A stretch of DNA of 64,000 nt from Candidatus Roslinia caecavium. Lineage in GTDB: Bacteria; Bacillota; Clostridia; Monoglobales; Monoglobaceae. Below are positions 1-64,000 of this stretch, piece by piece. The notes below the pieces were generated by a model that saw nothing but the letters and a program-made list of their open reading frames with translations, made no database searches and was not told the DNA's origin. The number at the start of each line of letters is the position of its first letter. The stretch's first letter is position 1. The DNA is taken from positions 1 through 64,000 of the forward strand of contig CAJFTO010000011.1 in assembly GCA_904419955.1 (NCBI GenBank), read 5' to 3'. A program made the translations under genes and the position numbers.

Positions 1-1
1 A

Positions 2-1444
2 GATATATTAAATAATGAAACTTCGCTATTTAATGGCGAAATATACATTGATAAAACAATTGGATATTTTAATATACCTTCAATTTATCCATCAGCAATT
101 TATTCTACAATGGAAGAAGATCCATTTTTAGATATGCAAAATTCTAAAGATTATGCTGGAATTGTTATGAATTACCAATCATACTTTGATATTGCTACTA
201 AATATATAAATTATATTGCTACAGCTTTAAAAGAATCGGAAATAACTACAACCAATAAAGGGTTAACTGTTTTATATGAGTATGTTATAAATGATAGTAA
301 CAAAGAGAATATAAATACCAAATTAAACTCTTTAGTGGCAGAAGATCCTCTTTTATCGGCATATATGAAAAATAACAACGGAGAGGATTGGCAAGATAGC
401 AATACTCTTTCTAATATGAATATATCATTCGAAGTAAATGTTATAACTGGAAAAATTGTTACCTTTAATGTAACAACAGAAGATAACACTTATCGCGGCG
501 AAGTAATAAAGATAGACGAGATACTGGACGCGTGGACAAAACCGCTGGAGGGCGTGTACCCGACGACCGCGAAGTACGACAACGTCGGCATGAAGACTTT
601 CGCATACTCGCTGCGCGGCGAGAAGGCGCCTGCGATAAAGACCGCGAAGCCGAGAGTGTTTATACCAGCGTTCCCGGGCACGAACTGCGAATACGATTCC
701 GCGAGAGCGTTTGAGAGATTCGGCGCTGTAGCCGATATCCAAATATTTAAGAACCTGAAGCAGGAACATATAGAGGATTCGATCGACAGATTCACCGAGT
801 CGGTGAGGAAAGCGCAGATAATAATGATCCCGGGCGGATTCAGCGGCGGCGACGAGCCGGACGGTTCGGGTAAATTCATAAAGGCCGCGTTCGAGAACGA
901 AAAGCTCAAAGAGACGGTCATGGAGCTTCTGAATAAGAGAGACGGACTTATCCTTGGAATATGCAACGGCTTCCAGGCGCTCGTAAAGCTCGGACTCGTT
1001 CCGTACGGCGAGATAAGGGAAGTGGACGATACCTGCCCGACGCTTACGTTCAACACAATAGGTCGGCACGTATCTCAGATAGTTACAACCAGGATCTCGT
1101 CCGTCAAGTCGCCGTGGCTGTCAGGAGTTAAGCTGGGCGATCTGCATAACGTGGCGGTGTCACACGGCGAGGGAAGATTCGTAGCCTCGGCCGAGGTAAT
1201 AGCCGAGATGGAGAAGAACGGCCAGATAGCTACGCAGTACGTGGACATAAACGGAGATCCTACCTATCAGAGGCCGTATAACCCCAACGGCTCATACTAC
1301 GCTATAGAGGGAATAACCAGTCCGGACGGAAGAGTTTTCGGTAAGATGGGACACTCCGAGCGCGTGGGCAAGAACGTGTATAAGAACATACCCGGCGACT
1401 TTGATTCCAAGATATTCGAAAGCGGAGTAAAATACTTCAGCTAA
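2..1444 (+). CDS. purL: FGAM synthase (PurL), C-terminal glutaminase part, fused in frame to an unrelated AT-rich 5' segment
   Basis: From about base 495 the product matches the C-terminus of large-type phosphoribosylformylglycinamidine synthase, the ATP- and glutamine-dependent fourth step of purine synthesis. It shows the linker before the amidotransferase (AWTKPLEGVYPTT), the entry FIPAFPGTNCEYDSARAF, the nucleophile region GICNGFQAL and the His/Glu end SHGEGRF and GHSER. A full enzyme has about 1250 residues; only about 320 are here. The frame is open to the left edge, so no start is visible; the ATG at 110 is not credible. The first ~160 codons (e.g. YAGIVMNYQSYFDIATKYIN) do not resemble PurL and are far more AT-rich. 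The PurL half is secure; what precedes it is unknown and may be an assembly chimera. Confidence 0.85.
   Translation, partial: DILNNETSLFNGEIYIDKTIGYFNIPSIYPSAIYSTMEEDPFLDMQNSKDYAGIVMNYQSYFDIATKYINYIATALKESEITTTNKGLTVLYEYVINDSNKENINTKLNSLVAEDPLLSAYMKNNNGEDWQDSNTLSNMNISFEVNVITGKIVTFNVTTEDNTYRGEVIKIDEILDAWTKPLEGVYPTTAKYDNVGMKTFAYSLRGEKAPAIKTAKPRVFIPAFPGTNCEYDSARAFERFGAVADIQIFKNLKQEHIEDSIDRFTESVRKAQIIMIPGGFSGGDEPDGSGKFIKAAFENEKLKETVMELLNKRDGLILGICNGFQALVKLGLVPYGEIREVDDTCPTLTFNTIGRHVSQIVTTRISSVKSPWLSGVKLGDLHNVAVSHGEGRFVASAEVIAEMEKNGQIATQYVDINGDPTYQRPYNPNGSYYAIEGITSPDGRVFGKMGHSERVGKNVYKNIPGDFDSKIFESGVKYFS
480..500. other. Abrupt composition junction inside the purL reading frame
   Basis: Left of here codons are dominated by AAT, AAA, GAA and ATT. 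Right of here they are dominated by GCG, GAC, GGC and CTG, like the rest of the purine operon. Recognisable PurL sequence begins at once on the right. The join is in frame, which can occur by chance one time in three. A chimeric contig end or a true recombination point would both fit. Confidence 0.7.
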
Positions 1445-1481
1445 GATTATACGCATCTATAAATGAAAGGCTGTGAAAACG

Positions 1482-2291
1482 ATGAAAGCATACCGGGAGG
1501 CCGCCGAATATATAAAGAGCGTTTCAAATATCAGACCCGTGATAGGTATAATATTGGGTACCGGAATGGGCGCGGCGGCGGAGATAATCGAGCCGGAGAC
1601 GGTAATCGACTATAAGGATATCCCGCGCTTTCCGGTCTCTACGGTGGAAGGACACGCCGGTAAGCTGATCTTAGGCCGGATAGCGGGAACGGAGAGCGTG
1701 ATAATGCAGGGCAGGGTCCATTTCTACGAAGGCAGGAGTATGAGCGAGCTCGCAGCGCCAGTCCAGACGTTCAAGGCGCTCGGCGTCGAGATCCTGATCG
1801 TCACAAACGCGAGCGGCGGCATTAATCCGGATTTCTGTCCGGGAGGAATAGTCAATATAACCGACCACATTAAGTTCGATCTGGACAGCCCGCTTAGGGG
1901 TCCGAACGATCCTGATCTGGGCGAGAGGTTCTTCGATATGTGTTCGGCGTATTCCGAAAGACTGGGCGCGCTCGCGCATCAGGCCGCCGAGAAGAGCGGG
2001 ATCGAGCTGAAAGACGGCGTATATGCGTATATGGGCGGTCCGCAGTTCGAGACGCCAGCCGAGATAAGGGCGCTGCGTATCTTAGGCGCGGATCTGGTGG
2101 GCATGTCCACGGTTCCCGAGGTCATATGCGCGGCTCACTGCGGCATGGAGACGCTGGGCTTGTCGTGCGTTACAAATATGGCCGCGGGTATGGAAAACGG
2201 CGGACATAATAAAGAGATAATAGGTAAGGCCGAAAAGAGCGCGGCTCAGAATTTGAGCGGCGTTTTGAGAGGCGTTATAGAGAAGCTTTAG
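1482..2291 (+). CDS. punA: Purine nucleoside phosphorylase (trimeric, PNP type I)
   Basis: Cleaves purine (deoxy)nucleosides with phosphate to free base and ribose-1-phosphate in the cytosol. The 269-residue product has the usual length. Visible motifs are the phosphate loop GIILGTGMG (22-30), QGRVHFYEG with the His at 80, NASGG (109-113), the base-site GGPQFETPAE with Phe189-Glu190, MSTVPEV (208-214) and TNMAAG with Asn232. Glu plus Asn is the pattern of 6-oxopurine (guanosine/inosine) enzymes. A GTG at 1473 is in frame, but AAAGG at 1466-1470 is placed correctly only for the ATG at 1482. It lies just after purL and before mtaD, so salvage is encoded inside the de novo operon. Confidence 0.93.
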   Translation: MKAYREAAEYIKSVSNIRPVIGIILGTGMGAAAEIIEPETVIDYKDIPRFPVSTVEGHAGKLILGRIAGTESVIMQGRVHFYEGRSMSELAAPVQTFKALGVEILIVTNASGGINPDFCPGGIVNITDHIKFDLDSPLRGPNDPDLGERFFDMCSAYSERLGALAHQAAEKSGIELKDGVYAYMGGPQFETPAEIRALRILGADLVGMSTVPEVICAAHCGMETLGLSCVTNMAAGMENGGHNKEIIGKAEKSAAQNLSGVLRGVIEKL

Positions 2292-2349
2292 ATATTTAAC
2301 TTTGACAATACGGCTAATGGCCGATACAAGCGAAAGGCTGGAAATTGAT

Positions 2350-3579
2350 TTGAGTATATTGATAAAAAACATAACCGCGGTCACGATGGACGATAAAAGA
2401 CCGGTGATAGAGACCGCGAGCGTGGCGGTGAAGTCCGGAAGGATATTTAAAATAACGGAATCGGTTCCGGACGATATAAACGAATACGACGAGATAATCG
2501 ACGGCGAGGGCATGGTAGTAGCGCCGGGACTTATAAATACGCATACGCACGCGGCCATGACGCTGATGCGGAGCTACGCGGACGATATGAATCTTCAGGA
2601 CTGGCTAAACGACAAGATATTTCCGTACGAGGACAAGATGACGCCCGCCGACGTATACAGGGGCAGTCAGATAGGCTTAAGAGAGATGCTCGAGAGCGGG
2701 ACGACCTGTTTCAACGATATGTACTTCTTCCAGGAAGACACCGCGATGGCGGCGAAGGAGATAGGCATAAGAGCCGTGCTCAACGACTGCGTGACGGACG
2801 GCAACTTTGAAGATAAGGTCAAAAAGACGGAGAAACTTATCTCCGACTTCTGCGACGAGAGCAGAATGATCTCGGTCAACATAGCGCCTCATTCGGTATA
2901 CACATGCAGTCCCGAGACGCTTAAGAAGTGCGCGGAATACGCGAAAAGCGCGGGTTTAGATATACACACCCACCTGTCCGAGACCGAGGTTGAGAATATC
3001 GACTGCGTGAGAGATTACGGCGCAAGCCCCGCGAAGCATATGGAAAACTGCGGGCTTTTCGGCGTGAGAAGCGTTACGGCTCACTGCGTCTGGCTCTCGG
3101 ACGAGGATATGGATATCCTGCTTAAGCATAACGTTTCGGTCTCGCATAATCCGACGAGCAACTTAAAACTCGCGTCGGGCGTCGCCGAGGTGCAAAAGAT
3201 GATCGACAAGGGCATCAACGTATGCTTGGGCACGGACGGCGCGTCCAGCAATAACAATCTCGATATGTTCGAGGAGATGAAACTCGCCGCGCTTCTTCAA
3301 AAGGGGATCTTAAGACAGCCGACGGCGGTTCCTGCGTATCAGGCGCTTAAGATGGCGACGGTCAACGGCGCCAAGGCGCTCGGTTTCGACGATCTGGGAG
3401 CGCTGAAGGAAGGCTATTTGGCCGATATGATAATACTCGATTTCAACCGGCCTCATCTTACGCCGAACAACGACGTTATAGCCAATCTCGTCTATTCCGC
3501 AAACGGCGGCGACGTCGCTATGACGATAGTGGGCGGCAAGATAGTTTACAGGAAAAAGGGAAGCAAGTTCGACGTGTAA
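2350..3579 (+). CDS. mtaD: 5-methylthioadenosine/S-adenosylhomocysteine deaminase
   Basis: Amidohydrolase that deaminates MTA, SAH or adenosine-like nucleosides to inosine forms, recycling methyl-cycle by-products into purines. The 409 residues match the family length. Metal ligands are visible: NTHTHAAM (His65, His67), THLSETEVE near 207, TAHCVWL near 240 and GTDGASSNNNLDM near 300. A TTG at 2302 would add 16 residues without homology. I chose the TTG at 2350 because GAAAGG ends 12 bases before it and the family begins with an ILIKN-type strand. Its place between PNP and purE suggests co-transcription with purine synthesis. Exact substrate preference cannot be told from sequence. Confidence 0.9.
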   Translation: MSILIKNITAVTMDDKRPVIETASVAVKSGRIFKITESVPDDINEYDEIIDGEGMVVAPGLINTHTHAAMTLMRSYADDMNLQDWLNDKIFPYEDKMTPADVYRGSQIGLREMLESGTTCFNDMYFFQEDTAMAAKEIGIRAVLNDCVTDGNFEDKVKKTEKLISDFCDESRMISVNIAPHSVYTCSPETLKKCAEYAKSAGLDIHTHLSETEVENIDCVRDYGASPAKHMENCGLFGVRSVTAHCVWLSDEDMDILLKHNVSVSHNPTSNLKLASGVAEVQKMIDKGINVCLGTDGASSNNNLDMFEEMKLAALLQKGILRQPTAVPAYQALKMATVNGAKALGFDDLGALKEGYLADMIILDFNRPHLTPNNDVIANLVYSANGGDVAMTIVGGKIVYRKKGSKFDV

Positions 3580-3614
3580 GAATAAAATTGTATTATAAAT
3601 AGGAGGAACTTAGA

Positions 3615-4115
3615 ATGGCACAGGTTGCAATAGTAATGGGAAGTAATTCGGATCTGCCGGTAGTTAAAGGCGCGATCAATCAGCTCAATAAATTCGGCGT
3701 CGATTTTGAGGCGCATGTTATATCGGCGCACAGAACGCCGTACCGCGCGGAGGAGTTCGCGAAGAACGCGAAGGCGAGCGGGGTCAAGGTCATAATAGCC
3801 GCGGCGGGAAAGGCCGCGCATCTGGGAGGAGTCATAGCGGCGTATACTACGTTGCCGGTAATAGCGCTCCCGATAAAGTCGTCGCTTATGGACGGTTTGG
3901 ATTCGCTGCTCTCTATGGTGCAGATGCCGAGCGGTATCCCGGTCGCGACGGTCGCGGTTGACGGAGCCGACAACGCCGGAATATTGGCGGTCCAGATGCT
4001 CGCGCTCTCGGACGAGAAGCTGGCCGAGAAGCTGGAAGCGTTTAAAACAGAGATGGCCGAGGCGGTGGCCGAGAAGGATAAGAAACTCCAGCAGGAGCTG
4101 AACGCTCAGATATAA
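3615..4115 (+). CDS. purE: N5-carboxyaminoimidazole ribonucleotide mutase (PurE class I)
   Basis: Converts N5-CAIR to CAIR in purine synthesis. The 166 residues hold the class I landmarks: VMGSNSDLP at the start, SAHRTP with the catalytic His near residue 40, the glycine-rich AAGKAAHLGG, LPVIALPI, and GLDSLLSMVQMPSGIPVATVAVDGADNAG toward the end. AGGAGG lies 8 bases before the ATG. No purK is in the window, so the partner carboxylase must be elsewhere or CO2 is used directly. purM follows after a 100-base gap. Confidence 0.95.
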   Translation: MAQVAIVMGSNSDLPVVKGAINQLNKFGVDFEAHVISAHRTPYRAEEFAKNAKASGVKVIIAAAGKAAHLGGVIAAYTTLPVIALPIKSSLMDGLDSLLSMVQMPSGIPVATVAVDGADNAGILAVQMLALSDEKLAEKLEAFKTEMAEAVAEKDKKLQQELNAQI

Positions 4116-4223
4116 GCGGGCGAGTATATATATGCGGCTGGGCTCCGACTTGCAGATCGGACGAGCCGAACGATCGATACGCGATCAATATAAAAATGAA
4201 ATAAACCTACAGGAGGAATAATG

Positions 4224-5261
4224 ATGAGTAAGGCTTATAAGAATGCGGGCGTCGACGTTGAGGCGGGATATAAAGCCGTCGAGCTAATGAAGGAACATGT
4301 TAAGAGGACCAATATTCCCGGAGTACTTTCGGGTCTGGGCGGATTCGGCGGATTGTTTGAGATCGGCGGCGGATACGAGGAGCCGGTTTTGGTTTCCGGG
4401 ACCGACGGAGTCGGCACAAAGCTTAAACTGGCGTTTATCATGGATAAACACGATACGGTAGGTCAGGACTGCGTGGCTATGTGCGTTAACGATATCGTAT
4501 GCGGCGGAGCTAAGCCGTTGTTCTTCCTGGATTATATCGCGGTCGGCAAAAACGTTCCCGAGCGCGTGGCCGATATAGTTAAAGGAGTGGCGGACGGCTG
4601 CGTTGCCGCGGGCTGCGCTTTAATAGGCGGCGAGACCGCGGAGATGCCCGGCTTCTACGATCCCGAAGAGTACGACCTCGCGGGATTCTCGGTCGGGATA
4701 GTGGATAAAAGCAAAATAATAGACGGCTCCAAGCTCGAAGTGGGCGATAAGATAATAGGAATAGCTTCGTCGGGAGTCCACAGCAACGGCTATTCTTTGG
4801 TGAGAAAAATATTTAAGATAGACGACAGCGAAGAGTGCGCAAGTCGGCTCAAAGAATACGACGAGGAGCTGGGTAGTTCGGTCGGAGAGGCGCTGCTCGA
4901 GCCGACCAAGATATACGTAAAGCCTATGCTAAACGCTATTTCAAAGGTCGACGTTAAGGCGGTGTCGCATATCACCGGCGGCGGATTTTACGAGAATATT
5001 CCGAGAATGCTCAAGGACGGGACAAGAGCGAGGATAGATAAGTCGAGCTTTAAGGTTCTGCCAATATTTAATAAGATACAAAAGCTCGGAGATATTTCGG
5101 AGCACGATATGTTCAACACGTATAACATGGGCGTCGGAATGATGTTCGCGGTTCCCGCAGACCAGGCGGAGCGGGCGGTCTCGGCGATCGAGGAATGCGG
5201 CGAGACGGCGTACGTCGTAGGCGAGATAGTCGAGGGCGAAAAAGGAGTGGACATATGCTAA
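4224..5261 (+). CDS. purM: Phosphoribosylformylglycinamidine cyclo-ligase (AIR synthetase)
   Basis: ATP-dependent ring closure of FGAM to AIR. About 345 residues, the family norm. Motifs include the N-terminal glycine-rich loop [12 protein letters not shown], the substrate/ATP site [61 protein letters not shown] and [21 protein letters not shown] at 4211-4216 sits 7 bases before the ATG at 4224 and 4 bases before another ATG at 4221, so the second is preferred. The 3' end overlaps purN by 7 bases, a sign of translational coupling. Confidence 0.95.
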
Positions 5262-5863
5262 ACAAACTTAAGATAGGCGTTTTGGTATCGGGCGGAGGAA
5301 CTAACCTCCAAGCGATAATAGATTCTATAGAAAACGGGACTATACGCAACGCGGAGATAGTTACGGTGGCGGCGTCCAATCCGGACGCGTATGCGCTCAA
5401 ACGCGCCGAGAAGCACGGGATACCTTCGGTTGCGATCTCAAGAAAGGATTTCGATTCGCTTGAGAAATTCGACTTGGCTATATGCGAGCATATGAAAAGC
5501 TGCGGAGTCGAACTGATAGTGATGGCGGGTTTTCTGAGCATCATAGGCGAAAATCTATTGAACGAGTACGAGGGCAGGATAATCAATATACATCCGTCGC
5601 TGATACCGTCGTTCTGCGGAAAGGGATATTATGGGCTCAGGGTGCACGAGGCGGCGCTCGAGCGCGGAGTGAAGATAACCGGCGCGACGGTGCATTTCGT
5701 CAACGAGATACCCGACGGCGGTCCGATAATAATCCAAAAGGCGGTCGACGTTAAGGACGGTGATACGCCCGAGACTTTGCAAAAGAGAGTCATGGAAGAG
5801 GCCGAGTGGATAATACTTCCCAAGGCTATAGACATGATAGCAAACGGCGAAATAAAAATTTAG
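5255..5863 (+). CDS. purN: Phosphoribosylglycinamide formyltransferase (GAR transformylase)
   Basis: Transfers the formyl group of 10-formyltetrahydrofolate to GAR, the third purine step. 202 residues. The start [19 protein letters not shown] holds the phosphate loop. The catalytic set is seen as the Asn in [15 protein letters not shown] with the neighbouring His, and the Asp in the [17 protein letters not shown] block. The ATG at 5255 lies inside the end of purM, with AAAGGAG 7 bases ahead; longer upstream frames are only the purM overlap. Co-translation with purM is likely. Confidence 0.95.
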
Positions 5864-5908
5864 GATAATTATTTAAAGTATATAAATTAAAAAGAAAGGG
5901 GCTTTATT

Positions 5909-6622
5909 ATGCAGACTATCAATCTTGCCGACGAATTAAAAGGCAACTCGTATCCGGGACGAGGGATCGTGATCGGAAAGACTTCGGACGGGAAAAAGGC
6001 GGTTACGGCTTATTTCATAATGGGCAGAAGTTCAAACAGCAGAAACAGAGTGTTTGTTAAAGACGGCTGCGGGATCAAGACGCAGGCCTACGACGAGTCT
6101 AAACTGGAGGATCCGTCTTTGATAATCTATTCGCCGGTCAGAGTTTTAGGGAATAAGACCATAGTGACGAACGGCGATCAGACGGACACGATATACGACC
6201 TGATGAATAAGCAGATGACATTCGAACAGGCGCTCAGGACCCGCGAGTTTGAACCGGACGCGCCGAATTACACGCCCAGGATCTCGGGAATACTTAAGAT
6301 AGGCGACGGCGAGTTCAATTACGCAATGTCCATCTTAAAGAGCGCGGACGGCGATCCAAGCTCGTGTCAGAGATTTACGTTTACATATCCGAATCCTGTC
6401 GCCGGAGTCGGGCATTTTATTCACACCTATATGGGCGACGGCGATCCGCTGCCGAGCTTTGAGGGCGAGCCTAAAAAGATAGAGATCATGGACGATATAG
6501 ACGGCTTTACCGATATGCTTTGGGAAAGCTTGAACGAGGATAATAAGGTGTCCCTGTTTGTCAGATATATAGATATCGCCTCCGGCGAGACCGAAGACAG
6601 GATAGTAAATAAAAATAAATAG
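5909..6622 (+). CDS. purO: IMP cyclohydrolase of the archaeal PurO type
   Basis: The 237-residue product matches the PF07826 IMP cyclohydrolase family, which closes FAICAR to IMP. Characteristic stretches are NSYPGRGIVIGKT, AYFIMGRSSNSRNRVF (17-45 region), RVLGNKTIVTNGDQTDTIYD, FEPDAPNYTPRISGI and GVGHFIHTYMGDGDPLPSF. Most bacteria fuse an unrelated cyclohydrolase to the transformylase in PurH. Here the fused domain is absent and this protein supplies the step. AAGGGG precedes the ATG. The adjacent gene encodes the matching stand-alone transformylase, which strongly supports the assignment. Confidence 0.88.
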   Translation: MQTINLADELKGNSYPGRGIVIGKTSDGKKAVTAYFIMGRSSNSRNRVFVKDGCGIKTQAYDESKLEDPSLIIYSPVRVLGNKTIVTNGDQTDTIYDLMNKQMTFEQALRTREFEPDAPNYTPRISGILKIGDGEFNYAMSILKSADGDPSSCQRFTFTYPNPVAGVGHFIHTYMGDGDPLPSFEGEPKKIEIMDDIDGFTDMLWESLNEDNKVSLFVRYIDIASGETEDRIVNKNK

Positions 6623-6810
6623 ATCGACCTGTGGAAAAAACGCGTCTTATGTATGCCCATACAATAGGCGTATATGATATAAGAATCGTAAAGACAGGGC
6701 TCGGCGCTTAAAACAAAACGGGCTTTTCAGGCGCGGGCGTATCGAAGCGCGCGTCGTATTACGGTTTTAGTTATATTAAATCAATATGGGCGGAAAGGTT
6801 ATGAAATAAT

Positions 6811-7986
6811 ATGAAAGAAATGCAACTGAAGTACGGATGTAATCCGAATCAAAAGCCGTCTCGTATATTTATGGAAGAGGGCGAACTGCCGATAACCGTT
6901 CTGTGCGGAAAGCCGGGGTATATAAACTTACTCGACGCTTTAAACGGCTGGCAGCTTGTGCGCGAGCTGAAAGAGGCGACCGGTCTTCCGGCGGCGACCT
7001 CGTTTAAGCATGTCAGCCCGGCCGGAGCGGCGGTAGGACTCGAGCTCAGCGAAACGCTGAAGAAGATATACTTTGTAGACGACAGTATAGAGCTTTCGCC
7101 GCTTGCAAACGCGTACGCAAGAGCAAGAGGCGCGGACAGAATGTCGTCGTTCGGAGATTTCATCGCTCTGTCTGACGAGTGCGACAAGCCGACCGCGCAG
7201 CTGATAGCTAAAGAGGTGTCGGACGGAATAATCGCTCCCGGTTATACCGACGAGGCGCTCGAGATATTAAAGCGCAAGAAGAAGGGGGCTTACAACATAA
7301 TCCAGATCGACCCCGATTACGTTCCGGCGCCCATAGAGCGCAAGCAGGTGTTCGGAGTCACGTTCGAGCAGGGCAGAAACGAGCTTAAGATAAATAAAGA
7401 ACTGCTTTCAAACGTCGTGACGCAGAACAAGGAAATGACCGAAGCGGAGATCCGCGACCTTATTATTTCGCTCATAACGCTTAAATATACCCAGTCCAAC
7501 AGCGTATGTTACGTTAAGGACGGACAGGCGATAGGTATCGGCGCGGGGCAGCAGTCGCGTATCCACTGTACAAGGCTCGCCGGAAACAAAGCGGACGTTT
7601 GGTGGCTGAGACAGGCGCCGCAGGTCCTCGCTCTTGAGTTTGTGGACGGTATAAAACGCGCGGACAGAGACAACGCTATAGACGTTTATATCTCGGACGA
7701 ATATATGGACGTTTTGGCCGACGGAGTCTGGGAGACGAAGTTTAAGACGAAGCCGCCCGTATTCACAAAGGAAGAGAAAAAGGCTTGGATAGCTAAGAAC
7801 ACCGACGTCGCGCTGGGTTCGGACGCGTTCTTCCCGTTCGGCGACAACATAGACAGAGCGTATAAGTCGGGAGTTAAGGTCATCGCCCAGCCCGGCGGCT
7901 CGATAAGAGACGATCAGGTAATAGAGACCTGCGACAAATACGGTCTCGCCATGGCGTTTACCGGAATAAGACTTTTCCACCATTAA
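6811..7986 (+). CDS. purH: AICAR transformylase without the cyclohydrolase domain
   Basis: Formylates AICAR with 10-formyl-THF. The 391 residues correspond only to the transformylase half of PurH: LKYGCNPNQKPSRI, GKPGYINLLDALNGWQLV, ATSFKHVSPAGAAVG (the Lys-His pair), a YARARGADRMSSFGDF block, GIGAGQQSRIHCTRLAG, and a C-terminus with GSDAFFPFGDNIDRA and QPGGSIRDDQVI. The N-terminal MGS-like cyclohydrolase domain of normal PurH is missing. GGCGGAAAGG lies about 12 bases before the ATG. It is the last gene of the operon and is followed by a terminator. Confidence 0.93.
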   Translation: MKEMQLKYGCNPNQKPSRIFMEEGELPITVLCGKPGYINLLDALNGWQLVRELKEATGLPAATSFKHVSPAGAAVGLELSETLKKIYFVDDSIELSPLANAYARARGADRMSSFGDFIALSDECDKPTAQLIAKEVSDGIIAPGYTDEALEILKRKKKGAYNIIQIDPDYVPAPIERKQVFGVTFEQGRNELKINKELLSNVVTQNKEMTEAEIRDLIISLITLKYTQSNSVCYVKDGQAIGIGAGQQSRIHCTRLAGNKADVWWLRQAPQVLALEFVDGIKRADRDNAIDVYISDEYMDVLADGVWETKFKTKPPVFTKEEKKAWIAKNTDVALGSDAFFPFGDNIDRAYKSGVKVIAQPGGSIRDDQVIETCDKYGLAMAFTGIRLFHH

Positions 7987-8010
7987 TATTTATAAATTCA
8001 ACAGGTTTTA

Positions 8011-8040
8011 AAAGGACAGGTTTTAGCGCCTGTCCTTTTT
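8011..8040 (+). terminator. Intrinsic terminator of the purine operon
   Basis: A perfect 10-bp stem AAAGGACAGG/CCTGTCCTTT with an 8-base loop runs into T residues. It lies 25 bases after the AICAR transformylase stop codon. Confidence 0.85.
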
Positions 8041-8200
8041 GACGTCCAAGACGCCGATATTATAAAAAGCTTATAAAATAATGAGACAAAACGAGGCGAA
8101 CCAATACCGCGGCTTTTGAAAACGTTATAGACGTTGAAGAAATTACAGGGGTGTCGTTAAACGACGCTTATCTTCCGAGAGAGTAATTCGATATGCGTTA

Positions 8201-8232
8201 AAAAAGCGGCTCGCTTAAGATACGGGCCGCTT
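8201..8232 (-). terminator. Intrinsic terminator after the WG-repeat gene
   Basis: Read on the minus strand, AAGCGGC and GCCGCTT form a GC-rich stem with a short loop followed by six Ts, directly downstream of the WG-repeat gene. The 160 bases between this and the purine terminator hold no credible gene. Confidence 0.8.
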
Positions 8233-8240
8233 AGATAAAT

Positions 8241-10307
8241 TTAACGAGAAGCCGGCCGGTTTGTAAAACGCACGCTCCTGCTCTCTTCATCCCAAGTTAT
8301 TTCGCCGAAACGGCTCAGTTCGTCGATAAGTATTATCGTTTCGCCGCCGATATTATACGCCGCGACTTCGTCCCCGCTTACATACGTCTTGATATCGGTT
8401 TTATGCGCGTAAGCTATATGGGAACCGGCTGGAGCTGCGTTTTCCTCTGGAATGTACGCTGCCGCAGCCGTATTTCCGGTTTGGTTGTATGAAACGGATA
8501 ATGTCCGCGTATCCTCGTTCCAGTTGACCTCAAAGCCGTAATCTCTAAGATCCTCGACGATAACGCCGGTATATCCATCGATATTATACGACCTTATCGG
8601 CGCGCCGTCAATATAGGCTATAATATCGGTACTGAGTATTTCGCTCCGCCTGATCGGATTTATTAAATATTTTCCCGATTCAGTTGCAACAATGACGCCG
8701 TCGACATAGAATTTTATATCCGGATACGAGCTATTGCCGGACTCCGACGGTTTCAGTAGACAATTTTCAATAATGACGTCGCCTTTATCGTCGTATACCG
8801 TATTCCCCCGCGCTTCTATAAAAAGCTCGTCGTCGTTGTTTCGAAGCGCCATATATTCGTTGCCATAGAATATATAAAAATTATCATAGATATCCTTGTT
8901 CATTATATATGAATTACTGTAGTCGTCGCTCGGATCTACTATCTCTATGTCGTCGTATAAATTTCCTTGCTTATCTATCGTTTTCCATTCTCCATTAAGC
9001 GATACGCGGGCGTATCCATGATTAAACGGCTCAGCGCCAGGCGTGTCGAGACCGTTTTGCTTATTGAACATCGGCTCTATCACAGTCTCCCCGTTTACGT
9101 TCATATATCCCCATTTATCGTTTATACAAACCGCTATCATGCCTTCGGATATTGTGTAACTGCAGAGTTTGGGTACGGGGTCGTCGTGACTTCTATAGCC
9201 CATTATCGTACATGTAGGAATGTCGTCGCGAATTATATTTTCATTTTCGTCTATCAGACTATACGCTTTTAGATCTCCGTGCAGCTCAAGTCTCGCTCCG
9301 TCGGTATAGCTGTATTTGGCGGTCGCAGCCAGAGTAGAAAGCTTGCCCGTGGTCCTATCGAGGCTCAGCGTTTCGTCGCCTCTATGTATTAGTATGCCGG
9401 TATAAACCGCGTCCGTACCGGTACTGCCTCCAATATCCTCGTAGACGGTTTCGCCTTTGCGGTTAATAACGTTTATTTTACCGTCTATTTCGGCTTTAGC
9501 GTATTCGTAATCACCAAATGATTGTATGCTGTCATAAATAAACGGAGTTATTTCATTTCCATTTATATCGATAAGGCCGAGTTTGCCGTTTTTATAGGCT
9601 ACGGCTATCCCGTTGTTAAAATCGTCGCTATTGGGATTTATGTTGTCGAATTGCAGCGGGATCGCCAGATTTCCATTGTAATCGACATAACCGTATTTTC
9701 CGTCTTTGCCGACCGCTATCCGTCCTTCCGAATTGACTGAACTGACATAGTCGTAAATATCCGGTATTATCTCATCAAAGTTTTCGTTTACGTAATTATA
9801 GACGCCGCTTCCGGTTTCTACGCGGGCGAGACCGTCGCTGAACGTGCGGGCGTCCGTGTATTTAAAGTCGGTGCGAATGTTCCCGTCTACGTCGATAAAG
9901 GCGTATTTTCGCGTAGATTTGTCGTATATGACGGCGTAACCCGCGTCGTTAAACTCATGGTAAGCAAAGCCGCCGTTTATAGAAGAATTTTCACGAGAAA
10001 AAATCACGGAACCATCTTCGTCTATCAGAAATACAGTATCGCCCTTCGTGGCGACAGCAATTCCTTGTATAAAAAAATTCTGTTCAATACTATCGTATTC
10101 AGGTTCGACGGCGACTTCATAATCGCTGTTTAAAAATCCATGTTTTCCATTATTATCTGTGAATTGGCAATAGCCGTTTTCAAATTTAGATACGGACGAT
10201 ACGCAGTCGGGTAGCTCTACGACTTCCAGATCGTAACTCTCCTGCGCCGCCGCCGTATACGCGGTTAAGATCAGTGTTAAGCAAATAAACAATACGAATC
10301 TTTTCAT
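8241..10307 (-). CDS. Exported WG-repeat protein with C-terminal stalk-like domains
   Basis: 688 residues. A signal peptide (about 1-21, ending TAAAQES) indicates export. From about residue 45 to 480 there is a chain of WG/KWG beta-hairpin repeats of 35-45 residues: NGKHGFLNSDYEVAVEPEYD, DGKYGYVDYNGNLAIPLQFD, NGKLGLIDINGNEITPFIYD, DKWGYMNVNGETVIEPMF. The last 120 residues hold two copies of a YxDGxxIxSYNI...ILIDEL...WDEESR motif resembling the copper-amine-oxidase N-terminal-like stalk domain common in Clostridia exported proteins. AAAGGAAAG precedes the ATG. It is monocistronic. Surface or cell-wall display is inferred; a substrate is unknown. Confidence 0.8.
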   Translation of the reverse strand: MKRFVLFICLTLILTAYTAAAQESYDLEVVELPDCVSSVSKFENGYCQFTDNNGKHGFLNSDYEVAVEPEYDSIEQNFFIQGIAVATKGDTVFLIDEDGSVIFSRENSSINGGFAYHEFNDAGYAVIYDKSTRKYAFIDVDGNIRTDFKYTDARTFSDGLARVETGSGVYNYVNENFDEIIPDIYDYVSSVNSEGRIAVGKDGKYGYVDYNGNLAIPLQFDNINPNSDDFNNGIAVAYKNGKLGLIDINGNEITPFIYDSIQSFGDYEYAKAEIDGKINVINRKGETVYEDIGGSTGTDAVYTGILIHRGDETLSLDRTTGKLSTLAATAKYSYTDGARLELHGDLKAYSLIDENENIIRDDIPTCTIMGYRSHDDPVPKLCSYTISEGMIAVCINDKWGYMNVNGETVIEPMFNKQNGLDTPGAEPFNHGYARVSLNGEWKTIDKQGNLYDDIEIVDPSDDYSNSYIMNKDIYDNFYIFYGNEYMALRNNDDELFIEARGNTVYDDKGDVIIENCLLKPSESGNSSYPDIKFYVDGVIVATESGKYLINPIRRSEILSTDIIAYIDGAPIRSYNIDGYTGVIVEDLRDYGFEVNWNEDTRTLSVSYNQTGNTAAAAYIPEENAAPAGSHIAYAHKTDIKTYVSGDEVAAYNIGGETIILIDELSRFGEITWDEESRSVRFTNRPASR

Positions 10308-10389
10308 ATGAAACTTTCCTTTCTATCCGATGTTCGTATATCGGTTATTTATATTAACACCCCAACATTGAATTTATTCTATTAATATA

Positions 10390-10418
10390 ATTATATCATA
10401 TCGCGAACGTAAAATCAA
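10390..10418 (-). promoter_or_regulatory. Promoter of the WG-repeat gene
   Basis: On the minus strand TTGATT and TATAAT are separated by exactly 17 bases, about 80 bases before the start codon. This is a good vegetative sigma match. The rest of the 10308-10570 gap is AT-rich and I see no gene in it. Confidence 0.65.
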
Positions 10419-10570
10419 TAAACGACGCAAATGTTTTATATCTTACGTATTATTTTATTTATAAAAGCTATTGGAATAATTCGATTGATTTAAGTTTAAC
10501 GCGCGAGGATTGTATGGTTGAAAATGTTTTGTCATGAAGTTGCATATATTGACTACGGGTTAAATAACAT

Positions 10571-10602
10571 AAAAAAGCGGCCCGCATATTCGCGGGTCGC
10601 TT
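10571..10602 (-). terminator. Terminator after the Spo0E-like gene
   Basis: An 11-bp stem (AAGCGGCCCGC with GCGGGTCGCTT, one G-U pair) with a short loop is followed on the minus strand by six Ts. It sits about 40 bases past the Spo0E-like stop codon, which supports that short gene as real. Confidence 0.85.
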
Positions 10603-10641
10603 CGCTAATTCAAGGTATTAAATTTTTTTCGCCGAATAGGG

Positions 10642-10779
10642 CTACATTTGCTCAAAGTAATATTTGTCGATCAGTTCATCCATTTCGATCTTGATCTTAT
10701 ATATGTCCTTATAATTTATCGTATCATGCGTTAGCAATTCGGCCATCCGTTCCTTTAATACCTGAATATCCTGCTCCAA
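10642..10779 (-). CDS. Spo0E-like aspartyl-phosphate phosphatase family peptide (45 residues)
   Basis: A short gene that normal length limits would miss. The product starts LEQDIQVLKERMAELL and ends KIEMDELIDKYYFEQM. It has two heptad-like helices joined by a short turn, the size and shape of the Spo0E family, which removes phosphate from Spo0A and delays sporulation. The family motif S-Q-E-L-D is here K-I-E-M-D; the Asp-Glu-Leu-Ile tail is kept, the Ser and Gln are not. GAGGTG lies 6 bases before the TTG; a GTG three codons upstream is possible. The terminator behind it supports expression. Phosphatase activity is an inference and uncertain because of the changed motif. Confidence 0.65.
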   Translation of the reverse strand: MEQDIQVLKERMAELLTHDTINYKDIYKIKIEMDELIDKYYFEQM

Positions 10780-10863
10780 TCCTTTCACCTCGATTCCGTT
10801 ATAATTTTTTGTTATATTAAATCATGCTTAATTTTTTTCAAACTATATTTTTAACCTTAAATA

Positions 10864-11883
10864 TTAATCGTTTCGATCGTCGCTGTTTATGGCCGTCTCT
10901 GTTTCGGATAAATCCGGTTTTGTCGGCTTCTCAGCCAATGAACTTGTCTCGGAAACTTCGTCGTCGGTTTTATCGCCGGCGTTTGCTGCTTCTAAATCGG
11001 CGTCGATTGCGCCGGCGTTTTGCTCGCTTTTTTCTTCAGCGTCCTTCTTTTGCGCGGAGCCGCCCGATACGACCGGAGCCGGAGCGGGATTATTTTTTAT
11101 AAACCGCCTGTATAGGATTATAAATATCACGGCCGCCAATAATGAGATAAGCGCAAGGAACTGCGATATCCTGACCGGACCTAAGTAGAGCGAATCGGTT
11201 CTCAGCCCCTCGATCCAGAATCTTCCCAGGCCGTACCACGCTATGTACGCGCAGAAAACCTCGCCGCTGAAGCGTTTATGTTTTCTGTAGATAAGCAGGA
11301 GAACTACTCCCAGAACGTCCCACAGGGATTCGTATAAAAACGTTGGATGCGCGTGCGAGGCTATGGTCGAGCCGTCTGACGTTATCGACATGGCCCAAGG
11401 AAGCGTCGTGTACGAGCCGAAGGCCTCGCCGTTTACGAAATTGCCCCATCTGCCGACTGCCTGTCCTATTAGGAAGCCGACGGCCAAGATATCGAGTACC
11501 AATCCGATGTTGATCTTCTTTACGCGGCAATAGACGAGAACCGTTAAGATCGCGCCTATCAGACCGCCGTATATGGCGAGACCGCCGTTTCTTATGTCGA
11601 ATATGGCGAGTAAGTCGTCCTTGTATAGGTCGAAGCTGAATACCACGTAATACAGCCGCGCGCATATGATCGAGACCGGGATCGCTATCAGAAACATATT
11701 TAAAAGGTCGTCCTGGTCGAGCCCGGTGCGCTTCGATTCGCGGAATGCGTATATCAGGGCGAGGATAAGTCCGCAGGCGATTATTATGCCGTACCAGTAG
11801 ACGTCCAACCCGAATATTGAAAACGCGGCGCGGTTTATGTCAAACGTCAGACCTAAGTTCGGGAAGGTTATCGTATTTGTCAA
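10864..11883 (-). CDS. lgt: Prolipoprotein diacylglyceryl transferase
   Basis: Adds diacylglycerol from phosphatidylglycerol to the lipobox Cys of prolipoproteins at the membrane. 339 residues with about seven membrane spans. The Lgt signature GRWGNFVNGEAFG is present, as are YWYGIIIACG, RNGGLAIYGGLIG, HPTFLYESLWDVLG and GLGRFWIEGLRTDSLYLG. After residue 265 comes a hydrophilic Ala/Glu/Asp/Ser-rich tail of about 70 residues not needed by the family. It starts with TTG, overlapping the TGA of the upstream M16 gene, with AAGGTGG ahead, so it is translationally coupled. Confidence 0.95.
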   Translation of the reverse strand: MTNTITFPNLGLTFDINRAAFSIFGLDVYWYGIIIACGLILALIYAFRESKRTGLDQDDLLNMFLIAIPVSIICARLYYVVFSFDLYKDDLLAIFDIRNGGLAIYGGLIGAILTVLVYCRVKKINIGLVLDILAVGFLIGQAVGRWGNFVNGEAFGSYTTLPWAMSITSDGSTIASHAHPTFLYESLWDVLGVVLLLIYRKHKRFSGEVFCAYIAWYGLGRFWIEGLRTDSLYLGPVRISQFLALISLLAAVIFIILYRRFIKNNPAPAPVVSGGSAQKKDAEEKSEQNAGAIDADLEAANAGDKTDDEVSETSSLAEKPTKPDLSETETAINSDDRND

Positions 11884-13238
11884 TTTGAGTCGCCACCTTT
11901 TTGCGCGGATACGGGTCTTACTACAGATAAAACGCAGTTATCCGTGTTGAAATATTTTTTCAGTCTTTCGTTATATTCTTCTTCAGCGATCTCGTCGATG
12001 ATGTTAGCTAAAGCGAGCGGGTTTATTCCGCACATTATCTGGCGTATGAAAGCGTTGCCCATGCCCTCGATGCTGTTAAACAGTTTGATGAGCGAGGCCT
12101 GAGTGGTTTTCTTAGCTCTTTCAAGGCTTTCTTTGTCCAGACCGGATTCGATAGTCTTGTTAATTTCCGCTTTAACAAGCTCGAACACTTTGTCGGGATC
12201 CTTTGATTCTCCGCCGATAAGCGTAAAGCCGAAGCGTTTTTCAAGTTCGGATTCCGAACCGAAGCTCTGGTTTATAAGTCCCTGTTCGTAGAGCGACATA
12301 TAGAAATCGTTGCTCTTTCCAAAGATAACTTCAAGGATAACGTCGGTCATTATCTCGCGTTTTAGAAGCTCTTCGCCGTCGGTATACAGCGTATTGTCCT
12401 TAAAGCCTATCTGAAACAGCGGCTGGGATACCATAAGTTCCTGTTCGACCCGGCTTTTAAAGAACTCGTCCGGCTCCGTCAGGCGCGGGCGTTCTATCTC
12501 TCCCAGATTTCTCTCCGGGCTTATGTGCTTGTCGAGACAATCCAAGACCTTTTCCGGTTCGATATCTCCGACCAAGACCAAAGTCATGTTGGATGGGTTA
12601 TAGAACGTGTTATAGCACTTATACAGTATCTCGGGAGTTATATGCGAGATGCTCTCGACTGTTCCAGCGATATCGATCTTTACCGGATTGTTGTGATAGA
12701 GGGCGGTAAGAGCGTTGAAAAAGACTCTCCAGTTCGGGTCGTCCTCGTACATTTTTATCTCCTGGCCTATTATTCCCTGTTCCTTTTGTACGTTTTCCTC
12801 GGTAAAATAGGGCTCGTTCACAAAGCTTATCAAGATATCGAGGCTGTCGTAGAATTTATCGGTGCAGCTAAACAGATACGCCGTCATATCGAAACTTGTA
12901 AAAGCGTTTGCGCTTGCTCCGGTAAGGGCGAACATATCGAACGCGTTTTTGCCGTCCTTCTGCTCGAACATTTTGTGTTCCAAGTAGTGGGCGATCCCGT
13001 CCGGAACGGTCGTGAGTTCGCTCTCGCCGGGTACGACGAATTGACGGTCGATCGATCCGTACTCCGTGCCGTAGATCGCATAGTATTTACTGAAACCTTT
13101 TTTGGGGAATATTCGTACCTTAAGCCCGCTCTTATGGGTGAAGGAATACATCTTCTCGTCGAGGTATCCGTTAATGCTGAGCTGAGCTTCGACTCCGTTT
13201 ATATCGATCGTTTTGGTCTCTATTATATTTGAATTCAT
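11880..13238 (-). CDS. M16-family zinc peptidase, YmfH-like, with intact metal site
   Basis: 452 residues of the pitrilysin/processing-peptidase family. The inverted zinc motif HxxEH is seen in GIAHYLEHKMFE near residue 85, and the third ligand region is in EQGIIGQEIKMYEDDPNW near 160. The C-terminal half has the usual second M16 fold. Its ribosome site AGGAGG is formed by the last Glu-Glu-Ala codons of the preceding M16 gene, three bases away. In Bacillus the YmfF/YmfH pair sits next to sporulation and cell-envelope genes; the natural substrate is unknown. It is probably the active half of a heterodimer with its neighbour. Confidence 0.85.
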   Translation of the reverse strand: MNSNIIETKTIDINGVEAQLSINGYLDEKMYSFTHKSGLKVRIFPKKGFSKYYAIYGTEYGSIDRQFVVPGESELTTVPDGIAHYLEHKMFEQKDGKNAFDMFALTGASANAFTSFDMTAYLFSCTDKFYDSLDILISFVNEPYFTEENVQKEQGIIGQEIKMYEDDPNWRVFFNALTALYHNNPVKIDIAGTVESISHITPEILYKCYNTFYNPSNMTLVLVGDIEPEKVLDCLDKHISPERNLGEIERPRLTEPDEFFKSRVEQELMVSQPLFQIGFKDNTLYTDGEELLKREIMTDVILEVIFGKSNDFYMSLYEQGLINQSFGSESELEKRFGFTLIGGESKDPDKVFELVKAEINKTIESGLDKESLERAKKTTQASLIKLFNSIEGMGNAFIRQIMCGINPLALANIIDEIAEEEYNERLKKYFNTDNCVLSVVRPVSAQKGGDSN

Positions 13239-13241
13239 TCG

Positions 13242-14516
13242 CTAAGCCTCCTCGTTTGTAGCGCCTTTTAATAAGTATACGGTATCCACAGAGATCTTAT
13301 TAAAAACTGCGGAAACTTCTTCCTTGGTCACTTTTTCGATCGCAGCTATCAGGTCGTCGAGAACGCCGTTTTTGCCGAGGATGGCTTGGCTCAGATAATA
13401 ATCCTCCATAGCGCTCAGTCCGTCCTTCATGGAATTTATGCTGCTTATCAAGTAACGTTTTGAGTTTTCAAACTCGGCGTCGTCTATCTCCCCGTTCTTC
13501 ATCTTATTAAACTGAACCATAGTCTCGTCGTACGCCGCCTTGAAGTTCTTCGTCTCTATGCCGGAGCTGATAAACATCACGCTTTTAAAACGTTCTACAC
13601 GCGATATGCAGTAATACGCGAGACTCAGCTTTTCGCGGACGTTGTTGAACAGCTTTGAAAACGGACTTCCGCCGAAAATGCAGGACGCGAGCATCAGCGA
13701 ATAGTATTCGTTTGATACTGGATCCACCCCGCAGCGCAGCCCTATCGTAAATTTGCTCTGCGTGACCGGGAACTCTTCGGTTATTATATCGGGTTCCGTC
13801 TTTTCGGGATCTGCCGCCGCCGGTTCTGTTTTGACGTATTCGGCGTCCCTTTCGGAAAATTCTTCCGCGAACGCTTCGATAAGCTTAAGAGTTTCGTCGT
13901 CAAAATCGCCGGTCGCGAATATGTCGGTTTTGGAATCCGATAGAGTCTTTTGATAAAATTCATACAGATTCTTCGCGGTTATACCGTCTAAGTCCTCGAC
14001 GTATCCGGCTTCGTACATGCCGTACGGCTGATCTTTAAACATGCTCTCCCGGCATTTTACGTCCACATATTCACGTTTATCGTTGATCAGCCCTTCTATG
14101 GCCTGCTTCAGGTTTTCTTTCTCGTTGTCTAAATATTCCAGCTTAAAGCCGCCGTCTGAGATCAGCGGGTTGAATATAAATTCGCGCAGGAAGTCGAGTA
14201 CCTCGGACGTCAGATTAGTACCGGTAAACCGGTCTCTTACGTATGTTATCGTAAAATACATGGCTTCTCCGTCGCCTTTGCGGCGCACTCCGGTCTTGAA
14301 TCCTGCTCCGTACATGTTGTCGAGCTGTCTCGAGATCAGCGTGAGAGTCGGATATTTTTCGGTCCCGCGCTTTAGGACGGCGGGCAACAGCGCCTGCTTA
14401 GTGACGTTTTCGCGCGTCATAGGCAGGTTAAAGAATACTGATATCTGGTTCGTTTTAAATTTTGGTTCGTCTATTATTCTAAGGTCTACGCCTTTGCGTA
14501 TATTAATATGCTTCAT
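13242..14516 (-). CDS. M16-family protein, YmfF-like, without zinc motif
   Basis: 424 residues with the M16 fold (FFNLPMTRENVTKQALLPAVLKRGT; LDNMYGAGFKTGVRRKGD; GSPFSKLFNNVREKLSLAYYCISR). The position of HxxEH in active members is taken by PAVLKRGT, so the catalytic residues are absent. The R/Y substrate-binding signature LSLAYYCISR near 290 is kept. The likely role is the non-catalytic partner of the adjacent M16 gene, as in two-subunit processing peptidases. AAAGGAAAAG lies ahead of the ATG. First gene of the three-gene lgt operon. Confidence 0.83.
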   Translation of the reverse strand: MKHINIRKGVDLRIIDEPKFKTNQISVFFNLPMTRENVTKQALLPAVLKRGTEKYPTLTLISRQLDNMYGAGFKTGVRRKGDGEAMYFTITYVRDRFTGTNLTSEVLDFLREFIFNPLISDGGFKLEYLDNEKENLKQAIEGLINDKREYVDVKCRESMFKDQPYGMYEAGYVEDLDGITAKNLYEFYQKTLSDSKTDIFATGDFDDETLKLIEAFAEEFSERDAEYVKTEPAAADPEKTEPDIITEEFPVTQSKFTIGLRCGVDPVSNEYYSLMLASCIFGGSPFSKLFNNVREKLSLAYYCISRVERFKSVMFISSGIETKNFKAAYDETMVQFNKMKNGEIDDAEFENSKRYLISSINSMKDGLSAMEDYYLSQAILGKNGVLDDLIAAIEKVTKEEVSAVFNKISVDTVYLLKGATNEEA

Positions 14517-14888
14517 ATACTTTTCCTTTCTCTTCCGCGTAGGAACGTTCTTTGGCTTTTGGCATGGAACGTCTTTTGCCTAAGCGGGCGTTTTTGCCTT
14601 ACTATATATTATGAACCGCCTCGTATTTTAATATTCCCGCGTCAAACGGATAGAGGCGCATTGAATATTATAACACAATTTTTATTTTTGTTTATATTTT
14701 TACCCGAATTGTAATATTGGTTTAACCTACATTTAAGCAATCGAGACGCCGGAGCGGCGCGAGGTGGGATTAGACCATCTCAAAAATGATAAAATCGGCG
14801 ATATTTAGTCGGTCGAGCCGGACGGTCATGATTTTAAATCCTATATTACTCTTTTTCGGATAAATAATATAAAAATTGAAAAAAGGTA

Positions 14889-14917
14889 TTGCAAAACCTA
14901 AAACGGTATAGTAAAAT
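14889..14917 (+). promoter_or_regulatory. Promoter of the dcw cluster (mraZ)
   Basis: TTGCAA and TAAAAT are 17 bases apart, about 135 bases before mraZ. The 370 bases between the divergent M16 operon and this promoter show no gene. Confidence 0.6.
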
Positions 14918-14921
14918 AATC

Positions 14922-14949
14922 AAAGTGGAGGAAAAAGAATCGAAGTGGA
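14922..14949 (+). promoter_or_regulatory. Candidate MraZ-binding repeats
   Basis: Two direct repeats, AAAGTGGA and GAAGTGGA, lie exactly 20 bases apart just after the -10 element. MraZ is known to bind short GTGG-type direct repeats in front of its own operon, and the position would block transcription. A looser third copy (AAATGGA) is near 14967. Confidence 0.55.
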
Positions 14950-15049
14950 TGAACCGGAATACGGCTTAAATGGATTGAACGCCGCGTTAGGATTATCTGT
15001 AAAACGATTCTGATTCACAATATAAAGTTATCGAAAGGAGACGACAAAA

Positions 15050-15472
15050 ATGTTGCTTGGCGAGTATATGCAGACCGTAGACGCTAAAGGCAGGGTTAAC
15101 GTGCCGGCTAAGTTTCGCGACGATCTGGGTCAGGTTTTTGTCGTTTCTAAGGGACTTAACTGCGTCTCTCTATATCCTAAGGACGAGTGGAAGAAGTTTT
15201 TGGATAATATTATATCCGAGAATCCCACCAAGAGAAAAAAGCTGTTGAGGTTTTTTTCGAGCGGCTCGCAGGAGTGCGAGGTGGACTCTCAGGGCAGAGT
15301 GCTGATACCGGCTCAGTATCGAGAATACGCGGGGATCGGCAAGGAGATCGCCGTTATAGGTTCGTATACGTACGCCGAGATCTGGGACAGACAGAAATGG
15401 AGCGAGTATATGGACGATCCGGAATTTGAGGCCGGAGAGATCGAGAAGGCGATGGAGGAGTACGGCTTATAA
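15050..15472 (+). CDS. mraZ: Transcriptional regulator MraZ
   Basis: 140-residue double AbrB-like protein, the typical first gene of dcw clusters, which binds DNA as a ring of subunits and represses its own operon. Two copies of the DxxGRVxxPAxFR motif are visible: VDAKGRVNVPAKFRDDL near residue 8 and VDSQGRVLIPAQYREYA near 80. GAAAGGAG precedes the ATG. The stop overlaps the rsmH start by one base (TAATG). Likely controlled by the repeats upstream of it. Confidence 0.96.
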   Translation: MLLGEYMQTVDAKGRVNVPAKFRDDLGQVFVVSKGLNCVSLYPKDEWKKFLDNIISENPTKRKKLLRFFSSGSQECEVDSQGRVLIPAQYREYAGIGKEIAVIGSYTYAEIWDRQKWSEYMDDPEFEAGEIEKAMEEYGL

Positions 15473-16407
15473 TGGACTTTAAACATATTTCGGTCCTGCT
15501 AAACGAGAGCGTGGACATGCTTAAAGTGGATCCAAGCGGAACGTACGTAGACGGCACGCTCGGCGGAGGCGGACACGCTTCGCTTATATGTTCCAAGCTG
15601 TCAAGCGACGGGCGTCTGATCGGTATCGACAGAGATATGGACGCGATAAACGCCGCTGGAGAGAGACTTGAAGGATATAGCTGCATCAAAGAGATAGTTC
15701 ACGATAATTTCTTTAATATAAAGAGGATATTGAAAGATTTGGATATACCGGAGATAGACGGAGCTATATTGGATCTTGGGGTGTCCTCGTACCAGCTCGA
15801 TACGTCGGAGCGCGGGTTTAGCTATAATATGGACGCCGATCTGGATATGCGAATGGATCGGAGCGCGGACTTAGACGCCTATAATGTGGTAAACGAGTAC
15901 GAAGAGGACAGGCTCAGGCGAATACTACGCGATTACGGAGAGGAAAAAAACGCGGCGAAAATAGCGCGCAATATCGTAAAGGCGAGAGAAGTAAAACCTA
16001 TAAGAACTACCTTTGAACTGAGCGAGATAATAAAGAAGTCGTTTCCTCCGGCGAAGAGATACGCGGACAAGCATCCGGCGAAGCGAAGTTTTCAGGCGAT
16101 ACGTATAGAGGTCAACGGAGAGCTGGACGGTCTCGGCGAGGCGGTATCCGATTTTGCAGACGTATTAAAGACTGGCGGAAGGCTTTCGGTAATTACGTTC
16201 CATTCGCTTGAGGATAGGATTGTGAAGAATGTTTTCGCGGATCTTGCGAGGGGCTGCACTTGTCCCAAAGAGTTTCCGGTCTGCGTTTGCGGCAATAAGC
16301 CGAAGATACGAATGATTAACAAAAAACCGATAACGGCGGGCGGCGAAGAACTTAAAAATAACAACAGGGCGCATAGCGCCAAACTGAGAGTTATTGAAAA
16401 ACTTTGA
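15472..16407 (+). CDS. rsmH: 16S rRNA (cytosine1402-N4)-methyltransferase
   Basis: Methylates C1402 of 16S rRNA using SAM. 311 residues. Landmarks are HISVLLNESVDML at the start, the SAM loop YVDGTLGGGGHASLI near 25-38, IGIDRDMDAI, the AILDLGVSSYQLD block, ERGFSYNMDADLDMRMD, KRSFQAIRIEVNGEL and SVITFHSLEDRIVK. The C-terminus carries the Cys-rich CTCPKEFPVCVCG insert seen in many Firmicutes members. Coupled to mraZ by a one-base overlap. Confidence 0.96.
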   Translation: MDFKHISVLLNESVDMLKVDPSGTYVDGTLGGGGHASLICSKLSSDGRLIGIDRDMDAINAAGERLEGYSCIKEIVHDNFFNIKRILKDLDIPEIDGAILDLGVSSYQLDTSERGFSYNMDADLDMRMDRSADLDAYNVVNEYEEDRLRRILRDYGEEKNAAKIARNIVKAREVKPIRTTFELSEIIKKSFPPAKRYADKHPAKRSFQAIRIEVNGELDGLGEAVSDFADVLKTGGRLSVITFHSLEDRIVKNVFADLARGCTCPKEFPVCVCGNKPKIRMINKKPITAGGEELKNNNRAHSAKLRVIEKL

Positions 16408-16588
16408 GGCGATTTTTATATTTGTTGTTTGATGTGATTTTGGATTATAGAATTATTTCAGTCGATTTTATTATTGACGGAGAGATACAGGTATAATTAG
16501 ACTATTGACGTAAGTTTGAAATAGCGTGAGAGAGGTTCGCTTTATATTACGTTTTTTAAGATTTGTGCGGACTGATTTTTGAGAAAGG

Positions 16589-17518
16589 ATGAGAACGTTG
16601 CAGGTTCAGACTGAGAGACGAAACCGGAGAAACGCTGCTGCGGCGTCCGGAAGACGCCGGAATTATAATGCGGAAAACCGCGGTACGCGCCGCGATAACT
16701 CGCGCTATACGAGCGGGAGAAGAAGGGCCGCTGATTACAGAGCGCAAAGTTCCGGCAGAACCGCAAACAGACAAAGAGACGTATATACGCAGCAGGAATA
16801 TACGTTCGACGCGAACGATTATTATATAGACGGGTATTATTCGAGAAACAGATACGGTTCGGAAAATTCGGGATACGGCGCCGGTACGGATTCGACGCCG
16901 AGAAATTCACGGCGCAGGTCTACGAGCCGCTCAAGCAGAGCCGTCGGAAGTTCGAGAACAAGAGCCTTGACTTCGTCGGGCGCGGCGACGCGGGAGGCTG
17001 TCGATCGTAGCGCGAGACCGTCTAAGACGCTGGCGGAGTACAAGAGGGAAAAAGCGACGGCCAAAAAGACGAGAAAGAGCAGAGCCGTATTTATGGGAAA
17101 GGTCTTTTTTGTTTTTGTATTAGCTTGCATATTGGTGTACAGACATACCAGTCTGCTTGAGATTAATCAGGAGATAGGCGATCTGCAGTCGCAGTATGCG
17201 GACATAAATACTGAAAACGAGGCTATACAGTCCAATATAGATCAGATGATCGAACTTGGAAATTTAGAGGATTACGCAATTAACAATCTGGGAATGGTTA
17301 AGCCGGATTCGTCTCAGATCTTTTACGTGGATATGAATATGACGGATAGGACCGTGACGTCGAGAAGCGACGCGCAGCAGTCGCAGACGGGCGGCGGAAC
17401 AAACGCGGACGCCGCAAGTGCGAATTCGGGCGGGACGAGCGAGGAAGCTTCGTCGGATACCTCGCAGGCGTCGGACGCGTCGGACGCTTCGCAGGCGGCG
17501 GACAGCGGTTCGGAATAA
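16589..17518 (+). CDS. ftsL: FtsL/DivIC-like divisome protein with a long Arg-rich cytoplasmic tail
   Basis: Position after rsmH and before the transpeptidase, one membrane span (about 168-187, VFFVFVLACILVY) and a following coiled coil (about 192-225) that ends in the typical AINNLGMVKPDS mark it as FtsL, a membrane scaffold for septal synthesis. It is about 2.5 times the usual length. Residues 1-165 form a disordered tail rich in Arg, Ser, Asn, Tyr and Gly. Residues 250-309 are Ala/Ser/Asp-rich, with repeats of the type SDASDAS. The ATG touches AAAGG directly; a TTG at 16598 has better spacing (9 bases) and may be the true start. Confidence 0.8.
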   Translation: MRTLQVQTERRNRRNAAAASGRRRNYNAENRGTRRDNSRYTSGRRRAADYRAQSSGRTANRQRDVYTQQEYTFDANDYYIDGYYSRNRYGSENSGYGAGTDSTPRNSRRRSTSRSSRAVGSSRTRALTSSGAATREAVDRSARPSKTLAEYKREKATAKKTRKSRAVFMGKVFFVFVLACILVYRHTSLLEINQEIGDLQSQYADINTENEAIQSNIDQMIELGNLEDYAINNLGMVKPDSSQIFYVDMNMTDRTVTSRSDAQQSQTGGGTNADAASANSGGTSEEASSDTSQASDASDASQAADSGSE

Positions 17519-17720
17519 TATCGCGGACGAGCTTGACCGGCGCGGAGGAGAGTTTTTGCGCGGCGATAATATTTTTGACGCCGGATGCGGCTTAAAGCCG
17601 CGGCGCGGTTATAAATCGCGGTCAATATACATATAGTAGGAATAACGCGAATAGAATTTCGCAGAGACGCTTATGTTTACAAAACGCGCAATTTTAGGGA
17701 GATATGTAAAGAGAGTTTGG

Positions 17721-17752
17721 GGCGGCTATTTTTGGCCGCCTATTGTTTTAAA
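17721..17752 (+). other. Hairpin in the ftsL-pbp gap
   Basis: GGCGGC and GCCGCC enclose an 8-base loop and are followed by TATTGTTTT, a possible weak terminator for ftsL. The 515-base gap from 17519 to 18032 otherwise shows AT-rich sequence and a TATAAT near 17848 that could belong to a promoter for the transpeptidase gene, though no good -35 is present. Confidence 0.4.
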
Positions 17753-18032
17753 ACGACGGATATAATAACAAAACGGGGATAGACCTAAGCGGGCGTTTGG
17801 AGTTTGATTTGTAATCAAAATTTAATATTAAAGAAATAAATATATATTATAATAGAATTGAGTCAGTATACAAACTTGAAGCGGTCATAAGCTTAAAAGG
17901 CTATGATTTTGAAATTTATAAACAGAGGTTGAATAGACGCGGTTATTATATAATAGATATTAATGGAAGAGTTTGAAAATGTCGGCGCGGCGGTTTGGGT
18001 CGCGCGCGTAATCGAGAGAACGGAGGTATATA

Positions 18033-20303
18033 ATGGCGAAACGTACTCCTAAAAAGGGCGGCTCGGGTTTTTTCGCCGCTTTTAAGAGTAACAGGATAAT
18101 TCAGGTCGTGACGCTGTTTTGTTTGGCTTTTGCGATATTGCTCGGCCGTTCGGCCTGGATACAGATAGTAAAAGGCGACGAGTATAAGCGCGACGCGCTT
18201 ATACAGCAAACGACGGATAATACGGTGAGCGCAAAGCGCGGAAACATCTATGATAGAAATTATACGGTTTTGGCGACCAATATGACGGTCGAGACCGTTA
18301 GTATCGAGCCCGCGATCCTCAGAGAATCCATATCCTCGAAGAGCCTGAGCGTGGAAGACGTAGCGGGCAGGATAGGCGAGATATTAGCCGAGGATACGGG
18401 GAGCGTTAAGGATAAGATAAACAAGCAGAGCAGTTTCGAGTATTTGAAAAAGAGGATAGATAAGACTACGGCCGACGAACTGAGGACGTATGTGAGCAAT
18501 ACGGGGTTGAGCGGGATAAATTTCGTCGAGGACGTTAAAAGATATTATCCGTACAATAACTTCGCGTCTCAGGTCATAGGCTTTTGCGGAAGCGATAATC
18601 AGGGGCTCGACGGGATCGAGAGCGCGTACGACGACGTCTTGAGCGGAGTTCCCGGACGCGTCGTATCGACTCAGCAGTCCACAGGACTCGAATCCGGCGG
18701 CAACTATGAGAGTTACATAGAGGCTCAGGACGGCAATTCGGTCGTGCTTACGATAGACGAGACGATCCAGGGATTCGTTGAAAAGCATCTGGAAAACGCC
18801 AGAGTCGAGAACAAGCTCAAGGAAGGCGCGGCGGCTATAGTGATGGACGTGAACACCGCGGAAATACTCGCGATGTGTACAAAACCGGATTATGATCTAA
18901 ACGAGCCGTTCGTAATAACGGACGCGATAGAAGAAAAGTATCCCGGCGTTACCGAGGAGCTTAAAGGTCTCGAAGGCGAAGCCTACAGCGAACGCTTTAA
19001 CGAAGTGATACAGACCGTGCGCAGAAACAAGGCGGTCGTGGATTCCTACGAGCCCGGTTCTACGTTCAAGTCGGTCACCGCGTCGATAGCGCTCGAAAGC
19101 AGCGCTTGCTCGCTCGAGGATCAGTTTACCTGCGGCGGCTCTTATACCGTTCAGGATAGATCGATAAGATGCGCGAACACGAGCGGACACGGGACTCAGA
19201 CGTTTGCCGAGGCCGTGAAGAATTCGTGTAACCCGGCGTTTATTCAGATCGGGCAGAAGATAGGCAAAGAGAAATTCTTAGAGGGCGCGGAGGCGTTCGG
19301 TTTCTTCTCTAAAACGGGTATCGAGCTGCCCGGCGAGAATACGGGCGTAGGATTTTCGTTGGATAATTTTACCGACGTCGATCTGGCTACGTCTTCGTTC
19401 GGACAGTCGATCACGGTCACGCCGCTTCAAATGGTCACGGCGGTCAGCGCGATAGCGAACGGCGGCAGGCTGCTCAAGCCGCATCTGGTAAAACAGATCG
19501 TCAATTCGGACATGGGGATCGTTGAGAATGTTGAGACCGAGGTCGTAAGACAGGTGATATCCGAGGAGACCAGCGATCAGATGTGCGAGATACTCGAATC
19601 GGTCGTAAGCGAAGGCGGCGGCAAGAACGCTTACCTCGCCGGATATAGGATAGCGGGAAAAACCGGTACGTCGGAGAAATATCCGCGTAATCAGAACAAG
19701 TATGTGGCGTCGTTTATCGGCTTCGCGCCGGCGGACGATCCGCAGGTAGTATGTCTCGTACTGCTCGACGAGCCGCAGGGCGATTCATATTACGGCGGCG
19801 CTATCGCGGCGCCGGTAGTCAGGGATATCCTTGAAGAGACGCTGCAATATTTGGACGTCGAACCGAGATACAACGAGGACGAAGAGGCTTATGTAGACGT
19901 GGACGTTCCGGACATAACCGGAATGACGGTAGAAGAGGCGGAAAGCGCGCTCGCCGAGCAGGAGCTTGAGATAAGGGTCGAAGGTTCTTCCGATAATATA
20001 ATAACGGATCAGATACCTAAGGCTAACACAAAAGCGACCGTCGGAGCCGCTATAGTGGCGTATACGGAGGGCGAGAAGGCGACGCGAACGGTCGAAGTGC
20101 CGGATCTGATCGGCGAGAGCGTTTCGTCCGTTAATTCCATTATTGTAAATAACGGGCTGAACGCAAAAATAAAGGGCGTGTCTAAGAGCGGCGGATCCGC
20201 CGTTTGCGTAGAACAATCGCCCGTAGCCGGAACTATGGTCGAACCGGGAACGGTGATCACGGTCGATTTCAGATATTCCGACAGCGAGACCGTTAACGAC
20301 TAA
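18033..20303 (+). CDS. Class B penicillin-binding protein (SpoVD/FtsI type) with two PASTA domains
   Basis: DD-transpeptidase that cross-links peptidoglycan at the septum or spore cortex. 756 residues: N-terminal membrane anchor (about 28-47), dimerisation domain starting at the AKRGNIYDRN motif near 70, transpeptidase domain with PGSTFK (nucleophile Ser near 342), KNSCNPAF (SxN near 400) and AGKTGTSEK (KTG near 545), then two PASTA repeats (about 630-690 and 695-752, beginning DVPDITGMTVEEAES and EVPDLIGESVSS). GGAGG precedes the ATG. Location between ftsL and murE fits both FtsI and SpoVD; sequence alone does not decide which. Confidence 0.92.
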   Translation: MAKRTPKKGGSGFFAAFKSNRIIQVVTLFCLAFAILLGRSAWIQIVKGDEYKRDALIQQTTDNTVSAKRGNIYDRNYTVLATNMTVETVSIEPAILRESISSKSLSVEDVAGRIGEILAEDTGSVKDKINKQSSFEYLKKRIDKTTADELRTYVSNTGLSGINFVEDVKRYYPYNNFASQVIGFCGSDNQGLDGIESAYDDVLSGVPGRVVSTQQSTGLESGGNYESYIEAQDGNSVVLTIDETIQGFVEKHLENARVENKLKEGAAAIVMDVNTAEILAMCTKPDYDLNEPFVITDAIEEKYPGVTEELKGLEGEAYSERFNEVIQTVRRNKAVVDSYEPGSTFKSVTASIALESSACSLEDQFTCGGSYTVQDRSIRCANTSGHGTQTFAEAVKNSCNPAFIQIGQKIGKEKFLEGAEAFGFFSKTGIELPGENTGVGFSLDNFTDVDLATSSFGQSITVTPLQMVTAVSAIANGGRLLKPHLVKQIVNSDMGIVENVETEVVRQVISEETSDQMCEILESVVSEGGGKNAYLAGYRIAGKTGTSEKYPRNQNKYVASFIGFAPADDPQVVCLVLLDEPQGDSYYGGAIAAPVVRDILEETLQYLDVEPRYNEDEEAYVDVDVPDITGMTVEEAESALAEQELEIRVEGSSDNIITDQIPKANTKATVGAAIVAYTEGEKATRTVEVPDLIGESVSSVNSIIVNNGLNAKIKGVSKSGGSAVCVEQSPVAGTMVEPGTVITVDFRYSDSETVND

Positions 20304-20383
20304 CGGCGCGTTCGAGCTTGATTATACAGGCGTATGTTATAAAATGCGTGAGATTTATATCGACAGCTTTGGCGTTATAAATA

Positions 20384-20412
20384 TTGTAAATTCCATAGCG
20401 TTGTGATATAAT
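20384..20412 (+). promoter_or_regulatory. Promoter before murE
   Basis: TTGTAA and TATAAT separated by 17 bases, about 105 bases ahead of the murE ATG. The dcw cluster is therefore probably transcribed from more than one start. Confidence 0.65.
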
Positions 20413-20517
20413 ATTTATATTGTATATTTATAGGCGTTGTTTCGGCGGCGCGGCGGGATAAATTTGAGCGATATTGATAAAGCGTTTATAGAGACGTTTA
20501 AAACAGGGGGAAGTATT

Positions 20518-21960
20518 ATGAATCTTGTGGAATTAATGGCGGACGTTGATATCAAGGAAACGCACGGGGACTGCAACATCGATATAACAGGGCTGGCTTA
20601 CGATTCAAGAGAGGTTAAGCCGGGCGACGTATTTGTATGTATTTCCGGATATCAGACGGACGGACACCAGTATGCGAGGTCGGCGGCCGAGAGCGGAGCG
20701 GCCGCTATAGTCGCCGAGCGCGAGCTTGACGACGTGAATATTCCTTACGTTATAGTGGAAAACAGCAGGATAGCTATGTCGAGGATGGCGGCTAAATACT
20801 ATGATTATCCGTTTAGAAAATTTAAGTTGATCGGCATAACGGGAACTAACGGAAAGACTACGACGACTTATCTTGTCAAAGCGATATTGGAAAGTCTTGG
20901 AAAGAAAGTGGGGCTTATCGGCACGAACCAGAACATGATCGGCGATAAGGTTTTGCCTTCCGAGCGGACCACGCCGGATTCGCTCGAACTTATGCAGCTT
21001 TTCGCGATGATAGCGGAGGCGAAGGCGGATTATGTGGTCATGGAGGTCTCGTCGCACGCGCTGGCGCTCGACCGCGTGACGTCGTGTGAATTCGACGTGG
21101 GCGCGTTTACTAACATAACCCAGGATCATCTGGATTTTCACAAGACGATGGAGAATTATTTGGACGCTAAAAGTATTTTGTTCGATATATCCCGCGTGGG
21201 AGTGGTAAATTTAGACGATCCGAAAGGCGGATATCTTGTAGATAAGGCCAATACCGAGAGTATGATAACTTACGGCATAGAAAGCGACTGCGACCTTAAA
21301 GCGAGCGATATCCATTTAAATTCGGACGGCGTGAAGTTTCACGTTTCATACGGCGGCGCCGAAGAGGACGTCGATTTAAAAATACCGGGCAGGTTCTCGG
21401 TATACAACGCGCTTACCGCGCTGGGCTGCATACTGGCGCTCAACGTTCCGCTCGATAAAGCGGTCGAAGGCCTGCATACCGCAGGCGGAGTCAAAGGCCG
21501 TATCGAGGTGGTTCCGACCAATACTGATTTTACGGTCATAATCGATTACGCGCATACGCCGGACGGACTTTTGAACGTTTTAAACGCGATTAAGGATTTC
21601 GCTAAGGGCAGGATAATAACAGTGTTCGGCTGCGGCGGCGACAGAGACGCGCTGAAGCGCCCGAAGATGGGCAAGATCGCCGGAGAGCTTTCCGATATAT
21701 GCGTCGTAACCAGCGATAATCCAAGGACGGAGGATCCCGTAAAGATAGTAAACGAGGTCGAGGCGGGCGTCAAGGAGACCGGCTGTAAATACGTTAAGAT
21801 AGTGAACAGGTTCGAGGCGATCGAATACGCTCTTGACCTTGCCGAAAAAGATGATATAATACTACTTGCCGGAAAAGGCCATGAAACGTACCAGATCTTG
21901 GGAAATACTACCATTCATTTTGATGAAAGGGAGATAGTTAAGAAGCTTTTGTCAGATTAA
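20518..21960 (+). CDS. murE: UDP-MurNAc-tripeptide synthetase (meso-diaminopimelate type)
   Basis: Adds meso-diaminopimelate to UDP-MurNAc-Ala-Glu in the cytosol. 480 residues. Visible are the N-terminal DSREVKPGDVFVCI, the ATP loop GITGTNGKTTTTYL near 117, EVSSHALALDRV, FTNITQDHLDFH, the carbamylated-Lys region and the DNPRTEDP motif near 400, which marks mDAP rather than Lys enzymes. An upstream frame starting at 20437 lacks homology; the ATG at 20518 has AGGGGG 7 bases ahead. This fixes the cell-wall chemotype as mDAP. Confidence 0.95.
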   Translation: MNLVELMADVDIKETHGDCNIDITGLAYDSREVKPGDVFVCISGYQTDGHQYARSAAESGAAAIVAERELDDVNIPYVIVENSRIAMSRMAAKYYDYPFRKFKLIGITGTNGKTTTTYLVKAILESLGKKVGLIGTNQNMIGDKVLPSERTTPDSLELMQLFAMIAEAKADYVVMEVSSHALALDRVTSCEFDVGAFTNITQDHLDFHKTMENYLDAKSILFDISRVGVVNLDDPKGGYLVDKANTESMITYGIESDCDLKASDIHLNSDGVKFHVSYGGAEEDVDLKIPGRFSVYNALTALGCILALNVPLDKAVEGLHTAGGVKGRIEVVPTNTDFTVIIDYAHTPDGLLNVLNAIKDFAKGRIITVFGCGGDRDALKRPKMGKIAGELSDICVVTSDNPRTEDPVKIVNEVEAGVKETGCKYVKIVNRFEAIEYALDLAEKDDIILLAGKGHETYQILGNTTIHFDEREIVKKLLSD

Positions 21961-22074
21961 ACGGGTCATAAAGCTCGGATATTCGGCATATATTGATAAG
22001 CGGATCTAAAGCTGAGGTGTAGATCTGCATACGCATAATTATATTCATTTATCGCCAGGATATTCGGGTCGTAC

Positions 22075-22123
22075 GATCCCGCCGGCAAGCGCCGGTATTT
22101 TTAGCCGTACCGCGGCCGGGATC
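22075..22123. other. GC-rich inverted repeat in the murE-murF gap
   Basis: GATCCCG and CGGGATC pair across a 35-base loop that holds a smaller CCGGC/GCCGG hairpin. There is no T-run, so it may be a processing or structural element rather than a terminator. Confidence 0.35.
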
Positions 22124-22170
22124 GCGTTTATTTGACGGGCGCTTTAAAAATACGAGTTTGATAATATGAC

Positions 22171-22204
22171 ATATGCATAATTGGTTATTATACCGTATGC
22201 ATAT
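22171..22204 (+). promoter_or_regulatory. Perfect inverted repeat just before murF
   Basis: ATATGCATA and TATGCATAT are perfect 9-bp arms around a 16-base spacer. They end 5 bases before the GGGGTG ribosome site of murF. They could be a protein-binding dyad or an RNA stem that limits access to the ribosome site. Confidence 0.5.
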
Positions 22205-22221
22205 CGTATGGGGTGAAGTTT

Positions 22222-23607
22222 ATGGAATGGATATTAAATATCGCTCAGATAGCGGAAGCGACAGGCGGAGAAATTTGTAATTGTAATCCTGACGAAATAG
22301 TTAAGGACGTCGTAAGAGACAGCAGAGAGGTCGAAGAAGGAGTCGTCTTTCTGGCGCTTAACGGCGAGAATAACAATGGACACAAGTTTGTCCCCACGGC
22401 GATAGAAAACGGCGCCATATGCTGCGTCGTCAACAGAGACGAGGGCGACTTTGGGAAGCTGCCGGTTATCAAGGTGGACGATACGTTCAAGGCTTTGATG
22501 GATATCGCGTCCTATTACAGAATGCAGTTCGATATCCCGATCGTCGGCATAACCGGAAGCGTAGGAAAGACTTCGACGAAAGAAATGATTGCGTGCGTTT
22601 TGGGAGAAGAGTTTAAGACGCATAAAACGGAAGGGAATTATAATAACGAAGTCGGAGTTCCGCTGACGCTGCTCAGATTGTCTAAAGACGACGATATTTC
22701 CGTGATAGAGATGGGGATGAGCAATTTCGGAGAAATATCCAGACTTACAAACGCGGTAAAACCCGACACGGCTGTCATAACTAATATCGGCGTTTCGCAT
22801 ATCGAGAACCTGGGAAGCAGAGAGGGGATACGCAAGGCGAAGTTCGAGATCTTCGAAGGGCTTTCCGTAGACGGCACAGTGATCTTAAACGGAGACGATC
22901 CGTATCTCTGGAGCGCGAACGGCGACATCGATTACGAGACGCTCTATTATGGGATCGAAAACAAGGCCTGCGATATAGTGGCCAAAGATATAAAGACTTT
23001 TTCTGACAGCAGCGAATTTACGCTCAGGATCGACGGGGAAGAGTATAGGTTTGAGATAAACGCCCCCGGAGTTCACCATATATACAACGCGTTGGCGGCC
23101 GTGTTGGTCGGTATCAAATATAATATGAGCGTTGAGAATATCGTCGCCGGAATCAAGAGTTTCGAGCCGTCCGGACACAGACAGGTGATCGTTGAGACGG
23201 ACAAATTCACGATAATCGAGGATTATTATAACGCGAGTCCGGATTCGATGCAGTCCGGGTTAAACGTTTTAAGCATTACCGAGCGGGGCGAGGGATCGAG
23301 AAAGGTCGCGTGCCTTGCGGATATGCTTGAGCTTGGCAATATATCGAAGCAGTCGCACAGACAGGTAGGACACGTGGTCGCCGATTCCAAGGTCGACTGT
23401 TTGATAGTCATAGGAAACGACGCGAAGTATATTGCCGAGGGAGCGGTCGATAACGGATTCGACCCGGGGAATATATATTACTTTGAAAATAATGATAAAG
23501 CTAAAGCCGAGCTTGAAAATATCGTCAGAGACGGCGACATAATTCTGATCAAGGGTTCAAGGGGCATGCGACTCGAGGAGATCGCTAATTATTTAGAGGA
23601 CCTGTAG
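22222..23607 (+). CDS. murF: UDP-MurNAc-tripeptide:D-Ala-D-Ala ligase
   Basis: Completes the UDP-MurNAc-pentapeptide. About 461 residues. Features are ITGSVGKTSTKEMI (P-loop near 110), TEGNYNNEVGVPLTLL, SVIEMGMSNFGEISRL, NIGVSHIENLGSREGI, the GxHxIYNALAA block and IEDYYNASPDSMQSGL. An in-frame GTG at 22213 overlaps GGGGTG; the ATG at 22222 has it 6 bases ahead and is preferred. Unlike most Firmicutes operons, mraY follows directly and murD does not appear. Confidence 0.95.
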   Translation: MEWILNIAQIAEATGGEICNCNPDEIVKDVVRDSREVEEGVVFLALNGENNNGHKFVPTAIENGAICCVVNRDEGDFGKLPVIKVDDTFKALMDIASYYRMQFDIPIVGITGSVGKTSTKEMIACVLGEEFKTHKTEGNYNNEVGVPLTLLRLSKDDDISVIEMGMSNFGEISRLTNAVKPDTAVITNIGVSHIENLGSREGIRKAKFEIFEGLSVDGTVILNGDDPYLWSANGDIDYETLYYGIENKACDIVAKDIKTFSDSSEFTLRIDGEEYRFEINAPGVHHIYNALAAVLVGIKYNMSVENIVAGIKSFEPSGHRQVIVETDKFTIIEDYYNASPDSMQSGLNVLSITERGEGSRKVACLADMLELGNISKQSHRQVGHVVADSKVDCLIVIGNDAKYIAEGAVDNGFDPGNIYYFENNDKAKAELENIVRDGDIILIKGSRGMRLEEIANYLEDL

Positions 23608-23729
23608 AAGAAAACGCCGGCGTATTTTGAAGTTTGAAGGATTTAGCCTGAATGGTATAATATAAAAATTTAGACGAACGAAGAATTTATTTTATTACGG
23701 CAAGGCGATACATAAGAGGGAGGAAGATT

Positions 23730-24719
23730 ATGGATATAGTAACGACATGTATTATATTAGCTGTCGCGACGTTCGTAGTCGCATTGATAGCCGGGAAGAT
23801 CTTTATACCGGTATTACATAAGCTTAAGTTTGGACAGGAGATCCGCGAAGAGGGGCCTAAGTGGCATGCGGCTAAGTCGGGAACTCCGACTATGGGCGGA
23901 ATGATATTTATATTTTCCATGCTTTTGGTTTATATAATATACGCGATAGTAGGATTGATTTTTGATATTAACTTCGGCGCGGCGTATGAGATGATAATGC
24001 TGTTTTCGCTTGCGTTGGCGTTCGGCGTAATAGGATTTATAGACGATTATATAAAAGTCATATTAAAGCGTAATCTGGGACTTACGGCTATACAGAAATT
24101 CAGCCTACAGTTTATCGTGTCGCTGCTGTTTTCGATGTGGGTTGCGTTGGGTACGGACACTGGAACTCAGATAGCGATACCGTTTATAAACAGATGCGTC
24201 GATCTCAGCTGGTTCTATATACCGTTTACTATGTTCGTAATGCTGGCTTCGGTCAACAGCGTTAACCTGACCGACGGACTCGACGGACTGGCGTCGTCGG
24301 TGACGATCGTAGTGGCCTTGTTCTACACAATACTTTCGGTTAAGACCGAGAACTGCACAGTCGCGTTCTTCGGCGCGGCGCTGATCGGTTCGCTCGTCGG
24401 ATTCCTGTGCTATAACTGGAAGCCGGCTAAGGTTTTTATGGGCGATACCGGCTCGCTGTTTCTGGGCGGCGCCGTATGCGGAATGGCTATTTTGTTAAAA
24501 CAGCCGATAACCCTGCTCATTGTGGGATTCGTATACGTTATGGAGACGCTGTCGGTCATAATCCAGGTCGCGTCCTATAAGCTCACCGGGAAACGCGTGT
24601 TTAAGATGTCGCCGATACACCATCATTTCGAGATGTGCGGCTGGAGCGAAGTCAAGGTGGTGACTGTGTTCACCGCGGTCACGGTCATATTATGCGCGCT
24701 TATGTATTTGGCGCTGTAG
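23730..24719 (+). CDS. mraY: Phospho-N-acetylmuramoyl-pentapeptide transferase
   Basis: Transfers phospho-MurNAc-pentapeptide to undecaprenyl phosphate, making lipid I at the membrane. 329 residues with about ten membrane spans. Motifs are EEGPKWHAAKSGTPTMGG, GFIDDYIKV with the Asp pair, SVNLTDGLDGLASS, FMGDTGSLFLGG and PIHHHFE near the C-terminus. GAGGGAGG lies before the ATG. Confidence 0.97.
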   Translation: MDIVTTCIILAVATFVVALIAGKIFIPVLHKLKFGQEIREEGPKWHAAKSGTPTMGGMIFIFSMLLVYIIYAIVGLIFDINFGAAYEMIMLFSLALAFGVIGFIDDYIKVILKRNLGLTAIQKFSLQFIVSLLFSMWVALGTDTGTQIAIPFINRCVDLSWFYIPFTMFVMLASVNSVNLTDGLDGLASSVTIVVALFYTILSVKTENCTVAFFGAALIGSLVGFLCYNWKPAKVFMGDTGSLFLGGAVCGMAILLKQPITLLIVGFVYVMETLSVIIQVASYKLTGKRVFKMSPIHHHFEMCGWSEVKVVTVFTAVTVILCALMYLAL

Positions 24720-24787
24720 AATTTTTGAGACTTTAATCGATATAGATAAAAAAGCAGTTCGTCTGTTAAAGAAAAGGAGGTTTGGTC

Positions 24788-26317
24788 ATGGGCAGGAGAA
24801 GGAAGGACGATTCACACGAATACGGACGCTCAAGCAGATCCGGCGGCAATAGACGTGGAGGAAACAGTCGCTCCGGTTCGCAGTCGGGCGGTTTAGGAAG
24901 CGGCGGCGCGTCCGGAACATACCGTTTTTACGAGAACCGAAACGCTTCGAGCGGCTATGGCGGAGCGAATAATGGAAAGAATTACGTCAATAATACAAAC
25001 GGACATTCTTCGTCCAATCAATATTTATATAGACAAAATAAAAACGATTACAGTAAATTCAGCTCAGGAACCGGATTAAACGGGTCGAGTTATCCGAGCC
25101 GCAACCTGTATTCTCCCAGCTATGATTTAAAGACGGGCAGATTCCAGACGGACGAAAGCGCGGTTTATCCAAATAGAAGCGCGGGCGCGAGCAAAGCCGG
25201 AGGAGGTATTGTAAGCGGCGGTCGGAAACTGCTGAGAAACGTTTACGGCAAGATAGACTACCAGTTTCTTGCGGTCACTTTGATACTTGTCGCGTTCGGC
25301 ATAATAATGCTGTACAGCGCGAGCAGTTCCCGCGCGTACATGCAGTACAACGACAGCCTATATTACATGAAGGGTCAGGTAAAGGGTCTGATACTCGGAC
25401 TGATAGCGATGTTTATAACTTCGAGGTTGGATTACCATGTGTATCTTAAGTTCAGTGTGGCAATATACATTTTTGCGGGAGCGCTGCTTGGATTGGTGTT
25501 GATTTTTGGTACGACGACAAACGGAGCTACAAGATGGCTGTTTGGATTCCAGCCGTCGGAGATAGCCAAGTTTGCGATCATAATAACCTGTTCAGCGTTT
25601 CTGTACGTTTATCAGGACAGACTGCATCTGTTTTTTAAGGGTTTCTGTCCATGCTTGATCTTAGCGGGGATATATATAATTCTCCTCGCGCTGGAGCCGC
25701 ATTTTAGCTGTATAATACTCGTATTTTTGACTACGATATTACTCTTGTTTGTCGGAGGAGCAAAGTGGAAACACTTCTTTATCGTGGGAGTTCCAAGTCT
25801 TGTGGGCGGTATAATTATGATAGTCGCGGAACCGTACAGGATGCAGAGACTAATGTCGTTTACGAATCCTTTTAAATATATACGCGACGAAGGCTGGCAG
25901 GTCGTTCAGTCGCTGTACGCGATAGGTTCGGGAGGCTTTTTCGGCGTCGGACTCGGACAGAGCCGGCAAAAGTATATGTCGCTGCCGGAGCCGCATAACG
26001 ACTTTATCTTTTCGGTTCTGGCGGAGGAACTGGGACTTCTCGGAGTGATCGTGGTGATCGGACTCTTCGCTTTCCTGATAATACGCGGGATAAGCATAGC
26101 GTCGAAAGCTCCCGATAAGTTCGGAACTCTTTTGGTGGCTGGAATAGTCGGGATAATAGGATTCCAGGCGATGATCAATATAGCCGTCGTGACGTCCACG
26201 CTCCCGGCGACCGGTATGCCGCTCCCGTTCTTCAGTTACGGCAGTACGGCGCTTACGATGACGCTTGCGGAGATAGGGATAGTCCTTAACGTTTCGCGGC
26301 AGCGAAGGCTGATTTGA
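24788..26317 (+). CDS. ftsW: FtsW/SpoVE-type SEDS glycosyltransferase with a disordered N-terminal extension
   Basis: Polymerises lipid II at the septum together with a class B PBP. Residues from about 154 form the normal ten-span SEDS core: LYSASSSRAYMQ, GATRWLFGFQPSEIAKFA, QSLYAIGSGGFFGVGLGQS, YMSLPEPHNDFIFSVLAEELG and TGMPLPFFSYGST. Residues 1-153 are extra: a Gly/Ser/Asn/Arg/Tyr-rich, uncharged-to-basic, apparently unstructured cytoplasmic tail beginning GRRRKDDSHEYGRSSRSGGN. A TTG at 24782 is in frame, but AGGAGG is best placed for the ATG at 24788. murD, normally between mraY and this gene, is absent. Confidence 0.93.
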   Translation: MGRRRKDDSHEYGRSSRSGGNRRGGNSRSGSQSGGLGSGGASGTYRFYENRNASSGYGGANNGKNYVNNTNGHSSSNQYLYRQNKNDYSKFSSGTGLNGSSYPSRNLYSPSYDLKTGRFQTDESAVYPNRSAGASKAGGGIVSGGRKLLRNVYGKIDYQFLAVTLILVAFGIIMLYSASSSRAYMQYNDSLYYMKGQVKGLILGLIAMFITSRLDYHVYLKFSVAIYIFAGALLGLVLIFGTTTNGATRWLFGFQPSEIAKFAIIITCSAFLYVYQDRLHLFFKGFCPCLILAGIYIILLALEPHFSCIILVFLTTILLLFVGGAKWKHFFIVGVPSLVGGIIMIVAEPYRMQRLMSFTNPFKYIRDEGWQVVQSLYAIGSGGFFGVGLGQSRQKYMSLPEPHNDFIFSVLAEELGLLGVIVVIGLFAFLIIRGISIASKAPDKFGTLLVAGIVGIIGFQAMINIAVVTSTLPATGMPLPFFSYGSTALTMTLAEIGIVLNVSRQRRLI

Positions 26318-26550
26318 CATATCATGCCGGAGCTGATATGGAATTATAAATTATATTGACTTTGGTTTCCGTAGTTTTATCCGGCGGGGAATTTGACGTG
26401 AGAGTCCCGCTAAGTTATAAGGCTGCGGAATTTTTTATAGCGAGCCGGTTTAGCGCTGAGGATTTTAAGTAAATTTGTTGCAACCGAGCTTAACTGACCG
26501 CGGGCATAGCGCTCGACGCGGCGAGAACGTATATAGGAGGGCGTTTTATA

Positions 26551-27660
26551 ATGAAAATATTATTTTCCGGCGGAGGCACGGCCGGACATATAAACCCGGC
26601 GGTAGCGATCGCCAGAGCGGTATCCGAGAAAGAGGACTGCGAAGCGGCGTTCGTCGGCACGGATGAAGGCTTAGAGTCGGAGCTTATCCCCAGACTTGGT
26701 TATAAGCTGTACAAGATCAAAGTTCACGGCTTTGAAAGAAGTCTGAAGCCGTCGAACATAAAAAACCTGCTTGAACTGCCTAAGAGTATAAACGACTCTA
26801 AAAAGATAATAAAGGATTTTAAGCCGGATATAGTGGTCGGCACCGGCGGATATGTGGCGGGACCGGTCCTGTACGCGGCGGCCAAGCTGAAGATCCCGAC
26901 GCTTATACACGAGTCGAACGCCTACCCGGGTATAACTACAAAAATACTTTCAAGATATGTCGATACCGTGGCTCTTGGCGCCGAGAATGCGAAAGAGTAT
27001 TTGGGAAACGCCAAGCGGATAGTTTACACGGGCAATCCCGTGCGTCCGTCGATACTTTCGGTGAGCGAGTTCGAGGCGAGAAGGCGTCTCGGATTGGATA
27101 ACAGACCGTTTATCGTCATATTCGGCGGCAGTATGGGCGCGCGGGATTTTAACAAGAATATAGTGGATTGGATATGCAAGTACGCAAGCGACGGAAGATA
27201 CCAGATAATGATGGGGACCGGGAAGTTTCATCAATACGATACGGTGCTTGAAAGGTTCAAGGCCGGCGGCGCGGATATAAGCAAGATCGACGGACTTACG
27301 GTCAGCGAATATATATACGATATGGACGTCGTGATGAGCGCGGCGGATCTTGTGATCTCAAGAGCCGGGGCTTCGACGCTGAGCGAGCTTACGGCGCTCG
27401 GCAAGCCCGCCGTATTGGTTCCGTCGCCTTACGTTACGGCGAACCATCAGGAGCATAACGCCCGGGCGGTCGAGTCCAAGGGCGGAGCGCGGGTGATACT
27501 GGAAAGCGAGCTTAGCCCCGAGACGCTAGAGAAGACGGTCTCGGAGCTGACCGGGGATAAGGATAAACTCAGGAAGATGCGCGCCGCGTCGAAGGCGTGC
27601 GGTACTACGAGAGCCACGGAGGATATTTATAACGAGATGAAAAGACTGCTCGGTAAATAG
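26551..27660 (+). CDS. murG: UDP-GlcNAc:lipid I N-acetylglucosaminyltransferase
   Basis: Makes lipid II on the inner face of the membrane. 369 residues with ILFSGGGTAGHINPAVAIA (first G-loop), VGTGGYVAGPVLYAA, LIHESNAYPGITTK, the donor-site VIFGGSMGARDFN, and the SRAGASTLSELTALGKPAVLVPSPYVTANHQEHNA block in the C-terminal domain, all canonical. AGGAGGG lies before the ATG. A 230-base gap separates it from ftsW; it contains a weak hairpin near 26380-26415 but no gene. Confidence 0.96.
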   Translation: MKILFSGGGTAGHINPAVAIARAVSEKEDCEAAFVGTDEGLESELIPRLGYKLYKIKVHGFERSLKPSNIKNLLELPKSINDSKKIIKDFKPDIVVGTGGYVAGPVLYAAAKLKIPTLIHESNAYPGITTKILSRYVDTVALGAENAKEYLGNAKRIVYTGNPVRPSILSVSEFEARRRLGLDNRPFIVIFGGSMGARDFNKNIVDWICKYASDGRYQIMMGTGKFHQYDTVLERFKAGGADISKIDGLTVSEYIYDMDVVMSAADLVISRAGASTLSELTALGKPAVLVPSPYVTANHQEHNARAVESKGGARVILESELSPETLEKTVSELTGDKDKLRKMRAASKACGTTRATEDIYNEMKRLLGK

Positions 27661-27777
27661 CGGTATTTAGCGCCCGGCGCCCGGCACATAAAACAAAATA
27701 TTTCATAAAATAATAACGGAGAAAAATATCATGTTTCATGATCGCATATCTACCGATAATTATGGAGGTGAAATATT

Positions 27778-28713
27778 TTGAGATATAAATTTTCAGACGC
27801 CGAGCCGATACTGATTTCGGGTTCGGTCAAGTCGGCGGGGTACATATTGGCCGCGGCTTCGCTCTGCGGCGGCGTTACCAGGATCGCAAATTTTCCGCTC
27901 TTGTCTAAGAGCGCGCATTGCGGCGGCGTAAAAGCTTCGGACGCCGATATTAGCCGTCTGATAGAGCTGATGACCGAACACGGCTACAGTTTTAGTTTCG
28001 CGGAGGACGAGGACGGCGCGTATATAGAGGTATCCGGGCTTAAGAATCCGAAGCCGAAGGATTTTTGGGATACGTTCGCGTCCGCGCCGCCGTCGTTTAG
28101 CGCGGTATATAATATTATAGGCGAAACGCTCGGCGGGACTGAAGAGGAGCTGCATTCGCAAAAAGGATATTTTTCAAGCGTCGTCTATTCGAGCGGCGTA
28201 AGCGGCGGAGGACGGTATTCGAGCATAGTCCAGATAAACAACGAGCCGGATATAACCGCGGGATTGGCGATCGGCGCGGCAAAGTCGAACAAGAAGCTGG
28301 CGCTTTATAATTGCTCAAGGGAGCCGGAGATTGTGGATCTACAGAATTGCCTGAATAAGATGGGGGCTAAGATAAAGGGCGCGGGAACAGATACGATCAA
28401 GATCGAAGGCGTGGATTCGCTGCACGGATGCGAGCACAGCCTGATACCGGATCGAAACAGGGCTTTTTCCGCAGCCATAGACAACCTGCTTAGCGGTAAA
28501 AAGGCGGCGCTCAAGTTTGTCGAGCCGGAGCATATGAAGGTGGGTTTGGCGCTGCTTAAGGGTTTGGGCTGCGTGCTCAGCGTAAGCGAGGACAGCGTTG
28601 TGATCGAGCCGGAAGTCCCGGCGGATAAAATGCGCGAATTACTTAAGGCCATAAAACCTATGCCCGAGCCGTATCCGGGAGTCGACGGACAGATGCTCAG
28701 AATGTTCGGATAG
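27778..28713 (+). pseudogene. Truncated MurA/EPSP-synthase-like protein, probably not catalytic
   Basis: 311 residues against about 420 for MurA. The first 65 residues (SGSVKSAGYILAAASLCGG) look like the start of an enolpyruvyl transferase. Residues 183-230 (EPEIVDLQNCLNKMGAKIKG, then GTDTIKIEGVDSLHGCEHSL) match MurA domain 2 closely. The region with MurA's active-site Cys loop (RPVD-type) is missing, as are the C-terminal Arg-containing motifs. The frame is intact and a good GGAGGTG site precedes the TTG, so it may still be expressed. Clostridia often carry murA here between murG and ftsQ. It could be a decayed copy or a protein re-used for regulation. Confidence 0.65.
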
Positions 28714-28751
28714 GAAAATATTTAATATTAAGATACAAACGAGGTATGATT

Positions 28752-30116
28752 ATGCGGGATAACAGATACAGAGCAAGCCAAAATAACGGACGCGGCGGCT
28801 CGAACGACGTAATGGCGGCTATAAGGCAGAAGAGAAAGAGACGTAAGACGAGAGCCCTGGCGGTCTTGATCTTTATGTCCGTCTGCGCCGCCGCGATAGC
28901 CGTTCTGCTTTTGGCGCCGCCGTTTAACGTATCGGCGGTATACTGCGAGGGAAATATTAGATTAAACGCTGATACAGTAGTGAGTACGGCAAATATCGAG
29001 ACCGGCGGAAACATATTTTTGACCGGCTTGTCGCAAGCCAAGAAAAATGTGGAATCGATCCCCTATATCGAGGACTGTAAAATACAGAGAGATTTTCCCA
29101 ACAGGATCAGGATCGTAATCGATGAGAAGAATCCCGCCGGATATATAAATAACGGAAATACTTTGACGGTCATAGACGACGCGGGAACGGTTTTGGAGCA
29201 AATCGACAACGAAACGGACGTTTTGGAGATAGTAAGTTCTAAGATCAAAAACGAGGCCGACAGACGCGGCGGCGAACCGGAACCGGCTGCGACGGCCGAT
29301 CCCTCCGGTTCGGCGTCTCCCGAGCCTTCTCCGTCGTCGTCTCCCGAGCCGTCCCCGACGATAGACCCGATCTGGGGTTACGACGACGACGGAGACCCGA
29401 TTTACCGGGTAGACGGCGGACACTATGAATACGATGAGGACGGCAACAGATATTTTGTAAACGATACTACCCCGAGTCCCGCGCCTACGACTGCGCCGGA
29501 GACCGAGACTGCGGCGGAGGACGATATGATGCCCGGACTCGCTAAGACGGCGAACGGAGTATATATTTACGACGTTCCGATAATATACGGTATCGCCGTG
29601 AGCGGAGTCGAACCGGGAAGCAGACTGAACACGCCCGACGACAGGAACCTTACGACTTTGCTGGGCGCAATGGATTCCATGAATAACGAAGGCATGTTAA
29701 GACGAACTACAAAGATCGACGTCACAAGTATGTCGGACGTCAGGTTTGTCATTGAGGACAGGCTTGAAGTTTTGATAGGTTCGTTTGAAAACTTCGACTA
29801 TAAAATACAGTTCTTGACGACGGTGATAAATAACTATCTGTCGTCGTACGAGGAACTGGTTCTCGATTTCCGAGGCGAAAACTTGTATGCGAGATCGGCG
29901 GACGACAGCCCGAGGATCGTATCTACTCCGGCTCCGTCGGTAAGTCCCGCGCCGAACGGCGACGGATCGAGCGGAAGTTCTTCTAACAACGCGCGGGAGT
30001 CCGGCTCGACTGCGGAACCTGAAGGAACGTCTAATCCTACGTCTTCGCCGCGTCCGTCGGCGTCCGCGGTTCCGTCTTCCTCGCCCCGGCCGAGTTCCAC
30101 GCCCGGATCGGAGTAA
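28752..30116 (+). CDS. ftsQ: FtsQ/DivIB-like divisome protein with large Ser/Pro/Asp-rich insertions
   Basis: Scaffold linking FtsL/FtsB-type proteins to septal synthases. Order: basic tail 1-34 with an RGG-like stretch (NNGRGGSND), one membrane span about 36-57, POTRA domain about 58-130 (FNVSAVYCEGN; SIPYIEDCKIQRDFPNRI), then the beta domain. The beta domain is split near residues 175-275 by a segment of Pro/Ser repeats plus an acidic DDDGDPIYRVDGG portion. Residues after 385 are again Ser/Pro-rich. The length of 454 is well above the usual 250-300. GAGG is 7 bases before the ATG at 28752, so the ATG at 28746 is less likely. Confidence 0.85.
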   Translation: MRDNRYRASQNNGRGGSNDVMAAIRQKRKRRKTRALAVLIFMSVCAAAIAVLLLAPPFNVSAVYCEGNIRLNADTVVSTANIETGGNIFLTGLSQAKKNVESIPYIEDCKIQRDFPNRIRIVIDEKNPAGYINNGNTLTVIDDAGTVLEQIDNETDVLEIVSSKIKNEADRRGGEPEPAATADPSGSASPEPSPSSSPEPSPTIDPIWGYDDDGDPIYRVDGGHYEYDEDGNRYFVNDTTPSPAPTTAPETETAAEDDMMPGLAKTANGVYIYDVPIIYGIAVSGVEPGSRLNTPDDRNLTTLLGAMDSMNNEGMLRRTTKIDVTSMSDVRFVIEDRLEVLIGSFENFDYKIQFLTTVINNYLSSYEELVLDFRGENLYARSADDSPRIVSTPAPSVSPAPNGDGSSGSSSNNARESGSTAEPEGTSNPTSSPRPSASAVPSSSPRPSSTPGSE

Positions 30117-30298
30117 TGATTTTTTCAAAGGGATCCGGGATTTAGGCTGAAAGCTTATGACGCGTCTTGGCGGGCGCAAACCGGATAATATAAGACTAAC
30201 TTGAAGCCGTTTGGAAACGGCTTATCGATATAAGATTACGAGGAATGTAAGATAATAACGCCTATCAGTCGATATAGATCAACATCGGAGGTAAAGCA

Positions 30299-31141
30299 AT
30301 GAGAGAGATAGAAGTTCAAAAGATTACCGATACTTTGGCCGAAATGTGCATAGAGGCCAATTGTAAGTTAAACGGAGATATAATGAGCGCCTTAAAGAAA
30401 GGGCGCGAAAACGAGGAAAATTCGCTCGCCGAGGATATACTCGGGAATATAATAAAGAACGCCGAGATCGCCGCGTACGAGGAAATGCCCATATGCCAGG
30501 ACACCGGCATGGCGGTAGTGTTTATAAAGCTTGGGCAGGACGTACATTTAACGGGCGGCGATCTGTACGAGGCGGTGAACGAGGGCGTTCGACGGGGATA
30601 TGAAAAAGGCTATCTTAGAAAATCGGTGGTAAAAGATCCCGTAAGACGCGGCAACACCGGAGACAACACCCCCGCGATAATCCATATGGAGATCGTAAGC
30701 GGCGACGGCGTGGAGATAACGCTCGCGCCCAAGGGATTCGGGAGCGAGAATATGAGCGCGGTGAAAATGCTCAAACCGTCCGACGGGTTGGACGGAATAG
30801 TGGATTTTGTTGTCGATACCGTGAAAAACGCGGGCGGAAACCCATGTCCTCCGCTTGTCGTCGGAGTCGGTATAGGCGGAACTTTCGAGTACGCCGCTTA
30901 TTTGGCGAAAAAGGCGCTGCTCAGAGATATAGATACCAAAAACGAGGACGAATATTATGCCGAATTGGAGGAGCGTTTGCTGGATAAGATCAACGATCTG
31001 AATATCGGCCCTCAGGGCTTCGGCGGCAAAACGACGGCCCTAGGCGTTAACGTCGAAACTTTCCCGACCCATATCGCGGGAATGCCGTGCGCCGTCAATA
31101 TAAGCTGTCACGTTACAAGACATCTTACCCGCGCGATCTGA
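30299..31141 (+). CDS. fumA: Class I fumarate hydratase, alpha subunit only
   Basis: Fe-S dehydratase half for fumarate/malate (or tartrate-like) interconversion. 280 residues with all three cluster Cys regions: PICQDTGMAVVF near 63, GGNPCPPLVVG near 183 and NISCHVTRH near the end. The substrate-site VRRGNTGDNTPA and GPQGFGGKTTALGV are also present. GGAGG is well placed. In two-subunit enzymes the beta gene normally follows at once; here cytidine deaminase follows and no beta gene is in the window. The alpha subunit is not expected to work alone, so beta must lie elsewhere or has been lost. Confidence 0.88.
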   Translation: MREIEVQKITDTLAEMCIEANCKLNGDIMSALKKGRENEENSLAEDILGNIIKNAEIAAYEEMPICQDTGMAVVFIKLGQDVHLTGGDLYEAVNEGVRRGYEKGYLRKSVVKDPVRRGNTGDNTPAIIHMEIVSGDGVEITLAPKGFGSENMSAVKMLKPSDGLDGIVDFVVDTVKNAGGNPCPPLVVGVGIGGTFEYAAYLAKKALLRDIDTKNEDEYYAELEERLLDKINDLNIGPQGFGGKTTALGVNVETFPTHIAGMPCAVNISCHVTRHLTRAI

Positions 31142-31276
31142 CTTATCCGGTTTGGCGTAGGAGCGTTTTATCGACTGCGGAGCGCGCTTTTATTGAATTG
31201 TGCGTTACCGATATGGAGCGTTATATAAAAATTTAATTTAGGCGCGCCGTTATATCGGCGAATAGCGGAGGGACGT

Positions 31277-31675
31277 ATGTTGAACAGTATGGATAAATTG
31301 ATCGATCTTGCGATAGAGGCGAGGGGTAAAGCGTATTCTAAATATTCAAACTTTCCGGTAGGCGCCGCGGTCCTTTGCGCCGACGGCTCGGTCTATACCG
31401 GAGCGAATATAGAGAACGCCTCGTACGGTCTGACGGTATGCGCCGAGAGGGTGGCTATATTCAAGGCCGTATCCGAGGGAAAACGATCGTTTAGCGCGAT
31501 AGCCGTGTGCTGCGGCGTCGATAAGCCCGAAAACGCGGTTCCGTGCGGTGCCTGTCTGCAAGTTATGTCGGAATTTTTCGAGAGCGACGCGACTATTATC
31601 GCCTGTCTGCCCGACCGGAGATATAAAGAATACGGGCTGTCCAAACTGTTTCCGCATGGGTTTAAACTCGGATAA
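31277..31675 (+). CDS. cdd: Cytidine deaminase
   Basis: Zinc enzyme converting (deoxy)cytidine to (deoxy)uridine in pyrimidine salvage. 132 residues, normal for the homotetrameric form. Zinc and catalytic residues appear in NASYGLTVCAERVA (Cys then Glu) and PCGACLQVMSEF. FPVGAAVL and GANIEN near residues 20-40 complete the family signature. GGAGGGA is 5 bases before the ATG. Confidence 0.95.
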   Translation: MLNSMDKLIDLAIEARGKAYSKYSNFPVGAAVLCADGSVYTGANIENASYGLTVCAERVAIFKAVSEGKRSFSAIAVCCGVDKPENAVPCGACLQVMSEFFESDATIIACLPDRRYKEYGLSKLFPHGFKLG

Positions 31676-31710
31676 AATTGAATATTCAGCGTTAGAGCTT
31701 ATTTTAGATT

Positions 31711-31735
31711 AGGGATGACTTTCGGCGTCATCCCT
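31711..31735. terminator. Bidirectional terminator between cdd and the peptidoglycan-binding gene
   Basis: AGGGATGAC/GTCATCCCT forms a 9-bp perfect stem with a 7-base loop between two convergent genes. T-runs are short in both directions. Confidence 0.6.
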
Positions 31736-31794
31736 ATAATTATGTAATTTTGTTATACGCCCCGACGCTTAGATCATAAACGTTTGATCCGTGT

Positions 31795-32031
31795 CTAACC
31801 CCGATCGGAGCTTATATGCAGCTCGGTCCACGTCTCGAAATCGACGTCTCCGGTGACCGGGAGATTTTTAAGCGCCTGAAAGCTTTTTACGGCTTCGGTC
31901 GTCTCTGCTCCGAAAATACCGTCCGGGTTGATCCTTCTGATATTTTCGCTGATAAAACTCATGCGCCTCAGCATATTTTGAAGCTCGAATACGTTTTGAA
32001 CGTTGTCGTTCATGTCGGTTCTGTTGTTCAT
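31795..32031 (-). CDS. Single-domain peptidoglycan-binding protein
   Basis: 78 residues forming one PG_binding_1 domain: LQNMLRRMSF, then NPDGIFGAETTEAVKSFQAL and LPVTGDVDFETWTEL. No signal peptide is visible. GAGGTGATAG precedes the ATG. It follows the larger three-domain protein on the same strand after 114 bases and is probably co-expressed. Similar single-domain proteins accompany spore-associated wall proteins, but its role here is inferred only from neighbours. Confidence 0.75.
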   Translation of the reverse strand: MNNRTDMNDNVQNVFELQNMLRRMSFISENIRRINPDGIFGAETTEAVKSFQALKNLPVTGDVDFETWTELHISSDRG

Positions 32032-32145
32032 ACTATCACCTCTTTAACATATCGTATTGTTTTTATCGGGAGAGAGCCGTTTATTCAATGGGGGATTTAT
32101 TCGCCTTTATATCCGTTTAACGCAGCGGCCATATAACGCCAGCGT

Positions 32146-33555
32146 TTAGGCGTTTTCCGACATCACATACCCCGGAAACTGACCGGAGGATCTATCGCTT
32201 CCCTCGGAAACGGACGCATAGTTTTCGGCTATGGCGTCCCAGGTCAGAGGACCGACGACGCCTCTTACGGGGAGACCGAACAGGGTCTGAAACTGTATTA
32301 CGGCGTTTTGAGTGTCTCTGTCGAAGGTTCCCGTGACGGTTACCTTGGGGATCTCACTGTACGTATCCGCTAAGACGGAAAGGTATTCCTGCAGGGTCCT
32401 GACCGACGGGCCGCTCATGCCGAGCCTTAGGATCACGCCGGGATACGGCTGGACGCCAAGTCCCGTGAAGGCGTCGGGGACGCCGGCAGTTATCGAAAAG
32501 TATGCGGAGTACAATTCGTTCCACGTAGCCTCGTCTACTATCCCGGTTACGGGGAGGTTATACGCCTGTTGAAACGCCCGAACAGATTGTTCGGTCTCGG
32601 CGCCGTAGTAACCCGTTTGATCGACCGGGGGAACGAAATCGTTGAATTGGCTTATAAAGCTCAGATAATATTGTATTATAAGTACTCCGGGGCCGTCGTC
32701 GCCGACCTGAAGAGTTTCGGAAAACTGTCTTTGCAGATCGGATATTTTGATCCCTTCCGAATCAAGCTCCGAAAGCCTCGCGACCGCGTTATATATCCTT
32801 GCGATCTCGTACCATGTGTTCCGGCCGACTAAACCGTCCGGACTTAAGTTGAATATCCGTTGAAATTCCATGACCGCCTGCTCTGTGATCCCGTCGAAGT
32901 AGCCGTCGGGGTTCGCTATTTTTGGTATCGCGGGATAGTTTCTGGATATCCGATTCAGTTTTAACTGTATTATCTTAACGTTCGAGCTAAGGTCTCCGAC
33001 CCTTAGAACTACGCCGGGATATTGTTCTCTTGCCGCTGTAACTTCAACGTCGGTAAGTAGTACGACGTCGTCGCCGTAGTAATATCTTATAATATCCATT
33101 GGCTGGTAACCCTGATTCGCCAGGTCGACGCTTCCCCACTGCGACAAACCGCCGGGGCAGGTCGAAGTCGTGCCGTTGCAGTATCTGGCGTATATCGGCT
33201 GCAGCTCTCCCTCTCGGGTAAGATAGCTGTTGAAGACGTCGTCAACTATTCTGCTTACGTTTTCAAAAAAATCTCTGCCGTTTATAAATTTCTGATCGTA
33301 TTGGGTCGTATTGGTAATGTCGAACGGGTACCCCTGACTGCGGTAAAAAGCCGTATATATCCTGTTGAGCGCAAAGGTTATCTGCGCGTATATATTCGCA
33401 ATCAAAGCGTTTTCCGGCCAAGTCGGGTATATCTCCGACGAGGCGACATTCTTTATATAGTTTGTAAACGGTACTGTTACATTTTGAGCGGTCGTGTCGG
33501 TAGGAACTCCCAAATGTACCGTAATGCTGTCGGGTATATTAAATTCAAGCGCCAT
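32146..33555 (-). CDS. SpoIID-like domain fused to three peptidoglycan-binding domains
   Basis: 469 residues. Residues 1-170 resemble the SpoIID/LytB fold: ITVHLGVP, the FTNYIKNVASSEIYPTWP segment with the Glu aligned to SpoIID's catalytic Glu, ALIANIYAQITFALNRI, and the glycine-rich end GGLSQWGSVDLANQGYQPMD with IIRYYYG. Residues ~195-285, 290-375 and 380-465 are PG_binding_1 domains, each with a GxFDxxTxxAVxxFQ core. No classical signal peptide. The frame extends to 33615, but AAAGGCGGTG sits correctly for the ATG at 33555. It may act on spore-coat or septal peptidoglycan; enzymatic activity is inferred. Confidence 0.78.
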   Translation of the reverse strand: MALEFNIPDSITVHLGVPTDTTAQNVTVPFTNYIKNVASSEIYPTWPENALIANIYAQITFALNRIYTAFYRSQGYPFDITNTTQYDQKFINGRDFFENVSRIVDDVFNSYLTREGELQPIYARYCNGTTSTCPGGLSQWGSVDLANQGYQPMDIIRYYYGDDVVLLTDVEVTAAREQYPGVVLRVGDLSSNVKIIQLKLNRISRNYPAIPKIANPDGYFDGITEQAVMEFQRIFNLSPDGLVGRNTWYEIARIYNAVARLSELDSEGIKISDLQRQFSETLQVGDDGPGVLIIQYYLSFISQFNDFVPPVDQTGYYGAETEQSVRAFQQAYNLPVTGIVDEATWNELYSAYFSITAGVPDAFTGLGVQPYPGVILRLGMSGPSVRTLQEYLSVLADTYSEIPKVTVTGTFDRDTQNAVIQFQTLFGLPVRGVVGPLTWDAIAENYASVSEGSDRSSGQFPGYVMSENA

Positions 33556-33687
33556 TTCTACACCGCCTTTCATAAAATCAGATCGATCGATATTGCCGAA
33601 CTTCGCGCGATACAAATATATGCCGTTTGTTATCCCGGCGTTTCAAAAATATCGCAGCCGGTATGTATCCGCATAGTCCGGGATCAT

Positions 33688-34731
33688 TTACAGTATGTCT
33701 TCGTTGGTCTCGTCGAATACGTTGTCTTCTTCGACCATAGCGTTATGCGAGCCGTTTTCGCCTAACGGGAGCGCCTCGACGTTCTGTATAGAGACTATCC
33801 CGTCGAATACCGTCGCGTTTTTAAAGTACACGTTATAATACCCTTCTTTGGAAACGCTGATATCGTATAAAGCGTAAGGGACCGCGGTCGAGCCTGAGGA
33901 TTGAGATATGAGCGCCGAAGGAGCCCAAAGCATGACCTCGGGCGTGCGTCCGCTGCCGTCGGTATAAAGCTCGTAGCGTTCCGGCGGGATATTGTCCGGG
34001 TTGTCGCTTGAGGACTCGATCAATACCTTAGCCCCCTCTAAGGGAATAGCTTGTTTTGCCAAAAACACTTGGACTATCATACTCCCCGCGCCCATATTCT
34101 CGCCGCTTGCCGAAGAACGCGCGTTTGTATTCTCTTTTATGCCGATCCCGGGAAAGTTGTACAGATCGAAGGGCGGATTTAACCCGGGATTGGCTCCAGA
34201 GTCGTCGTCGCCGTTGGGCCCGGCGCCGTTTGCGCTTCCGGTCGAGCCGCGTCCGTCTTCGGTTAAATTCGTATCGTTATTTTTGGTTTGTTCGATATTA
34301 TTTTTGTTACCCATATCCTTCTGAGGCGGCTCGTATACCGGATCCCTGTCTGAGACGATTATATTATCCGGCTTTTGATATTTTCCGCCGAACGTCATAG
34401 ATCCGCCGGAATATGTATCGGGTTCCTTGAGCGTTCCGGAATTGTTTTGCGCGCCGGGATAATTGCCGCCGTCCGCTTCCGTATAACTGTCGCCATATAA
34501 GCCGTAGCCGCCCGGGTCGTTTTCGGTGTTATTCTCGTCTGATTCAGCGTTTTGAGACGCGCCGCGAGTCTCTTTTGAATTATTTGCGCTGTAGCTGTCT
34601 TTTTGCGCGCTGTCATGAGAGTCGCTTAGTTGTACTTGTCTCATATAAAGCGGATTGGAATCTGTTTGTTTTATCCCGGAGCCGCCGCCCCCGGTTTGTT
34701 TGGGTTCAAAATTGATATAAAATCTATTCAT
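33688..34731 (-). CDS. Low-complexity protein with a C-terminal carboxypeptidase-regulatory-like domain
   Basis: 347 residues. The first ~215 are Asn/Gly/Asp/Ser-rich and unstructured. The last ~125 form a beta-sandwich of the carboxypeptidase regulatory type: SMIVQVFLAKQAIPLEGAKV, TDGSGRTPEVMLWAP, and the YDISVSKEGYYNVYFKNATVF strand pair. It lies directly upstream of the SpoIID-like gene on the same strand, 132 bases apart, and likely forms one operon of wall- or spore-associated proteins. No signal peptide. GAGGAG is about 10 bases before the ATG at 34731. Function unknown. Confidence 0.65.
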   Translation of the reverse strand: MNRFYINFEPKQTGGGGSGIKQTDSNPLYMRQVQLSDSHDSAQKDSYSANNSKETRGASQNAESDENNTENDPGGYGLYGDSYTEADGGNYPGAQNNSGTLKEPDTYSGGSMTFGGKYQKPDNIIVSDRDPVYEPPQKDMGNKNNIEQTKNNDTNLTEDGRGSTGSANGAGPNGDDDSGANPGLNPPFDLYNFPGIGIKENTNARSSASGENMGAGSMIVQVFLAKQAIPLEGAKVLIESSSDNPDNIPPERYELYTDGSGRTPEVMLWAPSALISQSSGSTAVPYALYDISVSKEGYYNVYFKNATVFDGIVSIQNVEALPLGENGSHNAMVEEDNVFDETNEDIL

Positions 34732-34788
34732 AAATACCACGCTCCTCGTTTATGTTATGCAAAAATTTTATAAACTGTGCTTGACCGC

Positions 34789-34817
34789 TTGACTTTTGGA
34801 GTTATATTTTGTATAAT
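34789..34817 (+). promoter_or_regulatory. Strong promoter for tRNA-Arg
   Basis: TTGACT and TATAAT with a 17-base spacer, about 105 bases before the tRNA. Confidence 0.8.
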
Positions 34818-34921
34818 AAATAAGTCGGTCTGAGCCGAACAAGAGAAAAGGTTCATGGTTTGACGCAGACGAGCGGCAGAAGAGCCGTTTTAGGCATAGG
34901 AATGACAAGAATTTTATATAC

Positions 34922-34998
34922 GTCTCCGTAGCTCAGTAGGATAGAGCGTTCGCCTCCTAAGCGAAAGGCCGCGCGTTCGAATCGCGCCGGGGACGCCA
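34922..34998 (+). tRNA. tRNA-Arg (anticodon CCU)
   Basis: 77 bases. The acceptor arms GTCTCCG and CGGGGAC pair (one G-U), the D-arm holds AGCTCAGTAGGATAGAGC, and the anticodon loop is CTCCTAA with CCT at 34-36, reading AGG. The T-arm is GCGCG-TTCGAAT-CGCGC, and the CCA end is encoded. AGG codons are common in this genome, so this tRNA matters for its codon use. Confidence 0.96.
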
Positions 34999-35005
34999 AA
35001 AACTC

Positions 35006-35038
35006 CGTCGAAACCTTTTAAGGTTTTCGGCGTTTTTT
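35006..35038 (+). terminator. Terminator after tRNA-Arg
   Basis: A stem of about 10 bp (CGTCGAAACC with GGTTTTCGGCG, one bulge) followed by six Ts starts 8 bases after the tRNA. Confidence 0.85.
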
Positions 35039-35139
35039 ATTTTCTAAGATAAGTTGAACTTAAAACAAGGCGAGATTAGTAGGAGCGATTTTTGCCGATC
35101 GAACTGCTCTTATTGTCGTATTTGGAAAGATCACGGTAA

Positions 35140-35366
35140 AATTTTACTGAGCTAAAAGGCGATCGTCATAAGTATAACCGATCGTTATCGTTATGATCGC
35201 ATTTACATGAAGAGCGGCGCGCAGTCGGGATCGTCGCGCGCCGAACAGAGTTTTATAGAATTATCGGCGGCGGAATGAGTATCGCCGCTTAGTGGAGTAC
35301 GGGGCGCGCATTGGACGCGCGCCGCCCAAATAGCGGAACGAAGGTATCCGCTTTGCTTATACGCAG
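35140..35366. repeat. Cluster of GC-rich hairpins downstream of the DUF3574-like gene
   Basis: Several stem-loops follow one another: one near 35158-35202 (TCATAA/TTATGA plus GCGA/TCGC), one at 35215-35243 (CGGCGCGC/GCGCGCCG), one near 35282-35300 and one at 35312-35336 with nearly the same GGCGCGC/GCGCGCC arms. A GCGGA/TCCGC stem lies near 35333-35352. A 63-codon frame runs through on the minus strand, but I see no homology and treat it as chance. Confidence 0.4.
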
Positions 35367-35828
35367 TTACTTTCCGCCGCTGTAATAGCAATACGTCAGA
35401 TCCTGCCGCTCCACAAGAATGGAGGCCTGGTTTAGCCGCGCCAGCGCTTCGTCCATTATGGCGATAAGATCGTCCTCGCTCACGGCGTCGAAACTGTAGA
35501 CGAGCGTCTGCTCTTCGGTGAGAACGCCGCTTTCGTCCACCCAGCCGCCTTCAGCCCGCTGTACAGTGTAGCCGTCCACGTATTTACTGCAGATCTCGTC
35601 GACGATCCGTTTCGCCTCGTCAGTCGGGATCTGTTGCGCGTAGGCGTCTTTGTCGTTCGTACCGATATAGAGCGCGTACTTTCCCTGCGGCGCCGTCTCG
35701 AAAGGCAGCGCCGACGCGGCCGGCGTTTCGCCGCGATCGCCGGTCAGGTAGACGATTATGCCGCCGCTGACCGCGAGGTTGAGCGCCAGCAAAACGACGA
35801 CCAGTAGGCGCCAAGCTCTTTTTTTCAT
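35367..35828 (-). CDS. Membrane-anchored DUF3574-like protein of foreign composition
   Basis: 153 residues. One N-terminal membrane anchor or uncleaved signal (about 7-28) is followed by a soluble extracytoplasmic domain. The region YALYIGTND... DGYTVQRAEGGWVDESGVLT... LVYSFDAVSEDDLIAIMDEA resembles the DUF3574 pattern (small secreted proteins of unknown role). Codon use differs from neighbours: Ile is mostly ATC and Arg almost all CGN, whereas the rest of the window favours ATA and AGA/AGG. Together with the tRNA gene close by, this suggests transfer. The family match is by eye and moderate. Confidence 0.6.
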   Translation of the reverse strand: MKKRAWRLLVVVLLALNLAVSGGIIVYLTGDRGETPAASALPFETAPQGKYALYIGTNDKDAYAQQIPTDEAKRIVDEICSKYVDGYTVQRAEGGWVDESGVLTEEQTLVYSFDAVSEDDLIAIMDEALARLNQASILVERQDLTYCYYSGGK

Positions 35829-35911
35829 GCGTTAATCACCTCCCCGTTTCTTCGTAATAATTCCGAGTTTATTTATAATAATTTATCCGCCATAGTAAGA
35901 TCTATGCGGGT

Positions 35912-36541
35912 CTATACTGGGTTCGGGAAATAGTCTCTTATCCCAACGGAGGTCTTGATATTTGAATTCGTCGCGTCTATAAGTCCGGCGACGATTCGAT
36001 CCGTGTCCCCGCAGGGTGTATACAGCGATAGCTTTACTTTGTCGCTGTAGTCGGTATATCCGTCTATCGTCTCCCATTTATGCAGTTCGTTCTGGATCCT
36101 TCCGAGCAGAGCGTAGTCGCATTCTATGTTAAGCTCGTCGCAGAGTATCATCTCAAGGCGTCCCGCGGCTTCGACTCCGGCTTTGGCGGATTTTGAATAG
36201 GCGTGCACCAGACCGCCGGTACCGAGCAGGGTTCCGCCGAAATACCTTGTTACGACGACCGCTATATTTGTAAGTCCCTCTTTCTTTAGCATATCCAAGA
36301 CGGGAACGCCGGCGGTCCCGGAGGGCTCTCCGTCGTCGCTGTAGCGTTCGATATTGTTTTCTCTTGTTATATAGGCGTATACGTTATGCGTAGCGTCCCA
36401 GTATTTGCGGCGCATCGAGTCCAAAAATTCGAGCGCCTGCGCCTCGTTTTCGATAGGGATGACCGTTGCGATAAAACGCGAGCGTTTCTCGACGATCTCG
36501 GCGATCCCTCTGTCCTTTACCGTCATATATCTGTTTTCCAT
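35912..36541 (-). CDS. yigZ: YigZ/IMPACT family protein
   Basis: 209 residues. The UPF0029 N-terminal domain is clear: EKRSRFIATVIPIENEAQAL, YWDATHNVYAYI, RYSDDGEPSGTAGVPVLDML, VVVTRYFGGTLLGTGGLVHAYSKSA. The C-terminal domain with an RNA-binding-like fold follows (about 140-205). Bacterial members are conserved with no settled function; the eukaryotic relative IMPACT regulates Gcn2. It starts with ATG at 36541 and lies opposite dnaN. Confidence 0.9.
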   Translation of the reverse strand: MENRYMTVKDRGIAEIVEKRSRFIATVIPIENEAQALEFLDSMRRKYWDATHNVYAYITRENNIERYSDDGEPSGTAGVPVLDMLKKEGLTNIAVVVTRYFGGTLLGTGGLVHAYSKSAKAGVEAAGRLEMILCDELNIECDYALLGRIQNELHKWETIDGYTDYSDKVKLSLYTPCGDTDRIVAGLIDATNSNIKTSVGIRDYFPNPV

Positions 36542-36749
36542 CAGAGCCTATGCCTCCGCTTATCTTAAGCCCGTTTTATAGGTCGGATACGACTTCGCCG
36601 CGCGCGTGAGGCCGCGGTTTAAAACGGATAATTTTTTAAAGTTTTTTGTCAATAATCAATTATAACATATAATGCGATTTTTTCAATTAAAACGGGCTAA
36701 AATATTCAATTTTTTTGCTTAAAAATAACCGCGTAGCTGTAAAAAACAT

Positions 36750-36778
36750 TTGTATTTTAGACTTTTTTATGGTATAAT
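36750..36778 (+). promoter_or_regulatory. Promoter of the dnaN operon
   Basis: TTGTAT and TATAAT spaced by 17 bases. The leader to dnaN is about 235 bases and shows no gene. The AT-rich gap 36600-36780 resembles an unwinding region, but I find no TTATCCACA-type DnaA boxes in it. Confidence 0.7.
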
Positions 36779-37016
36779 TAATTGGATATGAGGAGCTTGA
36801 AAACGGCGTTTTTCGCTCCGACCTGATTAGGACTGCAAAATGCGCTTTCGGTTTGACGGAACGCGTTTATGGCCGGCGCGGCGCCTTGAGTCCGCGCGCA
36901 GGCAAAATACAGATAGCGCCGAGGTTTTGCAGTCATACGATAAGAACGGTTTACATCCTTGTCCGTACGCCCGCTGCGGAGATATGGATATTTATAATAC
37001 TGCGGGCGGAAAGGCT

Positions 37017-38144
37017 ATGGATTTAGATATGAAATTGACATGCAACAGGGATTTGCTCAGCGCCGCGGTACAGACTGTATCGCGCGCCGTTTCTCCGCGT
37101 TCTTCTTTAAAGGTCTTGGAAGGAATATATATCAAGGCGTATTTGGACGGCAGAACGGTTTTGATAGGAAACGACCTTGAGATAGGGATCGAGACGTCTA
37201 TTGAAACGAACGTCGCGGAGGAAGGCGAGATCGTATTGGGCGCGAAGATGTTCGGGAATATTGTGAGGACGCTCGATGAAGAAGAAGTCAAGATCGAAAC
37301 GCTCGAGAATAATCTTACGAGAATAAGCTCAGGCCGCGCTAAGTTTGAGATAACCGGACTTTCGGCGCACGAGTTCCCCGGTCTCCCCGAGGTAAGAGAC
37401 GGATATTCGGTCAAGCTGCCGGGAAGTATTTTAAAGGATATGATAGAGAAGACAAGCTTTTCTGTGTCGAAGCTTGACGACAATCCGGTTTTAACGGGCT
37501 GTCTGCTCAAGATAACCAAGGAGGGGCTGTCTATGGTCGCGCTCGACGGCTTTAGAATGGCTATCAGAAACGTCTCTCTTCCAAACGAGTTTGAAGAAAG
37601 GGAGCTTATAATACCAGAGAAGTCGCTGAGCGAGCTTTCTAAGATGATAGAGAACGACGAGGACGAGGTTGAGATAACCGCGACCGATTCGCACGCTATC
37701 TTTATATGCGGAAACGCAAAGATGGTCACAAGACTTATCGAGGGATCTTATATCAATTATAAGAACGTAATACCCAAGGAGTTCGGCATAGAGATAGAGT
37801 GTTCCAAAAACCAGCTTGCCGAGACCGTAAAGAGGGCGTCGCTTATCATAGTCAACGATCTTGTGAAAAGCCCGATCAAGTTTAAGATAAGCGAAGGAAA
37901 TATAAACGTTACGTGCGCGACGACGGCGGGTTCGGTCGACGATAATATACCGGTCGACGTAGGCGATAAATATCTTGAAATAGGTTTCTATAACAGATAC
38001 TTAAACGAGGCTCTAAACGTTATCCACGACGACGTTATCAAGCTGAAATTCAATAAATCCGAAATGCCGCTTATAATAACGCCGGTCGAAGGCGACGATT
38101 ATTTATATCTGATCCTGCCGCTGAGACTGAAGGCTTCAGAGTAA
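37017..38144 (+). CDS. dnaN: DNA polymerase III beta sliding clamp
   Basis: Ring-shaped processivity factor for replication. About 375 residues. MKLTCNRDLLSAAVQTVSRAVS is the typical opening of clostridial clamps, followed by the three repeated domains and the C-terminal end LIITPVEGDDYLYLILPLRLK. The open frame extends upstream to 36840, but that part has no homology. GGCGGA lies 6 bases before the ATG at 37017; an ATG at 37029 is the family-typical start and equally possible. The stop overlaps recF (TAATG). The usual dnaA gene is not upstream. Confidence 0.95.
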   Translation: MDLDMKLTCNRDLLSAAVQTVSRAVSPRSSLKVLEGIYIKAYLDGRTVLIGNDLEIGIETSIETNVAEEGEIVLGAKMFGNIVRTLDEEEVKIETLENNLTRISSGRAKFEITGLSAHEFPGLPEVRDGYSVKLPGSILKDMIEKTSFSVSKLDDNPVLTGCLLKITKEGLSMVALDGFRMAIRNVSLPNEFEERELIIPEKSLSELSKMIENDEDEVEITATDSHAIFICGNAKMVTRLIEGSYINYKNVIPKEFGIEIECSKNQLAETVKRASLIIVNDLVKSPIKFKISEGNINVTCATTAGSVDDNIPVDVGDKYLEIGFYNRYLNEALNVIHDDVIKLKFNKSEMPLIITPVEGDDYLYLILPLRLKASE

Positions 38145-39280
38145 TGCGCGCGAACAGATTATACCTTTCAAATTTCAGAAATTACGAGGAGCAGAGCGTT
38201 GAGTTTTCGCCCGGGATAAACGTCATATTCGGGGATAACGCGCAGGGCAAGACGAATATTTTGGAAGCGGTGCATATGTTTTCGCTTGGAAAGTCGAACC
38301 GCACTCATCGCGATTCGGAGCTTATACGCCACGGCGAGACGAGCGCCAAGATAGAACTGGAATTTGAAGGCGGCGGCCGCGAGTTTGAGGCGGTAGTTGA
38401 GATTGTGAGAAACAAGGGCAAATCGATAAAAGTGAACGATATACCCGTCCGGCGAAACAGCGAATTGATAGGCAGGTTTAACGTGGTGTATTTCGGACCC
38501 GAGTATTTGGGCATGGTAAAAGAGGGACCGGGAAAGAGACGCAGAAACTTAGACGTGCTTATCAGCCAGCTCAAGCCGGCGTATTTCTCGGCGCTCAGCG
38601 ATCTGAGAAAGATAGTGGAAAGCAAGAACGCTATTTTAAAGATGCAGAATCCCAACGCGACTATGCTGGGAATAATGAACGAGAAGCTTATCAATATATC
38701 GGCGGTCTTGATAAAGTACCGGAGCAGGTATATAAAGGAGATCGGCGAAATAGCCGCCGAGATCCAAAAAAAGATCTCGGGCGATAAGGAGACTTTAACG
38801 GTCAGATACGTCTCGTGCATAGGCGCGGCCGACGGACTCGACGAGGCCGAGATAAAGCGGAGGATGGCCGAGAAGATAGAGAAGAATTCAGAGCGCGAGA
38901 AGACGCGGATGGAGACGCTTATAAGCCCTCACAGAGACGATATTATTTACGAGATCAACGGCAAGGAAGCTAAGGCTTACGCCTCTCAGGGACAGCAGAA
39001 GACGATCGTGCTGGTGGAGAAGCTCGCCGAGGTGGAACTTATAAGCCGGGAGATAGGCGAGAGTCCGGTCTTACTGCTGGACGATATCATGAGCGAGCTG
39101 GATAAAAAACGACAGGCGTTTATTTTGAGCAACATAAAAGGGATGCAGATAATAATAACCTGCACGGACATCGAAGAGTTTGGAAATCTGGATAATTTTA
39201 ACCGGATCTATGTGGAAAACGCCGTTATATCGGCGAACGGATATAATAATTACAATGAGCCGGAGACTGCGGCGAATTGA
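38144..39280 (+). CDS. recF: DNA replication/repair protein RecF
   Basis: SMC-like ATPase that loads RecA at gaps. 378 residues with LSNFRNYEEQSVEFSPGINVIFG, Walker A GDNAQGKTNILEAV near 30, the signature-type FGPEYLGMVKEGPGKRRRNLD, SPHRDDI, YASQGQQKTIVLVEKLAE and Walker B VLLLDDIMSELD near 310. Coupled to dnaN by a one-base overlap. The small S4-domain gene (yaaA) often found between dnaN and recF is absent. Confidence 0.95.
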   Translation: MRANRLYLSNFRNYEEQSVEFSPGINVIFGDNAQGKTNILEAVHMFSLGKSNRTHRDSELIRHGETSAKIELEFEGGGREFEAVVEIVRNKGKSIKVNDIPVRRNSELIGRFNVVYFGPEYLGMVKEGPGKRRRNLDVLISQLKPAYFSALSDLRKIVESKNAILKMQNPNATMLGIMNEKLINISAVLIKYRSRYIKEIGEIAAEIQKKISGDKETLTVRYVSCIGAADGLDEAEIKRRMAEKIEKNSEREKTRMETLISPHRDDIIYEINGKEAKAYASQGQQKTIVLVEKLAEVELISREIGESPVLLLDDIMSELDKKRQAFILSNIKGMQIIITCTDIEEFGNLDNFNRIYVENAVISANGYNNYNEPETAAN

Positions 39281-39308
39281 AAATAAAGCTTTTACAGGAG
39301 GTCTTGGA

Positions 39309-39581
39309 ATGTATCTGCATTTGGGCGGAAACACGATGGTTCGCGAAGAGGACGTTATTGTGATACTCGACCTTGAGAGTATTTCTATTTCAAAACATTC
39401 GAGAGAGTTTTTGAGGATCGTCGAGGAAGAGGGATTCGTTAGAAACGTATCGACCGAGATCCCCAAATCCGTGATCGTCTGCGAGATCGGCGGGCAGTCG
39501 GTCGTATATATTTCGAATATATCTTCCAAAGCTTTGGCCGGAAGACAGCGAAGGGTCCAGGATCTGCAGATGGAATATTGA
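39309..39581 (+). CDS. remB: RemB-like (DUF370) regulator
   Basis: 90 residues beginning MYLHLGGNTMVREEDVIVIL with IPKSVIVCEIGGQSVVYISNIS later, the pattern of the extracellular matrix regulatory protein RemB (YaaB) family. In Bacillus it lies in the same place between recF and gyrB. RemA-family relatives bind DNA; the role of RemB is less known. AGGAGG sits 7 bases before the ATG. Confidence 0.9.
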   Translation: MYLHLGGNTMVREEDVIVILDLESISISKHSREFLRIVEEEGFVRNVSTEIPKSVIVCEIGGQSVVYISNISSKALAGRQRRVQDLQMEY

Positions 39582-39744
39582 TGGCCGCGGGCCGAGCGGG
39601 ACGCGGCGGAGCGATATAAGACGTTAATGCGGTTTGTTTGGAGAAACGAACGCTGATTTATATTATGCGGGGACGGAAACGCTCCGCATACCCGGTGAGT
39701 TAAAAAACGCGCCGGGGTCTATTACACTGAAGTGGAGTTGATAA

Positions 39745-41772
<2,028 letters not shown>

Positions 41773-41844
41773 TCCGGCGTCTTGATCCAAAGCTTTAGAG
41801 GAATATTACTGACGGATAGAGGATATACAATAGAGGATATATAG

Positions 41845-42480
41845 ATGATAGAGATAAAAAACGGCAAGGTCATGAATTTAGAGGGCGCCATAAGAGGAGC
41901 GAGAAATCCGCTGAACAGCTGGAGCAGGATAGACAGCTATTACGACGAAAACGGCGAGTATGTACTGGGTCCGAACGATTTGGGGTTGGCGAAGCGGCTG
42001 TGCAAATCGGGCAGCGATCATAGGAAGTTTATACGCCAGATCTTCGTGAGCGTGGATATAACCGCGCCGATGTATTGGTGGAAGGAGTTCGACACCTATA
42101 AGGTGGGGACGGTCGCGAATTCGACAAGCACGATGCACCGTATCCACTCTAAGGAGTTCGGGCTTGAGGATTTTTCCTGCGACAAGATGAGCGAGGACGC
42201 GCTCGAGGCGCTTAAGGGCCTGATCTCGGTACTCGAGACTAAGAGGAAGAGTTTTATTGAAACAAAGAATAAGGCCGACTGGTACGATATGATACAGCTG
42301 CTCCCGAGCAGTTATAATCAGACGAGGACGGTAAGTATGAATTATGAGAATCTTGTGAATATGTATTATGCGCGCAGGAATCATAAGCTGGACGAATGGC
42401 ATGTCTACTGCGATTGGATAATGAGTCTGCCTTATACCAAGGAACTGTTTATATGGGACGAGTCAGAGGAAGAACAGTAA
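41845..42480 (+). CDS. Conserved protein of unknown function, possibly ThyX-fold
   Basis: 211 residues with an unusually conserved-looking core: GAIRGARNPLNSWSRID, SGSDHRKFIRQIFVSVDITA, PMYWWKEFDTYKVGTVANST, LLPSSYNQTRTVSMNYENLV, NHKLDEWHVYCDWIMSLPY. Similar proteins are frequent in gut Clostridia and their phages, usually unnamed. The W..FDTYK..T.NS.ST.H arrangement vaguely recalls the RHRxxSxNxxSxRY region of flavin-dependent thymidylate synthase, but the key Arg/His are not kept, so this is only a suggestion. It follows gyrB by 70 bases and ends before a terminator. Confidence 0.6.
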   Translation: MIEIKNGKVMNLEGAIRGARNPLNSWSRIDSYYDENGEYVLGPNDLGLAKRLCKSGSDHRKFIRQIFVSVDITAPMYWWKEFDTYKVGTVANSTSTMHRIHSKEFGLEDFSCDKMSEDALEALKGLISVLETKRKSFIETKNKADWYDMIQLLPSSYNQTRTVSMNYENLVNMYYARRNHKLDEWHVYCDWIMSLPYTKELFIWDESEEEQ

Positions 42481-42576
42481 AATCACTGTTGACTCAGGTG
42501 AGTCGTTGATGTATAATTACACTCGACGATGCGTTTTATAAATTAAATAGACTTTTACGAAAGATGCGCTGACGGC

Positions 42577-42655
42577 GAGGCGGAGAATATTCCGCCGGAC
42601 GGGAAGGCGGAATTCGGACAGAGTATAAAAGCTGCGCGTATATTCGCGCGGCATT
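42577..42655. other. Two GC-rich hairpins after the unknown gene
   Basis: GGCGGA/TCCGCC near 42580-42596 and GCTGCGCG/CGCGCGGC near 42632-42652 precede the terminator at 42671. Together they form a structured 3' end or leader of about 130 bases. Confidence 0.4.
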
Positions 42656-42670
42656 TTGCCGAATAAGTAT

Positions 42671-42700
42671 TCCCGCCGGAGCGACGCCGACGGGATTTTT
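42671..42700 (+). terminator. Intrinsic terminator before the hydrogenase regulator
   Basis: TCCCGCCGG/CCGACGGGA stem (one mismatch) with a 7-base loop and five Ts. It separates the gyrB-side genes from the TM1266-type gene. Confidence 0.8.
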
Positions 42701-42776
42701 CTTTGGCTTTTTTTGAGCTTAAACCGAAGCGGAGGCGCATAGAGATATACAGCAGTTAAAATAAGGAGGCGAAAGA

Positions 42777-43022
42777 ATGGAGAGCAGGATAGCTTTGATA
42801 GGTATCGTTGTGAACGACTTCGATATAACCGATAAGATAAACGAATTACTTCACGAATATTCCGACTACATAATAGGTCGTATGGGGATACCGTATAAGA
42901 ATAGGGGAGTCGCGATAATAAGCGTCGTGATAGACGCGCCCAACGACGTGATCTCGGCGTTGTCCGGAAAGCTCGGGATGATAGAAGGGGCGTCGTCTAA
43001 AGTGCAGTATACAAAGGCGTAG
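42777..43022 (+). CDS. TM1266-type iron-only hydrogenase system regulator
   Basis: 81 residues with an ACT/NikR-C-like ferredoxin fold: RIALIGIVVNDFDITDKINE, IIGRMGIPYKNRGVAIISVVIDA, and a beta-alpha-beta end. This family is regularly encoded beside HydE, HydF and HydG and is named for that context; there is no proven mechanism. AAGGAGG is ideally placed before the ATG. hydG follows after a 337-base repeat-containing gap. Confidence 0.85.
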   Translation: MESRIALIGIVVNDFDITDKINELLHEYSDYIIGRMGIPYKNRGVAIISVVIDAPNDVISALSGKLGMIEGASSKVQYTKA

Positions 43023-43130
43023 GCTAATAGCCGTATTTGCGTTTTTTGAGCCGATACTATAAGCGGTTTACATTTCAAAGACAAATTCGTGCAGATAGCG
43101 CGTTTACGCGGCCGCCCTTGACAACTTGAC

Positions 43131-43320
43131 AAACAATGCTTATACGGCTCCGCCGACGGTGAGAAACTCAAAAACAGATCGTAGATCTCGCCGCCGGATA
43201 GGACAGCGTAGCATTGTTTGACTGCGCGGTAAAGGGCAAACCGGTAAAACTTCTTCGAACTTTTACCGGCGACCGGGTTTGCCTCCGGCTCAAAATCTAA
43301 AAACAGATCGTAGAGACTTT
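43131..43320. repeat. Direct and inverted repeats between the TM1266-type gene and hydG
   Basis: A 16-base direct repeat AAAAACAGATCGTAGA begins near 43170 and again near 43299. AAACAATGCT (43131-43140) is inverted at 43210-43219. CCGGTAAAA/TTTTACCGG (43241-43249, 43261-43269) is a perfect stem extended by GGCAAA/TTTGCC outside. On the minus strand a 170-codon frame crosses the block and encodes an internal repeat (IYDLFLSFSPSAEP and LYDLFLDFEPEANP). This looks like a small dispersed element or a decayed gene, not a leader of known type. Confidence 0.5.
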
Positions 43321-43359
43321 GGTTGAATATAGAATATTTATGTAAGGAGATGTTATAAG

Positions 43360-44778
43360 ATGTACGATCCAAAATCAATGAAGGCGGAAGAATTTATTAA
43401 CCATGAGGAAATACTCGACACGCTTAAGTACGCGGAGAAGAATAAGCATAACAAGGAACTTATCGCCTCGCTGATAGAGAAGGCGCGTCTATGTAAGGGG
43501 CTCAGCCACAGGGAAGCTGCGGTGTTGCTCGAGTGCGATATCGACGAGCTCAATCAAGAGATGTTCAAGCTGGCCAAGGAGATCAAACAGAAGATATACG
43601 GAAACAGGATAGTTATGTTCGCGCCGCTGTATCTTTCGAACTACTGCGTAAACGGCTGCGTCTACTGTCCGTATCACGCTAAAAATAAGCATATCTGCCG
43701 CAAAAAGCTGACTCAGGAGCAGGTCAGAGAAGAGACTATCGCGCTTCAGGATATGGGACATAAGCGGCTCGCGCTCGAGGCCGGCGAGGATCCGGTCAAC
43801 AATCCTATAGAATACATACTTGAATGTATCGATACGATATATTCAATCAAGCATAAGAACGGCGCTATACGCCGCGTCAACGTAAATATAGCCGCGACTA
43901 CGGTGGAGAACTATAAGAGATTGAAGGACGCCGGGATCGGTACGTATATCCTGTTCCAGGAGACGTATCACAAGGAGAATTACGAACAGCTCCATCCGAC
44001 GGGTCCTAAGCATAACTATGCTTACCATACCGAGGCTATGGACAGAGCTATGCAGGGCGGTATAGACGACGTAGGTTTGGGCGTTTTGTACGGACTGAAC
44101 TTATACAGATACGATTTTGTCGGGCTTTTGATGCACGCCGAGCACCTTGAGGCCGTTTTCGGAGTAGGACCTCACACGATAAGCGTGCCGAGGATCTGTC
44201 CGGCCGACGATATAGACGTGGGCGATTTCTCCAACGCGATATCCGACGACATCTTTAAAAAGATCGTTGCCGTGATCAGGATAGCCGTACCGTATACCGG
44301 TATGATAGTCTCGACGCGAGAGAGCGAGGCGAGCAGAAAGGCCGCGCTCGAGCTGGGAGTGAGCCAGATAAGCGGCGCCTCGAGCACAAGCGTCGGCGGT
44401 TACGTTGAGAAAGAGCCGGAGGAGGAGAACACCGCGCAGTTTGACAGAAGCGATACGCGAACCCTCGACGAGGTCGTGAATTGGCTCCTGGAACTTGGAT
44501 ATATCCCGAGTTTCTGCACCGCCTGCTACAGAGAGGGCAGGACGGGAGATAGGTTTATGTCGCTCGCCAAGACGGGCGCGATAGCCAACTGCTGTCAGCC
44601 CAACGCGCTGATGACGCTTAAGGAGTATCTGGTAGACTACGCGTCGGACGAGACACGGAAAAACGGCGAGAGGGTGATCGCCGAGGAGCTGGAGAAGATC
44701 CCCGCCGAGAAGGTAAGGAATATCGCGAGAGAATATATATCCGAGATCGAAGGCGGAAAGCGCGATTTTAGATTTTAA
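43360..44778 (+). CDS. hydG: [FeFe]-hydrogenase maturase HydG (tyrosine lyase)
   Basis: Radical-SAM enzyme that cleaves tyrosine to make the CO and CN ligands of the hydrogenase H-cluster. 472 residues. The radical-SAM Cys triad is in NYCVNGCVYCPYHAKN (near 90-100). The C-terminal domain keeps the auxiliary-cluster Cys in SFCTACYREGRTGDRFM and NCCQPNA near 385-420. ISGASSTSVGGY and LFQETYHKENYEQLHPTGPK are also typical. AAGGAG is about 12 bases before the ATG. hydA, hydE and hydF are not in this window, so they must be elsewhere. Confidence 0.95.
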   Translation: MYDPKSMKAEEFINHEEILDTLKYAEKNKHNKELIASLIEKARLCKGLSHREAAVLLECDIDELNQEMFKLAKEIKQKIYGNRIVMFAPLYLSNYCVNGCVYCPYHAKNKHICRKKLTQEQVREETIALQDMGHKRLALEAGEDPVNNPIEYILECIDTIYSIKHKNGAIRRVNVNIAATTVENYKRLKDAGIGTYILFQETYHKENYEQLHPTGPKHNYAYHTEAMDRAMQGGIDDVGLGVLYGLNLYRYDFVGLLMHAEHLEAVFGVGPHTISVPRICPADDIDVGDFSNAISDDIFKKIVAVIRIAVPYTGMIVSTRESEASRKAALELGVSQISGASSTSVGGYVEKEPEEENTAQFDRSDTRTLDEVVNWLLELGYIPSFCTACYREGRTGDRFMSLAKTGAIANCCQPNALMTLKEYLVDYASDETRKNGERVIAEELEKIPAEKVRNIAREYISEIEGGKRDFRF

Positions 44779-44792
44779 TGCGATGATACTCG

Positions 44793-44826
44793 AACGCTTC
44801 GGACTTTGTTTGTCCGAAGCGTTTTT
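44793..44826 (+). terminator. Terminator of hydG
   Basis: Perfect 12-bp stem AACGCTTCGGAC/GTCCGAAGCGTT with a 7-base loop and a following run of Ts, 15 bases past the stop codon. Confidence 0.88.
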
Positions 44827-44887
44827 GTTTGCATAGATGTTGCGCGCGATGGTTTATCTTTGAGCATATAATAACAAGTCCGGTATT

Positions 44888-45110
44888 TTATTCTATCGCA
44901 TTCTCTTTGAGTTCGTACAAAAGTTCGTTGCAGTCGATGAGGCTCAGCCTTTCTTTTATCGCGAATATTATTACGCTGTCTCGTTTTATCCTTGGATACA
45001 GAGCGCCGCGCCGCCGATCTTTAACATCCGCTGCGTCTCGTCGAGGTCGAGCCTCAGACCGAAGGCGAGCGCCAAAAGTTTATCGCGCTTGGGCGTCCGC
45101 GATCGGCTCC
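44888..45110 (-). pseudogene. Frameshifted 3' remnant of an XRE-type helix-turn-helix regulator
   Basis: On the minus strand one frame reads RTPKRDKLLALAFGLRLDLDE then TQRMLKIGGAAL, and a second frame, starting at the same point near 45000-45010, reads ALYPRIKRDSVIIFAIKERL then SLIDCNELLYELKENAIE and a stop at 44888. Joined, they match the C-terminal half of clostridial Cro/CI-like proteins (LLALAFGL...ETQRLLKIAG..LYPR.KRDS...). The N-terminal DNA-binding part is missing or unrecognisable. One frameshift plus truncation makes this a dead gene. Confidence 0.7.
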
Positions 45111-45156
45111 TTAGCCGCGAAAAATCGCGGATCAAAGCAGTATATAATAAAAAATC

Positions 45157-45195
45157 AAGCAAGCGGACTCGAATCATATCCGCTTGCTTTTTATA
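45157..45195. terminator. Bidirectional terminator before nadE (convergent side)
   Basis: Perfect 11-bp stem AAGCAAGCGGA/TCCGCTTGCTT with an 11-base loop. T-rich on the plus side and GATTTTTT on the minus side. It ends nadE transcription on the minus strand. Confidence 0.8.
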
Positions 45196-45238
45196 TTAAA
45201 ATTAATCATGCCGAAATATTTCTCATTGCTGACCCGGC

Positions 45239-47110
45239 TCAGGCCTGGTCGCTGGGCATACGCCAGTCGCCTCGCGGCGAGAGGGTAACCGTTCCGACTT
45301 TCGGACCGTCGGGGATGCAGGAGCGTTTGAACTGATTCTGTTTGAATCTGCGCATGAACGCGTCCAGCCATTTCTCTATTACCGCGTCGTCGTATTCTCC
45401 GGAAAACGCGTATTTGGCGAGCCTGAATATCTTGTCTCGGTTAAAGCCGCGTCTTACATAGTTATACAGGAAGAAATCGTGCAGTTCGTAAGGCCCGACT
45501 ATATCCTCGGTCTCCTGCGATATTACTCCGTCCTTGGGCGGGAGCAGCTCCGGGCTGACCGGGGTGTCGAGGATATCTAACAGGACGGACTTAAGCTTGT
45601 CATCGCTGTTTTCGGCGACGTATCTGACGAGATATTTTACCAGGGTCTTGGGCACGGAGCAGTTGACCCCGTACATCGACATATGATCGCCGTTATAGGT
45701 CGCCCAGCCGAGCGCGAGCTCGCTGAGGTCGCCGGTGCCGATAACTATGCCGCCTACCTTGTTGGCGTAGTCCATCAAGACCTGCGTCCGCTCTCTCGCC
45801 TGGGAATTTTCGTAGGTAACGTCGTGTTTCTCTATGTCCGCGCCGATATCCCGCATATGAAGCGTCACCGATTCTTTTATATCGACCTCGATAAACTCGG
45901 CGCCGAGTTCTTCTATCAGTCTGACCGCGTTGTTGTACGTCCTGTCGGTGGTGCCGAAGCATGGCATGGTTATCGCCTTTATCCCACTGCGGTCGAGGCC
46001 GAGCCTGTCGAACGCCCTCGCCGTGACGAGCAGAGCGAGAGCGCTGTCGAGTCCGCCCGAGATCCCGAGCGTCACGTTCTTGCAGCCAATATGTTCGAGC
46101 CGCTTCTTAAGGCCCATGTACTGCATTGCGAATATCGTCTCGCAGCGCTCGAAGAGTTTGCTCTTGCTCGACGGAACGAACGGACGGGGATTGACCCGGC
46201 GGGTAAGTTCGGTTTCTTCGAGCTTTGCGTCAAAATATATGCGCCTGTATTCGTCGTCGAATTCGGCGGTAAACGTATTCATCTTACGCCTGTCCAGACT
46301 TATTCTGTTTACGTCTATCTCTGAAACGATAAGATCGTTTTCAAACAGCTTAGTCTCATTTAATATAGAGCCGCATTCGCCGATTATGTTATGCCCGGCG
46401 AAGACCATATCGGTCGTGGATTCGCCTTCCCCGGCGTCGGCGTAGACGTAGCCGCACAGCAGTTTGGACGACTGCGACTTTATGAGACTGCGCCGAAACT
46501 CCGCCTTGGATATTACCTCGTCGCTCGCCGAAAGATTGAGGATGATGGACGCCCCGTTTATCGCGTGGGAGACGCTCGGCGGCTTCGGAACCCACAGATC
46601 CTCGCACAGCTCGACGCCGAAGGTGAAATCAGGATCGTCCGCGCACGAGAACAAGAGCTTGGTTCCGAACGGAACGTCTTTGCCGTCGATCCGTATCTCC
46701 GTATTCCCGCTGAAGGGATTAAAATGCCGCAGTTCGTAAAATTCGGAGTAGTTCGGAAGGTTTTGCTTCGGTACGATCCCGAGGATCTCCCCGCCTTTGA
46801 TCACGGCGGCGGCGTTATAGAGTTTATTGTTGAACAGTATCGGCAGCCCCACGGCCGAGACAATGTCGTATTCACGGGTCGCTTCCGCGATACGCATAAG
46901 TCCGTCCAAGGCCGCGGGCGCGGTATCGCTCAGCAGGAACAGATCCTGACAGGTATAGCCTGTAAGGCACAATTCGGGCAGAACTATCAGCTTGGCGCCC
47001 GCTTCGTATCCTTTTTCGATCTGCTCTGCGATACTTTTCGAGTTGAATTCTATGTCCGCGACCTTGATCTTGGGCGTCGCCGCGGCAACTTTGATAAATC
47101 CGTCTTTCAC
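45239..47110 (-). CDS. nadE: Glutamine-dependent NAD+ synthetase
   Basis: Amidates nicotinic acid adenine dinucleotide with ammonia from glutamine. 623 residues. N-terminal nitrilase-type glutaminase (1-270): catalytic Glu in KLIVLPELCLTGYTCQD near 45, Lys in GIVPKQNLPNYSEFYE near 115, Cys in FGVELCEDLWVP near 170. C-terminal synthetase with the PP-loop LGISGGLDSALALLV near 350, GTGDLSELALGWATYNGDHMS, and a helical end. The start is GTG without a strong ribosome site. The two-domain form frees the cell from free-ammonia dependence. Confidence 0.95.
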   Translation of the reverse strand: MKDGFIKVAAATPKIKVADIEFNSKSIAEQIEKGYEAGAKLIVLPELCLTGYTCQDLFLLSDTAPAALDGLMRIAEATREYDIVSAVGLPILFNNKLYNAAAVIKGGEILGIVPKQNLPNYSEFYELRHFNPFSGNTEIRIDGKDVPFGTKLLFSCADDPDFTFGVELCEDLWVPKPPSVSHAINGASIILNLSASDEVISKAEFRRSLIKSQSSKLLCGYVYADAGEGESTTDMVFAGHNIIGECGSILNETKLFENDLIVSEIDVNRISLDRRKMNTFTAEFDDEYRRIYFDAKLEETELTRRVNPRPFVPSSKSKLFERCETIFAMQYMGLKKRLEHIGCKNVTLGISGGLDSALALLVTARAFDRLGLDRSGIKAITMPCFGTTDRTYNNAVRLIEELGAEFIEVDIKESVTLHMRDIGADIEKHDVTYENSQARERTQVLMDYANKVGGIVIGTGDLSELALGWATYNGDHMSMYGVNCSVPKTLVKYLVRYVAENSDDKLKSVLLDILDTPVSPELLPPKDGVISQETEDIVGPYELHDFFLYNYVRRGFNRDKIFRLAKYAFSGEYDDAVIEKWLDAFMRRFKQNQFKRSCIPDGPKVGTVTLSPRGDWRMPSDQA

Positions 47111-47150
47111 TATGATTACACTACGCTTTCCGCCCGCCTTTTTATAGATT

Positions 47151-47185
47151 AAGCGTTCCCTTTGGCGGGCTGAGCGGGAACGCTT
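47151..47185. other. Hairpin between mtaB and nadE
   Basis: AAGCGTTCCC/GGGAACGCTT is a perfect 10-bp stem with a 15-base loop, positioned after mtaB and before nadE on the minus strand. It lacks a T-run, so it may terminate weakly or stabilise the mtaB 3' end. Confidence 0.5.
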
Positions 47186-47241
47186 GAGTTATCGCTTTAT
47201 AAATTTTGTTTTATTTCTGAAAATTTAATTTTGTAAAATAT

Positions 47242-48570
47242 TTATAGAGAAACCGTTTCGCATACTTCGGCCGTCAGCGCTTCCTCCGCTTGGTCGTAGC
47301 CGGTTATCCGCGCGTCTGCTATCCTGCCGCAGGCGTCTTTGCCGTTGTAAGATATGAGAACGTCCATGTAGTTAGCGGTCGTCGCATGATAAACTCCGTT
47401 TTGTCTCTCCTGTTCGATCAGTACGGGCATGACGCGTCCGATATGCTTGCTGTAGAAGTCCTTTTTCATATCGGAGGCGAGGGAGAGCATTCTATGACTC
47501 CGTTCTTCCTTGACGCGCTCGTCCACCCTGCCCGGCATTTTTTCGGCGGCCGTGCCGCGGCGCACCGAATACTTAAAGATATGCATCTGCGAAAAGCCTA
47601 TCTCCTTGCAGAAGTTATAGGATTCCTCAAATTCTTCATCCGTCTCTCCTACGAATCCGACCATCAGATCTGTGGTTATCGCCGCGTCCTTGAAACATTT
47701 CCTGAGCAGAGCCGCCGCGCCTCTGTACTGCTCGGCCGAATATCTGCGCTTCATCCTCTTCAGAGTAGCGTCAGATCCGCTTTGCAGGGAAAGATGAAAC
47801 TGCGGACACAGCTTATTAAGCTTCGCGGCTCTTGAGGCGAACTCTTCGTCCACTATACCCGGTTCTATCGAGCCAAGGCGTATTCTGCGTATCCCGTCGA
47901 TCCTATCCAGCGCTTCTATTACGTCTATGAGCCGGCGGCCGTCATTAATATCTTTGCCGTAAGAACCGATATGTATTCCGGTCAGGACTATTTCGCTGTA
48001 GCCGTTTTGGGCCAGCGCCTCGGCTTCTTTTATGATATTGTCGAGACTCCTCGAGCGGACCGGGCCCCTCGCGAACGGTATTATGCAGTAGGAACAGAAA
48101 TTATCGCAGCCGTCTTCTATCTTGACGTTCGCCCTGATACGCGACTGTCCTGTAGAAACGGCGATCTCTTCAAATTTCTTTTCGCGCAGTATGTCGATAA
48201 CCGAATCGGTCTTTTTGCCGGCCAAAGCGTCCTCGACCATTTTCACGATCTCGCTCCTGCCCTTGTTTCCGATTATAACGTCCACGCCCTCTATCGAGCG
48301 GACGCGCTCGGGTTCGGTTTGCGCAAAGCAGCCGGTTACGGCTATGACCGCGCCGGGGTTCAGTCTCACGGCTCTGCGTATCTGCTGTCTCGATTTTTTA
48401 GCGCCCGTTCCGGTGACGGTGCAGGTGTTGATAACGCAGACGTCGGCCGGAGCGTTCTCGTCGCGGACGACCGCATATCCCGCCGCTTCAAACAGCTGAG
48501 CCATGGCCTCGCTTTCGTATATATTGGTTTTGCATCCTAATGTAATGAACTTAACAGTAATATTACCCAC
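47242..48570 (-). CDS. mtaB: tRNA t6A37 methylthiotransferase MtaB
   Basis: Radical-SAM methylthiotransferase forming ms2t6A at position 37 of tRNAs reading ANN codons. 442 residues. UPF0004 domain with three Cys: TLGCKTNIYES, VINTCTVTGTGAKKSRQQIRR and AVTGCFAQ. Radical-SAM motif EDGCDNFCSYCIIPFARGPVRSR near 150. TRAM domain at the end. The LGCKTN start and IRRAVRLNPGA distinguish MtaB from MiaB and RimO. The start is GTG with AAGAGG close ahead. Confidence 0.92.
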   Translation of the reverse strand: MGNITVKFITLGCKTNIYESEAMAQLFEAAGYAVVRDENAPADVCVINTCTVTGTGAKKSRQQIRRAVRLNPGAVIAVTGCFAQTEPERVRSIEGVDVIIGNKGRSEIVKMVEDALAGKKTDSVIDILREKKFEEIAVSTGQSRIRANVKIEDGCDNFCSYCIIPFARGPVRSRSLDNIIKEAEALAQNGYSEIVLTGIHIGSYGKDINDGRRLIDVIEALDRIDGIRRIRLGSIEPGIVDEEFASRAAKLNKLCPQFHLSLQSGSDATLKRMKRRYSAEQYRGAAALLRKCFKDAAITTDLMVGFVGETDEEFEESYNFCKEIGFSQMHIFKYSVRRGTAAEKMPGRVDERVKEERSHRMLSLASDMKKDFYSKHIGRVMPVLIEQERQNGVYHATTANYMDVLISYNGKDACGRIADARITGYDQAEEALTAEVCETVSL

Positions 48571-48669
48571 ATCCTCTTAAAAGCATATAACGATTATAGC
48601 GCTTGAATAGGACTTATGCAAGCAAAATATTACCTAATATATTGGGCTTGAAATCAGGCTTATATTATC

Positions 48670-48930
48670 ATGATCCGTTCTGCGCGGCCTTATGAGAGCA
48701 AGCTTATCGAGGTCCCCATAGGAGCAGAGGTCGTTGAAGAGGCAAGCGATAATTTCAGGTTTGCGTCCGCGGTCGCCGAATTTGGAATGATATTAAACGA
48801 TTCGGAATATAAGGGAACGTCTACGACAAAGGATGTGATCGAGCGCGCCCGGTCCGGTATGGGCGAGGATGAATTCGGCTTAAAGCACGAGTTCGTTCGG
48901 CTTGTCGATCTGATACAATACGCAAAGTAG
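48670..48930 (+). pseudogene. 3' stump of a VWA/DUF3520 (YfbK-like) gene
   Basis: 86 residues: SKLIEVPIG, DNFRFASAVAEFGMILNDSEYKG, TTKDVIERARSGMGEDEFGL, KHEFVRLVDLIQYAK. This is the C-terminal end of von Willebrand factor A-domain proteins of the YfbK type (DUF3520), which are normally over 500 residues. No VWA domain lies upstream, where only mtaB's 5' region is found, and there is no ribosome site. It is a leftover of deletion. Confidence 0.7.
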
Positions 48931-49091
48931 CGTCCGGGAATGAGAGAGTCGGAAAAAGAGGCTTAAACGAGGTTTATAAATAGACATTTTTCTCGTTAAA
49001 GTATAATATATATGCAGTATATTACTAAATAAATAGCTAATTTGCATAAAAAATTCAATCCAAAATTATGCAACAATTATATCAATTTTAA

Positions 49092-49120
49092 TTGACTAAT
49101 GAGCGATAAAAATATATAAT
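49092..49120 (+). promoter_or_regulatory. Near-consensus promoter of the HPr-like gene
   Basis: TTGACT and TATAAT with a 17-base spacer. The leader is about 140 bases and contains a GGCGC/GCGCC hairpin near 49160-49172. From 48931 to 49090 the sequence is AT-rich with no gene seen. Confidence 0.8.
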
Positions 49121-49264
49121 CTATATAAGGCTACTCTAACCTTATTGCGCTCGGCGCATAGGCGCTAAGCGCCGCTTGATACCTTTGTATATATGAGCTT
49201 GGAGCGGGAATATTTTAACGGAGCTTGCCTTTGATAAACTACTAATTGTTAGGAGGAGTTTGAA

Positions 49265-49492
49265 ATGAAAAAGTTTAAGGTTCTGTTGGGTTCGATTAAC
49301 GACGTTAAGAATTTTGTTAACATCGTTACAAAATACGATTACGACGTAGATTTGATTTCCGGCAGATATGTTGTTGACGCAAAATCGATAATGGGTATTT
49401 TCAGTTTGGATCTTACTCAGCCGATAGACGTTGAAATACACTCGGACGACTGCGACGCTTTTGTTGACGAGATAAAGCCTTATATTGTCTAA
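49265..49492 (+). CDS. HPr-like protein lacking the phosphorylatable His
   Basis: 75 residues with the HPr fold: strand KKFKVLLGSIND, helix VKNFVNIVTKYDYDVDLI, strand YVVDAKSIMGIFSLDL and the final helix DDCDAFVDEIKPYI. The Ser46-type KSIMG site, the HPrK target, is preserved. The His15 region of HPr (GLHARPA) is replaced by SINDVKNF, so it cannot carry phosphate in the sugar PTS. This recalls Bacillus Crh, which also lacks His15 and acts with CcpA, but it may be a different branch. AGGAGGAG and a strong promoter indicate good expression. Confidence 0.75.
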   Translation: MKKFKVLLGSINDVKNFVNIVTKYDYDVDLISGRYVVDAKSIMGIFSLDLTQPIDVEIHSDDCDAFVDEIKPYIV

Positions 49493-49500
49493 GCAAACTT

Positions 49501-49535
49501 AATCCCTGCATTTTATTTCAATGTAGGGATTTTAT
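49501..49535 (+). terminator. Terminator of the HPr-like gene
   Basis: AATCCCTGCATT/AATGTAGGGATT stem (one G-U) with a 7-base loop, followed by TTTATT. Confidence 0.8.
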
Positions 49536-49610
49536 TGCAATATTGCGAGAGATTAATATTACAATATTTGATGTTGATATAATTGCAGGCTTTAAAAGAT
49601 TCTATAAATC

Positions 49611-50051
49611 ATGTTTAATAGTTTTATGAACGAAGCCGTAAAAGAGGCGGTCAAAGCGTATGATTGCGGAGACGTGCCGGTCGGCGCGGTTATCGTTCAA
49701 AATAACAAAGTAATAGCCGCGGCTCATAACCGCCGCGAAGCCGATAACGACGCGGCGGCGCACGCTGAGATACTGGCTATTTCCACGGCCGGAGCGGTCA
49801 GAGGAAATTGGCGGCTTGACGATTGCGATCTGTACGTTACGCTCGAGCCGTGCCTGATGTGCTGCGGAGCGATCCGCGAAGCGCGTATAAGACGCGTATA
49901 TTTTGGAGCGTATGACAAAGAATACGGTTATATGGTATCTAATGGGGATATTCGGCACAGAGCTGAGATATACTGCGGTATAATGGAAGACGAATGTCTA
50001 AAACTTATTTCCGAATTTTTTCAAAAGATCCGCGGCGGTCTAAACGGTTAA
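49611..50051 (+). CDS. tadA: tRNA-specific adenosine deaminase
   Basis: Converts A34 to inosine in tRNA-Arg(ACG). 146 residues. Zinc and catalytic motifs: AAAHAEILAIS (His, Glu) near 55 and TLEPCLMCCGAI (the two Cys of PCxxC) near 85. DVPVGAVIVQNNKVIA and GNWRLDDCDLYV are typical. An ATG at 49626 is another possible start; no strong ribosome site is present before either. Confidence 0.92.
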   Translation: MFNSFMNEAVKEAVKAYDCGDVPVGAVIVQNNKVIAAAHNRREADNDAAAHAEILAISTAGAVRGNWRLDDCDLYVTLEPCLMCCGAIREARIRRVYFGAYDKEYGYMVSNGDIRHRAEIYCGIMEDECLKLISEFFQKIRGGLNG

Positions 50052-50257
50052 AGAAGATCGGGTCGCTTTAATATGCTTATAGATGATCCCGATACAACAT
50101 TGTTAAAATAAAAACAAAGTTAAAATTAAAAACTAATATAAATTCCATTGTTTATTGTTTATCGCCGATCGGGCCATGATAAAGACGGCGCGGTCGGCGA
50201 GACGATCAATAGACATGCACTACTTAACTTACAATCTAAAATTGGAGGATTAGAAAA

Positions 50258-52879
50258 ATGGCGCAAAAGTATGTATACCTTTTCAGTGAAGGCGACGCTA
50301 CAATGAGAAACCTGCTCGGCGGTAAGGGCGCGAACCTGGCCGAGATGACGAAACTCGGTTTCCCTGTTCCGCAGGGATTTACGGTAAGCACCGAGGCTTG
50401 TACCAGATACTATGAGGACGGCAAAACGATCGCTCCCGAGATAGAGGCTGAGATATACGCGGCTCTGGCGAAGACCGAGGAGATAGTAGGCAAAAAGTTC
50501 GGCGACGTGGACAACCCGTTCCTGGTATCGGTAAGAAGCGGCGCGAGAGCTTCCATGCCGGGTATGATGGACACGATATTAAATCTCGGTCTTAACGACG
50601 AGGTTGTAGAAGGTCTGGCTAAGCTGACGAATAACCCGAGATTCGCTTACGATTCGTATCGTCGTTTCATTCAGATGTTCTCGGACGTTGTTATGGAACT
50701 TTCCAAGAAGCGTTTCGAGGAGATCATCGACGAGATGAAAGAGGAGAGAGGAATAACTCTCGATACCGAATTTACAACCGAAGATCTGAAAGAGATGGTT
50801 GTTAAGTTCAAAGATTTCTATAAGGCTGAAAAGGGTGAAGATTTCCCGCAGGATCCTAAGACTCAGATGCTGGAGTCGGTAAAGGCCGTATTCAGATCGT
50901 GGGATAATCCTCGTGCCAACGTATACAGAAGAATGAACGATATCCCTTATTCGTGGGGTACGGCGGTAAACGTACAGGCTATGGTATTCGGTAATATGGG
51001 CGACACGTCCGGTACCGGCGTCGCGTTCACTCGCGATCCCGCAACCGGCGAGAAGAAGCTGTTCGGCGAATACCTTATAAACGCTCAGGGCGAGGACGTC
51101 GTCGCGGGCGTAAGAACGCCTAAGCCGATAGCTAAGCTCGAGGAAGATATGCCCGAGGTTTACGCTCAGTTCGTAGATATTGCTAATAAGCTTGAAAAGC
51201 ACTATAAAGATATGCAGGATATGGAGTATACCATCGAAAACGGTAAACTCTATATGCTCCAGACGCGTAACGGTAAGAGAACGGCCGCGGCCGCTATAAA
51301 GATCGCGGTTGATCTGGTTTCCGAAGGTATGATAACCAAGGAAGAGGCTATAATGAAGGTCGATCCCAAGCAGCTCGATTCTCTGCTCCACCCGACGTTC
51401 GTAGCTTCCGCGCTTAAGAACGCAGAAGTGTTCACGAAGGGGCTCGCCGCGTCTCCGGGCGCCGCTTGCGGTAAGGTATACTTCACCGCAGAAGACTGCG
51501 TAGCCGCTGCTGAAAACGGTGAGAAGACTGTGCTCGTTCGTCTCGAGACCTCGCCCGAGGATATCGAGGGCATGGAGGCCGCCGAGGGCGTGCTCACAGC
51601 AAGAGGCGGTATGACCTCTCATGCGGCGGTCGTCGCGCGCGGTATGGGTACGTGCTGCGTAGCGGGCTGCGGAGATATAAAAGTGGATTACGATAACGCT
51701 TGCTTCAGCGTAGGCGATACGGTTGTAAAGCAGGGCGATTATATTTCGATAGACGGTTCTACGGGTAACGTTTACCTCGGCCAGATAGAGACCGAATCGG
51801 CTAAAATGGCCGGCGACTTCGGCACGTTTATGAGCTGGGTAGACGAGATAAGAACGATGCAGGTAAGAACGAACGCCGATACGCCGCGCGACGCTAAGCA
51901 GGCTAAGGAGTTCGGCGCGGAGGGTATTGGTCTCTGCCGTACAGAGCACATGTTCTTTGCGGAGGATAGAATACCCGCTATCCGCGAGATGATAGTATCG
52001 AAGACGGCTGAGCAGAGAAAGAACGCGCTCGCTAAGATACTCCCGATGCAGAGAGGCGACTTCGAGGCAATATTCAGGGCTATGGACGGCCTCCCGGTAA
52101 CCATTCGTCTTCTGGACCCGCCGCTCCACGAATTCGTACCTCACACGGACGAGGACATCAAGGCGCTTGCCGACGAGATGGGTCTTACGTTCGAGGAGCT
52201 TAAGGCTACGGTAGACGGCTTAGAGGAGTTCAACCCGATGCTCGGACACCGCGGCTGCCGTTTGGCTGTTACCTTCCCCGAGATCGCGGAGATGCAGGCG
52301 CGCGCTATAATGGAAGCGGCCGTCGCTTGTAACAAAGACGGAATGAACGTGGTTCCTGAGATCATGGTTCCGCTTGTCGGAGAGGTCAAGGAGCTTAAAT
52401 ATGTCAAGAAATTCATAGTCGATACGGCTGAGAAGGTTCTCGAAGAGAACAACATGAAGTTCGACTATAAGATCGGTACGATGATAGAGATACCGAGAGC
52501 CGCTCTGACGGCGGACGAGATCGCCAAAGAGGCTGAGTTCTTCTCGTTCGGTACCAACGACCTGACGCAGATGACGTTCGGCTTCTCGCGCGACGACGCA
52601 GGTAAGTTCTTAAACGACTACTATGAGAAGAAGATATTCGAGTCCGATCCGTTCGCTAAGCTGGATCAGGTCGGCGTAGGAAAGCTGGTCAAGATGGGCG
52701 CCGAACTCGGAAGAGCTACCAGACCGGACATCAAGCTCGGTATCTGCGGAGAGCACGGCGGCGATCCGTCTACGGTAGAGTTCTGCTACAACGTAGGTCT
52801 CAACTACGTTTCATGCTCGCCGTTCCGCGTTCCGATCGCAAGACTTGCGGCTGCGCAGGCGGTTGTAAACGCTAAATAA
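50258..52879 (+). CDS. ppdK: Pyruvate, phosphate dikinase
   Basis: Interconverts pyruvate, ATP and Pi with PEP, AMP and PPi, a key link of PPi-based glycolysis or gluconeogenesis in anaerobes. 873 residues, full length. N-terminal ATP-grasp part (GGKGANLAEMTKLGFPVPQGF, then SVRSGARASMPGMMDTILNLG), mobile domain with the phospho-His in LTARGGMTSHAAVVARGMGT near 455, and the TIM barrel with GIGLCRTEHMFF, NPMLGHRGCRL and GICGEHGGDPSTVEFC. GGAGG precedes the ATG. Codon choice is more biased (GGT, CTC, AAG) than in neighbours, as for highly expressed genes. Confidence 0.97.
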   Translation: MAQKYVYLFSEGDATMRNLLGGKGANLAEMTKLGFPVPQGFTVSTEACTRYYEDGKTIAPEIEAEIYAALAKTEEIVGKKFGDVDNPFLVSVRSGARASMPGMMDTILNLGLNDEVVEGLAKLTNNPRFAYDSYRRFIQMFSDVVMELSKKRFEEIIDEMKEERGITLDTEFTTEDLKEMVVKFKDFYKAEKGEDFPQDPKTQMLESVKAVFRSWDNPRANVYRRMNDIPYSWGTAVNVQAMVFGNMGDTSGTGVAFTRDPATGEKKLFGEYLINAQGEDVVAGVRTPKPIAKLEEDMPEVYAQFVDIANKLEKHYKDMQDMEYTIENGKLYMLQTRNGKRTAAAAIKIAVDLVSEGMITKEEAIMKVDPKQLDSLLHPTFVASALKNAEVFTKGLAASPGAACGKVYFTAEDCVAAAENGEKTVLVRLETSPEDIEGMEAAEGVLTARGGMTSHAAVVARGMGTCCVAGCGDIKVDYDNACFSVGDTVVKQGDYISIDGSTGNVYLGQIETESAKMAGDFGTFMSWVDEIRTMQVRTNADTPRDAKQAKEFGAEGIGLCRTEHMFFAEDRIPAIREMIVSKTAEQRKNALAKILPMQRGDFEAIFRAMDGLPVTIRLLDPPLHEFVPHTDEDIKALADEMGLTFEELKATVDGLEEFNPMLGHRGCRLAVTFPEIAEMQARAIMEAAVACNKDGMNVVPEIMVPLVGEVKELKYVKKFIVDTAEKVLEENNMKFDYKIGTMIEIPRAALTADEIAKEAEFFSFGTNDLTQMTFGFSRDDAGKFLNDYYEKKIFESDPFAKLDQVGVGKLVKMGAELGRATRPDIKLGICGEHGGDPSTVEFCYNVGLNYVSCSPFRVPIARLAAAQAVVNAK

Positions 52880-52911
52880 AGACTGATAGATAATATATAA
52901 CGTATATTAGG

Positions 52912-52948
52912 CGCGCCGTCACGGCTTAAGTGGCGGCGCGTTTTAATT
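52912..52948 (+). terminator. Terminator of ppdK
   Basis: 10-bp GC-rich stem CGCGCCGTCA/TGGCGGCGCG (one G-U) and TTTTAATTT, 33 bases past the stop codon. Confidence 0.85.
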
Positions 52949-53102
52949 TGCTTAATAAAACGGAATAATTTTTACAACCGCGGGCAACGCTCAAACCGGC
53001 GAATACGGCTTAGGCAGGGGTTTCGTTGATTTATGGACAGGTTCTACAAAAATGTTTATTAATTTTTGTGAGAAAATATTAGCGCTTTAGTAGGTTTTAT
53101 TA

Positions 53103-53131
53103 TTGTTATAACAAAGGATCTATGATAGAAT
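53103..53131 (+). promoter_or_regulatory. Promoter of the stalk-domain gene
   Basis: TTGTTA and TAGAAT with 17 bases between them, about 70 bases before the start codon. The preceding 150 bases show no gene. Confidence 0.6.
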
Positions 53132-53200
53132 AAAGATATAAGACGATATCGAATGAATAAAAATGCGGAGACGCAAAAATCTGTTTAGGAGGCGATAATT

Positions 53201-53932
53201 ATGAAGAAAGAGATCAAAGGGTTTGTATGCGGCGTTGTTGCGACCACGCTGGTCGCGGGCGGTTTTGCTTTCGCCGCGGGGCAATGGAAAACGATAGACG
53301 TACTGGAAAACGACATCACCGTAGTTGTCGACGGAGAAACGCTGAACGAGAGCAATTTCTTGTATAACGACCGCACATACTTACAGATTCGCGCCGTGGC
53401 CGAGGCGTTAGATAAGACGGTGCGCTACGACGAGGCGACGAACACCGCTTATATAGAGAGCGCTCCGAGCGGAAATACATCGACGGCGGCGTCCACGACG
53501 GCGCCCGCGGCTCCGACATCCGCGCCTGTAGCTCAGGCAACTACGGCTCCGGCGCAGGCGACCGCGGCGCCGACAATAAATTCAAATTATACCATGTACG
53601 CCGAGGCTTCTTGGTGTCCCGACTTCGGATCGGTAACCGGCGCGACTCTGATAAATGCGAGAGAGTATAACGCGAGAGGATACAGCGGCTACATGTACAT
53701 GTATTCGGCGGTCGGAAACAGGCGTACTATTCTCAAATCCTACGGCGACCTGATGGAATCGCTTGGGTTTACGAGATATGACGAAGACGATTTCGATAAC
53801 GATTACGACTTCGACTACGACGACATGTACGACGATTACGAGGATTCGATATACATCAGAGGAAACTATACCGTGACCGTTTCGGAGGACGACGGTATGA
53901 TCGAGGTATACGCGCTTCAAAACCAAGCTTAG
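53201..53932 (+). CDS. Exported stalk-domain protein with Thr/Ala/Pro linker and acidic Tyr-rich tail
   Basis: 243 residues. Signal peptide about 1-26 (ends FAFAAGQ). Residues 30-88 form a copper-amine-oxidase-N-like stalk domain: DITVVVDGETLNESNFLYND and RTYLQIRAVAEALDKTVRYD. A Thr/Ala/Pro-rich linker (90-128) leads to a C-terminal domain starting YTMYAEASWCPDFGSVTGA. That domain carries an Asp/Tyr-rich stretch near 187-208 (pattern DYDFDYDDMYDDYED) that could bind cations. AGGAGG lies before the ATG. Monocistronic with its own promoter and terminator. Role unknown; attachment to wall or membrane is inferred. Confidence 0.75.
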   Translation: MKKEIKGFVCGVVATTLVAGGFAFAAGQWKTIDVLENDITVVVDGETLNESNFLYNDRTYLQIRAVAEALDKTVRYDEATNTAYIESAPSGNTSTAASTTAPAAPTSAPVAQATTAPAQATAAPTINSNYTMYAEASWCPDFGSVTGATLINAREYNARGYSGYMYMYSAVGNRRTILKSYGDLMESLGFTRYDEDDFDNDYDFDYDDMYDDYEDSIYIRGNYTVTVSEDDGMIEVYALQNQA

Positions 53933-53968
53933 ATCAAGTCTGTAAATTAAAAATTTAAACTAATAAAA

Positions 53969-54010
53969 AATGACAAAGTCTGCGGATATGCGGCTTTGTC
54001 ATTTCTGTTT
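53969..54010 (+). terminator. Terminator of the stalk-domain gene
   Basis: AATGACAAAG/CTTTGTCATT perfect 10-bp stem followed by TCTGTTTTT. Confidence 0.85.
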
Positions 54011-54125
54011 TTAAGAGTTGTTATTTGATAACCGGTATTTTCTGCGCGGCGTCGGACGCATGCGCGTTAAGCGTGTATCGAGTCGCTGCAGTATACCGTT
54101 TTTATCGAACTTCTTTAGGCCGCTG

Positions 54126-55883
54126 TTATACGAACTGGCTGTTATACAGCGAAGCGTAGAAGCCGTTTTGCGCCAGCAGCGATTTGTGGTTTCCGGTCTC
54201 GATTATATCGCCGTTTTTGACGACTAAGATCAGGTCGGCGTTTTTGATGGTCGAGAGCCGGTGGGCTATAACGAAACTGGTCTTGTCTTTCATAGCTGCG
54301 TACATCGCCTTTTGTATCTCCGCCTCGGTCCTTGTGTCTACGCTCGAGGTCGCCTCGTCCAATATCATGATGAGCGGGTCGGCCAGCATGGCGCGCGCTA
54401 TGGTGAGAAGCTGCATCTGTCCCTGCGATATTTGGGGATTATCGCTTGATATAACGGTCTCGTAGCCCTTGGGCAGGGTCTTGATGAAATGGTGACAGCG
54501 CGCGGCTTTTGCGGCGGCGATTATCTGCTCCATAGTAGCGTCCGGTTTGCCGTACGCAATGTTCTCAGCCACTGTTCCGCCGAACAGCCAGGCGTCCTGC
54601 AGGACCATTCCTATCATGCCGCGCAGATCCCGCCGCGAAAGACGCTTTATATCGACTCCGTCGATCGAGATCCTGCCGCCGTTTATCTCATAAAAGCGCA
54701 TCAGCAAATTTACGAGCGTGGTCTTGCCGCCGCCGGTGGGACCTACTATAGCGGCGGTCTGGTTGGGCTTGACTTCGAAGCTTATATCTTTCATAAGCGG
54801 CCGGTCGGGGCTGTATCCAAACTCAACGTGTTCGAAGCGCACGCACCCCCGGCTGATCCCATCGGGCAGAGGCTCGGTCGAGTCGGGGATCTCTTCCTCT
54901 TCGTCAAGAAGGTTAAATACCCTTTCGGCTCCGGCGAGCGCGCCTTGTAATGAATTTATCACGTATGAAAACATCGCTATCGGCTCGGCGATCTGGTTTA
55001 CGTACTGCATAAACGCGCTGACCGTTCCGATCGTCACGACTCCGTTTATAGCCATTATACTTCCGACAGCGGCCGTGGCTATCAGACCGAGCCTGTTAAG
55101 GAAGCGGATAAACGGATATATCGAATAGTTGAAAAATTCGGCTTTTCTGACGGTTTTGTACTGTTCCTTGCTGACCTCGAGCATATCGTCTATCGCCTCG
55201 TCCTGGTAGTTGAATACCTTGAGCACGGAGGCGCCGGAATAAAATTCCTCGGTCTTGGCGGATAGCTCGCCGAGTATCTTCTGGTTCTCAGCGAAGTAGC
55301 GGCGGCTCTTTTTGGACACGACGTTTGTGGCTATCGCCGCTATAACGATGGCCGTCAGAGCGATCAGCGTCAGGAGCGGATTTAGTATGAGCATCATGAT
55401 TATCATCATGCCGACGTTCATGATCGAGGTCACGAACTGCATAAGACCGGTCTGCATGACCTCCGACACCTTTTCGAGGTCGTTTGTGACGTGGCTCATT
55501 ATGTCGCCGGTCGAGTGCGAGTCGAAATACCTGAGAGGCAGTCTGGTCAGCTTGGCGTTTACCCGTTTTCTTAGCTCGTAAGTCAGCTCCTCTCCGGCGC
55601 TCGCCGCGATATATTGCTGGAGATAGGCGAGCCCGCAGCTCGCAAGTCCGAGTAAGAACAATATCAGCAGCGACGTTCCCGCGGAGCTTATCAGCGCGTC
55701 GAATACGCCGCTGAACGAATCTAAATTTTGCAGCGCGTTTATAACTCCGTCGATCGCCCTGCCGGAAAATATCGGCATAAAGGCGTACGTGGCGCAGCTC
55801 AAAACCGCCGATATGCAAATTATTATCAGCTTTGCTTTCTGCTTAGCGAATATCTTTAAAAGTCTTATAAGAGCGCCTTTCAT
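54126..55883 (-). CDS. ABC exporter half-transporter with canonical catalytic site (YheH/BmrD-like)
   Basis: 585 residues: six-span exporter membrane domain (about 1-320) fused to an ATPase. Walker A GPTGGGKTTLVNLLM, signature NPQISQGQMQLLTIARAML, Walker B PLIMILDEATSSVD with the catalytic Glu, and switch His in FVIAHRLSTI. It is read from an ATG that overlaps the TAA of the preceding half-transporter. The pair resembles Bacillus YheI/YheH (BmrC/BmrD) heterodimeric multidrug exporters; the substrate is unknown. Confidence 0.9.
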   Translation of the reverse strand: MKGALIRLLKIFAKQKAKLIIICISAVLSCATYAFMPIFSGRAIDGVINALQNLDSFSGVFDALISSAGTSLLILFLLGLASCGLAYLQQYIAASAGEELTYELRKRVNAKLTRLPLRYFDSHSTGDIMSHVTNDLEKVSEVMQTGLMQFVTSIMNVGMMIIMMLILNPLLTLIALTAIVIAAIATNVVSKKSRRYFAENQKILGELSAKTEEFYSGASVLKVFNYQDEAIDDMLEVSKEQYKTVRKAEFFNYSIYPFIRFLNRLGLIATAAVGSIMAINGVVTIGTVSAFMQYVNQIAEPIAMFSYVINSLQGALAGAERVFNLLDEEEEIPDSTEPLPDGISRGCVRFEHVEFGYSPDRPLMKDISFEVKPNQTAAIVGPTGGGKTTLVNLLMRFYEINGGRISIDGVDIKRLSRRDLRGMIGMVLQDAWLFGGTVAENIAYGKPDATMEQIIAAAKAARCHHFIKTLPKGYETVISSDNPQISQGQMQLLTIARAMLADPLIMILDEATSSVDTRTEAEIQKAMYAAMKDKTSFVIAHRLSTIKNADLILVVKNGDIIETGNHKSLLAQNGFYASLYNSQFV

Positions 55884-57613
55884 TATAAGTTATCCTCCAT
55901 ATCCAATTGGCTTTGCGCTATTTCACGGTAGACCGAGCAGGTATCCATAAGTCTTTCATGGGTCCCTATCCCGGCTATATCGCCCTCGTCCAGCACGACT
56001 ATCTGATCCGCGTCCATTATCGTGCTGATCCGCTGGGCTATTATGATAAATACCGAGTCTTTGATCTCCTCTTTCAGCGTCTTTCTGAGCAGAGCGTCGG
56101 TTTTGTAGTCCAAGGCCGAAAAGCTGTCGTCGAAGACATATACGTCCGGCTCCTTTATCAGGGCTCTCGCGATGGCGAGCCGCTGACGCTGTCCGCCCGA
56201 GAAGTTCTTCCCGCCCTGCGACGACGGAGCGTCGAGCTTTTGGGGAAGCTTTTTCACAAACTCGTCCGCCTGCGCGAGCTTTATAGCTCTAAGCATATCC
56301 TCTTTCGTCGCGTCCGGTTTACCTATATTCAGATTGTCCGCTATAGAGCCGCTGAACAGAAAACTCTTTTGGGGTATATAGCCTATCTTATCCCTCAGCT
56401 CGCTCTGCGGATAGTCGCGGACGTCTCTGCCGTTTACGAGGATACGCCCCGAATCTATGTCGTAGAGCCTGAGTATCAATTTCGCTATAGTGCTCTTTCC
56501 CGAGCCGGTGCTGCCGATGAAGGCGGTCGTCTTTCCGGCTTCGCACTTAAATGAAATATGGCTCAAGACCTTCTCCTCGGCGCCCGGATAAGAAAAACTC
56601 ACGTCGTCGAATACGACCGAGGGTTTATCCTGCGAGGCCGCGGAACGATCCGCTTCGCCGTCTGCGATCGACGGGCGCTTGTCGAGGACCTCCTGTATAC
56701 GCTGAAGGCATACCTGCATCTTAGGAACGGTTACGACCATCATCGCCGCGGTTATCATGTACGCGAGCGCCATTATGGCGTATTCGGTGACCGAGACTAT
56801 ATCCCCGACGTTCATCGAGCCTATTAGTATCTCTCGGCCGCCGAAGAAAATGACCGCTATCTCTACCAGTCCCATTATCAGCCAGACTACCGGGTTCAAG
56901 ACCGCGAATAGCTTGTTGAGCGAGATCATCCTGTCGGCGTAAGAGCGGCACGCGTCGTCGCAGCGTTTGTTTTCGTATCCGGAGCGGTTAAACGCGCGTA
57001 TCACCCTTATCCCCGCGACCGATTCCTTTATAACGGCGTTTATCTTATCCATTCCCGCCTGTATATATTTAGATATCTCGGACGATTTTTTAAATACGAT
57101 CACGGAGATCCCGAAAAATATCAGAATAAATATCAGGACTATCCACATAAGCGTTACGCTCGTCCTCGCGATAAGAACAATGGATACGAACAGCATCATC
57201 GGGGTGGGGATCACCAACTGCAAAACGCTCATGAGCGTCCTCTGTATCACCGCGACGTCCATCGTCGTCCTGGTCAGCAGCGACGCGGTCGAAAATTCTT
57301 CAAAGTCGGCGAGCGAGAGATCCTTCGTCTTTCTTATAAGCGAGTTCCTAAGCCCCAGCCCAAACCTCGCCGCGAACTCTGAAGCGAGATAACTTCCCGA
57401 GAGCGAGATCATAACGGTAACTAAAGATATTATCAGCATCTTAGCGCCTATGTTTATTATCGCGTCCATATCCGACGTCATGATCCCGTTGTCTATCATA
57501 GACGCGGTCAGCATCGGTATCGCCAGCGTTCCTATGGATTCAAGCAAAAGCGCCAGCAGAAGCGCCGCCCAAAGCGCTTTGTTTTTCTTTAAAAATAAGC
57601 TTAGCTGTCTCAT
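55883..57613 (-). CDS. ABC exporter half-transporter with degenerate Walker B (YheI/BmrC-like)
   Basis: 576 residues with a six-span membrane domain (about 15-300) and an ATPase: Walker A GSTGSGKSTIAKLIL, signature KNFSGGQRQRLAIARAL, Walker B DVYVFDDSFSALD. The catalytic Glu after Walker B is Asp and the switch residue is Gln in FIIAQRIST rather than His, which together mark a degenerate site as in asymmetric exporters. First gene of the operon, with GGAGG before the ATG. The regulator gene lies divergently upstream. Confidence 0.9.
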   Translation of the reverse strand: MRQLSLFLKKNKALWAALLLALLLESIGTLAIPMLTASMIDNGIMTSDMDAIINIGAKMLIISLVTVMISLSGSYLASEFAARFGLGLRNSLIRKTKDLSLADFEEFSTASLLTRTTMDVAVIQRTLMSVLQLVIPTPMMLFVSIVLIARTSVTLMWIVLIFILIFFGISVIVFKKSSEISKYIQAGMDKINAVIKESVAGIRVIRAFNRSGYENKRCDDACRSYADRMISLNKLFAVLNPVVWLIMGLVEIAVIFFGGREILIGSMNVGDIVSVTEYAIMALAYMITAAMMVVTVPKMQVCLQRIQEVLDKRPSIADGEADRSAASQDKPSVVFDDVSFSYPGAEEKVLSHISFKCEAGKTTAFIGSTGSGKSTIAKLILRLYDIDSGRILVNGRDVRDYPQSELRDKIGYIPQKSFLFSGSIADNLNIGKPDATKEDMLRAIKLAQADEFVKKLPQKLDAPSSQGGKNFSGGQRQRLAIARALIKEPDVYVFDDSFSALDYKTDALLRKTLKEEIKDSVFIIIAQRISTIMDADQIVVLDEGDIAGIGTHERLMDTCSVYREIAQSQLDMEDNL

Positions 57614-57669
57614 TTGATATCCTCCAAATTTGTTTTAGGTTATTATTTACTTTTAGCCAAACATCAACT

Positions 57670-57700
57670 ATAATAAACTATGAAGTAACTACACAGTCAA
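57670..57700 (-). promoter_or_regulatory. MerR-type promoter/operator of the ABC exporter operon
   Basis: On the minus strand TTGACT and TATTAT are separated by 19 bases, the long spacer typical of MerR-activated promoters. Within it lies an imperfect dyad: ACTGTGTAG and CTTCATAGT are 7 of 9 complementary across TTA. The MerR gene starts 35 bases away on the other strand, so it likely controls both directions. Confidence 0.8.
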
Positions 57701-57734
57701 GAGCTTTTTTAAAATATATAAAGGAACGAGTCTG

Positions 57735-58538
57735 ATGGATAACAACAGATATTTAAGGATAAGCGAGTTCTCAAAATTGACGGGAATAAAGCGGGACAAC
57801 CTGATATTTTACGACAGGATAGGTTTGATAAAGCCGGAGTTTAGAGCGGAGAACGGCTACAGATATTATTCGCATCATCAGATCGGAACGGCGGCGTTCG
57901 TATCCGGGCTTAGGTATATAGGCGTTTCGATCGACGAGATCAAAGGCTACGCCGATAAGCGCCGGCCTGAGAATATGCTGAATCTGTTCAGCGCCAAGAA
58001 AGAAGAGATAGAAAAACAGATACGTCAGCTCAGCGAGATCAGGGATACTATGCGGCTGTATATGGATATGGTTGAAGAGGTCGAAAACTGCGACACGGAG
58101 CGTATTTATATAAGGAGCGAACGGGAACAGCCGGTATTCCTGGGCGATTTCTTTTATTTGGGCGATTATAGCGACTACGTCGAGGCCTCTGCCGAGTTTT
58201 ACGAAAACGCGTCGGAGCGCGGGATCAATCTCAACGCGCCGTTCGGGGCGGTCATGGATATGGAAGATCTGCTAAAAAGACGGGTGGAGCAAAGAAAGAG
58301 GTTTTATCTGCTGACGCCGGGACTTGGCAACGCGACGAGACCGGCGGGGCGGTACGTCTGCGGATATATGCTCGGCGACTATATAAACCCCGCGCCGCTC
58401 TATAACAGGCTTTTGGATTATATCGAAGATAATAAGCTGACCATAGCCGGAGACGCGTACGAGGACTATCCGCTCAACGAGTTTACCGCGTCCAGGTCTG
58501 AGGATTATCTGCTTAGGATAATGATCAGAATCGAATAA
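57735..58538 (+). CDS. MerR-family regulator with a BmrR/GyrI-like ligand domain
   Basis: 267 residues. N-terminal MerR helix-turn-helix: LRISEFSKLTGIKRDNLIFYD, RIGLIKPEFRAENGYRYYS, FVSGLRYIGVSIDEIKGYAD. A coiled-coil dimer helix (about 80-115) follows, then a C-terminal domain (about 120-267) of the GyrI-like effector type that binds drugs in BmrR. Divergent from the ABC exporter pair; the 19-bp-spacer promoter between them is the natural target. AAGGAACGAG precedes the ATG. The inducer is unknown. Confidence 0.85.
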   Translation: MDNNRYLRISEFSKLTGIKRDNLIFYDRIGLIKPEFRAENGYRYYSHHQIGTAAFVSGLRYIGVSIDEIKGYADKRRPENMLNLFSAKKEEIEKQIRQLSEIRDTMRLYMDMVEEVENCDTERIYIRSEREQPVFLGDFFYLGDYSDYVEASAEFYENASERGINLNAPFGAVMDMEDLLKRRVEQRKRFYLLTPGLGNATRPAGRYVCGYMLGDYINPAPLYNRLLDYIEDNKLTIAGDAYEDYPLNEFTASRSEDYLLRIMIRIE

Positions 58539-58566
58539 AGCGGTCTTGTCGGCGGCCGTCCGCGCC

Positions 58567-58630
58567 TATACGCCTGTTTTGTTTATATGCGGCGTATACA
58601 GATTATAACGTGAAAGTTCCTTTTACGTTA
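58567..58630 (+). promoter_or_regulatory. Inverted repeats at the start of the GNAT leader
   Basis: TATACGCC (58567-58574) and GGCGTATA (58591-58598) are perfect arms across 16 bases. A second stem TAACGTGAAA/TTTTACGTTA (58606-58615, 58621-58630, one G-U) follows. A TTGTTT and TATAAC lie between, 19 bases apart. The elements could be a merR terminator, an operator, or leader RNA. Confidence 0.45.
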
Positions 58631-58707
58631 GCCTCCGGCAGGATCAAAGCGCCCGCGCGAAATTTTCCTCACATGGTATGCTCGGAAACGCGCATGGGCG
58701 TAATGAT

Positions 58708-58770
58708 CTCTTATCATTCCTTGCCCTGCGGATAAGAGAGCTTTCATACCTATTTGCGCCGACGCAGGGC
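58708..58770 (+). other. Candidate H-type RNA pseudoknot upstream of the GNAT gene
   Basis: Stem 1: CTCTTATC (58708-58715) with GATAAGAG (58731-58738). Stem 2: GCCCTGCG (58723-58730, inside the first loop) with CGCAGGGC (58763-58770). Both are perfect 8-bp pairings, directly adjacent, with loops of 7, 0 and 24 bases, the geometry of a coaxially stacked pseudoknot. It ends about 20 bases before the ribosome site. No known riboswitch family was recognised. Confidence 0.5.
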
Positions 58771-58809
58771 GGCGTAATGGAGATTATTAGGAAAGGGGAG
58801 CGCTTTTAT

Positions 58810-59403
58810 ATGAGTTTTGCGTCTGAAATTAAGACGAAACGACTTATTTTGAGGAAATTCACAGCCGAAGACAAAGAGGCTCTGTTCGAGATCCTCAGCG
58901 ACTTAGAGGTAAACAGATTTCTGCCCTGGTTCCCTCTGCGTTCGCTAAGCGAGGCCGAAGAGTTTTTGGAAAGGGAATACCTGAGTTTTTACGCTAAATC
59001 CGAGGAGGGATATAAATACGCGGTGTGCGATATTGAAAGCTCGGCGCCGATCGGCTATTTGAATTTAAGCGGAGGAGAAAGCCGCGATCTGGGTTACGGA
59101 CTTAAAAAAGAGTTCTGGAATAAGGGAATAATAACCGAGGCGGCGACTGCGGCGATCGAATTGTTTAGAAGCGAGGGCGTCGGCTATATAACTGCGACGC
59201 ATGATATAAATAACCCGGCGAGCGGCAGGGTGATGCAAAAGATCGGTATGAAATATATGTATTCGTACGAGGAACTTTGGGAGCCTAAGGGGTATCCGGT
59301 AACGTTTAGAATGTATCAGCTCAATTTAAACGCCGAGCCGGATTGGGTATACATGGGATATTGGAATACGCGTCCGAAACATTTTATTGAGGAAAACGTT
59401 TAG
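58810..59403 (+). CDS. GNAT-family N-acetyltransferase (RimJ/RimL-like)
   Basis: 197 residues. Acetyltransf_3 layout: IKTKRLILRKFTAEDKEALF, then LEVNRFLPWFPLRSLSEAEEFL, the acetyl-CoA region GYGLKKEFWNKGIITEAATAA near 95-118 and THDINNPASGRVMQKIGMKYM. Relatives acetylate ribosomal proteins or small amines; the substrate is open. The frame extends to 58678, but GGGGAG lies about 10 bases before the ATG at 58810 and homology begins there. A structured leader of about 270 bases precedes it. Confidence 0.85.
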   Translation: MSFASEIKTKRLILRKFTAEDKEALFEILSDLEVNRFLPWFPLRSLSEAEEFLEREYLSFYAKSEEGYKYAVCDIESSAPIGYLNLSGGESRDLGYGLKKEFWNKGIITEAATAAIELFRSEGVGYITATHDINNPASGRVMQKIGMKYMYSYEELWEPKGYPVTFRMYQLNLNAEPDWVYMGYWNTRPKHFIEENV

Positions 59404-59443
59404 ACTCAGACCGCTAAAACAAGAAGATTGTTGATAACGCAAC

Positions 59444-59472
59444 TTGACATGGCGAGCGCTAAGTGGTAGAGT
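59444..59472 (+). promoter_or_regulatory. Promoter of the ECF S-component gene
   Basis: TTGACA and TAGAGT spaced by 17 bases, about 70 bases before the start. Confidence 0.65.
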
Positions 59473-59544
59473 ATATAAAAAATCAAGCGCGTTTTGTTTA
59501 TTGGCGCGCGGCTATAATTATTTTTTGGGGCGGAGTTGATTTAT

Positions 59545-60060
59545 ATGAACAACAAAAGTAATCGTTATGGGATCGTAGACACGCGGAGTTTTATCAGAGC
59601 GTCTATGCTCGCGGCTTTGGCCTGCGTGCTTACGATGTTTCCACAGATACCTACGCCGACGGGCGGATACGTGCATTTCGGCGACTGTATAATATATCTT
59701 GCGTCCGCGCTTATGGGGCCGCTGTGGGGCGCGGCCGTCGGAGCGGTCGGGCATTCCGTCGCCGATATTATATCGGGACATGCGATCTTCGCGCTTCCGA
59801 CTTTTATCATTAAAGGTTTGGCGGGTTTTGCCGCCGGCAAGATCATGTACGGGCGCTTGAATAAGAAGAACTTCGTCCTTTCGGGTGTAGCGTGCCTTTT
59901 AATAGTGACCGTAGGATATTTTATAGCGGAGATCCCAATGTTTGGAGTCGAGGCCGCGGCCGTTTCTTTTATATCGTCTCCGGCGCAGTGGCTGATGAGC
60001 ATGGCGGCTTCGGTCATCATGATCCCCGCCGTGAATAAAATAGTCGGCGGCCGTATGTGA
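59545..60060 (+). CDS. ECF transporter S component (substrate unknown)
   Basis: 171 residues with about five to six membrane spans. The ARSFIRASMLAALACVLT-type start, FPQIPTPTGGYVHFGDCIIY, GPLWGAAVGAVGHSVADIISG and FALPTFIIKGLAGFAAG are typical of the PF07155-type vitamin-uptake substrate binders (for example pyrimidine or pyridoxine precursors). The ATPases and T component are not here, so it would share a common ECF module. The ATG at 59545 has CGGAG 9 bases ahead; a TTG at 59536 touches it and is less likely. Confidence 0.8.
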   Translation: MNNKSNRYGIVDTRSFIRASMLAALACVLTMFPQIPTPTGGYVHFGDCIIYLASALMGPLWGAAVGAVGHSVADIISGHAIFALPTFIIKGLAGFAAGKIMYGRLNKKNFVLSGVACLLIVTVGYFIAEIPMFGVEAAAVSFISSPAQWLMSMAASVIMIPAVNKIVGGRM

Positions 60061-60176
60061 GCTTTAATATAATATTTGCGTTTTTGATATATAGTCTTTT
60101 GCGAGCCTTCGCTTGTAAGAGACTTTTTATTTTTCTTGAGCTATTAAAATATTTTTAATTATTTCTTGTTTGCCTA

Positions 60177-60205
60177 TTGACAAAACTGTAAATTGCGTAT
60201 ATACT
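60177..60205 (+). promoter_or_regulatory. Promoter of the GntR/ABC operon
   Basis: TTGACA and TATACT with a 17-base spacer, a near-perfect vegetative promoter about 55 bases before the GntR gene. Confidence 0.85.
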
Positions 60206-60227
60206 GTATATATTAAATATATACAGT
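60203..60227 (+). promoter_or_regulatory. Palindromic operator overlapping the -10 element
   Basis: ACTGTATATAT and ATATATACAGT are perfect 11-bp arms around TAA. The site starts within the -10 hexamer and covers the transcription start. It fits autorepression by the GntR/YtrA-type protein encoded next. Confidence 0.8.
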
Positions 60228-60258
60228 TGTTTTTATATAAAGGATCGGAGGCGAGGTA

Positions 60259-60630
60259 GTGGATATAATAATATCGAATTCATCCGAGGCGCCGATATAC
60301 CGCCAGATATCCGAGCAGATCAAGGAGGAGATATTAAAAGGCGGGCTTAAGGAGAACGACGCGCTGCCGTCGATAAGGAATTTGGCGCGGGATCTTCGGG
60401 TAAGCGTGATAACCACCAAGAAGGCTTACGAAGAACTTGAAAAGGACGGGTTTATAAACAGCGTCGCCGGCAAAGGTTGTTTCGTGGCCAAGCAGGGGAG
60501 CGGCATGATAAAGGAGGCCGGGCTTCGGCAAGTTGAGGAACAGCTTTCAAAAGCCGTGGATACTGCCGTTATATACGGGATAACCGAGGATGAAGTTTTA
60601 GAAATACTCAGGCTGTTATACGATAATTGA
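60259..60630 (+). CDS. GntR-family regulator, YtrA type
   Basis: 123 residues: winged helix-turn-helix PIYRQISEQIKEEILKGGLKE, NDALPSIRNLARDLRVSVIT, AYEELEKDGFINSVAGKGCFV and a short C-terminal dimer helix (about 85-120), without a large ligand domain. This is the YtrA subfamily, which commonly represses an ABC transporter in its own operon. GGAGGCGAGG lies before the GTG. The palindrome just upstream is its likely site. The ABC ATPase and permease follow. Confidence 0.9.
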   Translation: MDIIISNSSEAPIYRQISEQIKEEILKGGLKENDALPSIRNLARDLRVSVITTKKAYEELEKDGFINSVAGKGCFVAKQGSGMIKEAGLRQVEEQLSKAVDTAVIYGITEDEVLEILRLLYDN

Positions 60631-60676
60631 CGCGTTTTACGCATGATTTAATATTAGCGCTTAGGAGGTTTAAAAA

Positions 60677-61564
60677 ATGAGCGAATGGATAATGGAGAAT
60701 ACGGACGAGGCCGTTATAAAGATAGAAGGCCTGAATAAAAAGCTGGGCGGGTTCAGTTTGAACAATATCGATCTTGCGATACCCAAGGGTTACATAACCG
60801 GGTTCATAGGCCGAAACGGAGCGGGCAAGACGACGACCATAAAGGCGATACTTAATATGCTGAAGCCGGATTCGGGGAAGGTCGAGGTTTTCGGGCTTGA
60901 CGCGGAGAAACACGAGGCCGAGATCAAGAGCCGGCTTGGGATAGTTATCGGCGAGAGCGGTCTGCTCGGGGATATGAAGGCCGGGAAACTTGCGAAGAAA
61001 CTTGAGAAGCTCTATGATAAATGGGACGATAGGCTGTTTAAAGAGTATACGTCGAGGTTCGGGGTAGATTTGGATAAGAAGATATCCGAGTTCTCGACCG
61101 GAACAAAAATGAAGCTTGCTATATGCATAGCGCTCTCGCACGGCGCGGAGCTGTACATATTCGACGAGCCGACGGCGGGACTGGATCCGGTTGTAAGAGA
61201 CGAGATACTGGATCTGCTCAGGGAAATAATCCGAGACGAGGATAAGACGGTGTTTTTCTCGACGCATATAACCTCCGATCTGGATAAGATAGCCGATTAT
61301 ATCGTGTTGATCGAAAGCGGCAGGATAGTGTTCAACTCCGAAAAAGACGAGCTTATCGAGGAATATAGAGTGATAAAAGGAGGTATGAGCGCCCTGACGC
61401 CCGAACTTAAAGATAAAACGCTCAGATACGAGGAGAGCGGCTACGGATTCAAAGGTCTTATCAAAGCCGCGGATATACCCCGCGGCGATCGGGGATATGT
61501 TATAGAGCGTCCGAACGTCGAGGAGATCATGCTTGCGAAATGGAAGCTCGATCGGGGCGAATAG
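60677..61564 (+). CDS. ABC-2 type transporter ATPase (YtrB-like)
   Basis: 295 residues. LGGFSLNNIDLAIPKGYITGF, Walker A GRNGAGKTTTIKAIL near 48, signature EFSTGTKMKLAICIAL near 133, Walker B LYIFDEPTAGLDPVV near 157 and the switch His in FFSTHITSDLDKI. AGGAGG precedes the ATG. It pairs with the permease downstream and is controlled with the GntR gene. Substrate not evident; YtrABCDEF-like systems respond to wall-active antibiotics. Confidence 0.9.
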   Translation: MSEWIMENTDEAVIKIEGLNKKLGGFSLNNIDLAIPKGYITGFIGRNGAGKTTTIKAILNMLKPDSGKVEVFGLDAEKHEAEIKSRLGIVIGESGLLGDMKAGKLAKKLEKLYDKWDDRLFKEYTSRFGVDLDKKISEFSTGTKMKLAICIALSHGAELYIFDEPTAGLDPVVRDEILDLLREIIRDEDKTVFFSTHITSDLDKIADYIVLIESGRIVFNSEKDELIEEYRVIKGGMSALTPELKDKTLRYEESGYGFKGLIKAADIPRGDRGYVIERPNVEEIMLAKWKLDRGE

Positions 61565-61617
61565 ACTTTAAAGGTCCGAGCCGAGAGGTTTAATTAAGAT
61601 GAAAGGGGATATTTGTA

Positions 61618-62211
61618 ATGGCTAAAGAAATGAGATGGCTGATCGATTTTAATATATACCGCGCGAGATTCGGCGTGATATTTCTGATAATTTACACATT
61701 GATATTTACGGCGTTTACGACCGTTATAATAGAACCGATGGTCGCGATTTTCTGCGGATATATGTTTATGCCGGTGAAGAAGAACAGCGAGTTTTTCTCA
61801 ACGCTGCCGCTTAGAAGAAAATCGGTCGTTTTATCCGAATTTCTATGCGGCGATATATTGTTTATAATAACGATGGCGCTGAGCGTGCTTCTTAGGGCGA
61901 CCGACGCGTATTTTGCGGGCGAGGCCGTTTGGCGGACAGTGGCGGCGGAGCTTGCGACAATGACGGCGGGTTCGTTTTTGACGATGTCGTTTGTGATGGC
62001 GCTTCTCTATCCGCTGATGATCAAGTTTCCGGATAAGCAGAGGATATTTGTCGTCCTGGTCATAGTTATGGCGGCGATGACGGTTCCGATCGTATATGCG
62101 CTCCCGTATGCGACTCATATTCTGGTAATTGTAATGGCCGCCGCAGGGATCGCGGTTCAGGCTTTGGGGATCATGATCACGCTTAAGGTCAGCGAGAACG
62201 AGATAATTTGA
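61618..62211 (+). CDS. ABC-2 type permease
   Basis: 197 residues, about six hydrophobic segments (starting FGVIFLIIYTLIFTAFTTVII and ending with AAAGIAVQALGIMITLKV). The FSTLPLRRKSVVLSEFLCGDI segment between spans 2 and 3 is the usual cytoplasmic loop of small ABC-2 permeases. AAAGGGG precedes the ATG. It is the last gene of the GntR operon and is followed by a terminator. Confidence 0.82.
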   Translation: MAKEMRWLIDFNIYRARFGVIFLIIYTLIFTAFTTVIIEPMVAIFCGYMFMPVKKNSEFFSTLPLRRKSVVLSEFLCGDILFIITMALSVLLRATDAYFAGEAVWRTVAAELATMTAGSFLTMSFVMALLYPLMIKFPDKQRIFVVLVIVMAAMTVPIVYALPYATHILVIVMAAAGIAVQALGIMITLKVSENEII

Positions 62212-62220
62212 TATAGTTTT

Positions 62221-62252
62221 GTCCATGGCGCTTAAGTCATGGACTTTGTTTT
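62221..62252 (+). terminator. Terminator of the GntR/ABC operon
   Basis: GTCCATG/CATGGAC stem of 7 bp with a 10-base loop, then TTTGTTTTATTT. Confidence 0.8.
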
Positions 62253-62423
62253 ATTTGGGTTTATTATAAAAAAGAGTATATTTAAATTAAATGGAAATTT
62301 TTAACTCATATATAAATTGATACTTGCGTTGGTATAAAATCTGTAAAAGAGCGTAAATTAAAGATAACATAAATTTCAATCTTAAGATAATTTTGAAAAT
62401 GATTTAATACCAGGAGGTCAATT

Positions 62424-63836
62424 ATGCGTAAAGGTTTCAGAAAGGGATCGATTTCCAAAATAACGGCGGTTTGCCTAACTCTTACGATTATGTTTAGCGC
62501 GTTTATACCGGCGTCGGTTTTTGCCGAAGAGGTCGCGGTTTCCCCGGATAATAAAAGCGAAGGATCTAACGCGCAAGGCGAAGCGGGCGACGGCGAAAAG
62601 CCAGGCGGCTACAGCGACAGTTTCGCGGCCGGAGCGGACGAGAGCGGGGAAGATACGAGCGACGAGGAAAGCGGCGCCGAAAACGGCGGCGGAAACGGAG
62701 AGGCTGACGATACGGACGGCGGCGGTTCCACGCAGGTGGATACGGACGTCAAAGCGTCTTTGGTCGAAGCGAAGTCGGGGATACTTATCGAGCCTGAGAC
62801 GGGCGAGGTCTTGTACGAGTATAATCCGGACGAGCGGCTGCAGATCGCGAGCGTGACGAAAGTGATGACGATGCTGCTTATCATGGAGGCTTTGGATAAT
62901 GGAAAAATAAATTTGAGCGATATGGTCACGGTGAGCGAAAACGCCGCGTCGATGGGCGGCTCGCAGGTATATTTGGAGACCGGGGAGCAGATGAGCGTAG
63001 AAGATATGCTAAAGGCGATAGCGGTGGCGTCCGGCAACGACGCCGCGGTTGCCATGGCCGAGCATATATCCGGAAGTACGGAAGCGTTTGTGGAGCAGAT
63101 GAATAAGAAAGCGGCGGAGCTCGGCTGCGAGAACACGCATTTTTGCAACTGCAACGGTTTGGACGAGCCGGACGATCACTACAGCAGCGCCAGAGATATA
63201 GCGAAGATCTCGGCCGAGCTTTTGAAGCATGAAGATATATTGAAATATACGACTATCTGGATGGATACTTTAAGAGACGGAAGTTTTGGCTTGTCGAATA
63301 CGAACAAGCTGATAAGAAGCTACAACGGCGCTATAGGGATAAAAACGGGTTCTACCAGCAAGGCGCTGTATTGTTTGTCCGCGGCGGCGGAGCGGGACGG
63401 GATGAGACTTATAGCGGTCGTGCTTGGAGCTCCGAGTACCGCGGATAGATTCTCAAGCGCGTCTAAGCTGCTCGATTACGGATTTGCAAATTATTGGAGA
63501 GCCGACGCCGAGACGGCCGAGGGCGGAAGCGAACCCGGAAGCGTCAGAGTAAGAGGCGGCGAAGCGGAAAGCGTCGCGCTGAAACTCGGCGAGGACGAAA
63601 GCGGGTTCATCGTCAAAAAGGAGAACAAGGATAAAGTAAAGGTCGAGTACGAACTCCCGGAGGAGATCGCCGCGCCGGTCGAAGCGGGACAGACGGTCGG
63701 GAAAGCCGTATTCAAAATAGACGGCGAGACGGCGCACGTCTGCGATATTGTCGCAGCCGAGGCGGTCGATAAGATGAACGTGCTCGAGATGTTCGTTAAT
63801 ATTTTAAATAAGTGGGTAGGACTTCATGCGAGTTGA
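62424..63836 (+). CDS. dacF: D-alanyl-D-alanine carboxypeptidase (DacF type, S11)
   Basis: Trims the terminal D-Ala of peptidoglycan side chains; DacF-type enzymes often act during sporulation. 470 residues: signal peptide (about 1-36, ends SVFAEEV), an acidic Gly/Asp/Glu-rich disordered linker (about 37-108), peptidase S11 domain with SVTK (nucleophile Ser in IASVTKVMT near 142), AVASGNDAAVAM (SxN) near 203 and GAIGIKTGSTSKA (KTG) near 310, and a PBP5-C-like beta domain (about 375-450). A short hydrophobic C-terminus may hold it to the membrane. AGGAGG is 7 bases before the ATG. Confidence 0.93.
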   Translation: MRKGFRKGSISKITAVCLTLTIMFSAFIPASVFAEEVAVSPDNKSEGSNAQGEAGDGEKPGGYSDSFAAGADESGEDTSDEESGAENGGGNGEADDTDGGGSTQVDTDVKASLVEAKSGILIEPETGEVLYEYNPDERLQIASVTKVMTMLLIMEALDNGKINLSDMVTVSENAASMGGSQVYLETGEQMSVEDMLKAIAVASGNDAAVAMAEHISGSTEAFVEQMNKKAAELGCENTHFCNCNGLDEPDDHYSSARDIAKISAELLKHEDILKYTTIWMDTLRDGSFGLSNTNKLIRSYNGAIGIKTGSTSKALYCLSAAAERDGMRLIAVVLGAPSTADRFSSASKLLDYGFANYWRADAETAEGGSEPGSVRVRGGEAESVALKLGEDESGFIVKKENKDKVKVEYELPEEIAAPVEAGQTVGKAVFKIDGETAHVCDIVAAEAVDKMNVLEMFVNILNKWVGLHAS

Positions 63837-63890
63837 TCGGTAAGAATATAAAACTGAAAATTGAATTAATCGATAAGCGTTTTGGATGAA

Positions 63891-63935
63891 AACGGCTATA
63901 AATCCTATAAGCCGCCAAAAGGGTTTGTAGCCGTT
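63891..63935. other. Hairpin after dacF
   Basis: A 15-bp stem (AACGGCTATAAATCC with GGGTTTGTAGCCGTT, two G-U pairs) with a 15-base loop lies 55 bases after the dacF stop. T-runs are weak on both sides; probably a terminator or mRNA end. Confidence 0.5.
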
Positions 63936-64000
63936 GTATAGGGCAGTTTATATGAAAGAGTAGAGAATAGAGTGGTATCATCTGAATATAGCTAATATAG

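What the first reader, a model, noticed from the sequence alone, without database searches (positions are those of the whole stretch)
58567..58800. Structured leader with a possible coaxial H-type pseudoknot before a GNAT gene
Two perfect 8-bp stems interlock with a zero-base junction and plausible loop lengths, after two more stem-loops. The arrangement is that of compact ligand-binding RNAs, and I recognise no known class. Chance is possible but two perfect interlocking octamers within 63 bases are uncommon.
Basis: partly seen in the sequence, partly recalled or inferred. Interest (0 to 1): 0.6.

Follow-up and report, generated by a model that had tools for sequence, protein, structure and literature searches.

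The report
RBS-targeting IS110-derived mobile RNA element
The folded 'leader' is one worn copy of a roughly 180-base jumping DNA element that slips, in dozens of unrelated genes, between the ribosome-binding site and the start codon, brings its own ribosome-binding site, and shares its ends with RNA-guided IS110 transposons.

Summary
The pseudoknot is real: both octamers are perfect with a zero-base junction, and only 5 of 5000 shuffles contain such a pair. It is not a gene-specific leader. Window 58606-58784 is one copy of a ~180-nt repeat with at least 26 near-full copies in this genome, some in tandem, and it matches 67 of 291 sampled Clostridia genomes. Across 102 copies, 32 of 42 pairs change on both sides. 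Filled/empty orthologous sites show that it is mobile: it inserts between a gene's Shine-Dalgarno (SD) sequence and its start codon, and ends in GGAGAT, a replacement SD. Of 59 non-tandem copies, 55 directly precede an ORF; the genes are unrelated. Both ends match an IS110-family (bridge-RNA-guided) transposon clade that also sits in this spacer. Best reading: a non-autonomous IS110 derivative. Two internal segments complement the two insertion boundaries, and one tracks each copy's own flank, so a bridge-RNA-like guide is likely but inferred: both segments read one strand, unlike known bridge RNAs, and no matching transposase was found here. The window copy is decayed.

The parts
58606..58784 (+). 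whole mobile unit [TAACGTG ... GGCGTAATGGAGAT]; putative 2-bp core TA at 58606-58607, repeated after the unit at 58785-58786
   Evidence: alignment of copies with flanks and filled/empty sites in relatives
58606..58616 (+). left end, 5' arm of hairpin P1 (TAACGTGAAAG); corresponds to the IS110 RE (TAGTGTGAAAG in L323 and Roseburia)
58620..58630 (+). 3' arm of P1 (CTTTTACGTTA), complement of the left end
   Evidence: 10 of 11 pairs with changes on both sides in 102 copies
58631..58636 (+). segment G1 (GCCTCC), complementary to SD-like left flanks; tracks each copy's own flank
   Evidence: own flank 3.17/7 vs permuted 2.62/7 (sd 0.117), 0 of 5000 permutations
58651..58699 (+). hairpin P3 (GCCC GCGCG .. 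TTTCC .. GGAAA CGCGC AT GGGC), shared with terminator-sited relatives (B type)
   Evidence: 12 of 14 pairs with changes on both sides; B-type loci L203-L207
58701..58710 (+). segment G2 (TAATGATCTC), complement of the right boundary GAGAT-TA-TTA; 5' strand of P6
   Evidence: covariation
58707..58739 (+). stem P4 of the pseudoknot (58707-58715 with 58731-58739), competes with P6 for TCTC
   Evidence: 99% of cells paired, 4 of 8 pairs with changes on both sides
58723..58770 (+). stem P5 of the pseudoknot (58723-58730 with 58763-58770)
   Evidence: 6 of 8 pairs with changes on both sides
58755..58784 (+). right end (through GCCGACGCAGGGCGGCGTAATGGAGAT), matching the LE of the RBS-inserting IS110 clade
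58779..58782 (+). Shine-Dalgarno sequence GGAG carried by the element
   Evidence: present in nearly all copies, followed by ATG ORFs in 55 of 59 non-tandem copies
58789..58791 (+). site of the original start codon, here AGG instead of ATG
   Evidence: comparison with other copies
58810..59403 (+). downstream GNAT N-acetyltransferase gene; likely present start at 58810 behind AAAGGGGAG, or in-frame ATG 58777

Best explanation
The leader is a decayed copy of a non-autonomous mobile element (MITE-like) of an IS110-family clade that inserts into ribosome-binding sites. Shown: the unit is ~180 nt, non-coding and polymorphic between close relatives; it lands between SD and start codon in one orientation without target duplication (putative 2-bp core TA) and ends in GGAGAT, so the gene keeps an SD next to its ATG; both its ends match autonomous IS110 elements in the same kind of site. 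Inferred: an IS110 DEDD transposase moves it in trans as a circle. Two internal segments, one complementary to the left boundary (SD + core + left end) and one to the right boundary (right end + core + start-codon spacer), held by hairpin P3 and the pseudoknot, most likely act as a compact bridge/seekRNA-like guide that selects RBS sites. The pseudoknot also occupies the strand that would otherwise mask the new SD, which should help keep the host gene translated.
For: Copy number, tandems and range. Filled/empty orthologous sites, e.g. GAGGAGTTGG|TATTATG to GAGGAGTTGG[TAACG...GGAGAT]TATTATG. Position before ORFs: 55 of 59. Covariation. Autonomous IS110s with the same two ends in the same context: L323/L325, and a Roseburia sp. 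831b plasmid IS110 WP_075680211.1 with LE ...GGCGGCGGAATGGAGATTATTATG and RE flank GGGAGAATCT; related IS110s of G316, G221, G130 and G059 also have the LE against a start codon. In 6 of 7 testable IS110s a 10-nt copy of the start-codon/LE boundary recurs ~145 nt inside the LE, as expected of a bridge-RNA target guide. G1 tracks own flank in the element family; terminator-sited B relatives carry poly-A segments complementary to their T-run flank.
Against: No transposase with these ends was found in this genome (one IS110 with unrelated ends) or, above the cut-off, in the g6 relatives with polymorphic insertions; MAGs often miss repeats. G1 and G2 both complement the gene-sense strand, whereas bridge RNA target guides pair with opposite strands (PMC11208160). 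The element interior is not homologous to the IS110 LE RNA. G-U and A-C single-sided changes are equally frequent, so no RNA strand is favoured. G1-flank matching could also arise by templated quasipalindrome correction. In some empty sites the 3' flank differs slightly from a clean cut-and-insert product.
Confidence: 0.74

Rival explanations
1. IS110-derived MITE moved entirely in trans by the transposase and the bridge RNA of a full-length IS110; the internal structure is not a guide but maintains hairpins, for example to limit polar effects on the host gene.
For: Element ends alone should suffice: a mini-IS with LE 29 bp and RE 16 bp moved when transposase and seekRNA were supplied (PMC11187229). 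C-type relatives share the ends but have a different interior. The interior is not homologous to the IS110 LE RNA.
Against: Massive covariation of the interior, G1 tracking of own flank, and the P3 module recurring in terminator-sited relatives with other ends suggest that the interior has its own mobility role.
Confidence: 0.3
2. Cis-regulatory RNA (riboswitch-like or thermosensor-like translational switch): P6 masks the SD, P4/P5 frees it.
For: P6 (10 bp over SD and spacer) and P4 share TCTC; helix energies are close (P4 -10.1, P5 -15.9, P6 about -9 kcal/mol); SD and ATG are conserved.
Against: Unrelated housekeeping genes, presence/absence polymorphism at 90-97% identical loci, tandem copies, decayed remnants, equal G-U and A-C decay.
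Confidence: 0.12
3. Single-strand DNA (HUH/Y1, IS200/IS605- or REP-like) transposon whose same-strand guides pair with the left and right cleavage sites.
For: Both boundary-complementary segments lie on one strand; oriented insertion without target duplication; end hairpins.
Against: No Y1_Tnp in this genome despite at least 26 near-full copies, and no correlation in the family; spacing between SD and left end varies; both ends match IS110 elements.
Confidence: 0.08
4. Small self-splicing or reverse-splicing intron between SD and ATG.
For: Exact restoration of SD + ATG if removed; guide-like pairing across the right junction.
Against: No group I/II hallmarks and no Rfam hit; no RVT_1 in this genome; degenerate copies lose the upstream SD but keep the element's own SD, so translation does not need removal.
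Confidence: 0.03

Closest known systems
IS110 family insertion sequences with bridge RNA (IS621; PMC11208160)
   Same: Ends, orientation-specific insertion without target duplication, short core, NCR-borne segments matching target and donor; the autonomous relatives here encode PF01548+PF02371 / NF033542 transposases
   Different: The window element has no transposase, ~180 nt only; interior not homologous to the LE bridge RNA; both guide-like segments read the same strand; target class is the Shine-Dalgarno/start-codon spacer
seekRNA of IS1111/IS110 (PMC11187229)
   Same: Guide must match both target and the flanks of the resident copy; compact RNA (58-74 nt suffices)
   Different: No transposase gene; no experiment; guide arrangement differs
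Bacterial MITEs, e.g. QMITE1/QMITE2 of Coxiella (PMC5896051)
   Same: Non-autonomous, ~150-400 bp, multi-copy, structured; QMITE2 is linked to the IS110-family element IS1111, as its insertion target
   Different: QMITEs have direct repeats and sit in ORFs, 3' UTRs or intergenic regions; this element lands in RBSs, carries its own SD and has a covarying pseudoknot
H-type pseudoknot riboswitches and other translational switches
   Same: Pseudoknot close to an SD, mutually exclusive anti-SD pairing
   Different: Mobile, unrelated downstream genes, no Rfam match

Membership tests
IS110-family derivative (non-autonomous) | Both ends homologous to those of an autonomous IS110 element | tested here: met
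   Left TAACGTGAAAG vs TAGTGTGAAAG; right GTGCCG..GGCGGCGGAATGGAGAT in L323, L325 and Roseburia L399 (both ends), L341 (LE only)
IS110-family derivative (non-autonomous) | Sequence-specific, oriented insertion without long target duplication | tested here: met
   Filled/empty sites
IS110-family derivative (non-autonomous) | Transposase with matching ends available in the same genome | tested here: not met
   One IS110 with unrelated ends in G000; draft genome, 94% complete, and not a feature that an inserted copy must keep
IS110 family (autonomous element) | DEDD + Transposase_20 ORF inside the element | tested here: not met
   Unit is ~180 nt without a transposase ORF; no ORF-bearing A copy found
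bridge RNA / seekRNA | Segments complementary to both target sides and both donor ends | tested here: met
   G1 spans left end + SD, G2 spans right end + start-codon spacer
bridge RNA / seekRNA | The two target guides pair with opposite DNA strands | tested here: not met
   G1 and G2 both complement the gene-sense strand (sequence; compare PMC11208160)
bridge RNA / seekRNA | RNA bound by the transposase and needed for movement | not testable with these tools
   Needs experiment
Known riboswitch or Rfam class | Match to a covariance model | tested here: not met
   No hit at gathering score or E<=10 other than chance
Riboswitch (function) | Functionally related downstream genes at conserved loci | tested here: not met
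   Unrelated genes, insertion polymorphism
IS200/IS605 or REP-type ssDNA element | Y1 transposase in genomes with copies | tested here: not met
   None in G000
Group II or other retroelement | Reverse transcriptase in genome | tested here: not met
   No RVT_1 in G000

The most novel reading that the evidence does not exclude
A class of transposase-less, self-guided mini-IS110 elements: a compact P3-scaffold RNA with two boundary-spanning guides, reprogrammable between target classes (Shine-Dalgarno/start-codon spacers in A, terminator T-runs in B), parasitising IS110 transposases and spreading RBS-restoring cassettes through Clostridia genomes.
Probability: 0.4. Interest if true: 0.85.

Novelty: new variant of a known kind. 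Interest (0 to 1): 0.72.

Why it matters
It shows a natural RNA-guided transposon clade aimed at a universal genetic signal, the Shine-Dalgarno/start-codon spacer, and small derivatives that spread by the dozen while replacing the RBS they disrupt. If the small element carries its own guide, it is a very short natural relative of bridge/seekRNAs, of use for understanding and simplifying programmable recombinases. It also explains dispersed 'structured leaders' that could be mistaken for riboswitches.

Tried and rejected
Rfam scans of the window, the leader and related loci: no relevant class. Y1_Tnp and RVT_1 as mobility proteins: absent from this genome. Long ORF-bearing A elements by right-end pattern: none, only decayed remnants and C types. 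The P3 motif in viral contigs: chance hits. G-U versus A-C counts to find the RNA strand: no clear bias in A1 (38 vs 28) and balanced in the larger set A2. Self-splicing intron: no hallmarks, and worn copies dispense with the upstream SD. Literature searches for RBS-targeting IS110 or structured elements between SD and ATG: nothing found.

Full report
Observation. Such a pair arises in 5 of 5000 dinucleotide shuffles. No Rfam family matches. The nested fold of the leader has z = -2.5.

It is a repeat. A DNA search of the same genome gave 29 matches to the 3' two thirds of the leader, at least 26 of them near full length at 81-93% identity, several in exact tandem; contigs end inside copies, so the true number is probably higher. 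Relatives in the family, order and class have it too. A covariance model built from 35 copies matches 67 of 291 sampled genomes of the class at E<=1e-4 (47 of 181 genera); the weaker matches include related types and copies of the IS end. In a phylum-wide sample only this genome matched at E<=1e-12. Named carriers are gut and rumen Clostridia MAGs.

Anatomy. With flanks aligned the unit runs from TAACGTG to GGCGGAATGGAGAT; in the window 58606-58784. P1 is a hairpin at the left end, P3 a long hairpin, P4 and P5 the pseudoknot, P6 a 10-bp pairing of TAATAATCTC with GAGATTATTA over the SD and spacer, which shares TCTC with P4. In 102 copies 95.8% of cells pair, 32 of 42 pairs change on both sides and no shuffle of 500 reaches this; P6 has 36 doubly changed cells against 10.6 expected. 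That alignment was fitted to P1, P3 and P4, but not to P5 or P6; the MAFFT alignment A1 gives the same result.

Position. 55 of 59 non-tandem copies are followed within 18 nt of GGAGA by an ATG-started ORF of at least 60 codons, and 47 of 59 have an SD-like sequence just before the left end. The genes are unrelated; names are by inspection of the translations (era, rimM, rluD, rlmB, dapF, upp, trpF, atpC, HPr and others).

Mobility. Joined flanks of copies searched in sister genomes found uninterrupted sites. Examples: GAGGAGTTGG|TATTATG empty versus GAGGAGTTGG[TAACG...GGAGAT]TATTATG filled; GAGGGA|TATTATG versus GAGGTA[...]TATTATG; and a decayed remnant ending GGAGATTATTATG into which a second complete copy has inserted in two other genomes. 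Insertion is oriented, in the SD-ATG spacer, without target duplication apart from a putative TA core, and the element's end supplies a new SD. Some empty sites differ slightly in the 3' flank (TAATATG, CATTATG, TTCTATG); whether this is strain divergence or part of the mechanism is open.

Relatives. C types (G293, G150) share both ends but have another interior of ~110-240 nt. B types (L203-L207, L400) share the P1-P3 layout, and L203-L206 share P3 almost letter for letter, but they have other ends and sit directly after intrinsic terminators, with a poly-A segment complementary to the T-run flank. L214 (D type) has the same layout with different sequences.

Who moves it. A right-end search of viral contigs led to two contigs sharing a 1675-bp element with these ends and a transposase matching PF01548, PF02371 and NF033542. 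A named element on a Roseburia sp. 831b plasmid (WP_075680211.1) has the same two ends, and related elements in G316, G221, G130 and G059 also have the LE against a start codon; where the RE flank was read (L323, L369, Roseburia) it is SD-like, except that L325 shows only AAGAAGA there. In 6 of 7 testable elements a 10-nt copy of their own start-codon/LE boundary recurs inside the LE (own mean 8.1 including one untestable element scored 0, swapped mean 5.0), as expected of a target guide of a bridge RNA, and the LE carries SD-like stretches (GGGGAGGTGAG, or GGAGGAG in the Roseburia type). So a clade of IS110 elements is aimed at ribosome-binding sites, and the window unit is most simply its small derivative. 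This genome holds one IS110 with unrelated ends, so the present mobiliser is unknown; neither Y1 transposase nor RT was found in it.

Role of the interior. Segment G1, after P1, complements SD-like flanks, and over 104 copies it fits the copy's own flank better than other flanks (3.17 vs 2.62 of 7, sd 0.117, 0 of 5000), with complete matches in L011, L101, L111 and L155. The 104 include some overlapping loci of the same genomes, so the number of independent cases is smaller. G2 complements the right boundary. Known seekRNAs must match the flanks of the resident IS as well as the new target (PMC11187229), so a guide role is the most likely reading. Against a classical bridge RNA: both segments read the gene-sense strand, and the interior is not homologous to the IS110 LE RNA. 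Templated hairpin correction could also create G1 matches. G-U and A-C changes are about equally common, as expected if inserted copies decay neutrally; this speaks against a maintained regulatory role at each gene.

The window copy. The upstream SD is gone, the start codon is AGG at 58789-58791, and the GNAT gene probably starts at 58810 behind its own AAAGGGGAG, or at the in-frame ATG 58777. It is a relic at this locus.

Verdict. Observation confirmed; ligand-binding leader not supported; a new variant of the IS110/MITE kind, with an unproved but testable self-guide.

Noticed in passing
L050/L176/L177 upstream region; query 798-882: A second dispersed repeat (~85 bp, inverted-repeat-like, GGAAAGCTCTCTGTAAAATTCAAAATAATTTTT...) present in dozens of copies in genomes G012, G016, G020 and G024.
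   Followed up: no
L203-L207, L400: B-type elements sharing the P1-P3 layout (L203-L206 also the P3 hairpin) sit directly after intrinsic terminators, one after a T-box terminator, with poly-A segments complementary to the T-run.
   Followed up: partly
L198-L202, L305-L309: C-type elements share both ends with the window element but have a different interior; in G293 an IS110 (L349) has a matching RE (TTTTTTCACGTTA).
   Followed up: partly
G221 loci L364, L367, L369, L370: Four near-identical IS110 copies, three of which share a further unrelated upstream sequence inserted in or near the LE.
   Followed up: no
window 59536-60060: ECF transporter S component downstream of the GNAT gene (TIGR04002 / folate-family ECF S, below curated cut-offs).
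   Followed up: no
window 58567-58598: A separate 8-bp hairpin TATACGCC/GGCGTATA between the MerR-type gene and the element; not part of the repeat.
   Followed up: no
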